From Thermodesulfobacteriota bacterium (lineage in GTDB: Bacteria > Thermosulfidibacterota > Thermosulfidibacteria > Thermosulfidibacterales > B14-G1), in the NCBI GenBank assembly GCA_024274915.1, contig JAJSAC010000063.1:19976-83975 (forward strand): 64,000 bases of DNA, read 5' to 3'. The translations under genes and the position numbers were made by a program. Numbering within the stretch: the first letter of the stretch is position 1; each line of letters starts with the position of its first letter. Positions 1 through 64,000 of the stretch are shown here, piece by piece. The notes under the pieces were generated by a model. The model ran no database searches. It saw nothing but the letters and a program-made list of their open reading frames with translations, and had not been told where the DNA came from.

Positions 1-1
1 C

Positions 2-577
2 TACTATATTCGCCAGCCCTTTACCCAGGATGAGTATTCCATGAAATGGGATGGGGAGTGGCAGATCACGTATGAGGTTTTCAGGGATCTAGGTCTGGCC
101 TTCGGGGCTGTTATGATAATCATCTATATTCTCATTGTAGGCTGGTTCCGCTCATATTCGGTGCCCATCACCATCATGGCTCCCATACCCCTCTCCCTGA
201 TAGGCATAGTGCCCGCCCATGCCCTCATGGGGGCCTTCTTCACGGCCACGTCCATGATAGGTTTCATCGCCGGTGCGGGTATCGTCGTGCGGAATTCCAT
301 TATTCTGGCAGACTTCATAGAGTTGCGCTTGGCCCAGGGCATGCCTTTGGAAGAAGCGGTGATAGACGCTGGGGCCGTTCGCTTCCGGCCTATGCTCCTT
401 ACAGCTTCGGCCGTGGTGGTGGGTTCCTTTGTCATCCTTTTCGATCCTATATTCCAAGGGTTGGCCATCTCCCTTATGGCAGGGGAAGTGGCCTCAACCC
501 TTTTCTCACGCATGGTGGTACCCATTCTTTATTACCTGGATCATCGCTGGAAGCGGGAAAAGAGGATAGTCCTTTAG
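2..577 (+). CDS. RND-family efflux transporter, C-terminal fragment (5' end outside window)
   Basis: Frame open to window start ([21 protein letters not shown]...); [63 protein letters not shown] are typical RND TM segments. Confidence 0.85.
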
Positions 578-638
578 GCTGGCCGTGTTGCCTGGTGGAG
601 CCTGGATGTATTAAGTTAGGGGACCAGAGGAGGGGGTT

Positions 639-1313
639 ATGAAAAAGCTTGAAATGATGGCTTTGGTTCTTTTCTTTCTGGTGGGGTGTGCAGGGGTCCC
701 TAAGGGCTATTGGCCCATTCTTCCTTCCCCTATCACCCAGGCGTCCAAGCCCCAGAAGATTTGTATAAAAATGGAGGGCAAGGAAGCCCGAAAGTATACC
801 CTTAAATTGTCTATCTATCCTTCGAAGCTCTCCTTTGTGTGTATGAAGCCCAACGTGGATTATGAGTTGAAAAAATACATCAGGTCGGAGCTTTCTGATT
901 TTCGCGAGGTGTATTTCTTGGGTGAGAAAGGGAAGGTTCCCCGGGGGTGTTATCTCGTCTCCCTGTCTTGGAAGAATAGCTATAGAGGGTATATCAAAGG
1001 TGGGTTGGGCATCTTCGGGAGAACCTATGTGATAGGGGGGACGATCAAGGGGACTTTAGAAGGAAAGAAGGGGAGTTACGACTGTTCTGTGGCGGGGTGG
1101 GAGGTGGTGTCTGAGGGGGATTTCCACGGTGCCGAGGGTTACATGTGCAAGGACAGCCCGGCGGAGGTCTTCTTTAATAAAGTGGCTTCTCGGCTGGCTT
1201 ATAAAATGGCCCTGAGGATAAGGAAGGCCCTTTTGGTGGACATGGGTTACCGCCCCTCTACTGAGTTGGGGGCTGCCGATGAGAGGATGGCTGAGGAGCT
1301 GAGGGAGTGGTAG
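639..1313 (+). CDS. putative lipoprotein of unknown function
   Basis: N-terminal signal with lipobox LVGCAG; no family recognised. Confidence 0.6.
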
Positions 1314-1972
1314 ACCTCCACACCCACACCACTTTCAGTGATGGAGAGCTCATCCCCAGTGAGCTTGTGAGGCGAGCCCAGGTGTTGGGTGTGAGATACT
1401 TGGGCATAACGGATCATGGGGATCTTTCCAACCTGGAAATCATTGTGCCGGCCATGGTACGGGTGGCTCTCCAGCTCAATGGTGTGCTGGAGGATATCAG
1501 GGTGATACCGGGCATAGAACTCACCCACGTGCCCCCCTCAGAGATTCCTTCCCTTATCTCCATGGCTAGGGGGCTAGGGGCCAGGATAGTGGTAGTTCAT
1601 GGGGAGACCCTGGTAGAGCCTGTGGCCCCTGGAACAAACCTGGCAGCTATAGAAGGAGGAGCCGACATTTTGGCCCACCCCGGGCTGATCACGGAAGAAG
1701 AGGTGACTTTGGCTGCCGAGAAGAGGGTCTATTTAGAGATATCTTCTCGGAGGGGCCATTCTTTGGCCAATGGCCATGTGGCCAGGCTGGCCAGGAAACT
1801 GGGGGCTCCTTTAGTGTTTAACACAGATGCCCATGCTCCTGGTGACCTCATTGACAGGGATAGGGCTTTTGGTGTTCTTCTGGGGGCAGGCCTTTCCTGG
1901 GGGGAGGCTAAAGAGGTGCTCTCTGAAGGGGAAGACCTTGCAAAAAGGCTGGGGGGTGAAGGGAATGGCTAG
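1307..1972 (+). CDS. PHP domain phosphoesterase family protein
   Basis: [38 protein letters not shown] motifs; GTG start. Confidence 0.85.
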
Positions 1973-2630
1973 AAGATCTGGGGAAGTGGAGTCGTCCGAT
2001 CCTTTCCTCGAGGCTTTTTCTAGGGCCTCGGATTGGGTTCTTAAGAATAAAGTTTCTGTGATAGGCGGCCTCGTGGTAGTTCTGGTGGTGATAGCTGCTG
2101 TCACTGGCTGGGTTTACCATCGTAGGAGTTATGAGAGGAAGGCTGCTACGGCCTTCGCCAGAGCTGTACGTCTCTATAAAGGCTTACCTCTCCAGGCTAA
2201 GGCAGATGATATGAAAAGAACTGTTCAGGCTTTCGAGGAGGTGGTGAAAGGGTATCCCGGGTCCCGATGGGCCTCTTTTGCCCATCTCTATTTGGGTAAG
2301 TGCTACCTTGGAATGGGGAAGGAGGAAGATGGGGTGAGGGAGTACGCCCTGGGGGTGAAAGGTATTAGGTCCGAAAGGTATTTCTGGCCCCAGTGGCTTA
2401 CTGCCATGGCGTTAGCCCAGGAACCGGATAAAGGCATAGGGACCTTGAAGGAGGGGCTCAAAGGAGAGAAACCTTTCTTGGAGCCATACCTCAGATACAA
2501 TTTGGCCTTCCTTTATCAGGAGAAGGGTGATTTAAGTAAGGCCGCCAAAATTTTGGAGGACCTCCGGGGACGCTTTCCTTCCTCTCCCTTTGGGATAGAG
2601 GCCCAGCGTCTTTTGGAGGTTCTCAAGTGA
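1965..2630 (+). CDS. membrane-anchored tetratricopeptide repeat protein (YfgM/BamD-like)
   Basis: N-terminal TM ([25 protein letters not shown]) then TPR-like repeats; start taken at ATG 1965 rather than track start 1827. Confidence 0.65.
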
Positions 2631-4363
2631 GGGTTCTTCTCTCTGGTGATGAGGCCATTGCCTGGGGGGCTTGGGAGGAGGGAGTGGCGGTGGCTGCTGC
2701 ATATCCCGGCACTCCCAGCACAGAGATTCTAGAAACCCTGGCCACCCTTCCCGGAGTCCGGGCCCAATGGTCTTCCAACGAGAAAGTGGCCTTAGAGGTG
2801 GGTATAGGGGCTAGTATGGCGGGAGTGAGGGTCTTGGTGGCCATGAAACATGTGGGCCTCAACGTGGCAGCTGATCCTTTCATGACCCTCTCTTACACCG
2901 GTGTTGGAGGGGGGTTGGTGGTGGTCTCCGCAGATGATCCGGCCCTTTACAGTTCCCAGAACGAGCAGGACAACCGCCATTATGCCCGGATAGCCAAGGT
3001 TCCCATGCTAGAGCCTGCCGATAGCTGGGAATGTAAAGAACTCGTGGGAGAGGCCTATCATATTTCGGAGACCTTTGACACCCCGGTACTTTTCCGTGTC
3101 ACCACCCGTATAGCCCATGGCAAGGGTGTGGTGGAGCTGGGGGGGCGTAAGGAGATTTCCCCCCGGAGCATGGAATTGGACCCTGCCAAATGGGTCATGC
3201 TTCCCAACTTTGCCAGGGAACGCCATCCCATGGTGGAGGAGCGCATGAGGCGCCTGGTGAGTTACGGTGAAAGCTTTCCTGGTAACAGGATGGAGTTGAG
3301 GGATCTTTCCATGGGATTCATCACTTCAGGGGTGGCATATCAATATGTGCGGGAGGCCTTTCCCAGGGCTTCAGTGTTGAAGCTCACCCTTACCCATCCC
3401 TTTCCCAAGGCCAGGGTTTTGGATTTCGCTGGTAGGGTAGAAAGGCTCTTTGTAGTGGAGGAGCTGGATCCCTTCCTGGAGGAGCAGGTCCGGGCCCTGG
3501 GCATAGAGGTGGTGGGTAAGGAGGTTTTCCCAAGGGTGGGGGAACTCTCCCCGGAGTTGGTGAAGGCGGGGGTGGAAAGGGGTTATAAACCTTCTTTCGT
3601 TTCATTCTCCGCCATACCTCAGCGGCCTCCCACCTTGTGTCCCGGCTGCCCCCACAGGGGTGTATTCGTGGTCCTCAAAAAGCTGAAGATGACGGTCTTG
3701 GGGGATATAGGTTGCTATACCCTGGGGGCTTTGCCCCCCCTTTCCAGTCTCCACTCTTGCATCTGCATGGGGGCGGGAGTGGGCATGGTCCACGGGGCTG
3801 AAAAGGCTGGGGCCCCTGGGGGGATGGTGGCAGTTATAGGGGACAGTACCTTTTACCACTCTGGGATAACCGGGCTGGCGGACATCGTTTACAACGGAGG
3901 CACATCCACGGTGGTGATCATGGATAACGGTACCACGGCCATGACAGGTAGGCAAGGCCATCCTGGTACGGGGGTGGCTCTCCAGGGTGGGGGCAGGAGG
4001 GTTGATTTGGAGTCCCTGGTGAAGGGTTTGGGTGTGAATAGGTTGAGGGTGGTGGACCCTTACGACTTGAAGACTATGGAGGAGGTTTTTCGAGAGGAGA
4101 CGGAGGCCCGGGAGCCCTCAGTGATTGTGACCCGGCGCCCTTGCACCCTTATCACCTCCGGCCCCATAGGTACCTTCTCGGTCGACGAGGATCTCTGCAT
4201 AGGTTGTGGGCTTTGTGTGGGTGTGGGTTGTATAGCTCTGGCCATGGTGGGGGAGGGGAAGGGCAAAAAGTCCCGTATAGACCCACACCTCTGCTATGGC
4301 TGTGGGGTCTGTGCTCAGGTCTGTCCTAAAGGGGCCATAGGGGAGGCTGAAGGTGCTTCATGA
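2627..4363 (+). CDS. iorA: indolepyruvate ferredoxin oxidoreductase, alpha subunit
   Basis: TPP-binding region (GDIGCYTLG...GDSTFYHSGITGL), CPGCPHRG, C-terminal 4Fe-4S motifs CIGCGLC, CYGCGVCAQVCP. Confidence 0.92.
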   Translation: MRVLLSGDEAIAWGAWEEGVAVAAAYPGTPSTEILETLATLPGVRAQWSSNEKVALEVGIGASMAGVRVLVAMKHVGLNVAADPFMTLSYTGVGGGLVVVSADDPALYSSQNEQDNRHYARIAKVPMLEPADSWECKELVGEAYHISETFDTPVLFRVTTRIAHGKGVVELGGRKEISPRSMELDPAKWVMLPNFARERHPMVEERMRRLVSYGESFPGNRMELRDLSMGFITSGVAYQYVREAFPRASVLKLTLTHPFPKARVLDFAGRVERLFVVEELDPFLEEQVRALGIEVVGKEVFPRVGELSPELVKAGVERGYKPSFVSFSAIPQRPPTLCPGCPHRGVFVVLKKLKMTVLGDIGCYTLGALPPLSSLHSCICMGAGVGMVHGAEKAGAPGGMVAVIGDSTFYHSGITGLADIVYNGGTSTVVIMDNGTTAMTGRQGHPGTGVALQGGGRRVDLESLVKGLGVNRLRVVDPYDLKTMEEVFREETEAREPSVIVTRRPCTLITSGPIGTFSVDEDLCIGCGLCVGVGCIALAMVGEGKGKKSRIDPHLCYGCGVCAQVCPKGAIGEAEGAS

Positions 4364-4940
4364 TGGCGTGGTGAATCTGGTCTTCTGTGGTGTGGGCGGT
4401 CAGGGGGTACTCCTTGCCTCGGAGGTGGTGGCTCAGGTGGCTTTGGAGGCTGGGTTGGATGTGAAGAAGAGCGAGGTCCATGGTATGGCCCAAAGGGGGG
4501 GCTCCGTGTTTTCCCATGTGAGGTTCGGGCGGAAGGTCTATTCTCCTGTCATTCCCTTGAGTGGGGCCCATGTGCTGGTGGCTTTCGAGGAGCTGGAGGC
4601 CCTGAGGTACGCTCCTTATGCCTCTCCCCAGGCCAGGATTTTGGTAAATACATTGGAAATAAACCCCGCCACCGTCCTTTCGGGGGATGCTACATACCCG
4701 AAAGATCCCCTTGGTATGTTGAGGGACCATTTCGTCCACGTGGAGGCCGTGGATGCTTTGGCCTTGGCCCAAAAGGCAGGATCGTCCAGGGCAGTTAATT
4801 CGGTGATGTTGGGCCTTTTGTCCCGTTATCTCCCCTTTGCACTCCCGTTGTGGCTGGAAGTTTTGGGTCAGCGGGTACCTGCCAAGGCCAAGGAAATAAA
4901 CGTTAAGGCCTTTGGCCTGGGGAGGGAGCTTTCTTCCTGA
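4353..4940 (+). CDS. iorB: indolepyruvate ferredoxin oxidoreductase, beta subunit
   Basis: FCGVGGQGVLLASEVVAQVALEAGLDVKKSEVHGMAQRGGSVFSHVRFG; overlaps iorA. Confidence 0.9.
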   Translation: MLHDGVVNLVFCGVGGQGVLLASEVVAQVALEAGLDVKKSEVHGMAQRGGSVFSHVRFGRKVYSPVIPLSGAHVLVAFEELEALRYAPYASPQARILVNTLEINPATVLSGDATYPKDPLGMLRDHFVHVEAVDALALAQKAGSSRAVNSVMLGLLSRYLPFALPLWLEVLGQRVPAKAKEINVKAFGLGRELSS

Positions 4941-4960
4941 AAGCGGCAGGTAGGGAAAGG

Positions 4961-6214
4961 GTGCTTCTAGTGGTCCTGGATGGTCTGGGTGACCAGGCCC
5001 TGGAGGCTCTGGGAGGTAGGACACCCCTCCAGGTGGCCAGAACGCCCCAGCTTGATCATCTGGCCCTTCTGGGGGGAGGAGGGAGCTATCACCCTGGCAG
5101 GATGGGGGTGGCCTATTTCAGTGATCTGGCTTTCTTTATTGCTTTAGGGTACTCCCAGGGGGAATTTCCCGGTAGGGGGGTTCTGGGTGGGTACGCAGCT
5201 GGGCTTTCCATATCTCCTGGAGAGGTTTACGCCTTGGCTTCCATGGTTTCCCTGGAGGAGAGCTGTCCAGACGGACCCATCTTGGTGGAGCGGGGCGGTG
5301 ATCTGGCACCAGAGGAGTGGGAAGAAGCCCTGGAGATCCTGTCTCGTCCCTGGCATGGCAACGGGGTAGAGATCACCTTCCATCCTTTGGAAGTGGGTAT
5401 AGGAATCCTGAAGCTTGAAGGGGAAGTAGATCATCGAATCACCGATTCAGACCCTTCTCATAGGGGAGGGAAGGTCTACCAGGTGATGTCCAGAGGCGAA
5501 GAAGGAGAACTGGCAAGCCACACGGCCAGGGAGTTGAATCGTTACCTGGATGGGGTGGCTTGGAGGCTGAGGGAGGCTTCCTTTAACGCGTTGAGGATCA
5601 GGGAGGGCAAGAATCCCATGAATGCCCTTTTGGTTCAAGGGGCGGGCAGAGATAAGTTCCTGCCGTTTTTGAAGGAGCGCTGGGGGTTCGATGGTGCCCT
5701 GGTGGCTTCTGAGCCGTTTATCCTGGGGATAGGGAAGAAGTTGGGCATGGCGGTGATAGGGGTGGGAGAGGGAAGTCCCAAAAAGGAGCTCCTGATCAAA
5801 TTTAAAGAGGCCCTACCCCTGCTTGAAACCTACTCCATGGTGGTGATCCATACCCGTGCTCCGAAGCTGGCTTCCAGGAAACACAACCCCTGGGAGAAGG
5901 TGAAAGTGGTAGAGGAACTGGATGGGGCCTTTTCCTATCTCCTGGAATACCTTGTACCCAGGGAAGAGAGGCTATTAGTGGTATGGGGCGGTTCTTCTAC
6001 ATCTACGGGAGGCCCTTATCTCTATTCAGGAGATCCATCCCCCCTGTTGATGATAGGTCCCCGGGTGAGGAGGGGGCCTAGCCTCAAGTTTGATGAGCCT
6101 TCCCTGGCCTATGGGTCTATAGGTTTTCTAAAGAGGGAAGAGCTTATGCTCACTATCTTGAGCTATACGGGTAGGGCACCTCTCTGGGGAAGACACCAGG
6201 GTTTGCTGGTATAA
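4961..6214 (+). CDS. apgM: 2,3-bisphosphoglycerate-independent phosphoglycerate mutase, archaeal type (ApgM)
   Basis: LLVVLDGLGDQALEALGGRTPLQVARTPQLDHLA; HRGGKVYQVMSRGEEGELA; GGSSTSTGGPYLYSGDPSPLL; GTG start. Confidence 0.8.
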   Translation: MLLVVLDGLGDQALEALGGRTPLQVARTPQLDHLALLGGGGSYHPGRMGVAYFSDLAFFIALGYSQGEFPGRGVLGGYAAGLSISPGEVYALASMVSLEESCPDGPILVERGGDLAPEEWEEALEILSRPWHGNGVEITFHPLEVGIGILKLEGEVDHRITDSDPSHRGGKVYQVMSRGEEGELASHTARELNRYLDGVAWRLREASFNALRIREGKNPMNALLVQGAGRDKFLPFLKERWGFDGALVASEPFILGIGKKLGMAVIGVGEGSPKKELLIKFKEALPLLETYSMVVIHTRAPKLASRKHNPWEKVKVVEELDGAFSYLLEYLVPREERLLVVWGGSSTSTGGPYLYSGDPSPLLMIGPRVRRGPSLKFDEPSLAYGSIGFLKREELMLTILSYTGRAPLWGRHQGLLV

Positions 6215-6347
6215 ATTGCATTCTTGTGCAGTATTTTCTCCTCCAACCTTTCCCTTGATGGGGACATGGCCTGGAAAAGATGTTGAAAATGCAAGCCTAA
6301 TCTGTCTGGCATGTTTTTGTGTTTAACTGATGGGCAGGAGGGAGTAG

Positions 6348-6377
6348 TTGACAGTTATGGAACTTTTGGCTTATCTA
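6348..6377 (+). promoter_or_regulatory. candidate sigma70 promoter of cytochrome c gene
   Basis: TTGACA at 6348-6353 and TATCTA near 6372, 18-nt spacer; strong RBS GAAAGGAGGTGACC follows before ATG 6428. Confidence 0.4.
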
Positions 6378-6427
6378 GTCTGGGAAAGTGAGTATAAGAG
6401 CTTTAAAACGAAAGGAGGTGACCGCGC

Positions 6428-6802
6428 ATGAGGAAGATACTCAGCTTGTTGGTAGCAGTGGTTTTTGTGTTTAGTGCCATGGCGGTGGTGACGGCGGCAG
6501 AGTCGAACAAGGGGGCAGAGAAATACACCATCGACAAGTGTCAGAAGAGGAAAGGCCCTGTTCTCTTTAACCACTGGCAGCATCAGAAGATCCAGGGTGT
6601 TACCTGTAAGACCTGTCATCATAAGGCGGAGGAAGGTAAGGCCATCAAGAGTTGTCTTCAGTGCCATCAATGCAAGAAGGGAGAGGCTCCCGCTGCAAAG
6701 ATGGCCTTCCACAAGACCTGCAAGGGCTGCCATATGAAGATGAAGAAGGCGGGCAAGAAGACTGGGCCCACCGGCTGTACCAAGTGTCACGTCAAAAAGT
6801 GA
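6428..6802 (+). CDS. tetraheme c-type cytochrome (class III / cytochrome c3-like), secreted
   Basis: Signal peptide plus four CXXCH motifs: CKTCH, CLQCH, CKGCH, CTKCH. Confidence 0.85.
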   Translation: MRKILSLLVAVVFVFSAMAVVTAAESNKGAEKYTIDKCQKRKGPVLFNHWQHQKIQGVTCKTCHHKAEEGKAIKSCLQCHQCKKGEAPAAKMAFHKTCKGCHMKMKKAGKKTGPTGCTKCHVKK

Positions 6803-6816
6803 GTCTGCAGGGGTAG

Positions 6817-6850
6817 GGGGAAGGGGTTCTAGGCCCTTTCCCCTTTTCCT
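6817..6850 (+). terminator. rho-independent terminator after cytochrome gene
   Basis: GGGGAAGGGG-TTCTAGG-CCCTTTCCCC stem-loop followed by TTTTCCTTT. Confidence 0.75.
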
Positions 6851-6908
6851 TTAAAATCCTTTCATCCCCTTGAAAACCCGGGGGCCAGGTCTATATTGTC
6901 CCCCAATC

Positions 6909-8627
6909 ATGGGAAGAGTTGCCCCGGATATTTTGGAGGAGATCAAGGAGCGTATAGATATCGTCCAATTGGTCTCCCAGTATCTTCCCCTCAAGAGGGC
7001 GGGTAGGAATTTTAAGGCTCTCTGCCCTTTTCACGTGGAGAAGACCCCTTCCTTCACCGTCAGTCCTGAAAAACAGTTTTTTCATTGCTTTGGCTGCGGG
7101 GCCAGTGGGGATATTTTCCAGTTCCTGATGAGGATGGAGAATATAACTTTCCCCGAAGCCATGGAAAAGTTGGCTGAGCAAGCGGGAGTGGAGATTCCCA
7201 AAGGGCGGGAGGAAGAGGGGGACGGGGAGAGGAATAGGCTCTATTACCTTCACAAGGTGGCTACCGACTATTTCCACCAGGCCCTTCTCTCTCCTCCAGG
7301 CCAAAAGGCCCGGGAGTTGGTTTTATCCAGGGGTATAGGGTCTTCTGCCTGGGAGACCTTTCAGCTGGGTTATGCCCCTGACAGCTGGGATAGGCTCAGG
7401 GATGTGTTGAAGGCGAAAGGGTTCACTGCAGCTGAGATGCTTTCTGTAGGCCTGTTGGGGGAGAGGGAAGGGGGGAGAGACCCCTATGTCAAATTCCGCC
7501 ATCGCCTCATGATTCCCATATGGGATTCCAAAGGACGGGTGGTGGCTTTTGGGGGTAGGGCTTTAGACCCGAACCAGGAACCCAAATACCTCAATTCCCC
7601 GGAGCACCTCCTCTTCAAAAAGGGGGAGATCCTCTATCCTTTTCATATGGCCAGGAAGGCGGTCAGGGACATGGGGTATGTTTTGTTGGTGGAAGGGTAT
7701 ATGGACGCCATCACCTGCCATCTCCGCGGTTTCCCCAACGCTTTAGCTGCTCTGGGCACGGCCCTTACACCTTCCCAGGCTCGGAAGGTGGCCCGGCTTT
7801 CCAGAGAGGTGGTCTTAGCTTACGACGGTGACGATGCGGGGCGGAAGGCTGCCTTGAGGGCTGCTTCTGTCCTCTTCCAGGTGGGTGTGGTACCCAGGGT
7901 GGTTTTGCTTCCTCCTGGAGAAGATCCAGACAGTTTCCTCAGGAACCGAGGCCAGGGGACCTTTGCGTCCCTCGTAGAGGGGGCTGAGGATGTGGTGTTG
8001 TGGTACATGGCGGAACTGGAATCCCTCCATTCCCTTTCCCATCCCCGGGAAAGGGCCCGGTGGCTTAAGGAGGTTTTGGGCTTCCTTGCCCCATTGAAGG
8101 GTTCCCTGGATCTGGAGTCTTACCTGGTGGAGGTTGCGTCCAAGACGGGTGTCACCCTGGAGGGTCTTAAGAGGGAGATCTATGGGGGGGGTAAGGGGAA
8201 GGTAGGGAAGACATCCCGTGCCATTATGGGGTCTTGGGAGATGTTGTATTTGGCCTTGGCCCTGTCCAATCCCAGGTGGTGGAGGGTCTTCAAGGGGGAG
8301 GTGTTGGAGGACGCCTTTGTCCACTCCCTGTGGGAAAAAGTGAAAGGGGAGGACGACCCTTCCCTTGCTCTGTCCATGCTGGATGATAAGGAGAGGTCCC
8401 TTCTAGTGGCCAAAGTTATGGAGATCCCTGAGGAAGGAGTGGAAGATCTCTTTGCATCCTGCCACAGGAGGGCGGAAAGGAAGGCCTTGGAGAGGGAGGC
8501 CAGAAGGTTGAAGATGAATATGGAGGGTGTTTCTGGAGATGAGAGGGAGCACCTTTTGGCCCGGTATATAGAGATAATGAAGAGTATTAAAGGTACAGGG
8601 GAGGAGGGAGTTTATGAAACCCATTGA
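6909..8627 (+). CDS. dnaG: DNA primase
   Basis: [34 protein letters not shown] zinc finger; [27 protein letters not shown] Toprim; start taken at ATG 6909. Confidence 0.95.
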
Positions 8628-10395
8628 GGTATCTAAGCTTACTGAGCTCAGGAAACTCATCGCTTTGGGAAAGAAGAAAGGGTTTCTCACCTATGATGAA
8701 ATCCATGAGATGCTTCCTGGGGAGCTCAGTGTGCCCGAGCAACTTGAAGACATCTTTCATCTTTTGGAGGAGATGGACATCCAGGTTCTGGACCATCCCC
8801 AGGGCAAGCTGGGGACCAGTAAGGCCATATTGGGGGAGACCACAGGGGATGGGGAGCTCTTAGGCATGGTGATGGAGGAGCATGAAGAGGACTCAGGGGT
8901 TTCAGCGGATCCTGTGAGAATGTATCTCCAGGAGATGGGTTCCATTCCCCTTCTTTCCAGGGAGGAGGAGGTGGAGCTGGCCAAAAGGATCGAAGAAGGC
9001 CGGAATCTGGCCATAGAGGCTGTCATGTCTATTCCTCTTACGGTGAAGGAAATCATGAAGCTCCGGGATGGGTTGGAGGCGGAAGAGCTGGAGCTGGACC
9101 AGGTCTTCATATTGGAGGAGGATCTCTCGTCTGAAGATTCGGCTAAGGTGAGACAAAGGATTCTGCTGGAGTTGGAGGCCCTAAACAGGGTGTTTGACCT
9201 TTACGAGAAGAAGCGGAGGGAGCTCTTCCTGGGTGGTGATGCCATGACTTCGGAGGAGAGGGAGCGTATCCAGGAAGAGATAGAGAATAAAAGGATGGAA
9301 ATGATAGCCCTTATAAAGAAGCTGAGCCTTTCCAGTGCCCAGGTGGAGCGCCTTGTGGACCTTATCCGTGGGTATGTGCAGAGTGGTGACAGGGCTTTGG
9401 CCGAGATTAAGGAATGTGAGGAAGTCCTCCTCATGCCCGCTGACACTTTTATCCGGTTCTACGAAGATCTGGATACTTTGAATTCCTATGGAGAGAGGGA
9501 AGAAAGGGCCAGACAGGTGACCACTTTGTCTTTTGAGACCCTCTCTGGGTACTACGAAAAGATTTTGAAGGCCAGGGATGAGATCGGGTTCATCGAGTTG
9601 GAATCCACCCTTTCTCTGAGCGAGCTTAAAGAGATTCTCGCGGAGATCGAGAGGGGTCTGCATCAGGAGAAGGAGGCTAAGCGGCTTTTGGCTGAAGCCA
9701 ACCTGAGGTTAGTGGTGAGTATCGCCAAGAAGTATACCAATAAAGGTCTTCAGTTGCTGGATCTCATCCAGGAGGGGAATATCGGTCTTATGAAGGCCGT
9801 AGAGAAGTTCGAGTACAGAAGGGGATACAAGTTCAGCACTTATGCCACGTGGTGGATAAGGCAAGCCATCACCCGGGCCATAGCCGATCAGGCCAGGACC
9901 ATCAGGATTCCCGTTCACATGATAGAGACCATCAATAAGCTGGTGAGAACTTCCCGGCAGCTGGTCCAGGAATTGGGCAGGGAGCCCACTCCTGAGGAGG
10001 TGGCCCGCAGGTTGGAGATGGTCCCCGAAAAGGTGAGAAAGATCTTGAAGATTGCCAAGGAACCCATCTCTTTGGAGACTCCCATCGGTGAGGAGGAGGA
10101 TAGCCATTTGGGAGACTTTATTGAGGACAAGTCTATAGATTCACCAATAGACACAGCCATTGATGAGAGCCTGAGGGAGCAGATAGAGCAGGCTTTGGAA
10201 ACCCTTACCGACAGGGAGAAGACGGTTCTTAAGATGAGATTCGGTTTGGACATGGATTCGGAGCACACCCTGGAGGAGGTAGGCCGGGTTTTCCATGTGA
10301 CCAGGGAGAGGATCCGACAGATAGAAGCCAAGGCCCTGAAGAAACTCCGTCATCCTCGGAGGAACAAGAATATCAAGAGTTTGCTGGAGGTCTAG
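8614..10395 (+). CDS. rpoD: RNA polymerase sigma factor RpoD (sigma70)
   Basis: [75 protein letters not shown]-terminal region 4. Confidence 0.96.
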
Positions 10396-11834
10396 CGGAA
10401 GAAGATCAGGGTCACTACCACGAATATGGGGATGAGGATCACCAGGGAATATTTGAGGATGTAGCCAAAGAAGCTGGGCATCTCCACTCCGGCTTCTTCG
10501 GCTATGGATCTCACCATGAAGTTGGGAGCGTTACCTATATAGGTGTTGGCTCCCATGAAGACTGCCCCGGCGGAGATGGCCTCCAGGTAGATACCTTTCT
10601 GGGAGATGAGGTGGGCTACAGCTGTTTTTTCAGGCACTCCTGCGAAGAAGCGGCCCAGGGCAGTGTTAAGGAAAGTGAGATAAGTGGGGGCGTTATCCAA
10701 GAAGCTGGAGAGGCCACCTGTAATCCAGAAGAAGTGGTAGGGCTCTCTCACAGAGGCTATCAGGGCCCTGGCGGCACCTTCTTCCCCTGCCCTCAGGATG
10801 GCAAGGGCGGGGATCATGGTCATGAAGATACCGGCGAAAAGAATGGCCACCTCCTGGATGGGGAACCAGGTGAACTCGTTCTCTTCTCTGATCTGCCACG
10901 GGGTGAACTTGAGGGAGAGGAGTCCCATAGCCACCATAGCGGCGTCTCTGATGAGGGACTGGGTACTTCTTTCCACTCCCAGTATCTCTACGTAGCCCAG
11001 GTGGACAATGCCACTGAAAAGTACAGCTGCCACCACTCCCAAGAGGAAGAGGAAGTTGATGGAGCCCACTATTTTCAGTCTTTCCTCATCTTCTTCCCTA
11101 TCGGGCAAGGTCTCTTTTTTGAAATTGATATAGTCCATGATGAAGTAGAGGGCGATGAGAAGGCCGGCCACCGTGAGCATATGGGGTAGGATTTTGAAGG
11201 TCCAGAAAAAAGGCACGCCATGGAGGAATCCCAGGAAGAGGGGGGGATCTCCCAGGGGAGTGAGGGAGCCTCCGATGTTGCATACCAGGAAGATAAAGAA
11301 GACCACCATGTAAGTCTTTTTCTTTCGATAGGCGTTGGCTCTGAGGAAGGGCCTGATGAGGAGCATGGCTGCCCCTGTGGTACCCACCCAGGAAGCCAGG
11401 GCAGTTCCCACTGTCAGCATCCCTGTGTTGACCAAAGGGGTGCCCCGGAGTTTTCCCTTCAGTAGGATACCTCCTGCCACGGTATATAGGGACCACAGGA
11501 GGATGATGAAGGGTATGTAGTCGGCTATGAAGATGTGAAGGATTTCGTGGAGGGCTGCGCCTTTAAAGACCAATAAGAAGGGAATGGCTACTACCAATCC
11601 CCAGAAAGTGGACACTTTTCCAAAGTGGCTGTGCCAGAAATGGGGGACCAGTAGGGGGAAAAGGGCTATGGAGAGGAGAATGCCAGCGAAGGGTATGATG
11701 CTCCATAAAGGTAATTCGGTGCCAAGCTCGTGGGAGACTTCCGATGCCCATGAAGGGGTGGGGAGGATTAGAAGGGTGACACCGACCACACAAAAAATAA
11801 AAACGAGAGAGGCTGAGGATCCTTTATTACTCAT
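10392..11834 (-). CDS. Na+/H+ antiporter, NhaD/ArsB-like ion transporter family
   Basis: Many TM segments; [54 protein letters not shown]. Confidence 0.8.
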
Positions 11835-11938
11835 TTGCTCAGCTCCTTGGCCGTATTTCTAAAGACGGCGCAGGTATATATCTGTGAAATTCTGTTGTCA
11901 AGGTGGTGTGTTTTTGGTACCAGGGTAGATTAGTTACT

Positions 11939-12997
11939 ATGAGACGGGGTGTTAGAGTGCTTTTATTTAACCTGCTGAAAAGGAGAAAAAAGTACGCCTT
12001 TGGAGTAGACATAGGCCATTCAGGGCTGAAAATAGCGGTGTTTAAGAAAGAAGGTGGAAAGAAAATGGTGGAGAAATTACATTTGAGGAACTTCCCTCCA
12101 GAAGTGATGTCTGAGGGTAAGGTAGTGGATGAAGAAGCAGTGGTAAGGTCCCTTAGAGATTTGTGGAGAGGGGAGTCGTTCCCCAAAGGTACGGTGGTCG
12201 CTGCTGTACCGGGAGGCAATGTGGAAGTGAAAAAAATTAGGCTGCCAGTGATGGATAAGAAAGAACTGGACAGGTATGTTGCTTTAGAAGCGGAACGAGT
12301 TTTTGCTATGCCCTTTCTCAGTCTGGTTATAGACTATGTGGTCCTGAAAGAGGAGAAGGATTACACGGATCTGTTGGTTGTAGCTGTCCCCAGGGAAAAA
12401 GTTACTATGGTTAGAGAACTTTTTTATAAGGCTGGAATAGAGCTTCATGTATTGGAGGTGAATGCTTTGGCTTTATATCACCTTCTCACTTTTTTAGATG
12501 GTGAAAGGTTTAAAGGTCTTTCCGTGCTTTTGGATGTAGGTAAGAGTACGACCACTGTGGTGATAATTCTAGACGGTGAGCTCCTTTGTGCCAAGGAAGT
12601 GTTTGTGGGAGGAGATGTGGTCACTGAGATGATTCAGAATGAGGAAGGTTTAACTTATGGAGAAGCAGAAGCACTGAAGAGAGGGGGGTTTTCACAAAAA
12701 CCGTATAAGAGGAAAATTCTAGACAAGTTTGTTATTTCCTTGGGCCATGAGTTGAAACTGGTGTTGGATAGCTGTAGACTATGGTTGGAATCGGGAGAAG
12801 GAGAGGTGAAGAGGGTTTTTTATACGGGAGGGGGAGCTTTATTAGAGGATTTTGATAAAGCTTTTGAAGAAAGGTTTGACGTAGAGGTTAAAAGTGTGTA
12901 TTATTTGGATTTTGAAGGGGTGCTGGGAGAGGGGGGTGAGGCATTGGATAGACATTCTGTGGCGTTGGGTTTGTCTATCAGAGGGGCATCAGTATGA
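11939..12997 (+). CDS. pilM: type IV pilus assembly ATPase-like protein PilM
   Basis: KKYAFGVDIGHSGLKIAVF; LLDVGKSTTTVVI; YTGGGALLEDF; first gene of pilMNOPQ; start taken at ATG 11939. Confidence 0.9.
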   Translation: MRRGVRVLLFNLLKRRKKYAFGVDIGHSGLKIAVFKKEGGKKMVEKLHLRNFPPEVMSEGKVVDEEAVVRSLRDLWRGESFPKGTVVAAVPGGNVEVKKIRLPVMDKKELDRYVALEAERVFAMPFLSLVIDYVVLKEEKDYTDLLVVAVPREKVTMVRELFYKAGIELHVLEVNALALYHLLTFLDGERFKGLSVLLDVGKSTTTVVIILDGELLCAKEVFVGGDVVTEMIQNEEGLTYGEAEALKRGGFSQKPYKRKILDKFVISLGHELKLVLDSCRLWLESGEGEVKRVFYTGGGALLEDFDKAFEERFDVEVKSVYYLDFEGVLGEGGEALDRHSVALGLSIRGASV

Positions 12998-13584
12998 ATA
13001 AAGCAGAAGTTGTAGGCATAAATCTACTTAAAAGAGAGGTCAAAAGGCCTGTTGCAAGAAGGGTGGGAAGGAGGCCTGGAGAGAGGCGACCCTTCAGTTT
13101 AGACAGGGATAAAGCGATTATACTTGCCCTATTCCTGGTTTTTCTCCTGGGTTTTGGCGGATATTATTTGAAGCTGGAGAGCACCATCAAGGCCAAGGAG
13201 AGGATTCTGGTGGAAAAGAAAACCGAGTTGAAGAAGCTGGAAAAGGTCTACACCAGAATAAAGCTCTTGGAGGCCAGGAAACAGGAACTTCAAAGAATGG
13301 TGAAGGTGATTGAGAACCTCTCTTCAGGCAGGGATAGAGTGGTGCGATTTTTTGAAAAGCTAGAGGGCGCTCTCCCAGAGAATTCTTGGTTAAATTCGCT
13401 TAACTTTAAGGGAAATGAAGTGCGGCTAGTGGGGTACTCCCTTGAGGATAACGGCGTAGCAGACTTCATGGAAAATCTGTCGCGTGTTGAAGGGGTTTCC
13501 CGTTGCAAGTTGAAGTATATAAAAGAGGTGGGACTTGCCGGTATGAAGGTTAAACAGTTTGCTCTCACAGCTTTTTTGAGGTAG
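12994..13584 (+). CDS. pilN: type IV pilus assembly protein PilN
   Basis: INLLKREVKR..., single TM plus coiled coil; operon position between pilM and pilO. Confidence 0.88.
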   Translation: MNKAEVVGINLLKREVKRPVARRVGRRPGERRPFSLDRDKAIILALFLVFLLGFGGYYLKLESTIKAKERILVEKKTELKKLEKVYTRIKLLEARKQELQRMVKVIENLSSGRDRVVRFFEKLEGALPENSWLNSLNFKGNEVRLVGYSLEDNGVADFMENLSRVEGVSRCKLKYIKEVGLAGMKVKQFALTAFLR

Positions 13585-13585
13585 G

Positions 13586-14191
13586 GTGCTGCCCATGGAC
13601 AAGAGCCTTTTGAAGAAGGTATTGGCCTCTGTTCTATTGCTGGTGGCTTTGGGGTATGTGGGTAATTTATACGTTCTAAAACCCAAGAAAGAGCAGATCA
13701 CAAGATTGGATAGAGAGATCAAGAATGTAACCTTAAAGATAGAGAAAGGCAAGAAAGCCCTGAGAAGAGAAAAGGCCCTCACTAAAGAGATTGCAGCATT
13801 GGAAGCCAAGCTGGAAACTATGAAATCTGTGCTCCCTACTAAGGAGGAGATTCCGGGTCTCATAAGAGAGATATCCAGGTTGGGCTATTATAATAGGATC
13901 AATTACGCCCTATTTCAGCCTGGAAGGGAGGTGGTCAAAGCGGACCAGGGTTACGCTATTCTGGCTATCAGACTTGAGTTCAAGGCTTTTTATCCCCAGC
14001 TTATTTCTCTTTTAAGCGGTATTTCTAAAATGGAGAGGCTGGTAAAGCCCGTAACCCTGAAGGTTCTTTATGCTTCCAAGGGTAGGAAGGTGGTTCTGGA
14101 GAACCCCCACCTGATGGTGAAATGTGTCTTGGAGACCTACAGGTATGTGCCTCTCCAGAAGGTAAAGGAGAAGAAGGGTGGTAAGAAATAG
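13586..14191 (+). CDS. pilO: type IV pilus assembly protein PilO
   Basis: TM plus coiled coil; LPTKEEIPGLIREISRLG; operon position. Confidence 0.88.
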   Translation: MLPMDKSLLKKVLASVLLLVALGYVGNLYVLKPKKEQITRLDREIKNVTLKIEKGKKALRREKALTKEIAALEAKLETMKSVLPTKEEIPGLIREISRLGYYNRINYALFQPGREVVKADQGYAILAIRLEFKAFYPQLISLLSGISKMERLVKPVTLKVLYASKGRKVVLENPHLMVKCVLETYRYVPLQKVKEKKGGKK

Positions 14192-14588
14192 GATTATAGG
14201 AATCTTGATGATCGTGGGATTGGTTGTCTTTTCTCTCACGTCCCTCATGGCCTGGGGGGAAGTGGAGAAGAAGGGGGGCTTGACCCCTCCTTCGGTGGTG
14301 ATACGGAATCCTTTCCAGCCGCCTCCCGCCGTCACCAAAAGGTTGTTGCGTGCTAAAAGGGCCAATGTTCTCCTTTCTCCCCTTCAGAAGTACGATGTGG
14401 AGTCTTTTGTGCTTACAGGTGTCGTGGATGATATGGCTATGGTGGTTTCTCCAGACGGAGCCACCTACATTATAAGAAAGGGTACTCAAATAGGTAAATA
14501 TGGGGAAGAGGTGGTGGGGGTTTACAGAGATAGAGTGGCGATAAAAAGAGGGAACAAGGTCATATATCTCGCCTTTCCCAAGGATTGA
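14178..14588 (+). CDS. pilP: type IV pilus assembly protein PilP
   Basis: RNPFQPP; LTGVVDDMAMVVSPDGATYIIRKGTQIGKYGEEVVGVYRDRVAI. Confidence 0.88.
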   Translation: MVRNRIIGILMIVGLVVFSLTSLMAWGEVEKKGGLTPPSVVIRNPFQPPPAVTKRLLRAKRANVLLSPLQKYDVESFVLTGVVDDMAMVVSPDGATYIIRKGTQIGKYGEEVVGVYRDRVAIKRGNKVIYLAFPKD

Positions 14589-14605
14589 ATTAAGGAGAGG
14601 TTATT

Positions 14606-16756
14606 ATGAGGGTAAAATGGTTACTTTGGGTGATTGGAGGGTTGCTGGCTTTTGGACTGGGTCTGGCAGAAGCCAAGGGGGCAGTTTATACAATTCAAAT
14701 TGCTGCCATTAAACATGCCAATAATCTGCCTGTCCTTGAGAAAGAGGCCATGGAGTTTTCACAGAAAGTGGGTCTCCCCGTGTTTCTGGTCCAGAAGGAC
14801 TCCACCTATGCCCTCATGGTGGGCCATTTCACCAGCCAGAGTGAGGGAAGTGTTTTCAAGGACAAGATATCCGATACTTTTCCCGATGCTTTTGTGATTC
14901 CTTGGAAGGGTATGAAAGTGGTGGAGGTTTTCAAAGGGGGAACTCCTGTTAAGGAGGGTGATGTATCTCAGGCCAAGAGCCCCTCTCCACCTGAGAAGAA
15001 GTCTGGCGCTGTGGAGGAGGGGAAGACAAGGGTGACCGGGGAGAAGATGGGTGGACTTCCCAAGGGTATTTATCCCAAGAACTCCCTTGTCAAAATCAAG
15101 GCCTTGGGATCCGCTCTGGTTTTGGTGGGTATGAATCCCTGGGGGTTTGTGGATCTAGAGAAGTTCTATCCACCCCTCCGTTATGTTGTTCATCTTTTTA
15201 ACACCAGCCCCGCTGTCACCCTGGATACCCTCTATTCTCCCACTCCTGGGGTGGAGAAGGTGAAGATCCTCTTCGATTATGTGGATAGGAAAACAGACGT
15301 GGTGATCTACCCTTCCGGTCCCACCCCTCTGGCACTGGAGAAGAGGGGAAAGGTGCTGGTCCTTTCCCTGAGGGGTCTTCAGGAAGAAGTTGGGGAGAAG
15401 AAGGGGGAGGTGAAGGCCTCTGTTCCCACCTTTGAAGGGAAGAAAAAGGTCTATACGGGGAAGAAGGTATCCTTAGAGTTTAAAAACGCCGACATAAGGG
15501 ACGTTATAAGGATACTGTCCGAGGTGAGTGGCCTCAATTTCGTTGTGGACCCTGATGTTAAAGGGACGGTGACCGTGAAGCTGGACAATGTCCCTTGGGA
15601 TCAGGCCTTGGACGTGATTCTTAGGACAAATAGATTGGGCAAGGTGGTGGAAGACGGCATAGTGAGGATAGGTACCCTTAAGAGTCTGGCCCAGGAGGGG
15701 CAGGCCCAGGAGTCTGCAAGGAAGGCCTTAGAGAAGACGAAGCCATTGGTATTGGAGGTAATTCCCCTCAATTTCGTGGAGGCGAGTAAGGTTAAGACCC
15801 TTATAACACCCCTCTTGAGTGATAGTGGTAAGGTGGACTATCTCGAGAGGATCAACGCCCTGGTGGTGAAGGACAACGCCGAAAGGATAGCTAAGATAAA
15901 GGACTTTGTGAAGAAAATAGACACACCTACCCCCCAGATCCAGATAGGGGCCAGGATTGTGGAGATTGTGACCACCTACATGAAGGAGTTGGGAATCCAG
16001 TGGGGGTTCTTGTGGAGACAGACCCGTACAGATATGCTCTTTCCTTACTCTTTCGGGGTGGGGGGTGGAGTGTCCACTGCTCCTGCCGCTACCCAGGCCT
16101 TGACCACTATGGAGGGGGTGTCTGGTTGGTCTCCCGCTTCCATAGCCCCCGGCTATGTGGTGGATCTACCCGCAGCAGTCATGACCGGTTCGGGTGGGGC
16201 TATTGCAGCCAGTTTGTTGAACGCCAGCGAGACTTTTGGCCTGGACATTCGTCTTTCTGCTCTGGAGGAGGAGGGTGTAGCCAGAACCGTTTCCAATCCC
16301 AAGCTGGTCACCTTGGATAATCAGGAGGCGGAAATCAGCCAGGGATATGAGATTCCCTTCGCCACGGTGTCTGAGTCTGGTACCCAGACGGAGTTTAAAG
16401 AGGCAAAACTTAAGCTCCTGGTGAAACCCCATGTCACTTCTAGTGGTGACATTGTGATGGATGTGGAAGTCTCAAAGGATTCGCCCGATTTTACCCACGT
16501 GACCCCTGACGGTGTGCCTATCCAGACCCGTTCTGTGAAGACATCGGTTCGGATGAAGAACGGGGACACCCTCATCATAGGTGGCATATATGAGATGACC
16601 AAGAGCAAGAAGAACAATCAGGTACCCGGGCTGAGCCGCATTCCTCTGTTGAGCTGGCTCTTCCGCCATAGATCAGAGAACCTGGAAAAGAGGGAACTTC
16701 TCATCTTTATCACTCCCACGGTGATTGAGGCCGGGATAGTTCAAGGGAAGAGATGA
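14606..16756 (+). CDS. pilQ: type IV pilus secretin PilQ
   Basis: [49 protein letters not shown]-terminal secretin domain; N-terminal SPOR-like region. Confidence 0.93.
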
Positions 16757-17886
16757 GGTTTCTCACGGCGGGGGAGTCCCACGGGGCTGCCCTAGTTGCC
16801 ATAGTCGAGGGCGTACCCGCCCATCTGCCCATTGCGGCTGACTACATCGATGCCCATCTGGCCAGGCGCCAGGTGGGCATCGGTCGTGGTGGACGAATGA
16901 AGATAGAGAGGGACAGGGTGCAGATTCTATCCGGCGTGCGGGGCGGCTTCACCCTGGGATCACCCATTGCCCTCCTTATAGAGAACCTGGACTGGCCCAA
17001 TTGGGAAAGGGTGATGGCCGTGGAGGGTTCTTTGGAGGGGGAGAAGGTGACCAAGCCCCGCCCGGGGCATGCGGATCTCTCCGGGGCCCTTAAGTACCTT
17101 CACCGGGACATGAGGAACGTGTTGGAAAGGGCCAGTGCTCGGGAGACGGCAGCCAGAACGGCGGTAGGGGCAGTGGCCAGGAGGCTTCTGGAGGAGTTGG
17201 GTATAGTTGTTCTCTCCCATGTGGTGAGCATTGGACCTGTGGTGGTGGAGGAGGTGGTCTTTGACCGGGTGGAGGATTCTCCTTTGAGGTGTGGTGATCC
17301 CCGGGCAGAGGAAGCCATGAAGGAGGCTATATTTCGTGCCCAGGATGAAGGTGACACCTTGGGCGGTGTTTTTGAGGTGAGGGCAAGGGGGGTACTGCCC
17401 GGGTTGGGGAGCTATGTCCAATGGGACAGGCGTCTGGATGCCAGGTTGGCCCAGGCCATTATCTCCATTCCTGGGGTGAAAGGGGTGGAGATAGGTGAGG
17501 CCTTTTCCCTCTCTTCCAAGCCCGGCTCCCACGTCCACGATGCCATCTATTGGAGTGCTGAGAGGGGTTTTTACCGTGAAACCAACAGGGCTGGGGGTAT
17601 TGAAGGGGGCGTGAGCAATGGCGAGGAAATAGTGGTAAGGGGAGCCATGAAACCCATCCCTACCCTTTCCAGGCCTCTGGACTCGGTGGATATTGAGACC
17701 AAGGAGCCCTTTCCCTCCCATAAGGAGAGGTCCGACGTTTGTGCCGTACCTGCTGCAGGGGTGGTGGCGGAGGCCATGGTGGCTTGGATATTGGCCCAGG
17801 CTGTTATGGAGAAGATGGGTGGGGACACTCTGGAAGAGGTGAAGAAGCGTTGGGAGGAGCATCGGGAGAAGGTGAGGACCTTCTGA
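16753..17886 (+). CDS. aroC: chorismate synthase
   Basis: [53 protein letters not shown]. Confidence 0.96.
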
Positions 17887-18383
17887 AGGGGCGGCCCCTT
17901 TTTCTGTTGGGTTTCATGGGGTCAGGGAAGAGCACCGTGGGCCTCCTACTGGCTAAGGCTCTGGGTTGTCCCTTTGTCGATTTGGATGCCCTCATTGTGG
18001 AGCGGGTGGGTAGGAGCATTGAGGACATCTTTGATACCGAGGGGGAAGAGGGTTTCAGGAGGTACGAGACCCAGGCCTTAAGGGCAGTGGCTAGGAAAGC
18101 CTCGGTGGTGGCCACCGGTGGGGGGGTGGTGACCCGTGAGGAAAACTGGGGGGTGCTGAATAGTGGCATTACGGTGGCCCTTACAGCATCTCCTGGTGCG
18201 TTAAGGCGGAGGTTGAGAAGGGGTGATGGACGCCCCCTTCTTCGGGGTGAGAAGGGTTGGGAGGAGTTGCTGATAGAGAGGGAACCCCTTTACAGGAGGG
18301 CCTGGCTGGTTATAGATACTACAAACTTGACGCCCCGAGAGGTGGTCGATCGCATCTTGAGGGCTCTCGAGGAGGGGTCTTGA
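17850..18383 (+). CDS. aroK: shikimate kinase
   Basis: [57 protein letters not shown]; start uncertain (candidate TTG 17850). Confidence 0.92.
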
Positions 18384-18832
18384 AGGTCTTGGTCGTTAAC
18401 GGTCCTAACATGAATCTCTTGGGCAAGAGAGAGAGGGATCTATACGGCTCCTGGACTTTGGAGGATCTCCAGGGGGCTTTAAGGGAGAAGGGGAGGACTC
18501 TGGGCATAGTGGTGGATTTTTTCCAGTCCAACCACGAGGGGGAGATTGTTGAGAAAATTCAGGGGGCCGAAGATTACGACTATCTTGTGGTCAATGCAGC
18601 TGCCTATACCCATACCAGCGTTGCTATAAGGGATGCCCTTCTTGCCTTGGGTAAACCTTTCATAGAGGTACATATGACCAACGTTTATGCCCGAGAGCCC
18701 TTCCGTCATCGCTCTTATCTCTCCGACGTGGCAATGGGTCAGGTAGTGGGTTTCGGTGTATGGAGCTACTTTTTGGCTTTAGATGCTTTGGGCTATATGG
18801 GGGAGGGTAGGGGTGGACCTGGAGGGGATTAG
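18380..18832 (+). CDS. aroQ: 3-dehydroquinate dehydratase type II
   Basis: VLVVNGPNMNLLGKRERDLYGS; FFQSNHEGEIVEKIQ; NAAAYTHTSVAIRDAL; TTG start at 18380 likely. Confidence 0.94.
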   Translation: MKVLVVNGPNMNLLGKRERDLYGSWTLEDLQGALREKGRTLGIVVDFFQSNHEGEIVEKIQGAEDYDYLVVNAAAYTHTSVAIRDALLALGKPFIEVHMTNVYAREPFRHRSYLSDVAMGQVVGFGVWSYFLALDALGYMGEGRGGPGGD

Positions 18833-19865
18833 GGAAAGGCTTTCCAGGGAGGAGGTGGAAGCTTTTCTCATATCCAATATCGTTAATGTCCGTTATGTCT
18901 CGGGTTTTACTGGTTCTTCTGCCTTTATTCTCATCAGCTCCAAGGAGGTGCTCTTTGTGACCGATCCCCGGTACGGAGAACAGGCTTCTTCCCAAATCCC
19001 CCCTTTCTACGATTTGGTGGTACTTAAACCGGGAGAGCGCCTCTCCTCGGTGATTAAAGGGAAAGGATGGTCTTCTCTGGCTGTGGAAGACTCCATTACC
19101 CTGGCCCAGTACAACTCTCTGAAAGAGGGACTGGAGGGGGTAGAGTTGGTGGCGTGGAAGGGAGTGGTGGAGACAGCCAGGAGGATAAAGGCACCTTGGG
19201 AAGTGGAAAAAATGAGGGGAGCTGTGGCCCTGGCTCAGGAGGCCTTTAATAGGCTCAGGGGCGTGATGAGACCTGGAGTGGTCGAGAGGGATTTAGCTCT
19301 GGAATTGGAGTTTGTCATGAGGAAGGCCGGGGCGGAGGGTGTGGCCTTTCCTGCTATTGTGGCCTCTGGCCCTCGATCGGCCCTACCCCACGGAGAGGCC
19401 TCTTCTAGGACCATAGGAGAAGAGGATTTGGTTGTGTTGGATTTTGGGGCCCGGTGGCAGGGCTACTACTCTGACATGACTCGGACCCTGAAATTCGGCC
19501 AGTGGCGGAGTTGGGAGAGGAAGGTTTGTCGGGTGGTCCTGGAGGCCCAGCAGGCAGCCTTGGAGGTGGTGAAGCCTGGGGTCGAGGCCAGAGAGGTGGA
19601 CGCTGTGGCCCGGGGGGTTATAGAGAAGGCAGGTTATGGGGAGTTTTTCGGCCATGGCTTGGGCCACGGGGTGGGGCTGGAGGTTCACGAGGCCCCTTCC
19701 CTTTCTCCCTCATCCCGGGATGTGCTGGAGGAGGGGATGGTTTTCACTGTGGAGCCTGGTATCTATCTTCCTGGTAAAGGGGGTGTGAGAATAGAGGACA
19801 TGGTCTATCTGGGTTTGGAGGGACCGGAAGTGCTCACCAGCCTTCCCAGGGAGGTGGAGGAATGA
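18813..19865 (+). CDS. pepQ: Xaa-Pro aminopeptidase (M24 family)
   Basis: VRYVSGFTGSSAF; VLDFGARWQGYYSDMTRTL; GHGLGHGVGLEVHEAPSLS; VFTVEPGIY. Confidence 0.9.
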   Translation: MDLEGIRERLSREEVEAFLISNIVNVRYVSGFTGSSAFILISSKEVLFVTDPRYGEQASSQIPPFYDLVVLKPGERLSSVIKGKGWSSLAVEDSITLAQYNSLKEGLEGVELVAWKGVVETARRIKAPWEVEKMRGAVALAQEAFNRLRGVMRPGVVERDLALELEFVMRKAGAEGVAFPAIVASGPRSALPHGEASSRTIGEEDLVVLDFGARWQGYYSDMTRTLKFGQWRSWERKVCRVVLEAQQAALEVVKPGVEAREVDAVARGVIEKAGYGEFFGHGLGHGVGLEVHEAPSLSPSSRDVLEEGMVFTVEPGIYLPGKGGVRIEDMVYLGLEGPEVLTSLPREVEE

Positions 19866-20275
19866 AGAAGGCCAGGGCCACCTTTAGGGTGAGGTACGGA
19901 GAGACGGACAGAATGGGAGGGGTCTATTACGCCAACTACGTGGCGTGGTTTGAAATGGGGCGGAGTACCCTCATGAGGGAGGCAGGATGTCCTTACAGCC
20001 TTCTGGAGGAAGGAGGGTGTGTCCTGCCGGTGGTGGAGGCTTACTGTAAGTATAGGTGCCCTGCCCATTACGATGATCGTTTGGTGATGGAGACGTGGCT
20101 TACCAAACTCACCAAGAGGGACATCACCTTCAGCTATCGGATTTTGAGGGACGGGAAAGTGCTGGCTGAGGGTTATACCCGCCACATACCCGTTAGTCCT
20201 GAAGGGAAGCGTATACCTGTGCCCCCTCGCCTCTTCCCTTTGCTGGAGCCTTACTTGGATGTTAGTGGGGTTTGA
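19862..20275 (+). CDS. acyl-CoA thioesterase, YbgC/FadM family
   Basis: FRVRYGETDRMGGVYYANYVAWFEMGRSTLMRE hot-dog motif. Confidence 0.88.
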   Translation: MKKARATFRVRYGETDRMGGVYYANYVAWFEMGRSTLMREAGCPYSLLEEGGCVLPVVEAYCKYRCPAHYDDRLVMETWLTKLTKRDITFSYRILRDGKVLAEGYTRHIPVSPEGKRIPVPPRLFPLLEPYLDVSGV

Positions 20276-20461
20276 CAGGAGAATTATTTATGTTGTAGTT
20301 AGTCTTAGCGAGCCTTCCGCTGTTTCTGGGATGGAGAGGTTAGAAACGGAAGAGAGGGGTGGCCTTTTGTTTGGTTCTTCCCGCCCTGTGGGGCCGGCGA
20401 GGGGTAGAAAAGTTATATCTACCTTTCCTGTTTTATACCATCTTCTCCCCGGGGTGAGTTT

Positions 20462-21751
20462 ATGTTGAAGATCTACAAGGTGGGGGATTTCTCTTTCACC
20501 CACTGGTTAGATAGGTTGGAGAGACGGGGAGAGGTGTTGGAGTCTCGGGTAGTAGAGGAGGTTCGGGGTATCATTGAGGCTGTCAGGACCAAGGGGGACG
20601 AAGCCCTTTTGGAATATACCGAAAAGTGGGATGATTTTCGGATCTCTTCTCCTCAAGAGTTGATTATAGAGAGGTCCCAGATGGAAGCGGCCTTTCTTTC
20701 CCTGCCATCCGAGCTCCGTCTAGCTTTGGAGAAGGCGTCGGACAGGATCAAGAGGTTTCACGAGGTTCAGAGGGAAAATTCTTGGTTCTTTTGCGAAGAG
20801 AATGGCACTATTCTGGGACAGAAGGTGACCCCTTTGGATAGAGTGGGGGCTTATGTTCCTGGAGGTAGGGCCAGTTACCCTTCTTCTTTATTGATGAATG
20901 TGATCCCTGCCCGGGTGGCTGGGGTCAAGGAGGTGGTGGTTTGTTCTCCCACCCCCAGGGGCGAGGTTAATGAAGCCCTCCTGGGCGCGGCCTATCTGGC
21001 CCAGGTGGACAGAATATACAGGGTGGGTGGGGCCCAGGCCGTGGCTGCCATGGCTTACGGTACAAGGCTCATACCACCTGTGGACAAGATAGTGGGACCG
21101 GGCAATATCTATGTGGCCACAGCCAAAAAGATGCTTTACGGCAAGGTGGACATCGACATGGTGGCTGGTCCCAGTGAGATTCTCGTTTTGGCGGATGACA
21201 CAGCCCCTCCCTCCTATGTCGCTGCAGATCTCCTTTCCCAAGCTGAACACGATCCCTTGGCTTCAGCTATTCTCATCACTCCTTCCATGGCATTGGCCGA
21301 AGAGGTGGCAAAGGAAGTAGAGAACCTTTTGGAGGGGTTGACCACTTCCTCTACAGCTCGGGATTCCCTGGCTGAATATGGAGGGGCAGTGGTGTGTTCT
21401 ACCCTGGAAGAGGGGATAGATCTGGTGAATAGGCTTGCTCCCGAGCACCTGGAGATCCTTACCCGGGATCCCTGGGGGGTATTGCCCCTGGTAGACCACG
21501 CAGGGGCAATTTTTTTGGGTGTATATTCTCCAGAACCCATGGGGGATTACATGGCGGGACCCAACCACGTCCTGCCCACGGGAGGTCGGGCTAGGTTTTC
21601 TTCTCCCCTCGGTACCAGGGACTTTGTTAAGTACTCTAGTGTGATATCTCTGAGTAAAGGGGCTTTCAGAGAGCTGCAGGATGGGGTGGTTACCCTGGCC
21701 AGGTGGGAGGGGTTACCTGCCCATGCAAGGGCCGTGAAGATTAGAGAGTAG
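20462..21751 (+). CDS. hisD: histidinol dehydrogenase
   Basis: DRVGAYVPGGRASYPSSLLMNVIPARVAGVKEV; IVGPGNIYVATAKKML; GPSEILVLAD; APEHLEI. Confidence 0.96.
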   Translation: MLKIYKVGDFSFTHWLDRLERRGEVLESRVVEEVRGIIEAVRTKGDEALLEYTEKWDDFRISSPQELIIERSQMEAAFLSLPSELRLALEKASDRIKRFHEVQRENSWFFCEENGTILGQKVTPLDRVGAYVPGGRASYPSSLLMNVIPARVAGVKEVVVCSPTPRGEVNEALLGAAYLAQVDRIYRVGGAQAVAAMAYGTRLIPPVDKIVGPGNIYVATAKKMLYGKVDIDMVAGPSEILVLADDTAPPSYVAADLLSQAEHDPLASAILITPSMALAEEVAKEVENLLEGLTTSSTARDSLAEYGGAVVCSTLEEGIDLVNRLAPEHLEILTRDPWGVLPLVDHAGAIFLGVYSPEPMGDYMAGPNHVLPTGGRARFSSPLGTRDFVKYSSVISLSKGAFRELQDGVVTLARWEGLPAHARAVKIRE

Positions 21752-21769
21752 AAGGATGGGGAGGAAAAG

Positions 21770-24211
21770 ATGAAATATATCAAATGGTTCAGAGAGATAG
21801 GCATGGAGGACTTGCCTCTAGTGGGGGGCAAGAACGCCTCTCTGGGAGAGATGTTTCGGGCCCTTACGCCCAAGGGGGTGAAGGTTCCCGATGGCTTTGC
21901 TATTACGGTGGACGCCTATTGGGATATTCTCGAGCATAACAATCTCAGGGAGAGGATCCAGGAGATCCTGGAGGATCTGGACACCTCAGACATGGAGGAT
22001 CTGGCCGCCAGGGGAAAGAAGGTGAGGGACCTTATCTATTATTCCAGTTTTCCAGAGGAGCTGGAGGCGGAGATCAGAGAGGCGTACGAAAGGTTGTGCG
22101 AGGAGTATGGTTCCGATACGGATGTGGCCGTCCGTTCTTCTGCCACGGCAGAGGATTTGCCTGATGCCTCCTTTGCAGGTCAGCAGGACACCTACCTCAA
22201 CATCAAAGGGGCTGACAAGGTGATAGATGCCTGTAAGAAGTGTTTTGCTTCCCTTTTTACCAACAGGGCCATCTCTTACCGGCATGATAAGGGTTTTGAC
22301 CAGTTTAGCGTGGGGCTGTCCATAGGTATTCAGAAGATGGTTCGTTCTGACCTGGCCTGCAGTGGGGTGATGTTCACCATAGACACAGAGAGCGGATTTA
22401 AGGACGTGGTTTACATCACCGCCACTTATGGTTTGGGTGAAGTCTTGGTCCAGGGAGAGGTGAATCCCGATGAGTATTATGTGTTCAAGCCCACTCTTTT
22501 TAAGGGTTACCGTCCCATTGTGAGGAAGCAGCTGGGGAAGAAGCAGATCAAGATGATTTACTCTGACAAAGTGGGTACCAAGAGTGTTAAGAAGGTGGTG
22601 GTACCTAAGCTGGAGAGGATGAAGTTTGCCCTCAACGATGACGAGATCCTCAGGTTGGCCCATTGGGCGGTGCTCATTGAGGACCACTATACCCAGAAGG
22701 CGGGTTCCCCCCGTCCCATGGACATAGAGTGGGCCAAGGACGGCATCACCGATGAGCTTTTCATAGTTCAGGCTCGCCCCGAGACGGTCCATTCCCAGCG
22801 GCGTATGGACGTTATGGAGACCTATCGTCTAAAGGAACGGGGCAAGGTGCTGGTGACAGGCAAAAGCGTTGGTGACAAGGTGGGCACGGGCAAGGTGAGG
22901 GTCATATCCAATGTCAAGGAGATGCACAAATTCCAGCCGGGGGAGGTGCTGGTCACAGAGATGACGGACCCCGACTGGGAGCCCATCATGAAGTTTGCCT
23001 CGGCCATCGTTACAGATAAGGGGGGCAGGACCTGCCACGCTGCCATAGTTAGCCGGGAGATGGGGGTGCCCGCTGTGGTGGGCACGGGTAACGCCACAGA
23101 GGTACTCATGACCGGTCAAGAGGTGACCGTTTCCTGTGCTGAAGGGGATGTGGGATACGTTTATGAGGGTATCCTGGGGTATGAAGTGGACAGGGTGGAC
23201 CTCAAGGACCTGCCTCGCCCCAAGACCAAGATCATGATGAACCTGGGCAATCCCGAGGAGGCCTTCAAGTACTCTTTCGTCCCCAACGACGGTGTGGGGT
23301 TGGCCAGATTGGAGTTCATCATCAACTCTTACATTAAGATCCATCCCCTGGCCCTGGCTTATTTCCACAGGCTGGAGGAGATTGGGGCCAGGGCGGGAGC
23401 CACTCCCGAGCAGATAAAGGATTTGAAGGCCACCATTGAGGAGATGACTTTGGGGTATCCTAGCAAAACGGAGTACTTTGTGAGAAAGCTGGCTGAGGGT
23501 GTGGGCACCATTGCCGCCGCCTTCTATCCCAATGATGTGATAGTTCGTATGAGCGATTTCAAGAGTAACGAGTATGCCAACCTCATTGGTGGGTTCCTCT
23601 TCGAACCCGAAGAAAACAACCCTATGCTGGGTTTCAGGGGTGCCAGCCGGTACTACCATCCCAAGTACAGGGACGGATTTGCCCTGGAATGTAGGGCCAT
23701 GAGGGTGGTGAGGGACGAAATGGGCCTCACCAACGTGAAGCTTATGGTACCTTTCTGCCGCACCCCCGAAGAGGGGATCAAAGTGATCGAGGAGATGGAG
23801 AAGAACGGTCTTGTCCAGGGAGATAATGGTCTTCAGGTCTATGTCATGTGCGAGCTCCCCGTGAACGTGGTCTTGGCCGATGCTTTTTCCGATATCTTCG
23901 ATGGGTTCTCCATCGGGTCCAATGACCTCACCCAGCTGGTCCTGGGGGTGGACAGAGATTCGGAGCTGATTGCCGACATCTTTGACGAAAGAAACGAGGC
24001 GGTGAAGCGCATGATTGCCCAGGTGATAGAGGTGGCCCATCGATACGATCGGAAGGTGGGTATCTGTGGACAGGCCCCTTCGGACTACCCCGAGTTTGCC
24101 CAGTTCTTGGTGGAATGTGGCATAGACAGCATATCCCTCAACCCCGACACGGTTCTCAAAGGCACCCTTACCATACTGGAGGCTGAGGGCAAGGGCAAAG
24201 TAGTGAGTTGA
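21770..24211 (+). CDS. ppsA: phosphoenolpyruvate synthase
   Basis: GGKNASLGEMF; GGRTCHAAIVSREMGVPAVVG; IGSNDLTQLVLGVDRDS; GICGQAPSDYP. Confidence 0.95.
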   Translation: MKYIKWFREIGMEDLPLVGGKNASLGEMFRALTPKGVKVPDGFAITVDAYWDILEHNNLRERIQEILEDLDTSDMEDLAARGKKVRDLIYYSSFPEELEAEIREAYERLCEEYGSDTDVAVRSSATAEDLPDASFAGQQDTYLNIKGADKVIDACKKCFASLFTNRAISYRHDKGFDQFSVGLSIGIQKMVRSDLACSGVMFTIDTESGFKDVVYITATYGLGEVLVQGEVNPDEYYVFKPTLFKGYRPIVRKQLGKKQIKMIYSDKVGTKSVKKVVVPKLERMKFALNDDEILRLAHWAVLIEDHYTQKAGSPRPMDIEWAKDGITDELFIVQARPETVHSQRRMDVMETYRLKERGKVLVTGKSVGDKVGTGKVRVISNVKEMHKFQPGEVLVTEMTDPDWEPIMKFASAIVTDKGGRTCHAAIVSREMGVPAVVGTGNATEVLMTGQEVTVSCAEGDVGYVYEGILGYEVDRVDLKDLPRPKTKIMMNLGNPEEAFKYSFVPNDGVGLARLEFIINSYIKIHPLALAYFHRLEEIGARAGATPEQIKDLKATIEEMTLGYPSKTEYFVRKLAEGVGTIAAAFYPNDVIVRMSDFKSNEYANLIGGFLFEPEENNPMLGFRGASRYYHPKYRDGFALECRAMRVVRDEMGLTNVKLMVPFCRTPEEGIKVIEEMEKNGLVQGDNGLQVYVMCELPVNVVLADAFSDIFDGFSIGSNDLTQLVLGVDRDSELIADIFDERNEAVKRMIAQVIEVAHRYDRKVGICGQAPSDYPEFAQFLVECGIDSISLNPDTVLKGTLTILEAEGKGKVVS

Positions 24212-24225
24212 TTTGTTGTGTTGGG

Positions 24226-24254
24226 GAGGGGGGATAGTCTAGCCTTCCCCCCTC
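24226..24254. terminator. possible bidirectional terminator between convergent ppsA and HD-GYP regulator gene
   Basis: GAGGGGGG-N13-CCCCCCTC inverted repeat overlapping the 3' end of the minus-strand gene. Confidence 0.4.
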
Positions 24255-25354
24255 TTCAGACTCTCCAGGACCTTTAGAGTGCTTTTCACCCTCGAGTCTT
24301 GGATGGTCTTTTGTATCTCTTGAATCTCTGGCAGTGTGTCGAAGAAGGCCTCCACTATGAGAGGGTCGAAGTGTTTGCCAGATTCTCTTTTGATCACTTC
24401 CAAGACCTCCTTGTTATCCATGGCCGGCCGGTAGACCCTGTGAGAAGTGCAGGCGTCGAAAAAGTCTGCCAGGCCACATATACGCCCTTCCAAGGGGATC
24501 TCATCTCCCCGAAGCCCATGGGGGTAGCCTTTGCCGTCCCAGCGTTCGTGGTGGGTGAGGGCCATGGTCTCTGCCATTTTTAATACGGGGTGCTGGGAAC
24601 CTGAGAGGATCTCTGCACCTATGACGGTGTGGCGTTTCATGATCTCGAACTCTTCTTTGCTGAGGGGGCCTTGTTTCAAAAGGATGTTGTCGGGGATTCC
24701 TATCTTGCCCACGTCGTGCATGGGGGAGGCGTAGAGAATTTCTTTCTGTTCTTCCAAGGATAGCCCCATCTCCCGGGCCAGGACCTGGCAGTAACGACTC
24801 ATTCTCTGGATGTGCTCTCCTGTCTCGTCGTCCCTGTATTCGGCGGCTCTACCGAGGCGCTGGATGATTTCAAGATAAGCGTTGTCCAGTTTTTTGTAGG
24901 CTTCCTGGAGTTCCTGGGTCCTTTTGTTCACCTCCCTTTCCAGGAGATCCTTTATGCCTTCCAGGTAGTCGTTGTAGGCTTTCACCTTCAGCAGGTTCTT
25001 GACTCTGAGAAGGAGTTCTACCCTGTCTATAGGTTTTACCAGGTATTCATCGGCCCCAACTTCCAAACCCTTGAGCTTGGATTCCCTGTCTCCCAGGGCC
25101 GTCACCATGACAATGGGTGTGGTGGACAGTTCCTTCTTGGACTTGAGGGTCTTGCATACTTCGAATCCGCTGATGTCAGGGAGCATGATGTCCAGAAGGA
25201 TGATGCTGGGTTTTTCCTTTTGGGCTTTTTCTAGGGCTTCTGTGCCTGTTACTGCTTTGGACACCTGGTAGCCCAGTTGTTGAAGAATGGTTTCTAAAAG
25301 CATGAGATTGACGGGGTCGTCGTCTACCACCAGAATTTTAGTTGGCTCTTCCAT
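24239..25354 (-). CDS. response regulator with HD-GYP phosphodiesterase domain
   Basis: REC domain (LVVDDDPVNLMLLETIL...LLDIMLPDISG...LVKP) plus MHDVGKIGIPDNILLK, HHERWDGKGYPHGL. Confidence 0.9.
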   Translation of the reverse strand: MEEPTKILVVDDDPVNLMLLETILQQLGYQVSKAVTGTEALEKAQKEKPSIILLDIMLPDISGFEVCKTLKSKKELSTTPIVMVTALGDRESKLKGLEVGADEYLVKPIDRVELLLRVKNLLKVKAYNDYLEGIKDLLEREVNKRTQELQEAYKKLDNAYLEIIQRLGRAAEYRDDETGEHIQRMSRYCQVLAREMGLSLEEQKEILYASPMHDVGKIGIPDNILLKQGPLSKEEFEIMKRHTVIGAEILSGSQHPVLKMAETMALTHHERWDGKGYPHGLRGDEIPLEGRICGLADFFDACTSHRVYRPAMDNKEVLEVIKRESGKHFDPLIVEAFFDTLPEIQEIQKTIQDSRVKSTLKVLESLKRGEG

Positions 25355-26513
25355 CGTGTCCTCCGGTTTTTCTTGGGGGCTGGGGGATTATCATCACAAA
25401 TCTGACCCCTTTTCCACCCTCTCCTCGTTCTACCCATACATCCCCCCCATGGGCTGTGACAATCCTCCTCACCAGAGGAAGCCCCACACCCATGCCCTGA
25501 TACTTCCTGGTGAGGGGGTCTTCCAGCTGTTTAAAAGGCTCCCATATCTCTTCCATGTATTGGGGGGGGATTCCTATACCCGTGTCCCACACGGATACTT
25601 TAATTCCTCCCGGGGCTTCTTCCACCTTTATCCCAATCTTTCCCCCTGGCGGGGTGAACTTTACAGCATTGGACAGGAGATGGTGGAGGGCTCTGTGGAT
25701 CTTTCCCTTGTCAAGGAGGGCTCGACCGATTTTTACCTCCTTGACAAGGGAAAGGTTCTTTTCGAGGACTCTTGGACCCAGGGTTTCCAGCACCTTGTCT
25801 ATCAGGGAAAGGAGATCCACGCTCTCTAATTTTATCTTCCCTTCTTCTCTTTTCATCTCCCACAGTAGAGTGATATCATTTATTGTATCTTTCATCTCTT
25901 GGGCTTTCTCTAAAATGTGGTTCAGACATTCTTGGGTGTGGCTTGGTAGCTTGTCTCTCTCTTCTTCCAGTACCTGGGAGAACCCAATTATGCTGTGGAG
26001 AGGTGTCCGTAGTTCGTGAGCCACTCGTTTCATAAAAGTTGCCTGGATCTCCATGTTTTTTTTGAGTTCCCTGATGGTTTCCGAGAGCTCTTCTTCTCGA
26101 GCTTGGAGCTGTTGGGAGAGCTCCTTCTCCCTCCAGATCTTCTCAAGGGATGATGCGAGGATTTCTGCTATGACTTGCCAAATTTCTTCCTCTTCTGGAC
26201 TCATTTCCCAGGTATTTGATGGTAATATTATGAGACTCCCCAGTTGAGTGTCTCCCAGTTTTATGGCGAAATGTCTTCCCTTTTCTGTTTCTTGGGCCTT
26301 GTGGAGGAGTTGGGGATTGGAGGGTGGGAATGTGAAGGTCTCCTTCTCACCCCAGGGGGGGGCCATGATCAGAACCAGGCCTTCAAGACCCAAATCTTCC
26401 AGAGGAATGTCTTTGAGGGCGTTGAGGATCCCCTCCTTTTCTCGGGCCTTGATTATGCGAGAGCAGAGGTTTAAAAGGCTTCTTCCCCTTCTACCAAGAG
26501 AAGTTTTTTTCAT
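25338..26513 (-). CDS. sensor histidine kinase (HisKA + HATPase_c)
   Basis: FMKRVAHELRTPLHSIIGFSQVLEE; LLSNAVKFTPPGG; VWDTGIGIPPQYMEEIWEPFKQ; GMGVGLPLVRRIVTAHGG. Confidence 0.9.
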   Translation of the reverse strand: MKKTSLGRRGRSLLNLCSRIIKAREKEGILNALKDIPLEDLGLEGLVLIMAPPWGEKETFTFPPSNPQLLHKAQETEKGRHFAIKLGDTQLGSLIILPSNTWEMSPEEEEIWQVIAEILASSLEKIWREKELSQQLQAREEELSETIRELKKNMEIQATFMKRVAHELRTPLHSIIGFSQVLEEERDKLPSHTQECLNHILEKAQEMKDTINDITLLWEMKREEGKIKLESVDLLSLIDKVLETLGPRVLEKNLSLVKEVKIGRALLDKGKIHRALHHLLSNAVKFTPPGGKIGIKVEEAPGGIKVSVWDTGIGIPPQYMEEIWEPFKQLEDPLTRKYQGMGVGLPLVRRIVTAHGGDVWVERGEGGKGVRFVMIIPQPPRKTGGHDGRAN

Positions 26514-26679
26514 CTTTCCCTTCCTATGAAAGATATGCGTTTCCCGTTTTCCAAGTTAGAATACCCCCTTTCTGTTTCCAGTCAATTCCATGTCAGTCAA
26601 ACGTGGTATCCGGCTTGAGAGGTCTCTTCAGTTCGCATTTTGTGGATTCTATCCAATTAAAGACTTAAACTCCATCCCT

Positions 26680-26700
26680 GTGTAAGTACAGAAATTACAC
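26680..26700. promoter_or_regulatory. inverted repeat, candidate operator between divergent kinase and regulator genes
   Basis: GTGTAA-GTACAGAAA-TTACAC. Confidence 0.3.
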
Positions 26701-26781
26701 ACTTTTTCCCAATTGCCAACCCACTGGTTATAGGTATTATGGGGTATCAAAAGTTTTAAATAAATAAATCAAGGGGTCGTT

Positions 26782-27420
26782 ATGGTAAAGGTTATTTTAG
26801 TAGACGATCATACGCTTTTCAGAGAAGGATTGAGGCGCTTGTTGGAGGCGGAGGGAGACATTGAGGTAGTAGGAGAGGCTGAGGAAGGACTGAAGGCCCT
26901 TGGTATGGTTAGAGTTTATAGGCCCGACGTGGCCATTGTGGACATAGCCATGCCTGGGCTCAATGGAATAGAGATCACCAAGCTCCTCAAAGAATCTTCC
27001 CCGGAGACCAAGGTGATAATCCTGTCTGTTTATGATCGTTTGGACTATGTGAAGGAGGCTCGCGAGGCGGGGGCCTCTGCCTATCTGGATAAGGACGTCT
27101 CTTCCCAGGTGTTGCTGGATGTTTTAAGGAGGATTCTGAAGGGAGAGGAGTATTTCCCCCAGTTGGGTGACTTGAGGGGCAAGGAGAGGAAGAGGCAGCT
27201 CACTCCCAGGGAAAAAGAGGTGGTGAAGCTCATCGCCTTGGGTAAGACCAGCAGGGAGATCGCTCAGATTTTGGGTTTGAGTGTTAAAACGGTGAATACC
27301 CACAGGAACAACATTATGAGAAAGTTGGAGATTAAGAATACGGCTGGTCTGGTGAGGTATGCCCTATTCTCGGGCTTGGTCACCCCTTTTGACTTGGGGG
27401 AAGAAGAGCTCAATATGTGA
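26782..27420 (+). CDS. NarL/FixJ-family response regulator (REC + LuxR HTH)
   Basis: VILVDDHTLFREGLRRLLE; VDIAMPGLNGIE; LTPREKEVVKLIALGKTSREIAQILGLSVKTVNTHRNNIMRKL. Confidence 0.93.
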   Translation: MVKVILVDDHTLFREGLRRLLEAEGDIEVVGEAEEGLKALGMVRVYRPDVAIVDIAMPGLNGIEITKLLKESSPETKVIILSVYDRLDYVKEAREAGASAYLDKDVSSQVLLDVLRRILKGEEYFPQLGDLRGKERKRQLTPREKEVVKLIALGKTSREIAQILGLSVKTVNTHRNNIMRKLEIKNTAGLVRYALFSGLVTPFDLGEEELNM

Positions 27421-27423
27421 AGG

Positions 27424-27443
27424 GCCCCTTGGAGGGGCTTTTA
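27424..27443 (+). terminator. rho-independent terminator after response regulator
   Basis: GCCCCT-TGG-AGGGGC followed by TTTT. Confidence 0.6.
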
Positions 27444-27456
27444 CCAGTGACAATAG

Positions 27457-27484
27457 GATTGGGCCTTTGCAAGAAGGCCCAATC
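27457..27484. terminator. strong hairpin, possible second terminator or leader element
   Basis: GATTGGGCCTT-TGCAAG-AAGGCCCAATC, perfect 11-bp stem, no long T run. Confidence 0.45.
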
Positions 27485-27562
27485 TTATGGCTCGGCTTTG
27501 ACACCCCCCTTCACTGTTGCTACTAAGGTTTGCACCAGAGAATCTAGGGAGGGTGGAATTCC

Positions 27563-28216
27563 ATGAAGTTCTTTCTCGATACTGCGATAGTGGAGGAGAT
27601 CAGAGAGGCTGTAGGGTGGGGAGTGGTGGATGGAGTCACCACCAATCCCTCTCTGGTGGCCAAGGCGGGCAGGTCTATGGAAGAGGTGATCCTGGAGATA
27701 TGTGAGATAGTGGACGGTCCTGTTTCTGCCGAGGTTCTGAGTCTTACCGCTGAAGAGATGGTACCCGAGGCCCAGAAACTGGCGGCCATCCACCCCAACG
27801 TGGTGATAAAGATCCCCATGACGGAGGAGGGGCTCAAAACGGTTAGTCGCCTTTCTCCATTGGGGGTGAAGACCAACGTCACCCTGGTCTTTTCCGCCAA
27901 TCAGGCCCTCATGGCGGCCAAGGCCGGGGCCACCTTTGTCTCTCCCTTCATCGGTCGTCTGGATGACATTTCCCATGAGGGGATGGACATTATTAGAGAG
28001 ATAGTGCCCATCTTCCAGAATTACGACCTGGAAACCCAGGTGATAGTGGCCAGCATCAGGCATCCCCGCCATGTGGTGGAGGCCGCCCTTATCGGCGCCG
28101 ATGTAGCCACCATTCCCTTCAAGGTGTTGAAACAGATGGTGAAGCACCCCCTGACCGACATTGGTATTGCTCGTTTCCTGGAGGACTATAAGAAGGCGTT
28201 CGGTGAGAAAGACTGA
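27563..28216 (+). CDS. tal: transaldolase / fructose-6-phosphate aldolase family
   Basis: [62 protein letters not shown]. Confidence 0.93.
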
Positions 28217-28217
28217 G

Positions 28218-28345
28218 AGGTCAAAGGCTAAGGGCTAGAGACTGAAGGCTAAGGGTTAAGGGCGGGGGGGCAGCGTTCAGAGTTCTATGTTCAGTGTTCT
28301 AGGTCCTCTGAACCAGGGGATAAAGCTTTGAACCTTGGACGTAGA
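28218..28345. repeat. degenerate heptamer repeat arrays in inverted orientation
   Basis: GGCTAAG GGCTAGA GACTGAA GGCTAAG GGTTAAG; GTTCAGA GTTCTAT GTTCAGT GTTCTAG ... TGAACCT TGGACGT AGAACGT TGAACAA. Confidence 0.7.
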
Positions 28346-28386
28346 ACGTTGAACAAGTGTCATGCTGTTACCCGTTACGTATCACG

Positions 28387-29247
28387 CTAGGAGAGCCAGC
28401 CCCTGGTCACGGCCTCTCTCGCCAGGGCGATCCACTGGCGGGGGGAGAGTTCCTGGGCTCTCGCCTGGGGAGAGAGGCCCAACTCTTCCTGGAGTTTTTC
28501 CCAGTCTCTCCCGGGATGAACCAGTTTCAAGCTGTTGACCAGAGTTTTTCTACGATGCCGGAACCCCGCTTCCACCAGGGTCTTGAAGGGCTTTTTTAGG
28601 GGTCCGAGCTTATCACTCCTCCAGGTGATTCTCACCACCGCCGAGTCCACGTCGGGGACGGGGCGGAATCAGTGGCGGGACACCCGGTGGACCACCTCAA
28701 CCTCGTGGGTGGTGGCGAAAAGGACGGTGATGAGGGAGTAGTCTTTTGTGCCTGAGGGGGCCGTGAGCCTTTGGGCCGCTTCCCATTGGACCATAATGAT
28801 CATCTCCCGGTATCGACCCTCCATCTCCCATAACCTGTAAAGCAAGGGAGATGTGATGTTGTAGGGGAGATTGGCCACCAACTTCTCCGGTGGTAGGTCT
28901 TCTATGGGTGTCTTCATTACGTCTCCTTCAATAAGGTGGAGGGAGGGATGGTTTCCCAGGAACTCCTGGAGGTACCGGTAAAGTCTTGGGTCTTTCTCTA
29001 TGGCCCATACCTCTGCTCCCCTGGCCAACAGTCCCCATGTGAGTACCCCGTTTCCCGGCCCCACTTCCAGGATCTTACTCCCTGGAGCGATATGGGAGGC
29101 TTCCAGGATGATCTCTCGTATGTTGTCGTCCACCAGGAAGTTCTGGCCCCACCTTTTGGAAGCCTTGAACCCCTTCTCTTTGAGGGCTCGGTATAGTGAA
29201 GTACAACTCTCCATGACAGACCCTTTATAACCTCCGTTATCCTCCAC
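28387..29247 (-). pseudogene. rsmA: 16S rRNA dimethyladenosine transferase, reading frame interrupted by in-frame TGA (28669-28671)
   Basis: KASKRWGQNFLVDDNIREIILEASHIAPGSKILEVGPGNGVLT...VANLPYNITSPLLYRL...VEVVHRVSRH-[TGA]-FRPVPDVDSAVVRITW...; both halves are in the same frame and otherwise intact. Confidence 0.85.
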
Positions 29248-29344
29248 TGCCTAGGGGTTTTATTGACTTTGGAGAAGGCCCTTTGCTACTATTTTCCACA
29301 TTCGAAATTTTAAATTTTTATCTATTCTAGGTCAGGGGGGTTCT

Positions 29345-30895
29345 ATGGGCATAGAGGAGAAACTCCGGGAGTTGCACCGGCTTAACGAACTGGCAGAGCT
29401 GGGTGGGGGAAAGGCTCGGATCGAAAAACAACATAAAATGGGTAAACTCACAGCCCGGGAGAGGCTGGATATCCTTTTGGATAAAGGCACTTTTGTGGAG
29501 ATGGACAGGTTTGTGGTTCATAGGTGTCCCCATTTTGGCATCGACAAACAAAAGATCCTGGGCGACGGCGTAGTTACTGGCTACGGGAAGATAGACGGCC
29601 GCCTGGTCTATGTTTTTTCCCACGATTTCACCACCTTTGGTGGTTCTCTCTCCGAGATGTTCGGCAAGAAGGTGTGTAAGATCATGGACCTGGCTATGCG
29701 CAATGGGGCTCCTGTCATAGGTCTCAATGATTCAGGGGGGGCCAGGATTCAGGAAGGGGTGGTCAGTTTGGTGGCTTATGCAGATATCTTCCTCAGGAAC
29801 GTGCTGGCCTCCGGGGTGGTTCCTCAGATCTCGGCTATCATGGGTCCCTGTGCCGGTGGAGCCGTCTATTCCCCTGCCATGACGGATTTCACCTTCATGG
29901 TTAAGGGGACCAGTTACATGTTCATCACCGGTCCCGATGTGATCAGGGCCACCACCCATGAGGAGATCACCAAGGAGGAACTGGGTGGTGCCATGGCCCA
30001 TAACACCATAAGTGGTGTGGCCCACTTTGCCGCTGAAAACGATGAGGAGTGCCTCCTCATGATTCGGGAACTCATGAGCTTCTTGCCCAGCAACAACCTG
30101 GAGGACCCCCCTTACAGAGAGACCAATGACGATCCCTACCGGGAAGATGAGGACCTCAACTATCTGGTGCCCGACGATCCCAACAAACCCTACGACATGA
30201 AGGAGCTCATCAAAGCCGTGGTGGACGACCACTACTTCTTGGAGGTTCATCCCCACTACGCCCAGAATATTGTTGTAGGTTTTGCTCGTTTTAACGGTCA
30301 GCCGGTGGGTATAGTGGCCAATCAGCCCATGGTCTTGGCGGGCTGCCTGGATATAAAGGCTTCCATCAAGGGGGCTCGTTTCGTCCGTTTCTGTGATGCC
30401 TTCAACATTCCCATTGTCACCTTCGAAGACGTTCCCGGTTTCCTTCCCGGGGTGGCCCAGGAGCACGGAGGTATCATCCTCCATGGCGCTAAGCTCCTCT
30501 ATGCCTACTGCGAGGCTACGGTGCCTAAAGTGACGGTGGTTGCCCGGAAGGCTTATGGTGGTGCCTTTGACGTGTTGGGCTCCAAAAACGTGAGGGGAGA
30601 TATAAACCTTGCCTATCCAACGGCGGAGATCGCCGTTATGGGTCCTGATGGAGCCGTGAATATCATTTTCAGGAAGCAACTCATGGAGGCCGAAGATCCC
30701 GAGGCAGAGAAGGAGAGGTTGGTGGCCGAGTACCGAAAGACCTTTGCCAATCCCTATATGGCGGCTCAACTGGGTTACATCGACGAGGTTATCGAGCCCA
30801 AAATCACCAGGAAGCGCATCGTTCAGGCTCTGGAGTCTCTCCAGAACAAGAGGGATACCAATCCTCCCAAGAAACACGGGAATATCCCGCTGTAG
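29345..30895 (+). CDS. pccB: acyl-CoA carboxylase carboxyltransferase subunit (propionyl-CoA carboxylase beta-like)
   Basis: [72 protein letters not shown]. Confidence 0.93.
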
Positions 30896-30906
30896 GGGGT
30901 GGGGAG

Positions 30907-32415
30907 ATGTTCAAAAAGATCCTGGTTGCCAACAGAAGCGAGATTGCCGTGAGGCTTCTCAGGGCCTGTCGGGAGATGGGCATCACCTGTGCCACCGTCT
31001 TCTCCGATGTGGACAGGGATGCCCTCCATGTGCGCTATGCCGATGAGGCCTATCACATAGGTCCCGCCCCCGCCCGGGAAAGCTATCTCAATATTGAGAG
31101 GATAATCGAGGTGGCCAAGAAGGCGGGTTGTGATGCCATACATCCCGGCTATGGTTTTCTGGCGGAGAACGCCGATTTCGCCACCCGCTGCGAGGAGGAA
31201 GGTATAGTCTTTATAGGTCCTCCCAAAGAGGCCATCGTGGCCATGGGTAGCAAGACGGTGGCCCGTCAGACGGCCAAAGAGGCAGGGGCACCGGTGATTC
31301 CCGGTACCCTGGAGCCTTTAGGCGATGAGGAGATCATAGCCCAGGCCCGTAAGATGGGTTATCCTGTTATGCTTAAGGCCGTCTCCGGTGGTGGTGGCAA
31401 GGGTATGAGACTGGTGGAGAAGGAAGAGGAGATGGCCAGTGCCATCAGGATGGCCCGTTCCGAAGCCAGGTCGGCTTTCGACGATGACTCCCTCTACCTG
31501 GAGAAGTATATTGAGAACCCCCGTCACGTGGAGATGCAGATTCTGGTGGACAGGGATGGTAACGGTATCTATCTGGGTGAGAGGGAGTGCTCCATCCAAA
31601 GGAGGCACCAGAAGGTGATCGAAGAGGCTCCTTCCGTCCTTATAGATGAGGATCTGCGCCGAAGGATGGGAGAGGCGGCCCTCAAGGTGGCCCAGGCGGC
31701 GGGCTACTACAGTGCAGGTACAGTGGAGTTTCTCATGGACAGGGATAGAAACTTCTACTTCCTGGAGGTGAACACCCGTCTCCAGGTGGAACATCCCGTC
31801 ACGGAGATGGTGACGGGTATAGACATCGTTAAGGAGATGATAAAAATAGCCGCCGGGGAGTCCCTCACCATTGCCCAGCATGAAGTGAAGATGAGGGGCC
31901 ACTCCATTGAATGCCGTATCTACGCCGAGGACCCCTACAACAACTTTTTGCCTTCTCCCGGCACTATCTGGGGTCTCAGGCTTCCAGGTGGACCTGGGGT
32001 GAGGGTGGACATCGGGGTCTTCGAGGGTGCTGTAGTGCCCATGGAGTACGATCCCATCATCGGTAAGCTGATTGTGTGGGGCAAGGACAGGCGAGAGGCG
32101 GTGGAACGGACCAGGAGGGCCCTCTCGGAGTTTGTAGTGAAGGGCATCAAGACCACCATACCCTTCCATGAGCGGGTCATGGACAACCCCCTCTTTCTGG
32201 AGGGTAACTTCGATACCACCTTTATAGACACTGTCTTCAAAAAGATGGAGGAGGGACGGGAGCCCCAATACCTGGACATAGCCCTGGCTGCCACGGCTGT
32301 CCATGTTTATCTGGAGGAGAAGGCTCCTAAGGCAGCTGCTCCCACTCAAAGCCAGGGGATAAGCCCCTGGAAGCTCTACGGCCGCAAGCTCCAGATGAGA
32401 ACGGGGCTCTGTTAA
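30907..32415 (+). CDS. accC: acetyl/propionyl-CoA carboxylase, biotin carboxylase subunit
   Basis: FKKILVANRSEIAVRLLRACREMGI; HPGYGFLAENADFA; KAVSGGGGKGMRLV; EVNTRLQVEHPVTEMVTGIDIV. Confidence 0.94.
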   Translation: MFKKILVANRSEIAVRLLRACREMGITCATVFSDVDRDALHVRYADEAYHIGPAPARESYLNIERIIEVAKKAGCDAIHPGYGFLAENADFATRCEEEGIVFIGPPKEAIVAMGSKTVARQTAKEAGAPVIPGTLEPLGDEEIIAQARKMGYPVMLKAVSGGGGKGMRLVEKEEEMASAIRMARSEARSAFDDDSLYLEKYIENPRHVEMQILVDRDGNGIYLGERECSIQRRHQKVIEEAPSVLIDEDLRRRMGEAALKVAQAAGYYSAGTVEFLMDRDRNFYFLEVNTRLQVEHPVTEMVTGIDIVKEMIKIAAGESLTIAQHEVKMRGHSIECRIYAEDPYNNFLPSPGTIWGLRLPGGPGVRVDIGVFEGAVVPMEYDPIIGKLIVWGKDRREAVERTRRALSEFVVKGIKTTIPFHERVMDNPLFLEGNFDTTFIDTVFKKMEEGREPQYLDIALAATAVHVYLEEKAPKAAAPTQSQGISPWKLYGRKLQMRTGLC

Positions 32416-32438
32416 ATCTGGACTGAAGGAGAAGCATC

Positions 32439-32963
32439 ATGGCTTACGTTGCTACCATAGAAGAGTTGGGTAAAGAGTTCAGGGTGGAAGTGGTGCCCTT
32501 GGGGGGGGATCTTTATAAGGTGGTGGTGGACGGTGAGAGAGGGCTGGTCCTGGATGTCCGGCGCCACGGCTGCTGTGTTTACTCTGTGCTCAAAGAAGGC
32601 GAGAGCTACGAGGTGGACGTGGATAACAGGCCTGGGGGAGGCTTCAGCGTCCTGGTGAAAGGAGAGCATTTCCACATCGATCTTATGGACGAGATGAAAA
32701 AGAAGCTTCTCTCCATCCTGGGTGAGGCTGTAGGGGCTGGTACAGGCGAGGTGGCCACGGCCATGCCTGGTAAGGTGGTGAAGGTGTTGGTCTCCGAGGG
32801 AGACCAGGTGAAGAAGGACCAGCCCCTGGTCATTCTAGAGGCCATGAAAATGGAGAATGAGTTTAAGGCCCCTTACGATGGGGTGGTGAAGAGCATAAAG
32901 GTGAAAGAGGGAGACACGGTGGAGGCCAGTGCCGTGCTGGTGGTCCTGGAACCTCAGGAGTGA
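32439..32963 (+). CDS. biotin carboxyl carrier protein / biotinylated decarboxylase-type subunit
   Basis: C-terminal biotinyl domain with ILEAMKMENEFKAPYDGVVKSI. Confidence 0.9.
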   Translation: MAYVATIEELGKEFRVEVVPLGGDLYKVVVDGERGLVLDVRRHGCCVYSVLKEGESYEVDVDNRPGGGFSVLVKGEHFHIDLMDEMKKKLLSILGEAVGAGTGEVATAMPGKVVKVLVSEGDQVKKDQPLVILEAMKMENEFKAPYDGVVKSIKVKEGDTVEASAVLVVLEPQE

Positions 32964-33020
32964 ATCTGTGGATTAGGAAGGCAAGGGGGGAGTCTTTTGG
33001 TGAGGGAGGTATAGGCAGAC

Positions 33021-34709
<1,689 letters not shown>

Positions 34710-34730
34710 TTGGCCAATCATTGCTTCAAT

Positions 34731-34775
34731 CGGGCCCTGGGGGAATATCCCCTGGGCCCGGTTTTATTTCTTGGT
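34731..34775 (+). terminator. rho-independent terminator after methylmalonyl-CoA mutase
   Basis: CGGGCCCTGGGG-GAATAT-CCCCTGGGCCCG followed by GTTTTATTTC. Confidence 0.8.
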
Positions 34776-34889
34776 AGCCATGGGAATAAGAATGAACAAA
34801 AAGGATCCGCTCTCAGTGTTGCCCCATAGGGAATCAGGACTTCCCTCATTTTTGGTCTTATGGGTCAGGGCGAGGCGTTCCGACCGCAG

Positions 34890-34957
34890 AGATGATAGCT
34901 CATAGTTCATAGCTCACAGTTGCTATCAGCCATGAGCCATCAGCTATCAGCCATGGG
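34890..34957. repeat. degenerate heptamer array (GCTCATA-type arm then GCTATCA/GCCATGA-type arm)
   Basis: GCTCATAGTTCATAGCTCACAGTTGCTATCAGCCATGAGCCATCAGCTATCAGCCATGG; shares AGTTGCTATCAGCCATGAGCCAT with the reverse complement of 63937-64000. Confidence 0.75.
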
Positions 34958-35106
34958 CAAGGGAGGAATGCCCCGCCTTTTCACTTGTTGGAAAGAAAAA
35001 ATCCAGGATTCTGAACATGATGCCTTTACCAGGAAGGGAATTTTGGGGGAAGTCCTGATAGGGAATCATTTGCCTAACGGGTTTATCCTCCGTAAACTGT
35101 TCTGCC

Positions 35107-36810
35107 GTGGACTACTTTCTCTTCACAGCTGTGGTGAAGGCCCTGGGGGAGGTGCTGCCCGGGGCCCGGGTGAGGCGGGTTTTCCATACCACTCCCCTGG
35201 GGGTGGGGCTGGAACTGGGGGGTGGTATACTTTATTTCGCCCTGGACCCTGCCAGGGCGGGGGTCTATTGGCTGAAGGACCCTTCTTTCTTGTCGAAGGA
35301 GGCGGACCACTTTGCCCGCTATCTGGGGAGCCTCCTGAGGGGGGCTGTGATCCGGAGGGTGAGCCAGGTTCCTTCCGAGCGCATCCTTCATCTGGAGCTG
35401 GTGAAGAAAGACCTGGTAGGCCACGGCGATGCCTACATCCTGGTGGCGGAGATCATGGGTCGTCACTCCAATCTCATGGTCCTTGACAATAGTGGCAAGA
35501 TTCTCGAGGCGGCCAAGCGCATCTATCGGGACATGAGCCGGGTGAGGGAGGTGTTGCCGGGCAGATCCTACACCCCGCCCCCTCCCCATAACCGGTTGGA
35601 TCCCTTTGCCCTGGACAGGGAGGCTTTTTTAGAACTCTTGACCCGGGAAGCCACTCCCCTGGAGTCCCTGGCCCGCCATGCCCTCTTTCCGCCCTATGCC
35701 CTGAGGGAAATGGAATACCGCATGGGGGATGTCCAGGGGCCCTGGGCCCTCCTTAAGGCCTGGGAGGTGGGGCAGGAGATGCGGGAGGAGATGGAGGAGG
35801 GTGTGGGGCATTTATATCGGAGGGGTGAAAGCCCTATAGGGGTTTATCCCTTTCCCCTTCACCATCTGGGCCAGGGGGAGGTGGGGCCTTTGCTCTCACT
35901 CTTGGAGGCTTTTGTCCGGGAAAAGTGGGAGGGACAGGTCGCAGAGGCCCTTAGGTCTCGGCTTTTAAAGGCGGTAAGGAAGGAACTGAGGAAGGTGGGA
36001 AAGATTCTGGCTATCCTGGAAAAGGAGGAAAAGGAGACCCAGGATGTCCAGCGGTTTAAGAAGTGGGGGGAAACCCTCTTCATCCATCTTTCCCGCATTC
36101 CTCCCGGGACCCGGGAGGTGGAGATGGAGGACCCCTATTCTCCCGGGGAGATGCTCAAAATACCCATACCCCAGGGCCTCACCCCTTCCAGGGCGGCCCA
36201 GGAGTACTTTCGTCGGTATTCCAAGCTCAAGAGGAAGGCCCGGGCTATGGCCGCTAGGAAGGAAGGGCTGGAGGCCAGGAAGGGGTATCTGGAGGAGCTG
36301 GAGTGGCTTCTGGGATCGGCCCAGGGCCTGGAGGAACTGGAGATCATGCGGGGGGAGCTGGAGGCAGGTGGGCTTGGGATGACCAGAGACCGGGGACGGG
36401 GGACGGCAGGAAAGGGTAGGAGGAGCCAGGGTCCCAGCGTGTTGCCCTACCGGGTTTTCAGGTCTTCCATGGGGAATACCATCCTGGTGGGGCGCCACCC
36501 TAGAGGCAACGAAGAGGTAACCTTCAAGCGCTCTCACAGGCGAGATCTGTGGTTTCACGTCAGGGCTTACCCCGGTGCCCATGTGATTCTAAAAAGCTCT
36601 CAGCCCCTTGGCCAGGAGATCCAGGAAGCAGCGGCTCTGGCGGCTTACTTTAGCAAGGCCCGTCAGTCCCCGGCGGTGGATGTGGACTACACCCAGCGGC
36701 GCTACGTGAGGAAGATTCCTAAGGCTGCCCCCGGACTGGTCACCTACACCAACTTCTCCACCATACGGGTAGAGCCCCAGATCCCACCGGGGGTGGTGGA
36801 GGAGGGTTGA
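35107..36810 (+). CDS. NFACT family protein (RqcH/fibronectin-binding-like, ribosome quality control)
   Basis: N-terminal NFACT-N like region, C-terminal YRVFRSSMGNTILVGRHPRGNEEVTFKRSHRRDLWFHVRAYPGAHVIL (NFACT-R/DUF814). Confidence 0.88.
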   Translation: MDYFLFTAVVKALGEVLPGARVRRVFHTTPLGVGLELGGGILYFALDPARAGVYWLKDPSFLSKEADHFARYLGSLLRGAVIRRVSQVPSERILHLELVKKDLVGHGDAYILVAEIMGRHSNLMVLDNSGKILEAAKRIYRDMSRVREVLPGRSYTPPPPHNRLDPFALDREAFLELLTREATPLESLARHALFPPYALREMEYRMGDVQGPWALLKAWEVGQEMREEMEEGVGHLYRRGESPIGVYPFPLHHLGQGEVGPLLSLLEAFVREKWEGQVAEALRSRLLKAVRKELRKVGKILAILEKEEKETQDVQRFKKWGETLFIHLSRIPPGTREVEMEDPYSPGEMLKIPIPQGLTPSRAAQEYFRRYSKLKRKARAMAARKEGLEARKGYLEELEWLLGSAQGLEELEIMRGELEAGGLGMTRDRGRGTAGKGRRSQGPSVLPYRVFRSSMGNTILVGRHPRGNEEVTFKRSHRRDLWFHVRAYPGAHVILKSSQPLGQEIQEAAALAAYFSKARQSPAVDVDYTQRRYVRKIPKAAPGLVTYTNFSTIRVEPQIPPGVVEEG

Positions 36811-36890
36811 AGAACCCCCTCTTCCCTTGTGTAATAGTGGGGGAAGGATTATTAAATTTGGAGCACAGATAGATGGGTGGGGGGTAAGAG

Positions 36891-37091
36891 GTGAACCTTT
36901 TAGAGGAGACTATTAAAAGGGTGGAGAGTTTTTCAGAGGAAGAACTCAGAGCTTTTAGGGAGTGGTTCGAGGAGTTCGATGCCAGGATATGGGACGAAAA
37001 GCTGGAAAGAGACGTTAGGGCGGGGAAGCTAGACGATCTGGCGACCCGGGCTATGGAGGACTTTAAGAAGGGGAAGTGTACTGAGTTATGA
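36891..37091 (+). CDS. small acidic antitoxin-like protein of a RelE-type pair
   Basis: 66 aa, EELRAFREWFEEFDARIWDEKLERDVRAGKLDDLATRAMEDFKKGKC; overlaps downstream toxin ORF by 4 nt. Confidence 0.7.
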   Translation: MNLLEETIKRVESFSEEELRAFREWFEEFDARIWDEKLERDVRAGKLDDLATRAMEDFKKGKCTEL

Positions 37092-37344
37092 GGCATTTTG
37101 CTTCCCCTTCTTTTTGGGATTGTTATAATAGATTGCCCAAATGGGTTCAGGGTCTGGCCGATAAGAGTTTCCAGTTGATGAAGACCCAACCTAAGCATCC
37201 TTCCCTCAAATCGAAGAAGGTAGGAAGATACTGGTCTGTCAGAGTAGGGAAGAGATACAGGGCCCTGGGAACGGAGGTAGATGAGGGGATGTCTGGTTTT
37301 GGATAGGTTCCCATTCCGATTATGATAAACTGGTGGGAAGATAA
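37088..37344 (+). pseudogene. RelE/ParE-like toxin with C-terminal frameshift
   Basis: SFWDCYNRLPKWVQGLADKSFQLMKTQPKHPSLKSKKVGRYWSVRVGKRYRALGTEVDEG then stop at 37303-37305; conserved end VWFWIGSHSDYDKLVGR is in a shifted frame at 37291-37341. Confidence 0.8.
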
Positions 37345-37356
37345 TGGGATCAGGAG

Positions 37357-37761
37357 GTGGACATGTATGAAAAAGTGAGTCACATAGGGGTGGCCGTGAG
37401 GGATTTGGAGAAGGCCAAGGAGATTTTCAGGGCCCTGGGCCTGGAAGTGGAAGGGGAAGAAGTGGTGGAGGAGCAGAAGGTGAAGGTGGCCTTCATTCCC
37501 GTGGGTGAGACCCGTATCGAGCTTCTGGAAGCCACTTCTCCCGATTCTCCCGTGGCAAAGTTTATAGAGAAGAGAGGGGAAGGGGTGCATCACCTGGCCT
37601 TAGGAGTGGACAGCGTGGAGGCCATGCTGGAGAAGCTAAAGGCCAGGGGGGTCCGGCTGGTGGACGAGAAGCCTCGGAAGGGAGCCCACAACACCCTCAT
37701 CGCCTTCCTCCATCCCAAGTCCACGGGGGGGCTTTTGCTGGAACTGTGCCAGGAAGAATAG
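37357..37761 (+). CDS. mce: methylmalonyl-CoA epimerase
   Basis: KVSHIGVAVRDLEKAKEIFRALGLEV; GVHHLALGV; glyoxalase fold; HPKSTGGLLLELCQ. Confidence 0.92.
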   Translation: MDMYEKVSHIGVAVRDLEKAKEIFRALGLEVEGEEVVEEQKVKVAFIPVGETRIELLEATSPDSPVAKFIEKRGEGVHHLALGVDSVEAMLEKLKARGVRLVDEKPRKGAHNTLIAFLHPKSTGGLLLELCQEE

Positions 37762-37784
37762 CTCGTGGCTCATGCTCATAGCTG

Positions 37785-39119
37785 GTGAGTAGAGGGAAGA
37801 TGGAGGAGTCGATTTGGCGCAAGGCCCTGTGGGGAGGGTATAACATCCTTTTAGGGGGAGGTGCCCTGGTGGCCTCTCCCCTTTTGGCTTACAAGGTGGC
37901 TGCCACTCCCCGCTGGCGGGTGGGTTGGGAGGAGAGGGTGGCCCTGGAGTTGCCCCCCGAGCCCCAGGGGGAGCCCGTTTTCTGGATCCACGCTGTCTCC
38001 GTTGGAGAGGTGATGGCCGTATCCCCTTTGGTCAAGGCCTTGCGGGAGAAGTATCCCCAGGCCTCCATCTACCTCTCCACGGTGACGGAGACGGGCAAGG
38101 AGACGGTCTTGGAACGGGTGGGGAGGTACATAGACCATCACCTCTTCCTGCCCCTGGACTGGGCTCCTCTGGTGGGGCGGGTGGTGAGGAGGATTTGTCC
38201 CCAGCTCTTTGCCTTGGTGGAGACAGAGATATGGCCCAACCTTCTGCGGTCCCTGGCCTTGAAAGGGACCCAGGTTGTTTTGGTGAACGGGAGGATTTCC
38301 CCCTCTTCTTTTGAGGGCTACGGCAAGGCTCAGCCCCTCTTGAGGCACGTATGGAGATACTTCCAGTCCATGGCCATGCAGTCTCCCCGGGATGCCGCCC
38401 GGATTCTAGCCCTGGGGGCACCCAACGAAAAGGTGGTGGTGGCGGGTAACCTCAAGTATGACCAGGCCATCCTCCAGCTGGAGGAGGTGGATCCCCGGGA
38501 GGTGTTGGAAAGGTTCCGTTTATCCCGGGATGAGGAAGTGATAGTGGCGGGCTCCACCCATCCCGGGGAGGAGGAGTTGATATTGGATGCCTTTGTCTCT
38601 TTGAGGGGGGAGTTTCCCCATCTCACCCTCCTTTTAGCTCCTCGCCATCCCCGTAGGAGGGACGAAGTGGAGTCTGTCCTCCGGGACAGGGGAATGGCTT
38701 GGGTGCTAAGGACCCAGATAGAAGAACGCAAGGGAGAGCCCGTCATTCTTCTGGATACATTGGGGGAGCTGGCGGCAGCTTACTCTGTGGCCAGGATAGC
38801 CCTGGTGGGGGGATCCTGGATTGACCGGGGAGGCCACAACCCCCTGGAGCCCGCCTTCTTTGCCAAGTCCATCCTCATGGGTCCTAGCTATTTCAACTTT
38901 GTGGATATGGTGGAGGACCTAAGGAGGGGAGGAGGGATAAGGGTGGTGGCTCGGGAGGATCTGGAGAAGGAGATGAGGGCCTTCCTGGCCGATGAAGGGA
39001 AGGCCAGCTCCATGGGGGAGCGGGCCCGGGGGGTGCTCTTGAGAAATAAAGGGGCCCTGGATCGCCACATGGAGCTTATCCAGACCCTTTTGTCTGGTGG
39101 TCCAGAAGAAGCATTGTGA
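37785..39119 (+). CDS. waaA: 3-deoxy-D-manno-octulosonic acid (Kdo) transferase
   Basis: FWIHAVSVGEVMAVSPLVKALREKYP; ETEIWPNLLRSLALKGTQVVLVNGRIS; GGSWIDRGGHNPLEPA. Confidence 0.92.
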   Translation: MSRGKMEESIWRKALWGGYNILLGGGALVASPLLAYKVAATPRWRVGWEERVALELPPEPQGEPVFWIHAVSVGEVMAVSPLVKALREKYPQASIYLSTVTETGKETVLERVGRYIDHHLFLPLDWAPLVGRVVRRICPQLFALVETEIWPNLLRSLALKGTQVVLVNGRISPSSFEGYGKAQPLLRHVWRYFQSMAMQSPRDAARILALGAPNEKVVVAGNLKYDQAILQLEEVDPREVLERFRLSRDEEVIVAGSTHPGEEELILDAFVSLRGEFPHLTLLLAPRHPRRRDEVESVLRDRGMAWVLRTQIEERKGEPVILLDTLGELAAAYSVARIALVGGSWIDRGGHNPLEPAFFAKSILMGPSYFNFVDMVEDLRRGGGIRVVAREDLEKEMRAFLADEGKASSMGERARGVLLRNKGALDRHMELIQTLLSGGPEEAL

Positions 39120-39270
39120 CCCTGTTTTCATCTCCCTTTCATCATGACCCATCCTTTTCTTGGCAAAGCTGGGGAAAAACGGGATAGCCCTATCAAAATC
39201 GCAGAGACATACGATTGTTACCCCCGGAATTGTCCCGGGTGAGAATCAAGGCCTCGGTTGTTTGGGGATT

Positions 39271-39636
39271 TCAAAGGTGAGGTTGGCTTTCTCCCAGGGG
39301 CACCACGGGGCCCAGGGACTGGAGATATCTTTCCCTCTCTTCCTGGGGTGCGAGAATGAGGTCGAAGGAGATCTCCAGTCTGGATGCCAGAAGGTCGTAC
39401 ACCCGGGAGTAGAGTTCCCGGAAATTCTCCCGGGTGAGTCCCTGGGCTACCACCAGGATGTCCATGTCGCTGGTGCCCGTGTGATCTCCCCGGGCCAGGG
39501 AGCCGAAGAGATAGACCTCCCTCACCCAGGGCAGTTCTTTCTTGAGGGCCTGGGCTGTTTCCAGAGCCAGGGCCAGGGCCTTGTCCCTATCCAGAGATAA
39601 GACCTTTACAGAACCCCATGATCCTTTCCGCCGCAT
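39271..39636 (-). CDS. MNT-type nucleotidyltransferase (MntA-like antitoxin)
   Basis: VREVYLFGSLARGDHTGTSDMDILVVA. Confidence 0.85.
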   Translation of the reverse strand: MRRKGSWGSVKVLSLDRDKALALALETAQALKKELPWVREVYLFGSLARGDHTGTSDMDILVVAQGLTRENFRELYSRVYDLLASRLEISFDLILAPQEERERYLQSLGPVVPLGESQPHL

Positions 39637-39985
39637 TTATGGCCTCCAGGGCATCCTTTTGGGTGTAATAGTCGGAGGGGTTTCCCCAAGGGAATCCGTT
39701 GGGGTACCTGGTGGGTATGTACAACTTGTCCAGGGTCTTGGCCAGCTCCTTCAGGTCCCCTGGTATGGGTAGTTCCCCTTCTCTTTCTAAGACCCTTAGC
39801 ATCTCCAAGAGGGAATGGCCCCAGATGGTGAGTCCCCGGTGCATGGCCAGGGCTTTCACGGCCTTTTCTGAGGCCTGCTGGCTGGTGAAACAGGCCCATT
39901 CGTAATACCCGTGCTCCAGGTCCACTCTGGCCTTTTCCAGGTCCCGTTCCCCCTGCCTTAACCAGTCCAGGTGTCTCTTCACCAC
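39587..39985 (-). CDS. HEPN domain protein (HepT-like)
   Basis: LRQGERDLEKARVDLEHGYYEWACFTSQQASEKAVKALAMHRGLTIWGHSL; overlaps the MNT gene. Confidence 0.87.
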   Translation of the reverse strand: MVKRHLDWLRQGERDLEKARVDLEHGYYEWACFTSQQASEKAVKALAMHRGLTIWGHSLLEMLRVLEREGELPIPGDLKELAKTLDKLYIPTRYPNGFPWGNPSDYYTQKDALEAINAAERIMGFCKGLISG

Positions 39986-39994
39986 CTCACCCCA

Positions 39995-41772
<1,778 letters not shown>

Positions 41773-41882
41773 TTAAATGGGTATCATAGGATCAGGTGGG
41801 AAGGCCAGGCCCTCTTTTCCCCTCCCTGTGTGCTTTAAACCTGGTGGAGGCTCTGGTAATCTGAAAACAAAAAGGAGGGTTT

Positions 41883-42563
41883 GTGATGACACGCCCCACC
41901 CTATTTGAGCTAAATCACCTTTGCAACGAAGAGTCTTGGAGGATGTTTCGCATCATAGGGGATTTTGTTGAAGGTTTCGACGCCTTGCCTGCCTTTTTGC
42001 CGGCGGTTACCGTTTATGGCTCGGCCCGGGTGAAGGAAGGGGACCGGGTTTACCAGTTGGCCAGGGAGGTGGGAGTGGAGTTGGCAAAGGCGGGTTTTTC
42101 CGTCTTCACCGGAGGGGGGCCAGGGGTCATGGAGGCGGCCAACAGGGGAGCTTTTGAGGCGGGCGGTAAGTCCGTGGGCCTGAACATTGATCTACCCCAC
42201 GAACAAAAGCCCAACCCTTACACCACCCTCACCTTGAATTTCCATTACTTCTTTGTTCGCAAAGTGATGTTGGTGCGCTATGCTACAGCCTTTGTTCTCC
42301 TTCCCGGTGGTCTTGGGACCATAGACGAGTTTTTTGAGACTATCTTGCTCATCCAGACCTCCAAGATACAGCCTTTTCCTGTGGTGTTGGTGAGTAAGGA
42401 GTACTGGACGGGGCTGGTGGAGTGGCTCAAGGGTGAGGTGCTTGGCAGGGGATACATAGACGAGGACAATCTGGATATTTTTCATATCGTGGAATCGGCC
42501 CAGGAGGCTGTAGAGAGAATCATTGTCTGGTATCATGAGCACGAGAGGGAGTTTGTGATATAG
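41883..42563 (+). CDS. LOG family protein (Rossmann fold nucleotide-binding)
   Basis: VYGSARVKEGDRVYQLAREVGVELAKAGFSVFTGGGPGVMEAANRGA; LLPGGLGTIDEFFE. Confidence 0.9.
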   Translation: MMTRPTLFELNHLCNEESWRMFRIIGDFVEGFDALPAFLPAVTVYGSARVKEGDRVYQLAREVGVELAKAGFSVFTGGGPGVMEAANRGAFEAGGKSVGLNIDLPHEQKPNPYTTLTLNFHYFFVRKVMLVRYATAFVLLPGGLGTIDEFFETILLIQTSKIQPFPVVLVSKEYWTGLVEWLKGEVLGRGYIDEDNLDIFHIVESAQEAVERIIVWYHEHEREFVI

Positions 42564-42571
42564 GGGAAGGG

Positions 42572-42670
42572 ATGGGTAAGGGGCTTTTCATCATAGAGGT
42601 CGTTGCCTGGGTGAATGTGGTGGCCGTTCTCATTTGGTTTGGCATCAAGTTCTTCCGGCGTAGGCTCTGA
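42572..42670 (+). CDS. possible single-TM small protein (32 aa)
   Basis: MGKGLFIIEVVAWVNVVAVLIWFGIKFFRRRL*; hydrophobic core with basic C-terminus; preceded by GGGGAAGGG. Confidence 0.4.
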   Translation: MGKGLFIIEVVAWVNVVAVLIWFGIKFFRRRL

Positions 42671-42771
42671 GCGTGGTGCTTTTGCCTTAGTCTGGTGACG
42701 GGCAGGGCCCTCTAATGGTATGGCCCAGGCAGATTCGTTTGGAAGTTTCTTTGGGCTCTGGAGTGGGGCCC

Positions 42772-43671
42772 CTATCGTGCCCGATGGGATAATAGGGAGA
42801 GGATGATCTCTTCTATCTCTTTGTAACGGGAGATGGTCTTTTCTATGATCTCCTGGGGCAAAGGTGGAGCTGGGGGCCTTTTGTCCCAGTCCAGGGTCTC
42901 CAGATAATCCCGGATGAACTGCTTGTCATAGTTGGGGGGGCTGGTGCCTACCTGGTAGGTCCTCTGTGACCAGAAGCGGCTGGAGTCGGGGGTGAGGACC
43001 TCGTCTATGAGGTAGAGGTTGCTTTCTTGGTCCAGGCCGAACTCGAATTTGGTGTCTGAGAGGATGATGCCCCTGTCCCACAAGAGGTTGTGGGCCCAGG
43101 AGTAGATCTCCAGGGAGATCTCCTTCACCCTGTGGGCTATCTCTTCGTTGCCGACGATCCTGACGTACTCTTCGAAAGGGATGTTTTCGTCGTGGCCACT
43201 CTCTGCCTTGGTGGCAGGGGTGAAGATGGGTCGGGGAAAGCGCTCGGCCTGTTTCATGCCCGGTGGGAGTTTTATGCCGCATATCTCTCCCGTGGTCTGG
43301 TAGTCTTTCCAGGCACTTCCAAAGAGGTAGCCCCGGGCCACACACTCCACGTCCAGCCTTTTCAGTTTCTTCACCAGGACGGCCCTGTCTTCTAGCTCAG
43401 GGTAGTTGGCCAAAAAAGGTAGTTCTTCTTGGGGATGGGTGGAGATGAGGTGGTTGGGTACCTGGTCTATCATGCTGAACCATTTATTGGAGATGCGGGT
43501 GAGAACCTGGCCCTTGCCGGGGATGCCTTCGTCGAAAACCACGTCGAAGGCCGAGATGCGATCCGTAGCCACCAGAAGGATTTTGTCCCCATCCGCTTGG
43601 TAAACGTCCCTCACCTTGCCGGAGAAAAGTTTCTTAAGCTCCCTGATACTGGTACTGGTGACGGCTTCCAT
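42772..43671 (-). CDS. purC: phosphoribosylaminoimidazole-succinocarboxamide synthase
   Basis: KKLFSGKVRDVYQADGDKILLVATDRISAFDVVFDEGIPGKGQVLTRISNKWF; start taken at ATG 43671. Confidence 0.95.
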   Translation of the reverse strand: MEAVTSTSIRELKKLFSGKVRDVYQADGDKILLVATDRISAFDVVFDEGIPGKGQVLTRISNKWFSMIDQVPNHLISTHPQEELPFLANYPELEDRAVLVKKLKRLDVECVARGYLFGSAWKDYQTTGEICGIKLPPGMKQAERFPRPIFTPATKAESGHDENIPFEEYVRIVGNEEIAHRVKEISLEIYSWAHNLLWDRGIILSDTKFEFGLDQESNLYLIDEVLTPDSSRFWSQRTYQVGTSPPNYDKQFIRDYLETLDWDKRPPAPPLPQEIIEKTISRYKEIEEIILSLLSHRAR

Positions 43672-43870
43672 TTTCTCCTCCTTCTTTATTACGGCTGTTC
43701 CCCATCTTAGTATGGTATAGGTGCTGGAGCAATGGGATCTACGATGAAGGGAGGGAAGTTCTTTCCCTGGGCCCCTTGGTAAAAGTTTGTGGGAGCCCAG
43801 TGGACCGTTTTCTCTTGCCAAGGTGGGAGTAGGGACCTATATTCCCACTATCCCGGGGAGAAGAAGAGAG

Positions 43871-46051
43871 ATGGAACCGGTCTACACTAAATACGAGGAA
43901 TACGAGGAACAGCTGGAGGATATAAAGAGGGAGATTCTTTCCCATCACCCCCAGAGTTCCTTGGAGATATTGGAAAGGGCTTTCCACTTTGCCGACGAGG
44001 CCCACAAGGGTCAGAAAAGGAAGTCGGGAGAGCCCTATATTGTTCATCCCCTCAACGTGGCCGTTATTCTGGCAAGGATGAGAATGGACCCTAACACTGT
44101 GGCCGCTGGCCTCCTCCACGATGTCCTAGAGGATACCGCTGTCGTTTTCAAGGATCTGATACGGGAGTTTGGTGAAGACATCGCCTTCTTGGTGGAGGGT
44201 GTCTCCAAGATTGGAAGGCTGGAGTCCAGGACCATGCTCCAGCAACAGGCAGAGACCATAAGGAAGATGCTCCTGGCCATGGCCAAAGATATCCGGGTCA
44301 TCCTTATCAAGCTGGCCGATAGACTCCACAACATGAGAACCATCCATTTTATCCCTAGGGAGGCCAAGCGGAAACGCATTGCTCAAGAGACCATGGATAT
44401 ATACGTGCCCCTGGCCCACCGGTTGGGCATTGCCTGGTTGAAATGGGAGTTGGAGGATCTGGCTTTTCGAGAACTCAACCCCGAGATGTACGAGTACATC
44501 CGGGAGAGGGTGGCCAAGAGGCGGGAAGAACGAGAAGCCTACATCCAGAACATGATTCGGGTGATGAAGGAAAAGCTGGAGGCGAAAGGGATCAGGGCGG
44601 AGGTGACGGGCCGCCCCAAGAGCTTTTTTTCTATCTATAGCAAAATGTTGGAGCACAACCTCACTTTCGAAGACCTTTACGACCTCATAGCTCTGCGGAT
44701 CATTGTGGACACCGTGGACCAGTGCTACATGGTTTTGGGGATCATACACTCCAGCTGGCCCCACATCCCCGGTCGTTTCAAGGACTATATAGCCATGCCC
44801 AAGCCCAATATGTACCGATCCCTACATACCACGGTGGTTGGTCCTGGAGGTGAAAAGGTGGAGTTCCAGATCCGCACGTGGGATATGCACCGGGTGGCCG
44901 AGGAAGGCATAGCTGCCCATTGGCGATACAAGGAGGGGAAGTCTGACCAGGAAGAAGACCGGGTGGTCACTTGGCTGCGTCACCTTCTTGAGTGGCAGCA
45001 GGACATGAGGGATTCCCGGGAGTTTCTCCAGAACCTCAAAGTGGATCTGTTCCCTGAGAAGGTCTATGTTTTCACCCCCAAGGGTGAGGTCAAGGCCCTG
45101 CCCCGGGGGGCCACGCCCATTGACTTTGCCTATGCCGTTCACACTGAGGTGGGACACCACTGTGCCGGTGCCCGGGTGGATGGTCGGTTGGTTCCTTTGA
45201 GTTACCAGCTGAAAACAGGGGAGCAGGTAGAAATTGTCACTTCCCCCGAGCGCCACCCCAGTCGGGATTGGTTGAGACTGGTGAAGACCACCCGGGCCAG
45301 GGCCAAGATCCAGTCTTGGCTTAGGGCCCAGGAGAGGGAGCGGGCCTTTGAACTGGGACGGGACCTGTGCCAGAAGGAATTCAGGAAGTTTGGCAGAAAC
45401 TTCCTGAAGAAGCTGGACAGGGGTGAAGTAGACAAGGTGGCCCAGGAATTGGGCTTCAACAACGCCTACGATTTGGTGGTGGCCGTAGGCTTTGGCAGGG
45501 TGGGTGCCCGCCAGGTGGTGAGGAGGGCCATACCCCCTGAGGAGATGGGGGAGCGGGAGAAGAAAAAGCTTCAAGAAGAGGTCCGCCGACCCCGCAAAGA
45601 GCGGGATGTGAAGGTCACGGTTAAGGGACTGGATGATGTGTTGGTTCGTTTCGCCCGTTGTTGCAACCCCATTCCCGGTGACGAGATTGTGGGTTATATC
45701 ACCCGAGGTAAAGGGGTCACCATCCATACCGCTGACTGTCCCAATCTCCTTCATTTGAGGGTGGATCCCGAGCGCCAGGTGGATGCTGAGTGGGACATAG
45801 ACGACAGGAGTGTGTTGCCTGTGAAACTCAGGGTGGAGACGGAAGATAAGATGGGGCTTTTAGCAGAGATTTCCCAGGCCATAGCGGGGGAAGGGGTGAA
45901 CGTGGAGAGGGCCGATGTGGCCACTACAGGCCAGGGAAAGGCCTACCTCAACTTCGTCATAGATGTGAAGGACGTGGAACACCTGGAGCGGGTTAAAAAG
46001 TCGATCCGTAGGATTCCCGGGGTGGTGAGAGTAGAGAGAATGATGAGGTGA
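43871..46051 (+). CDS. relA: bifunctional (p)ppGpp synthetase/hydrolase RelA/SpoT
   Basis: HD, synthetase (GRPKSFFSIYSKML), TGS and ACT domains; HRVAEEGIAAHWRYKEGK; start taken at ATG 43871. Confidence 0.95.
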   Translation: MEPVYTKYEEYEEQLEDIKREILSHHPQSSLEILERAFHFADEAHKGQKRKSGEPYIVHPLNVAVILARMRMDPNTVAAGLLHDVLEDTAVVFKDLIREFGEDIAFLVEGVSKIGRLESRTMLQQQAETIRKMLLAMAKDIRVILIKLADRLHNMRTIHFIPREAKRKRIAQETMDIYVPLAHRLGIAWLKWELEDLAFRELNPEMYEYIRERVAKRREEREAYIQNMIRVMKEKLEAKGIRAEVTGRPKSFFSIYSKMLEHNLTFEDLYDLIALRIIVDTVDQCYMVLGIIHSSWPHIPGRFKDYIAMPKPNMYRSLHTTVVGPGGEKVEFQIRTWDMHRVAEEGIAAHWRYKEGKSDQEEDRVVTWLRHLLEWQQDMRDSREFLQNLKVDLFPEKVYVFTPKGEVKALPRGATPIDFAYAVHTEVGHHCAGARVDGRLVPLSYQLKTGEQVEIVTSPERHPSRDWLRLVKTTRARAKIQSWLRAQERERAFELGRDLCQKEFRKFGRNFLKKLDRGEVDKVAQELGFNNAYDLVVAVGFGRVGARQVVRRAIPPEEMGEREKKKLQEEVRRPRKERDVKVTVKGLDDVLVRFARCCNPIPGDEIVGYITRGKGVTIHTADCPNLLHLRVDPERQVDAEWDIDDRSVLPVKLRVETEDKMGLLAEISQAIAGEGVNVERADVATTGQGKAYLNFVIDVKDVEHLERVKKSIRRIPGVVRVERMMR

Positions 46052-46157
46052 AGGGCTCTAGGCTGTCGGAGGCATCACCCAGGAATCCCTTTTGAGGAAC
46101 GCTGTGAAACAGGTGGGGTGCAGTTTTTTGTGAAGAGCGGGAGGAGAGCCTCCCCTT

Positions 46158-46355
46158 TCAGGCCTTGACCACTTTTCCTGCCTTGAGGCACTTGGTGCAT
46201 ACCTTGATGGTTTTTACTGTGCCGTTGGGATAGCGGACCTTAACCCTTTGGATGTTGGGCAGAAACTTCCGCTTGCTCACGTTGTGGGCGTGACTGATTT
46301 TGTGGCCGCTCATAGGACCCTTACCGCAGATTTCGCAACGCCTGGCCATGACCAA
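46158..46355 (-). CDS. rpmB: 50S ribosomal protein L28
   Basis: [36 protein letters not shown]. Confidence 0.96.
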
Positions 46356-46500
46356 CTCCTCCCACGGGTTTTAAAGCGCTCCCCTCCATAGCACAGGCCC
46401 CCATTTTTTTGCAAGGCCTTTTTATCCACTTCTCCCCTGAACTTCGAAGAAGGGGGTCCTTCCCTTTCAGAATCTTGGGAGGGGTGGTATATTTCAAGGC

Positions 46501-47577
46501 ATGAGACCCACAGGCGCTGCCCATTTGCCCTTGCACGGCGGTAAGGCGCCTCCCTGGCTTTTTAGCAGGATGGCGAAGCTGGCCCGGGAGGTGGTGACCC
46601 TTCTAGTGGCCGATTACGGCGGCAAGGAGGTGGTCCGCCGTTTTGCCGATCCTTTCTGGTTTCAGGCCTTTGGTTGTCTTTTAGGTTTCGACTGGCACTC
46701 CAGCGGTGTCACCACCACGGTCACGGGGGCGGTTAAGGAGGCGTTGAAGGATTCGGCACCCGAGCTGGGCCTATTCGTGGCTGGGGGCAAGGGTCGGGTG
46801 TCCAGGCGGACTCCCCAGGAGGTGGAGGCAGCAGCGGATTTGGGGGGTTTCGATCCTGCACCCCTGGTTTACGCCAGTCGTATGAGTGCTAAAGTGGACA
46901 GCACGGCTCTCCAGGACGGTTACCAGCTTTACCACCACGTCATCATTTTCACTCCCCAAGGCCACTGGGCTGTGGTTCAACAGGGCATGAACGTCACGAA
47001 CCGATATGCCAGACGGTATCACTGGCTCAGTGAAGGCCTTTCGTCATTTGTAGAGGAGCCCCACAAGGCAGTATGTGCCATGGCCAGAGGTAGGGCTTTG
47101 AACATGGTGGCCAGGGAGAGTTGCCAGGCTCGCCGGGGGGTGGTGACCCTGGTGGAGGAGTACCATGTCCAGGCCCTGGTGAAGGAGATGAAGAAGATTC
47201 AGGTACTGGAGATGCCCTCTCGCCACCATATCCTTATGAGGGACATTGATGTGGATAGGTTGAAGAGGGGCCTGGAGGAGGCAAGGCGCAGGTTGCCCCG
47301 TCATTTCCAGGAACTTCTGGAGACTCCGGGGTTAGGGCCCAAGACCCTCCGGGCCCTGGCCTTGACGGCAGAGGTCCTTTACGGCACCCCCGTGAGCTTT
47401 CGGGACCCTGCCCGATTCAGCTTTGCCCATGGTGGCAAGGACGGCCATCCCTATCCTGTGGATCGTTCCCTTTACGACCAGACCATAGAGATGCTGAGAC
47501 AGGTCGTCAGACGGGCAAGCCTTTCCCCTTTGGAGAAGGAGAGGGCCCATGAGAGGTTGAACAGGTTTAAGCGGTGA
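46501..47577 (+). CDS. DUF763-like protein (archaeal/thermophile family)
   Basis: GAAHLPLHGGKAPPWLFSRMAKLAREV; YHHVIIFTPQGHWAVVQQGMN; C-terminal HhH-like LLETPGLGPKTLRALALTAEVLYG. Confidence 0.8.
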   Translation: MRPTGAAHLPLHGGKAPPWLFSRMAKLAREVVTLLVADYGGKEVVRRFADPFWFQAFGCLLGFDWHSSGVTTTVTGAVKEALKDSAPELGLFVAGGKGRVSRRTPQEVEAAADLGGFDPAPLVYASRMSAKVDSTALQDGYQLYHHVIIFTPQGHWAVVQQGMNVTNRYARRYHWLSEGLSSFVEEPHKAVCAMARGRALNMVARESCQARRGVVTLVEEYHVQALVKEMKKIQVLEMPSRHHILMRDIDVDRLKRGLEEARRRLPRHFQELLETPGLGPKTLRALALTAEVLYGTPVSFRDPARFSFAHGGKDGHPYPVDRSLYDQTIEMLRQVVRRASLSPLEKERAHERLNRFKR

Positions 47578-47776
47578 AAAGTTAAAAGTTGAAAGTGAAG
47601 AGAGGGAGGTTGAAGACCCGTGGCTCATAGCTCATGGTGAAGGGTGGATGGGTTGACGGATAGACGGGTTGGGGAGGTGGATGGGTAGACATCTACCCTT
47701 CACCACTTCCCAATCCTCCGCTTCCCTTTCTTGCTACTTCACTATTTAACTAATTAACTAACTACCGGGAGGTTCT
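47578..47776. repeat. degenerate short-repeat arrays with inverted organisation
   Basis: GTTAAAAGTTGAAAGTGAAG ... GTGGATGGGTTGACGG ... central perfect GGGTAGA-CA-TCTACCC (47683-47698) ... CTTCACTATTTAACTAATTAAC. Confidence 0.65.
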
Positions 47777-48763
47777 GTGAAGGCAGTGGCGCTGATTTCT
47801 GGAGGATTGGACAGCCTTCTGGCTGTGAAACTGGTGGAAGAACAAGGGGTGGAGGTGTTGCCCCTGCACATGGTCACCTCCTTTACAGGGAGGAAGGACC
47901 CCGCTTTTGTTCGGGATATGGAGAGGCTTTACGGTTTGAGGGTCCATAGAGTGGTGGACTTGACCCGGGAGTTTTTGCCCCTCTTACTGGATCCGCCCCA
48001 CGGTTTTGGCAAAAACATGAACCCCTGCATAGATTGTAAGATACTCTTTCTTCGCAGGGCCAAGGAGATCATGGAAGAGGAGGGGGCCTCCTTTGTCATC
48101 ACGGGAGAGGTGATGGGACAGAGACCCATGTCCCAGAGGAGTCCTATTCTGCGCCTCATCGAAAAGGAGACGGGATTGGAGGGGCTTCTCCTCAGGCCCC
48201 TTTCTGCCCGGCTTCTGCCCCCCACCATTCCCGAGAGGGAGGGATGGGTGGACAGGGAGAGGCTGGAGGCAATCCAGGGGCGAAGCAGGAAGAGGCAACT
48301 GGAACTGGCCAAGAAGTACGGGTGGGACAAGATTCCTTCCCCTGCCGGGGGATGCCTCCTCACGGATCCCGGCTACTCCAAGAGACTCAAGGACCTTTTG
48401 GACCACCTGCCCCCCGGGGAACTCCCCTCCCTCCGGGACGTGAAACTACTCAAGGTGGGGCGCCACTTTCGCCTGTCCCCGGGGGTCAAGCTGGTGGTGG
48501 GTAGAAGGGAGGGTGAGAACACCGTGGTCAAATCCCTGGCTACTGCCAGGGATATTCTCTTGGAACCCAAAGGGTTTCCTGGCCCTACTGGTCTTCTGAT
48601 TGGCGAGGAGCCCCAGGTGGAGTTGGCGAGGGCAGCTTCACTGCTGGGTCGTTATTGCAAGGGGCTTGGACCTTTCACTTTCTTATACAGGGGCGGGAGC
48701 GTGGGGGAGATCCAGGTTTCACCCCTGCCCCCAGAAGAGGTGGACAAATGGCTCATTATTTGA
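47777..48763 (+). CDS. ThiI/MnmA-like ATP-pyrophosphatase, putative tRNA thiolation enzyme
   Basis: MKAVALISGGLDSLLAVKLVEEQGVEV (PP-loop); NPCIDCKILFLRRAKEIMEEEGASFVITGEVMGQRPMSQ. Confidence 0.75.
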   Translation: MKAVALISGGLDSLLAVKLVEEQGVEVLPLHMVTSFTGRKDPAFVRDMERLYGLRVHRVVDLTREFLPLLLDPPHGFGKNMNPCIDCKILFLRRAKEIMEEEGASFVITGEVMGQRPMSQRSPILRLIEKETGLEGLLLRPLSARLLPPTIPEREGWVDRERLEAIQGRSRKRQLELAKKYGWDKIPSPAGGCLLTDPGYSKRLKDLLDHLPPGELPSLRDVKLLKVGRHFRLSPGVKLVVGRREGENTVVKSLATARDILLEPKGFPGPTGLLIGEEPQVELARAASLLGRYCKGLGPFTFLYRGGSVGEIQVSPLPPEEVDKWLII

Positions 48764-49350
48764 CGGTGGGGAAAGTGGTACTCCTGATTTTCTTGGCCTT
48801 TTTCCTGGGTTCTGTGCCCTTCGGTCTCCTCTTTGCCCGCCTTTTTGGGAAGAAGGATCCCCGGGAGGTGGGTAGCGGTAATGTGGGTGCCACCAATGTG
48901 GCCAGGGCGGCCGGGAAGGTGGCGGGGGTGCTCACCCTGGTCCTTGACGCTGCCAAGGGGTACTTACCGGTACTCCTGGCTTGGGGCTGGCTTAAAAGCC
49001 CCGACTACGTGGCCCTGGTGGGTCTCTTTGCTATTCTAGGCCACTGCTACTCTCCCTTTCTCGGCTTTAAAGGAGGCAAGGGGGTGGCCACGGGCTTGGG
49101 AGTTTATCTGGCCCTTTCGCCCTTGGCGGTCATTTTTGCTGCGGTGGTTTTCGGTTTGGTCATCTGGCGTTGGCGCTATGTATCTCTGGCTTCCATGAGC
49201 GCTGCCTTGGCCATGGTCCCCTTCATCTACCTGGCCCAGAGGAGCCCCATGCTCACCTTCTTCACGGCATTGATAGCCCTGCTCATCACCTGGCGGCACA
49301 GGGCCAATATCCAGCGTCTCATGAGGGGGGAGGAACCCAAATTCTTTTAG
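48748..49350 (+). CDS. plsY: glycerol-3-phosphate acyltransferase PlsY
   Basis: FFLGSVPFGLLFARLFGKKDPREVGSGNVGATNVARAAGK; GHCYSPFLGFKGGKGVATGLG; start taken at ATG 48748. Confidence 0.95.
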   Translation: MAHYLTVGKVVLLIFLAFFLGSVPFGLLFARLFGKKDPREVGSGNVGATNVARAAGKVAGVLTLVLDAAKGYLPVLLAWGWLKSPDYVALVGLFAILGHCYSPFLGFKGGKGVATGLGVYLALSPLAVIFAAVVFGLVIWRWRYVSLASMSAALAMVPFIYLAQRSPMLTFFTALIALLITWRHRANIQRLMRGEEPKFF

Positions 49351-49560
49351 TGAAATAGCGAGAGAGTGAAGTAGTGGGATAGTGAGACAGCGAAATGGCG
49401 AGGGATTCAAATAGTTAGATAACAAAACAGCAAAGTGGTAAAATGATTAAATAGGCGAGTATTCCCACACCCACACACCCTCACTCCCTCGCTACTTTAC
49501 TACCTCACCCCTTACACCTCACGCCTTACTCCTTACTCCTCTTACTTCCTTACTTCTTTA
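49351..49560. repeat. long degenerate 7/8-mer arrays, purine-rich arm followed by complementary pyrimidine-rich arm
   Basis: AGTGAAAT AGCGAGAG AGTGAAGT AGTGGGAT AGTGAGAC AGCGAAAT ... CACTCCCT CGCTACTT TACTACCT ... TTACTCC TTACTCC. Confidence 0.75.
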
Positions 49561-50008
49561 CTCCCTCCCTCCTCCCTAGTCCCTCTTTGTATCCCTCCAG
49601 GAGGCAGGCCTTGGCGGGTTTCTTTTTGGGGTAGAGGACCCGGGGTTTAAGCCATAGGGCCAGGAGGCGGTCGTTCTTGTCTTTGCCCTTGGCCATCCTC
49701 TCCATGGCCGTTTTCCCCAGCCTTTTCCCCACCCAGTGGAAGTAGGGGCAAGAAAAGATCTGGATGCCCACGTACAGTACGAAGAAGGCGGCCATGACCA
49801 TGGCCATGAGGCGATTGTAGTCTATGGCCCTTCTGTAGATGAGGGCTAGTACGGCTCCTGTGAGGACCATGATGAAGGGGCCCAGGGTGAGGCCTGCACC
49901 CCAGGGTACCACAGACAACATGGAGTTGGGGAGGGGCATGAGGAAGGTGAAGGCCAGCCCCGCTGCCAGGGAGATGAAGAAGAGTCGGGGTTCATACCGG
50001 GACCGCAC
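49550..50008 (-). CDS. membrane protein of unknown function
   Basis: Several TM segments; overlaps the end of the upstream PyrD-like gene by 17 nt; no family recognised. Confidence 0.6.
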   Translation of the reverse strand: MRSRYEPRLFFISLAAGLAFTFLMPLPNSMLSVVPWGAGLTLGPFIMVLTGAVLALIYRRAIDYNRLMAMVMAAFFVLYVGIQIFSCPYFHWVGKRLGKTAMERMAKGKDKNDRLLALWLKPRVLYPKKKPAKACLLEGYKEGLGRREGVKK

Positions 50009-51077
50009 TGGATCCCACCACTCCTTTGTATTCTAGGGCCAGGTAGGGATTGAACATGGCCCCGGTGCAGGTGAACACGGCTTGGACTCCCAGGTTCAGG
50101 TATTCCTCAACGTGGGAGGGATGGGTCACTCCCCCGCATCCGCATATGGCCAGGTCATACTTCTCTACCTCTTTTATGGCCAGGGCTTCCTTTGCAAAGG
50201 CCAGGCCACACTGCCTTATGGCCCATCCGCACACACCGCTAGTGGTCCTTTCGGGGCCCAGGGCGGGCTGTCCCCCTTCGTCTACCACTGAGAGGGATAC
50301 GGAGTTTATCCCCACAATCCCTTGGACCCAGGGGGCCAGGGCTTTCATGAGCCCTTTCAGTTCCCGTCCCAGAAGAAGGCCCACTTTGATGAGGACTGGG
50401 GTGTCTTCCAGAACCTTTCTCACTTCCCGGGCGATACGTCCTGCCAGGGGGGGGTCGGTGTAGATGACTCCTTCCCCTTCTGCCGTGTTGGGGCATGAAA
50501 AGTTGAGTTCCACCACAGGTACACCCGTCTCCTTTATCATTGACGACACCCGAACGAAGTCTTGAACAAGCCTCTCTTCGCTATCCTCAAAGGTGCCCAC
50601 TCCACTCACTATAATGACTTGCCCCTTCCTCAGGTGGTCCAGGGCCCTCTCCACGTCTTCTTGCCAGTCCGGAGGTTCTAGGCTTGGCATGCCGAAGGAG
50701 TTGGTGATGGTGACTTGCCGTGGGGAGGGAGGTTCCCAGTTCCGGGGGGCCACTACCCTGTGGGGCAGGTCTCGGGGACTGAGCATGGGGGTTCTGACAA
50801 AGAGGCAATTGGGCCAAGGATGGACGGGATACTGGCGGCTACGCACCGTCTTGTAGACCAGGATGTCGTAGCCCAGCTGGGCGTAAAGCTTTATCCATTT
50901 AGAGTCCAGCAGGAGCCCTGCTGGTATGCCCAGGGGAGAGTTAAGGGTGTGGCCTAAGAAGGGGAAGGCAGGCTGGGTCTTCCAGGGGGGGATCTCTCCC
51001 GTGAATCGGGGACCCTGCTCTAGATTGTGGTAGTAGTCCCGGTCCATGTCATAGGTAGCCAGCCCTTTGATGGACAT
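49992..51077 (-). CDS. dihydroorotate dehydrogenase-like flavoprotein
   Basis: LNSPLGIPAGLLLDSKWIKLYAQLGYDILVYKTVRS; ITNSFGMPS; VVELNFSCPNT; VLIKVG; GCGGVTHPSHVEEYLNLGVQAVFTCTG; start taken at ATG 51077. Confidence 0.75.
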   Translation of the reverse strand: MSIKGLATYDMDRDYYHNLEQGPRFTGEIPPWKTQPAFPFLGHTLNSPLGIPAGLLLDSKWIKLYAQLGYDILVYKTVRSRQYPVHPWPNCLFVRTPMLSPRDLPHRVVAPRNWEPPSPRQVTITNSFGMPSLEPPDWQEDVERALDHLRKGQVIIVSGVGTFEDSEERLVQDFVRVSSMIKETGVPVVELNFSCPNTAEGEGVIYTDPPLAGRIAREVRKVLEDTPVLIKVGLLLGRELKGLMKALAPWVQGIVGINSVSLSVVDEGGQPALGPERTTSGVCGWAIRQCGLAFAKEALAIKEVEKYDLAICGCGGVTHPSHVEEYLNLGVQAVFTCTGAMFNPYLALEYKGVVGSSAVPV

Positions 51078-51128
51078 ATTTCCCCCTTTCGTTGAAAGGT
51101 TTGCTCTTTTGTTATAGATGCTGAAGCC

Positions 51129-51842
51129 ATGATAAGCAAAGATCTTTTTATTTCTCTGTTGAACAGGGTGGTGCCTTCTAGATGCCGGGGCTGCGGGGGA
51201 CCTTCTGCTCAGGGCCTGTGCCAGGCCTGTAGGGACGGGGTGGTCTTTTTGGAGGCCACTTGCACCCGGTGTGGTCTTCCCTACGACAGGGAGGTGCCCA
51301 TCTGCGGCAGGTGCGTTGGTAAGAGGCTCTACCTGGATTCGGTAGTGGCCCTCTATCTCTATGCTCCCCCTGTGAAGGATTTGATCCACGGGTGGAAGTA
51401 TTACAGGGATGGACGCTCGTGGGAGGCCATCCAGGAACTTCTCCTGAATGGCCTGGAGAGAAGGGAACTGGTCCTCAAGGCACTGGCCCTGGATGGGGTG
51501 GTTCCTGTCCCCCTCCATTGGCGGAGACAATGGAGCAGGGAGTTCAACCAGTCCCTTTTCTTGGCCGAGGAGGTGGCGGATTTCCTACGGGTGCCCCTCA
51601 TGGACGGCATTGTGAAAAGGGTTCGCCATACCCCTCACCAGATGGGTTTGTCTGCCGGGGAGAGGATGAGAAACTTGAAGGGCGCCTTCTCTCTGAAGGG
51701 GGACGTGGCGGGGAAGGTTCTCCTATTGGTGGACGACGTGGCCACCACCCTGGCTACGGCTTCCCAGGTGGCCCGGGCGTTGGTGGAGGGAGGGGCCCGG
51801 GGGGTTCATCTTTTGGTCCTGGCTCGGGCGGCAGGGGGGTAA
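51129..51842 (+). CDS. comF: ComF family phosphoribosyltransferase
   Basis: CRGCGGPSAQGLCQACRDG zinc motif; HTPHQMGLSAGERMRNLKGAF; VLLVDDVATTLATASQVARAL. Confidence 0.9.
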   Translation: MISKDLFISLLNRVVPSRCRGCGGPSAQGLCQACRDGVVFLEATCTRCGLPYDREVPICGRCVGKRLYLDSVVALYLYAPPVKDLIHGWKYYRDGRSWEAIQELLLNGLERRELVLKALALDGVVPVPLHWRRQWSREFNQSLFLAEEVADFLRVPLMDGIVKRVRHTPHQMGLSAGERMRNLKGAFSLKGDVAGKVLLLVDDVATTLATASQVARALVEGGARGVHLLVLARAAGG

Positions 51843-52651
51843 TGATGCTCTGGGTGGCCCACATGCCCTTGCCTCCCTCCTGTGTCGAGGAGGTTTTGGA
51901 GGCCCGGCTCCTGGACCTGGAGGATGTCACCTTTTCCTGGGAAGAAAGGGAGGGAGAGAGGTTTTTGGTTCTTTACGCTTCTCGACCTGTGGACGTGGCT
52001 CTGGAGGGCCTTCCCAGGCCCGAGTGGAGGGAGATGCCGGCGGGTTGGGAGGTTCGGTACCGGGAATATTTCCGTGGTTTTCCTTGGGGAGGGAAGCTTT
52101 ACATCCATCCTCCCTGGGAGAAGGGGGACTCCGGGCGTATCAATGTGGTTATCAACCCTGGTCGGGGTTTTGGCACAGGAACCCATGGCACCACCCGGTT
52201 GTGCCTTTCTTTCCTGGAAGATGTGGTGAGCCGGGAAAGGCCGGGAGTTGTGCTGGATGTGGGGACTGGTTCGGGGATCTTGGCTATAGCCGCCGTTAAG
52301 TTGGGGGTTCCCCGGGCGGTGGCGGTGGACGTCGACATGGACGCTCTGTGCAGCGCCCGGGAGAACCTGGCCCTCAACGGGGTCCAGGATCGGGTGGTCC
52401 TGGTGGCTGGTGGTCCCCAGGCGTTGAGGGGGACGTTTCCCCTGGTGATAGCCAACCTCCACTTTTACGCTTTTTTAAAGATATCCAAGGATCTTGCCCG
52501 CCTTACCGCCCCCGGCGGGTATCTCGTCATATCCGGATTTCTGGCGAAGGATGGTTTCGCGATGGTGGATGAAATGGCCTCGGTGGGTTTCCGGGAAGTG
52601 GAAGAAGAGGGTCTAGGAGGCTGGGGAGGACTGCTCTTTGTCCGTGGTTAG
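51842..52651 (+). CDS. prmA: ribosomal protein L11 methyltransferase
   Basis: INVVINPGRGFGTGTHGTTRLCLSFLE; VLDVGTGSGILAIAAVKLG; start taken at ATG 51842. Confidence 0.9.
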   Translation: MMLWVAHMPLPPSCVEEVLEARLLDLEDVTFSWEEREGERFLVLYASRPVDVALEGLPRPEWREMPAGWEVRYREYFRGFPWGGKLYIHPPWEKGDSGRINVVINPGRGFGTGTHGTTRLCLSFLEDVVSRERPGVVLDVGTGSGILAIAAVKLGVPRAVAVDVDMDALCSARENLALNGVQDRVVLVAGGPQALRGTFPLVIANLHFYAFLKISKDLARLTAPGGYLVISGFLAKDGFAMVDEMASVGFREVEEEGLGGWGGLLFVRG

Positions 52652-53339
52652 GGTGCTGGTGGAGGATGTGGAATTGGTTCCTGGGGAGTTGGTTTTGCCC
52701 CCTGGAGAAGCCCATCACCTTCGGGTGAGGAGGGTTTCTCTGGGGGATAGGGTGGTGGTTCTGGACGGTAGGGGTAGGGAGGCCAGGGGGATTCTAGTGG
52801 CCCGGGACAGGGTGGCGATAGAGGAGGTGACGGAGAACCTGGAGAGGGAGCCTGCCGTGATCCTCACCCTTTATTTGGGCCTTCTCAAAGGGGAGAAGAT
52901 GGACCTGGTGGTCCAGAAGGTGACAGAGTTGGGTGTGGCCAGGTTGGTTCCCCTTTTGAGCCGGAGGTGTGTGCCCCGCCCCCGGCCTTCCCGGGTGGAG
53001 CGTTGGAGGGCCATTGCCCGAGATGCCCTGAAGCAGTGCGGAGGGACGGTGTTGCCCCGGATCGACCCCCCTGTTCCCCTTGAGGAGGTGGTTTTGGAAG
53101 GTGAGGGCTGGGTTCTGTGGGAGGGGGAGAAGGAGAGAACCCTGCCCCGGGTTGCCTCCGGGTGGAAGGTGGCTTTGGCCGTGGGGCCCGAGGGGGGATG
53201 GGAGGAGTGGGAGGTGGAACTGTTGGAGGCAAAGGGTTTTGTGCCTGCCACTTTAGGTCCCCGGATTTTGAGGTCTGAGACGGCAGCCATAGTGGGAATG
53301 GGAATACTGCTGTGGAGTACAGGCAGAGGCAAGGGCTAA
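52638..53339 (+). CDS. rsmE: 16S rRNA (uracil1498-N3)-methyltransferase
   Basis: PPGEAHHLRVRRVSLGDRVVVLDGRG; LTLYLGLLKGEKMDLVVQKVTELGV; LAVGPEGGWEEWEVE; LGPRILRSETAA. Confidence 0.93.
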   Translation: MSVVRVLVEDVELVPGELVLPPGEAHHLRVRRVSLGDRVVVLDGRGREARGILVARDRVAIEEVTENLEREPAVILTLYLGLLKGEKMDLVVQKVTELGVARLVPLLSRRCVPRPRPSRVERWRAIARDALKQCGGTVLPRIDPPVPLEEVVLEGEGWVLWEGEKERTLPRVASGWKVALAVGPEGGWEEWEVELLEAKGFVPATLGPRILRSETAAIVGMGILLWSTGRGKG

Positions 53340-53395
53340 GGTAGAGGTAGAGATGGAGGAGAGGTTTTTCTCAACTTTAACCTCTACCTCTACCT
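53339..53395. repeat. perfect 14-bp inverted repeat built from a hexamer (GGTAGA)
   Basis: AGGTAGAGGTAGAG (53339-53352) ... CTCTACCTCTACCT (53382-53395). Confidence 0.75.
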
Positions 53396-53417
53396 GTTCC
53401 AACTGGGGGGTGGAACG

Positions 53418-54074
53418 TTGGCGAGGTTCGACATCCATAGGGCCTTGAAAATCCTGGAAAGGGAGTATCCCAGGTGGAGGGAGCCCGTTGTCACCCGGAT
53501 GGCCAGGGAGAAGAGGGATCCCTTCAAGGTGCTAATCTCCTGCATCCTGAGCCTCCGGACCCAGGACGGAACCACCAAGGAGGCTTCCCAGCGGCTCTTT
53601 GCCCTGGCGGAGACCCCCCAGGAGATGGTGAAACTCTCGGAAGAGGAGATTTCCCGGGCCATCTACCCCGTGGGTTTTTATCGAAACAAGGCCAGACAGA
53701 TCAGAGAGATCTGTCGGATCCTCTTGGAGGACTACGGCGGGAAGGTGCCCCAAGAGCTGAAGGAGCTTCTCAAGCTTCCCGGTGTGGGCCGAAAGACGGC
53801 AAACCTGGTCCTCACCCGGGGCTTTAACAAGCCGGGTATCTGCGTGGATACCCACGTCCACAGGATATGCAACCGGTGGGGTTACGTGGAGACCAAGACC
53901 CCTGAGGAGACGGAGATGGCCTTGAGGGAGAAGCTACCCCCCCAGTATTGGCTGAGGATAAACGACCTGTTGGTGGCTTTTGGCCAGAACGTGTGCCGGC
54001 CCATCTCTCCATTGTGCAGCCAGTGCCCCCTGGAGGGTATGTGTCCCCAAATGGGTGTGGACCGGCATCGTTAG
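53418..54074 (+). CDS. nth: endonuclease III
   Basis: [62 protein letters not shown]-terminal 4Fe-4S cysteines. Confidence 0.95.
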
Positions 54075-55126
54075 GTGATGCAGGCCTTTTTAAACCTGTG
54101 GAACTCCTCCAGGGCCCTGCCGGCTCCCCTCACCACACTGGTTAAGGGATCCTCCGCCATCTTGACGGGTATGGAGATGTGCTCTTCTATGAACCGATCC
54201 ATGCCCCGGATGAGAGAGCCTCCGCCCGTGAGGAAGATGCCCTCCCGGTGGATGTCTGATTGGAGCTCGGGGGTGGTCTTGTCCAGGACCTCCCGTATAA
54301 TCTCCAAGATCTGGTACAGGGGAGTCTGAATGGCTTCTGCCACCTGGGCCGAGGAGAGGATCACCTCTTTGGGAGTTCCTGTTACCAGGTCTCTCCCCCT
54401 TACAGGGCAGGTTTCCCCATTGTCCTGGGGGTAAGCGGAGCCGATCTTGATCTTCACCTCTTCGGCCTCTAGGTGGCCGATCATAAGGTGATGGCTGGTC
54501 CTTACGTACTGGGCTATGGCGCTGTCCATCTCGTCTCCCGCCACCCTTTTGGAGTCACTCACTGCCGTGGCCCCCATGGAGATGACGGCCACGTCGGTAG
54601 TGCCTCCCCCGATGTCCACCACCATCACCCCTTGGGGATTGTCTATGGCCAGTCCTGCTCCGATGGCGGCAGCCATGGGTTCCTCTATGAGGAAGACCTT
54701 GCCCGCTCCACATTGGAAGGCAGCGTCTATGACGGCCTTTTTCTCCACCTGGGTGATGCCCGAAGGCACGCAGATGATGATCCGGGGTTTGAGGATCCTG
54801 CCCAGACGGCTGAGAGCCTTGTTTATGAAGTGCTTGATCATGAGTTGGGCAGGCTCCAGATCGTTGATGACACCATCTTTTATCGGCCTGTAGACCTCGA
54901 TATGCCTGGGTGCCCTGCCCCACATAACCTTGGCCTCCATACCCACGGCATGGATGGACCCTTCCTGGGTATTGATGGCGATGTAGGAGGGTTCGTTGAG
55001 GACGATGCCCTTCCCTTTTACATAGACCAGGGTGTTGGCCGTCCCCAGGTCCATGGCTATGTCTTTGCCCACGGAGCCCAGGCCAGCGCCTGGGAGTTTG
55101 CCAAAAATTCTAGACAGTATCCCCAT
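54071..55126 (-). CDS. mreB: rod shape-determining protein MreB
   Basis: [59 protein letters not shown]. Confidence 0.97.
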
Positions 55127-55129
55127 CTC

Positions 55130-56470
55130 TTAGATCCTGAAAAGCCCTTTTCCTTGATTTAACCCTTTCATGAGACTCTGCATCACCTCTTCAGCTCCTT
55201 TCTTCACGGATGGAGGTATAACCTCCCAGGTGACCTTCACCTCTGCCTTGGTTCCGTTGAGGGAGGAGGTGAGGGGGAGGTTTTTCTCCATGGCTTTTCC
55301 TGAAGCCTCCAAATACTTGGTATCCCTGTGGACCTTATAGCCCACCAGGATGTTGCCTCTGAAGGAACATACCCTACCTTCCAGGCTTTGGGCAAACTCT
55401 TCTTCCAAGGTGCGTAGGATCTTCTCTGTCTTAAATACTCCCATCTTTTTGTCTAGGTCTTCCAGGTTTTTCACCTTGCATGCCACCAAAAGCAGGGCGC
55501 TTTCTCCCTGGCCCACCTTCTCCATTGCCTTCTCCAGCTCTTCCGCGAAGCTGGGAAAGGATGGCGATTCAGTGGATGCCTGCATCCTTTCAAGGTTGGG
55601 CTCCAGAAGCTTTGCCAGGGTGTTAACCAGGTCCAGTATTTCTATGGAGAGATCATGCACTCCTCGGGAGGCCAATCCCAGATACCCGGGAATTTCTTCC
55701 ATGGGGACGATAATGACGGAGGGGAATCGGGCTTCCCCTATCCCCATGATAAAGGGCGCCTTATCTTTACCCTTGTGGATATAAGGGGTGCCCTTCTCTA
55801 TCACCTTTTGCCAAGGGGTGCCTCTGATGGGCAGGGTTCTGTCCAGATACTCTGTGGAGAGGGGGCCGTAGCCTAAGGCCACTTTAAGATTCCCACGGTC
55901 CTGGTAGAGGACCATGGCTTCTTCCACTCCCATCTCCTCCATCACCTTGGAGAACCCTTCTTGAAGCTGTTCCCCCGTGGGCAAAGGGGGATGGAGATGG
56001 TGGAGCATACTGGTGACGGCCAGGTATTTGCCACTATTTATTAGTTTGGGCCTCAGATCCTTGGCTTTTTCCAAGATCATGTCTATGAGATGGGAGAAGT
56101 GGACCAGGAGCTTTTGGTGCTTCTCTGTGAACCTGTACTGGCGTTTGGTGTCAACACACAGGATACCCTTACCTTCTCCCACTCGGGCAGCCATGAAGGT
56201 TTTAACGTCTTCGTGGTCGGAGTAGTAAGGGATTTCGTACCTCTTCTTGTCTAGGCCCTCTAGAACAAAGGTCTCCTTGTCCAGGGCCAGGGTGAGGATG
56301 CCACCGTCTTCCAGTTTGAGACCCAGGGGATGACGTATATGGGGGCTGAGGGAATGGTGGACCACCATAATGAGTTTCTCCTCCTTCACCAGGAAGAGGG
56401 CGGCGGTGAAAGCTTCTAGGGTGTTGCTAATAAGTTTAACAATTTCCTGGAGTTCTTCTTTGAAAAGCAT
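55130..56470 (-). CDS. uncharacterised protein with GAF-like sensory region(s), immediately upstream of mreB
   Basis: Large soluble ORF; VGEGKGILCVDTKRQYRFTEKHQKLLVHFSHLID resembles a GAF domain end. Confidence 0.55.
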   Translation of the reverse strand: MLFKEELQEIVKLISNTLEAFTAALFLVKEEKLIMVVHHSLSPHIRHPLGLKLEDGGILTLALDKETFVLEGLDKKRYEIPYYSDHEDVKTFMAARVGEGKGILCVDTKRQYRFTEKHQKLLVHFSHLIDMILEKAKDLRPKLINSGKYLAVTSMLHHLHPPLPTGEQLQEGFSKVMEEMGVEEAMVLYQDRGNLKVALGYGPLSTEYLDRTLPIRGTPWQKVIEKGTPYIHKGKDKAPFIMGIGEARFPSVIIVPMEEIPGYLGLASRGVHDLSIEILDLVNTLAKLLEPNLERMQASTESPSFPSFAEELEKAMEKVGQGESALLLVACKVKNLEDLDKKMGVFKTEKILRTLEEEFAQSLEGRVCSFRGNILVGYKVHRDTKYLEASGKAMEKNLPLTSSLNGTKAEVKVTWEVIPPSVKKGAEEVMQSLMKGLNQGKGLFRI

Positions 56471-56600
56471 CTCTTCCCCTGGATCAGGAGTGTGACTTTA
56501 TACTAAGGGTCCCTTGGCGTGGTGTCAATTGATGGGTGTAAAAAATGGGCGGGGAATGGATCAACCTGTCCTTGCTCCTGAAGGCTTTTTTGTTTACTAG

Positions 56601-57044
56601 ATGGCCATGGCGGTTATCAAAGAGCGTTCAGCCGGTGGGGTGGTTTTTAAAAAGGGGGAGGAGGATGTGGAGATTCTCCTTGTGGCCACCAAGGGTGGGG
56701 CTCGGTGGCAGTTGCCCAAGGGCAAGGTGGAGCCTGGAGAAAGCTCCCTAGAGGCCGCCTTCAGGGAGGTGAAAGAAGAGGGGGGTGTGGAGGGGGAGCC
56801 CATATGTCCCCTGGACACCATCTCCTATTGGTATTATTGGGATGGGGAGAGGCACCGCAAGCTGGTGGATTTCTTTCTCTTTCGCTATGTCTCCGGTGAT
56901 CCTGGTCAACACGACTGGGAAGTGGACGATGCCCGGTTTTTCCCTGCCAGGGAGGCCCTTGAGATCATCACCTTTCCCACGGAGAAGAAGGTTTTGGAAC
57001 GGGCCCTGGAAATCATCAGGAAGAAACACTTGCTAGAAGGCTGA
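56601..57044 (+). CDS. NUDIX hydrolase
   Basis: RWQLPKGKVEPGESSLEAAFREVKEEGGV Nudix box. Confidence 0.92.
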   Translation: MAMAVIKERSAGGVVFKKGEEDVEILLVATKGGARWQLPKGKVEPGESSLEAAFREVKEEGGVEGEPICPLDTISYWYYWDGERHRKLVDFFLFRYVSGDPGQHDWEVDDARFFPAREALEIITFPTEKKVLERALEIIRKKHLLEG

Positions 57045-57118
57045 GCTTCCCTGTTTCTATTTTACTATCTCCCTATCTCACTGATTACGCATCCACGCAT
57101 CTATGTCCTTACGCATCA
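57045..57118. repeat. degenerate octamer-type repeat tract
   Basis: TTACGCATCCACGCATCTATGTCCTTACGCATCACC; shares TACGCATCCACGCATC with the reverse strand of 61770-61905. Confidence 0.6.
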
Positions 57119-58081
57119 CCTAAGATCCAGTCCCAGGTCCTCTATGAGCTGGCGGTCCAGGGAGGGGTCCCGGCCCGGCCTTGTGAGGTATCCCCCCACC
57201 ATGAAGCCGTTGACCATCATGGCCCCTAAGGGTTGGAAGTCTCGGAGGTGGGCTTCTCTGCCCCCACAGATCCTGATCTCCCTGTCGGGGAGGACCAGCC
57301 GGAACATGGCCAAGATACGCAGGCAGTGTATGGGGTCCAGGTCCCTTTGGTTTTCTAATGGGGTCCCGGGGATGGGGATGAGGAAGTTTAAGGGCACCGA
57401 GTCTACCCCCATCTCTTTGAAGGTGAAGGCCAGGTCTACCCTGTCTTCGTCCGACTCTCCCATGCCGAAGAGGGCGCCACTGCAGGTGGAGAACCCCATC
57501 TCCTTTGCCGTCTCCACGAAGGATCTTTTCTCCTTCCAGTCTATCTTCGTGGTCACCTTGGGGTAGAACCTTTCAGAGCTCTCCAGGTTATGATGGATAC
57601 GCTCTACTCCCGCATCTTTTAAGGCTTGAAGATGGTGGGGAGGCATGATGCCCAGGGACACGTCCAGTTTCAGAGGGAACTTCTGCTTGATGGTTTCGAT
57701 GGCCTGGAGGATGACTTTTATCTCCTTCTCTGTGGTCCTCCTCCCGCTGGTGACTACGCTGTACCGGCTGGATCCCACTTCCCGGGCTTTGGCGGCCCCT
57801 TTCACCATCTCCTCTACGGAGACCAAGGGGTATATGGGGGCCTGGGTCTTCTTGGGGTTGGCCTGGGCGCAGAAGATGCACCCTGCATCACACAATCCGC
57901 TTTTGGCGTTGATGATGGTGCAGAAGGAGAAGGTGTCTCCCCAGTTTTCCCGTTTCACCCTCTGGGCCAGGGAGACCATATCCAGGATCTCCTCTCTTGG
58001 CCACTGGAGAACCTCCAGGGCCTCCTGCCTGGTGATATCCCCTTTTGGGGAGATCTGGTATGATCCCTTTTGCAGAAACAT
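57116..58081 (-). CDS. bioB: biotin synthase
   Basis: NAKSGLCDAGCIFCAQA radical SAM motif; SGALFGMGESDEDRVDLAFTFKEMGVDSVPLNFLIPIPGTPLEN; start taken at ATG 58081. Confidence 0.95.
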   Translation of the reverse strand: MFLQKGSYQISPKGDITRQEALEVLQWPREEILDMVSLAQRVKRENWGDTFSFCTIINAKSGLCDAGCIFCAQANPKKTQAPIYPLVSVEEMVKGAAKAREVGSSRYSVVTSGRRTTEKEIKVILQAIETIKQKFPLKLDVSLGIMPPHHLQALKDAGVERIHHNLESSERFYPKVTTKIDWKEKRSFVETAKEMGFSTCSGALFGMGESDEDRVDLAFTFKEMGVDSVPLNFLIPIPGTPLENQRDLDPIHCLRILAMFRLVLPDREIRICGGREAHLRDFQPLGAMMVNGFMVGGYLTRPGRDPSLDRQLIEDLGLDLR

Positions 58082-58230
58082 GGCACCCTTTATACAGAAA
58101 GTTTTCCTGTAGGTAAAGGAGGTAATATTCCCTTTTATTGACCCTGGCAAAACCCTTTGGAAGGGCTATCTATTTGGGCGGAAGACCTTCGGCCCAGAGG
58201 TACCACGTCAAGTTGTGAAGGAGGTGGAAC

Positions 58231-60051
58231 ATGGTTATCAAAAAGGCCCATGGGCTGCTTCTGTTGAGGCTGGGGGAAAAGTGGGAGGAAGGGCTTTCCC
58301 TGGAGAAGGTGCTGGATGCCCTTACCGGCGAGGAGCTGGAGAGTCTTTGCCAGATGAACTTGGCGGGATTGGTGGAAGAGGAGGATGGCCGCTTCACCCT
58401 CACCTACGCCGGCTCCCTGGTTTTAGACACCCTCAAAGAGGCCATGGATGCGGGTCTGCCCCATCCCGGTGAGTGGAATGGGGGCTTTCGCTGGGTGGGT
58501 TCCGAGGTGATCTCTATGTTGGAGGTGGCCCGTCATGCCCAGGGGAAGGTGGTAGGGAGCCTTCCCGTCTCTCAGGAGCTGGAGAGACGGTTTCTGGCCA
58601 AAGACGGGACCCTCTTGCCTTTGGGGGAAACCATTTTGGAGGCCTACCAACAGGCTGACCCCAGGGTCTTTGTGGGGGAGGCCTTGGCGGCTTCCCTGAG
58701 AAAGAGCCCTCCCGGTCCGGGACGCAAATCCCTACTGCCCCTTGAAGACCACCATCTCCTGGAGTTGGAGTCCATGAGGCTCCTCACCTACTCCTTGCCC
58801 TACGGTAACACCTACTCCTTCACCGGCCCTGGACAGCAGATCCGGATGGCCCTCCTCAAAGGGGTGAGCCCCATCCATCCCATAGACGATGCCCTGTTGA
58901 AGCTCCTCATCCGTGGGGGGGATCTAGGCGAGGAGGACGTGAACCGGCTCATGGCCATGGGTATCTTGAACGATGGAGGGGTGTTGCTCCCGGGTGGTGT
59001 GCATCTTAGGAAGGCGGCCCAGCTCCTCTATGTGAGTCCCGTTGCCATCAATCCATCCGTTCACCTTTCGGTGCGGGACGTGGAGGTGTTGCGTCTCTTT
59101 CCCAGGGCGGCCAGTGCCTTGTCGGGGATGATCCAGAGGGGGAGGGGGGACATTGAGCCCTTGGATTGTCCCCTGCCTGCTAGAGAGTTTAAAGAATTCT
59201 TGGCCAGGACTTCTCCAGGGATGGATGCTGGGGAGATCTCCAAGGCCCTTTACACTTTGGAGAGCTTCAAATTGGTGGAGTCCAAGGGAGGCGAAGGAGG
59301 CCTTCTCTACTCCCTCACCCCTTTGGGGAAGGGGCTGCTGCCCCTCCTTGGGGACAGAGGAGTCTCTGCCCGGGGGGTCATGGCCATCACAACCACCCGC
59401 ATGGAGCACCTTTCCCCTGGAGATTCCTGGTGTAGTGCTGCCGAAAGGGAGGGCCTGGTGGGTCAGGGCTATCCTACCAGGCTGGGAAACCAGGTGGCCA
59501 GGATAGCCAGCACTGTGGAGAGGTGGCCCCTGGTTTCGGGCCGGGACGCCCGGGTCCTCTTTGTCGTGCCCCTTTGGCATGGTGTTTTCGAGGAAGAGAT
59601 CCTGGCGCGATTCCCTGGCCAGGAGGCTGAGACCAAGGAGGCCCTGGAGCGCCTGGTGGCCCAGGGCATTCTGGATCTGCTCCCCGGTGGTCTATATCAC
59701 GTTACCCGGGTGGGGGAGAAGCTCAAAAGGGCCTTGGCCTCCGTGCCCCCGGGCTTGGAGTTTCCTCTCAACCCCCATGTGTGTCGCTTCCTCAAGGCCG
59801 TGGAAGAGGTGGGGGAGCCCATGAAGGGTAGCGGTAAGATAAGACTCGCCCCCGAGAAGCGAAAGGAACTGGAGCGTCTGGTTGATCTGGATCCTGAGGC
59901 CTACAGGGACGCCATGGTCCTGGCGGAGCAGTGCCGCTTCTTTCTCAAGGACGCCGTGACTCCCGCAGGTGTCCTGGTCCTGGAGGGCTTGGCCCTCTTG
60001 AGAAACTTCAAGATCGGGTGGGAAGAAATGGAGCTCCAATCAGGGTTTTAA
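58231..60051 (+). CDS. uncharacterised 606-aa protein, possibly DUF505 family
   Basis: HGLLLLRLGEKWEEGLSLEKVLDALTGEELESLCQMNLA..., repeated winged-helix-like segments; family recall is tentative. Confidence 0.5.
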   Translation: MVIKKAHGLLLLRLGEKWEEGLSLEKVLDALTGEELESLCQMNLAGLVEEEDGRFTLTYAGSLVLDTLKEAMDAGLPHPGEWNGGFRWVGSEVISMLEVARHAQGKVVGSLPVSQELERRFLAKDGTLLPLGETILEAYQQADPRVFVGEALAASLRKSPPGPGRKSLLPLEDHHLLELESMRLLTYSLPYGNTYSFTGPGQQIRMALLKGVSPIHPIDDALLKLLIRGGDLGEEDVNRLMAMGILNDGGVLLPGGVHLRKAAQLLYVSPVAINPSVHLSVRDVEVLRLFPRAASALSGMIQRGRGDIEPLDCPLPAREFKEFLARTSPGMDAGEISKALYTLESFKLVESKGGEGGLLYSLTPLGKGLLPLLGDRGVSARGVMAITTTRMEHLSPGDSWCSAAEREGLVGQGYPTRLGNQVARIASTVERWPLVSGRDARVLFVVPLWHGVFEEEILARFPGQEAETKEALERLVAQGILDLLPGGLYHVTRVGEKLKRALASVPPGLEFPLNPHVCRFLKAVEEVGEPMKGSGKIRLAPEKRKELERLVDLDPEAYRDAMVLAEQCRFFLKDAVTPAGVLVLEGLALLRNFKIGWEEMELQSGF

Positions 60052-60197
60052 AGCAAATTGAAAGTTTTCATGGTTTGGTGATTGTGTATTGATGTTTATG
60101 GCTGCCCGTTTATAGGCATTTTTCACTAGATTGACTTTTATAGTATCCAATGGTTTTTTGTTCCCAGATGCCGGGTAATTTTTATGAGAGGGATGGG

Positions 60198-60590
60198 ATG
60201 GATCGGGGAGCCACGGTGCTGGTGGTAGAAGACGAAGAGTTTATCAGGGCCCTTTTGCGGGAGATTCTTGAAGCTCAGGGTTTGAGGGTTCTTCTGGCTT
60301 CTGAGGGAGGGGAGGCCCTAGACCTCTTTTCCCGTTGTGGGAAGGAGATAGACCTGGTAATCCTGGACCTGGTTCTCCCAGGAATGAAGGGGGAGGAGAT
60401 CCTGACCAGGATGAAGGAGTTGGATCCGGAGGTGAAGGTCCTCATCACCACGGGATTTGGGGAGGAAGAACCCGTAGAAAGGGTGAGGAAATTGGGGATA
60501 GAAGGGGTTTTGACCAAGCCCTTCCGGCTTCCCATGCTACTGAAAACCATCGGGGCTGTCCTGGGTGGAGAGGGTTCCCTGTCTCATTAG
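60198..60590 (+). CDS. stand-alone response regulator receiver protein
   Basis: TVLVVEDEEFIRALLREILEAQG; DLVILDLVLPGMKGEEILTRM; VLTKPFRLPMLL; likely start 60198 within track ORF 60150. Confidence 0.85.
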   Translation: MDRGATVLVVEDEEFIRALLREILEAQGLRVLLASEGGEALDLFSRCGKEIDLVILDLVLPGMKGEEILTRMKELDPEVKVLITTGFGEEEPVERVRKLGIEGVLTKPFRLPMLLKTIGAVLGGEGSLSH

Positions 60591-61017
60591 TGCCTGCCTT
60601 GTGGGGGTGGAGTGCAGGTATGATGCCACCCACCGGGCTCTGGCGCGGGAGGTCTTGGAGAAGCTTAGGAGCCGTTATCTCTTGGTTCCCGTTTGTCCCG
60701 AGCAACTTGGCGGCTTACCCACTCCCAGGGATCCTGTCCAGTTTTATGGGGGGGACGGGAAAGCTTTTTGGGTGGGGAGGGCGCGGCTTTTGACCCAGCA
60801 AGGAGGGGACATTTCCCCTGCCTTCTTGAAAGGGGCCGAGGAGGTTTTGAAATTGGTTCACCTCTTGGATATAAAGGTGGCCATCCTCAAGGAGAAGAGC
60901 CCTTCCTGCGGTGTCTCGCTGGTTTACAGGGAAGGGAAGTTGGTAAGGGGGATGGGTGTGGTGACAGCGGTTCTCACCTCCAGGGGGTTAGAGGTCCTTT
61001 CGGGGGATGATCTGTGA
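60565..61017 (+). CDS. DUF523-like protein
   Basis: LISACLVGVECRYDATHRA; VPVCPEQLGGLPTPRDP; AILKEKSPSCGV. Confidence 0.82.
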   Translation: MERVPCLISACLVGVECRYDATHRALAREVLEKLRSRYLLVPVCPEQLGGLPTPRDPVQFYGGDGKAFWVGRARLLTQQGGDISPAFLKGAEEVLKLVHLLDIKVAILKEKSPSCGVSLVYREGKLVRGMGVVTAVLTSRGLEVLSGDDL

Positions 61018-61763
61018 TACCCCTCAAAGACGAGAACCCTACCGAAATCGTTCCCTACGTCACCATAGGCCTAATAGTGGTCAACGTCTTGATCTTCTTC
61101 TTTGTGGGTCCCGCCATAGGCGCCAAGATAAAACTGCTAGTTATGTACCATGGCCGGCTGGTGCTCCTGAAGGGATCCCAGGCCTTGGCCTACGTGTATG
61201 GCTTCATTCCTTATGAGCTTTTTCAAGGGAAGGAACTCACCCCCCAGTATCATGTGCCCGTTCTGGTCACCCTCTTTGCTTGCATGTTCCTCCATGGTGG
61301 TCTCCTCCACCTGGGGGGAAACATGCTCTATCTCTGGATCTTTGGAAACAACGTGGAGGATGAGTTGGGCCATGTTCCTTTTATCATCTTTTACATCCTG
61401 TGTGGTCTTGTCGCTTCCCTGGCCCATGCGGTTCTCACTCCCTCTTCCCGAATTCCCATGATAGGGGCCAGTGGAGCCATATCGGGGGTGTTGGGGGCCT
61501 ACGCCATCCGATTTCCTTGGGCTAGGATCAAAACTCTGATTTTCCTCTTCTTCTTTATCACTGTGGTGGACATCCCTGCCCTCTTTTTCCTGGGGTTCTG
61601 GTTCCTCTTCCAGTTCATGAGCGGTACGGCTGCCCTGGGATCGGGGGTCTCCAGCGGTGTGGCCTGGTTCGCCCATGTAGGGGGATTCGTTGCAGGCATG
61701 GTTTTCTTCCGCTTCTTCCCCAAGAGGAAGAGGGGGGTGAGGATCAGTTACAGGATAGATTAA
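61014..61763 (+). CDS. rhomboid family intramembrane serine protease
   Basis: FLHGGLLHLGGNMLYLWIFGNNVEDELG; PMIGASGAISGVLGAYAIRFP; WFAHVGGFVAGM. Confidence 0.93.
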   Translation: MIPLKDENPTEIVPYVTIGLIVVNVLIFFFVGPAIGAKIKLLVMYHGRLVLLKGSQALAYVYGFIPYELFQGKELTPQYHVPVLVTLFACMFLHGGLLHLGGNMLYLWIFGNNVEDELGHVPFIIFYILCGLVASLAHAVLTPSSRIPMIGASGAISGVLGAYAIRFPWARIKTLIFLFFFITVVDIPALFFLGFWFLFQFMSGTAALGSGVSSGVAWFAHVGGFVAGMVFFRFFPKRKRGVRISYRID

Positions 61764-61900
61764 CGCGTTGATGTGTGAATATGTTAATGAGTAGATGAGT
61801 GAACGGGTGAATGGGTGGGCGCGTGGATGCGTGGATGCGTAGAAAGGTATACCCACTGACCCATCTACCCATACACCCATTTACCCATTTGCCCTTGACA
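61764..61900. repeat. degenerate octamer arrays in inverted orientation
   Basis: GTGAATAT GTTAATGA GTAGATGA GTGAACGG GTGAATGG GTGGGCGC GTGGATGC GTGGATGC ... ATCTACCC ATACACCC ATTTACCC ATTTGCCC. Confidence 0.8.
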
Positions 61901-61953
61901 TCTCCTCTCTCCCGGTTTATTTACCCCCTAACCTTGCACAGGGAGAGAATTGG

Positions 61954-62037
61954 ATGAGTAGCTCTAGGAAATACATGAGCCTGTTGCTTAGCCTGCTATT
62001 GCTGAAGGCCCGCTCAGGGGTCTTCAGGGGGGGCTAG
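61954..62037 (+). CDS. leuL: candidate leucine leader peptide (27 aa)
   Basis: MSSSRKYMSLLLSLLLLKARSGVFRGG*; seven Leu codons in eight positions, upstream of leuA and of terminator hairpins. Confidence 0.75.
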   Translation: MSSSRKYMSLLLSLLLLKARSGVFRGG

Positions 62038-62053
62038 GTGTAGCGACTTCTGA

Positions 62054-62090
62054 GGGCCACGGGCGGGCCAGCCCGTGGCCCTTTTCTTTT
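62054..62090 (+). terminator. attenuator terminator 1
   Basis: GGGCCACGGGC-GGGCCA-GCCCGTGGCCC perfect 11-bp stem followed by TTTTCTTTT. Confidence 0.85.
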
Positions 62091-62127
62091 GGGCCACGGT
62101 TCAACCAAGGATCGTGGCCCTTTTTAT
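62091..62127 (+). terminator. attenuator terminator 2
   Basis: GGGCCACG-N14-CGTGGCCC followed by TTTTTATTT; arms repeat those of terminator 1. Confidence 0.7.
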
Positions 62128-62160
62128 TTGGCCAAAAAACACAGGGAGGAGGTAGAGGTT

Positions 62161-63699
62161 ATGTCGGACAACAGGGTGTACATCTTTGACACTACCCTCA
62201 GGGACGGGGAGCAGGCCCCTGGTTTTTCCATGAATATTGAGGAGAAGATCGCTGTAGCCAAGCAGCTGGCCAGGCTGGGGGTGGACGTCATCGAGGCGGG
62301 CTTTCCCATTGCTTCCCCCGGCGACTTCGAAGCGGTGAAGCGGGTGGCCCAGGAGGTGAGGGGGACCGTCATTGCTGGGCTCTGCCGGGCCAACGAGAAG
62401 GACATTGAGCGGGCGGCGGAGGCCCTGAAGTACGGGGAACGGGCCAGGATCCACACCTTCATTGCCACGTCGGAGATCCACATGAGGTACAAGCTCCAGA
62501 TGGATCCCGAGGATGTGCTCCAGGCGGCGGTGGCGGCCGTGAGGTTTGCCCGGAACTTCACCGACGACGTGGAGTTTTCCGCAGAGGATGCCACTAGGAC
62601 GGACATGGACTTTCTCTGCCGGGTGGTGGAGGCCGTTATAGGCGCTGGGGCCACCGTGGTGAACATCCCCGATACTGTGGGTTACACCATTCCGGAAGAG
62701 TTTGGGGAGCGCATTGCCATCATCATGAATCGGGTGCCCAATGTGGACAAGGCCATCATAAGTGTCCACTGCCACGACGATCTGGGCCTGGCCGTGGCCA
62801 ACTCCCTGACGGCGGTTAAGGCCGGGGCCCGGCAAGTGGAGTGTACCGTCAACGGCATTGGCGAGCGGGCAGGCAATGCGTCCATGGAAGAAATTGTCAT
62901 GGCTATCAGGACCAGGAATGATCTCTTCGGCCTCACCACGGGCATTCAAACCCAGGAGATCTACCGTACCAGCCAGTTGGTCTCCAGGGTGACAGGGGTT
63001 TATGTCCAGCCCAATAAAGCCATCGTGGGGAAGAACGCCTTTGCCCATGAGGCAGGTATCCACCAGCATGGGGTCTTGTCCAATCCCCTCACCTACGAGA
63101 TCATGACTCCCGAATCTGTGGGGGTGCCCAGCAGTCGCCTGGTCTTGGGCAAACACTCGGGTCGCCACGCTCTCAAAGAGCGCCTGGCCTCTTTGGGCTT
63201 TGATTTGGACGATGAGACCCTCAACCAGGTCTTTGGCAAATTCAAGGCTCTGGCTGATAAGAAGAAGGAGGTCTTTGACGAGGACATCATCATCATCGCC
63301 GAGGAAGAGCTCATGGCCGTACCCCGGGCCTTCGAGCTGGACTACATCCATACCACGGCGGGCAACAAGGTCCTGCCCACGGCCACAGTGCGCCTTAAGA
63401 GGGGGGAGGAGAGTTTTCAGGACTCGGCCATCGGGGACGGTCCCGTAGAGGCCTCTTACAACGCCATAGACCGTATCACAGGCGTGCCTGGCAAGCTCCT
63501 GTCTTACCAGATCAGGGCCGTTACCCACGGTCGTGAAGCCCTGGGTGAGGTGACGGTGAAGGTAAAATTTAATGGCATCACCGTCTTAGGCCGGGGCTCC
63601 AGCACCGACATTATAGAGGCCTCGGTTAAGGCCTACATAAATGCGGTGAACAAGTACGTGTATAAGAAGAAGAGAGAGGAGCAGGGGGCCGATAGTTGA
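62161..63699 (+). CDS. leuA: 2-isopropylmalate synthase
   Basis: [82 protein letters not shown]-terminal LeuA allosteric domain; start taken at ATG 62161. Confidence 0.94.
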
Positions 63700-63830
63700 G
63701 TAAATTGTAGATAGGTGGATGGGTGGATGAGTATATGGGTAAAGGGGTGTCAACCCGACCCCTTGTTTATCTATTTTGTCATTCACACATTAACGCATCC
63801 ACTCATCTACCCATCTGCTTGTCTTCCCTC
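63698..63830. repeat. degenerate octamer arrays in inverted orientation
   Basis: GTGGATGG GTGGATGA GTATATGG GTAAAGGG ... ATTCACAC ATTAACGC ATCCACTC ATCTACCC ATCTGC. Confidence 0.75.
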
Positions 63831-63934
63831 TCAGGACTTCCCCCAAAATTCCCTTCCTGGTAAAGGCACCACGCTCAGAATCCTGGATTTCCCCCTTCAA
63901 ACGAGTGAAAGGGCGGAGCATTCCTCCCTTGTCC

Positions 63935-64000
63935 ATGGCTGATGGCTGATTGCTCATGGCTCATGGCTGATAGCAACTATGAGCATTGAACCATGAACTA
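63935..64000. repeat. degenerate heptamer array, reverse-complement copy of the 34890 element; continues to window end
   Basis: TGGCTGA TGGCTGA TTGCTCA TGGCTCA TGGCTGA TAGCAAC TATGAGC ATTGAAC CATGAAC. Confidence 0.75.

Follow-up and report, generated by a model that had tools for sequence, protein, structure and literature searches.

A predicted leucine attenuator of leuA in which a relay helix links two tandem terminators, and related leaders in the same phylum

Attenuation by a leader peptide is an established mode of control of leuA. The his leader is a relay that can be followed helix by helix, with A:B, C:D and E:F set against B:C and D:E, and only its last hairpin is a terminator. In Salmonella and E. 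coli, the pause hairpin and the terminator of this his attenuator, a chain of alternative helices, are separated by an extra hairpin (Elf and Ehrenberg 2005, PMC1183508), which is thought to lower basal read-through (PMC1183508). The leuL attenuator of the same organisms combines transcription attenuation with a Leu-codon leader peptide and a pause close to where the leader ORF ends (PMC9291695). The LEU element of Actinobacteria has a Leu-rich ORF before leuA, forms a pseudoknot or a stem in which the Leu codons pair with the leuA Shine-Dalgarno sequence, and lacks a terminator (PMC1262725), and the rimP leader of some Gammaproteobacteria has a second terminator in tandem upstream and a potential antiterminator (PMC2965389). 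We present here the leader of leuA in a 64-kb stretch of DNA (the window), which is probably a ribosome-mediated transcription attenuator working as a relay of alternative helices (P1, AT1, A:B, B:C and C:D). Judging from its modelled folds, leuA appears to be switched by the speed of the ribosome over an upstream run of Leu codons.

The closest topology is that of the his attenuator, the likeness being an extra hairpin with alternative pairings that link all the helices (P1, A:B and C:D against AT1 and B:C). The leuA leader differs in having Leu rather than His codons and in belonging to other organisms and other genes. Whereas the his leader terminates only at its last hairpin, the extra hairpin here is often followed by a T run and is probably itself a terminator, with arms that closely copy those of the final terminator; in the window, hairpin 1 carries the tail TTTTCTTTT, and the leuA leader of genome G006 and the livH leaders have none. 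A Leu-codon leader before leuA is shared with leuL, but here there are two terminators with a relay helix. The LEU element also has a Leu-rich ORF before leuA, but here terminators and an antiterminator accompany it; a LEU-type base stem (Leu codons with the leuA Shine-Dalgarno sequence) is absent from the predicted folds of the leader, in which terminators are present. Tandem terminators are common to this leader and the rimP leader, which is not described as an amino-acid leader-peptide system (PMC2965389). A search of open-access text turned up no account of amino-acid attenuators in which tandem terminators are joined by a relay. The leuA leader would be a variant of known leader-peptide attenuation, its tandem-terminator relay having no Rfam match and no description that we found.

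The features of the locus, in window coordinates, are as follows.
61895-61923, + strand: putative sigma-70-like promoter with -35 TTGACA (61895-61900), 17-nt spacer and -10 TATTTA (61918-61923), 9 of 12 matches
61941-61947, + strand: putative Shine-Dalgarno sequence of the leader ORF, GGGAGAG, by sequence reading, 6 nt before the ATG
61954-62037, + strand: leader peptide ORF MSSSRKYMSLLLSLLLLKARSGVFRGG, 27 codons plus TAG, with seven Leu codons between 61981 and 62004
62002-62027, + strand: P1, pause-type hairpin of 10 bp (62002-62011/62018-62027), 86.7% of cells paired over six sequences, z -4.1
62007-62069, + strand: AT1, long antiterminator, a 26-bp hairpin of arms 62007-62036 with 62041-62069 that takes in arm A (pairs 62007-62015/62061-62069, 62017/62060, 62019-62030/62047-62058 and 62033-62036/62041-62044), outer helix 100% paired with two pairs changed on both sides, z -7.1
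62054-62090, + strand: terminator 1, arm A 62054-62064 with arm B 62071-62081 and tail TTTTCTTTT at 62082-62090, from fold, T run and conservation
62073-62099, + strand: B:C relay helix of 9 bp (62073-62081/62091-62099), which excludes both terminator 1 and terminator 2
62091-62129, + strand: terminator 2, arm C 62091-62102 with arm D 62109-62120, 12 bp, and tail TTTTTATTT at 62121-62129, from fold, T-rich tail and conservation
62161-63699, + strand: leuA, 2-isopropylmalate synthase, the controlled gene, from an NCBIfam equivalog above cut-off and a LeuA_dimer domain

Direct reading of 61954-62037 bore out the Leu-rich 27-codon ORF of the preliminary description, with Leu codons in seven of eight positions (starting at 61981, 61984, 61987, 61993, 61996, 61999 and 62002), the last of them inside P1. 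Among the 914 short ORFs of 12 to 40 amino acids that the window has on its two strands, no other exceeds five Leu in eight codons. As in attenuators, the predicted translation is rich in codons for the amino acid of the controlled gene (7 Leu in 8 codons), intrinsic terminators stand before leuA (two predicted, GC-rich and with T runs), and AT1, which shares arm A with terminator 1, is predicted only with a ribosome on the Leu codons. The putative promoter ends 30 nt before the leader ATG, and the TTGACA-17-TATTTA site was not picked up by a stricter promoter scan. Transcription starting downstream of 62037 had been named as evidence that would speak against attenuation; the putative promoter lies upstream of that point, and relatives have corresponding sites. 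Upstream of the leader, on the same strand, is a rhomboid-like gene, with low-complexity GGGTGNATG-like words between the two (61777-61880). The leuA gene occupies part of the last 2 kb of the window, and two adjacent 21-nt repeats lie 3′ of it (63929-63970). In a scan leaving out near genomes, the best relatives of LeuA were 64-66% identical (NC10/Methylomirabilota and others). A second LeuA-like gene (G000:C11:30018-31514, L034; 45% identical) directly follows an apparent aminotransferase gene on contig C11, and no attenuator of the leuA-leader kind was found upstream of it.

Relatives were drawn from nine genomes of the phylum, all in one order. Six complete leuA leaders, that of the window included, were compared; in the other three genomes, the leader lies at a contig end (G007), leuA runs past a contig end (G005), or no close leuA was seen (G001, 73% complete). 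The six peptides are MSSSRKYMSLLLSLLLLKARSGVFRGG, VSSSRKHMSLLLSLLLLKARSGVFRGG, VKKIGLLLSLLLLKARPGAFREG, MIRDRALLLGLLLLEARLGVFGGG, MLMLLLNGLLLTKARLGP and MRKEAILSLLALLLLRRTRLRSLW (initial GTG printed as V). All keep the Leu run while the N terminus has diverged, as expected of a leader peptide. The helices of terminators 1 and 2 are 99.3% paired over the six leaders with six pairs changed on both sides, a result reached by 0 of 500 shuffles, although the covariation counts are taken over related sequences and the shuffles ignore kinship. The preliminary description had made its reading depend on such an alignment, and both the Leu-rich ORF and the paired arms proved to be conserved. The same data bear on whether two ordinary terminators and a chance Leu-rich ORF simply follow the upstream gene, with the leuA promoter downstream of them. 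The rhomboid-like gene on the same strand would suit that explanation, which we nevertheless consider highly improbable, more so than any other weighed here: the ORF, the arms and their order are kept across genera while the DNA further upstream differs, AT1 and B:C are conserved, a promoter-like site precedes the ORF, and the gap from the last T run to leuA is only about 30 nt.

A covariance model built only from the six leuA leaders recovered further leaders in the genomes of the phylum at E values of 1e-20 to 1e-5. Of 30 family leaders, 17 have a promoter-like site upstream, where shuffled sequences gave 1.3. The codons of the leader fit the downstream gene in five gene classes (leuA, trpE, ADH synthase, livH and paaK), and the leaders in G000, the genome of the window, include the following.
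G000:C55:23283-23445, - strand: tandem-terminator attenuator of trpE with the WWWW leader MMERVETISVVSCWWWWRQGVPPAP (L148)
G000:C33:22854-23015, + strand: two-hairpin module with the leader MMKRDLYRWFWFYFGRCLPSRPSGCHF before the gene for ADH synthase (TIGR01949; L149)
G000:C48:24582-24664, - strand: Trp-codon leader MRIDSINQAWWWRGEVCPLRA and module before the gene for a LivH-like permease (L179; also L150, L151, L181 and L182)
G000:C71:8576-8672, - strand: Phe leader VGVVGVNREGFWGGFFFINLGP (GGFFF) with one terminator before paaK, phenylacetate-CoA ligase (L155; also L153, L154, L157, L158 and L160)
G000:C67:14705-14797, - strand: WWW leader MMKKMATLQGWWWQTL and a weak module match before the gene for a possible outer-membrane protein of unknown function (L194)

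ADH synthase is 2-amino-3,7-dideoxy-D-threo-hept-6-ulosonate synthase, an aldolase early in aromatic synthesis, and its leader has codons for Trp, Phe and Tyr side by side (RWFWFYF), as though it sensed the three aromatic amino acids together. The LivH-like permease has a Trp leader and the module in five genomes; it is probably an importer linked to tryptophan and not to branched-chain amino acids. PaaK probably serves the metabolism or supply of phenylalanine, for example from phenylacetate. From shared arm sequences, we infer a common origin of the leuA, trpE, ADH-synthase and livH leaders, and one design seems to have been re-used with other codons before tryptophan and other aromatic genes.

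Each of the five helices of the window's leader folded better than all 200 of its own dinucleotide shuffles (z -4.1 to -7.1), and the whole stretch 61981-62130 gave a fold z of -8.3. The preliminary description had A:B and C:D each forming a stem followed by a T run; both are terminator-like and fold far better than shuffles. Its arms A (62054-62064) and B (62071-62081) were exact, while its C (62091-62098) and D (62113-62120) were the outer 8 of 12 bp, and its first hairpin, put at about 62002-62026, has the 10 bp described and a true end one base further on, at 62027. A second antiterminator, proposed to pair 62007-62017 with 62050-62058, was in the wrong register, as 62007-62015 pairs with 62061-62069 and 62019-62030 with 62047-62058. 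B:C had been expected to disable both terminators. It is predicted to pair over 9 bp and would oppose terminator 2, but terminator 1 is out of its reach: RNA polymerase is already past that terminator when C is made, so the long antiterminator AT1 has to pre-empt it. In the modelled folds, the main antiterminator is AT1 rather than the pairing first proposed.

Transcripts were folded by stage, either just before arm B appears or up to the end of C, with ribosome masks. With the ribosome on the first Leu codons and the transcript ending just before arm B, one long AT1 is predicted in all six leuA leaders; it shrinks as the ribosome crosses the last Leu codons and is gone at the stop codon. Across the wider set, all leaders are predicted to form AT1 while the ribosome sits on the control codons, and nearly all lose it once the ribosome is at the stop codon. 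Given AT1, B:C has a probability of 0.88-1.00 in 23 of 23 two-hairpin leaders folded to the end of C, and with the ribosome at the stop codon, A:B reaches at least 0.83 in 20 of the 23, the other three being weakly predicted. With no ribosome, AT1 is also favored over P1 at equilibrium. Folding with a masked ribosome, a check suggested at the outset, gave a divided result: at full length, the equilibrium fold prefers both terminators at almost every ribosome position, and the dependence on ribosome position is seen in the stage-wise folds. Given that equilibrium preference, the switch must be kinetic, as argued from the stage folds.

When Leu-tRNA is plentiful, the ribosome would reach the stop codon (62035-62037) and block AT1; A would then pair with B as terminator 1, C would be left free to pair with D as terminator 2, and transcription would end. 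When Leu-tRNA is scarce, the ribosome would wait on the Leu codons, and AT1 would fold before B is made and hide A. B would thus stay free and take C once it is transcribed, so that terminator 2 would be blocked and leuA transcribed. In this way a single decision of the ribosome would be passed by B:C to terminator 2. We infer the transcription start, the pausing, actual termination and the leucine response of the leuA leader from sequence. The Leu-rich leader, the mutually exclusive predicted helices and the conservation in relatives support the original reading of the locus as a likely leucine attenuator.

Control could also proceed without ribosome stalling at the Leu codons, through a protein or small molecule that binds the leader, as proposed for the LEU element of Actinobacteria, where the Leu-rich ORFs preceding leuA departed from classical attenuator behavior (PMC1262725). 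For the present leader, we consider this very improbable. No Rfam family, riboswitch and T-box included, was found in the window at gathering score; the control codons (Leu, Trp, Phe or mixed aromatic) agree with the pathway in which the gene acts; and the predicted folds vary with ribosome position as attenuation requires. Rfam leader families, leu and trp included, gave no match up to E 0.5 in 16 loci carrying family members. Permissive E-values brought up only a sub-threshold ncS54 (28.3 bits against a cut-off of 43) and chance matches.

A and C are near copies and both hairpins of the window have good T runs, so hairpin 2 could be a simple back-up that arose by duplication. The locus would then be an ordinary leucine attenuator that decides once, between AT1 and terminator 1, and B:C would be a by-product of the likeness of A and C. 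Pairing was counted over 23 two-hairpin leaders (207 cells per helix), with A:D, expected to have no role, as the control. Paired cells numbered 207/207 for A:B, 206/207 (99.5%) for B:C, 202/207 for C:D and 192/207 for A:D. Copying alone predicts that A:D equals B:C, yet A:D is worse, which speaks against B:C pairing as a by-product of A copying C. B:C has 22 both-side changes in the 23 leaders, all counts being over related sequences. The ADH-synthase leaders in the window's family have a mismatch in C:D where B:C is intact, and in the leuA leader of G004 and in livH, a C-to-U change in arm C is accompanied by a matching change in D while B still pairs by G.U. A T-rich tail follows hairpin 2 in 23/23 leaders. 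Hairpin 1 is retained without a T run in the leuA leader of G006, five livH leaders and the trpE leader of G005, which would fit a role as a switch, and a strong terminator 2 without a relay would defeat antitermination. A single decision with a back-up hairpin is thus unlikely. For the relay of alternative helices, the sequences show its parts and how these are conserved and covary, and the stage-wise folding shows which structure is predicted at each step.

Outside the phylum, 279 genomes were searched with a model of the two-hairpin module at E below 1e-6, and 9 were matched, such matches being biased toward the model consensus. They lie mostly before trpE (Trp leaders) and apparent DAHP synthase genes (aromatic leaders), the genes being named by sequence reading. 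The loci L183, L185-L191 and L193, from other phyla, have tandem-hairpin attenuators whose leaders are rich in Trp or aromatic codons and which stand ahead of trpE, of a trpB-like gene and of apparent DAHP synthase genes. The 30 best trpE matches, a set picked independently of the RNA model and drawn mostly from other phyla, include 4 with a WW short ORF upstream, one of them doubtful. The tandem form is present at only 1 of those 4 loci, which was already among the RNA-search matches, and the form is therefore not general. Other Leu-rich short ORFs precede leuA at L012, L028, L087, L089, L092, L111, L116 and L118 (in Phycisphaerae and Deltaproteobacteria, for example), most of them without tandem terminators.

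We put at about even the chance that the module was copied and re-coded within this small phylum (Leu for leuA, Trp for trpE and the LivH-type permease, and Trp/Phe/Tyr for ADH synthase), which would make it a leader-peptide regulon with a double terminator under a single ribosome decision and, by way of the tandem Trp attenuators of other phyla, an old uncatalogued class. A his-type relay is usually presented as a single special case, and here the same logic is found before several kinds of gene within one phylum. The relay helix itself covaries, which opens the relay to dissection by comparison, and the control codons predict gene functions in uncultured organisms.
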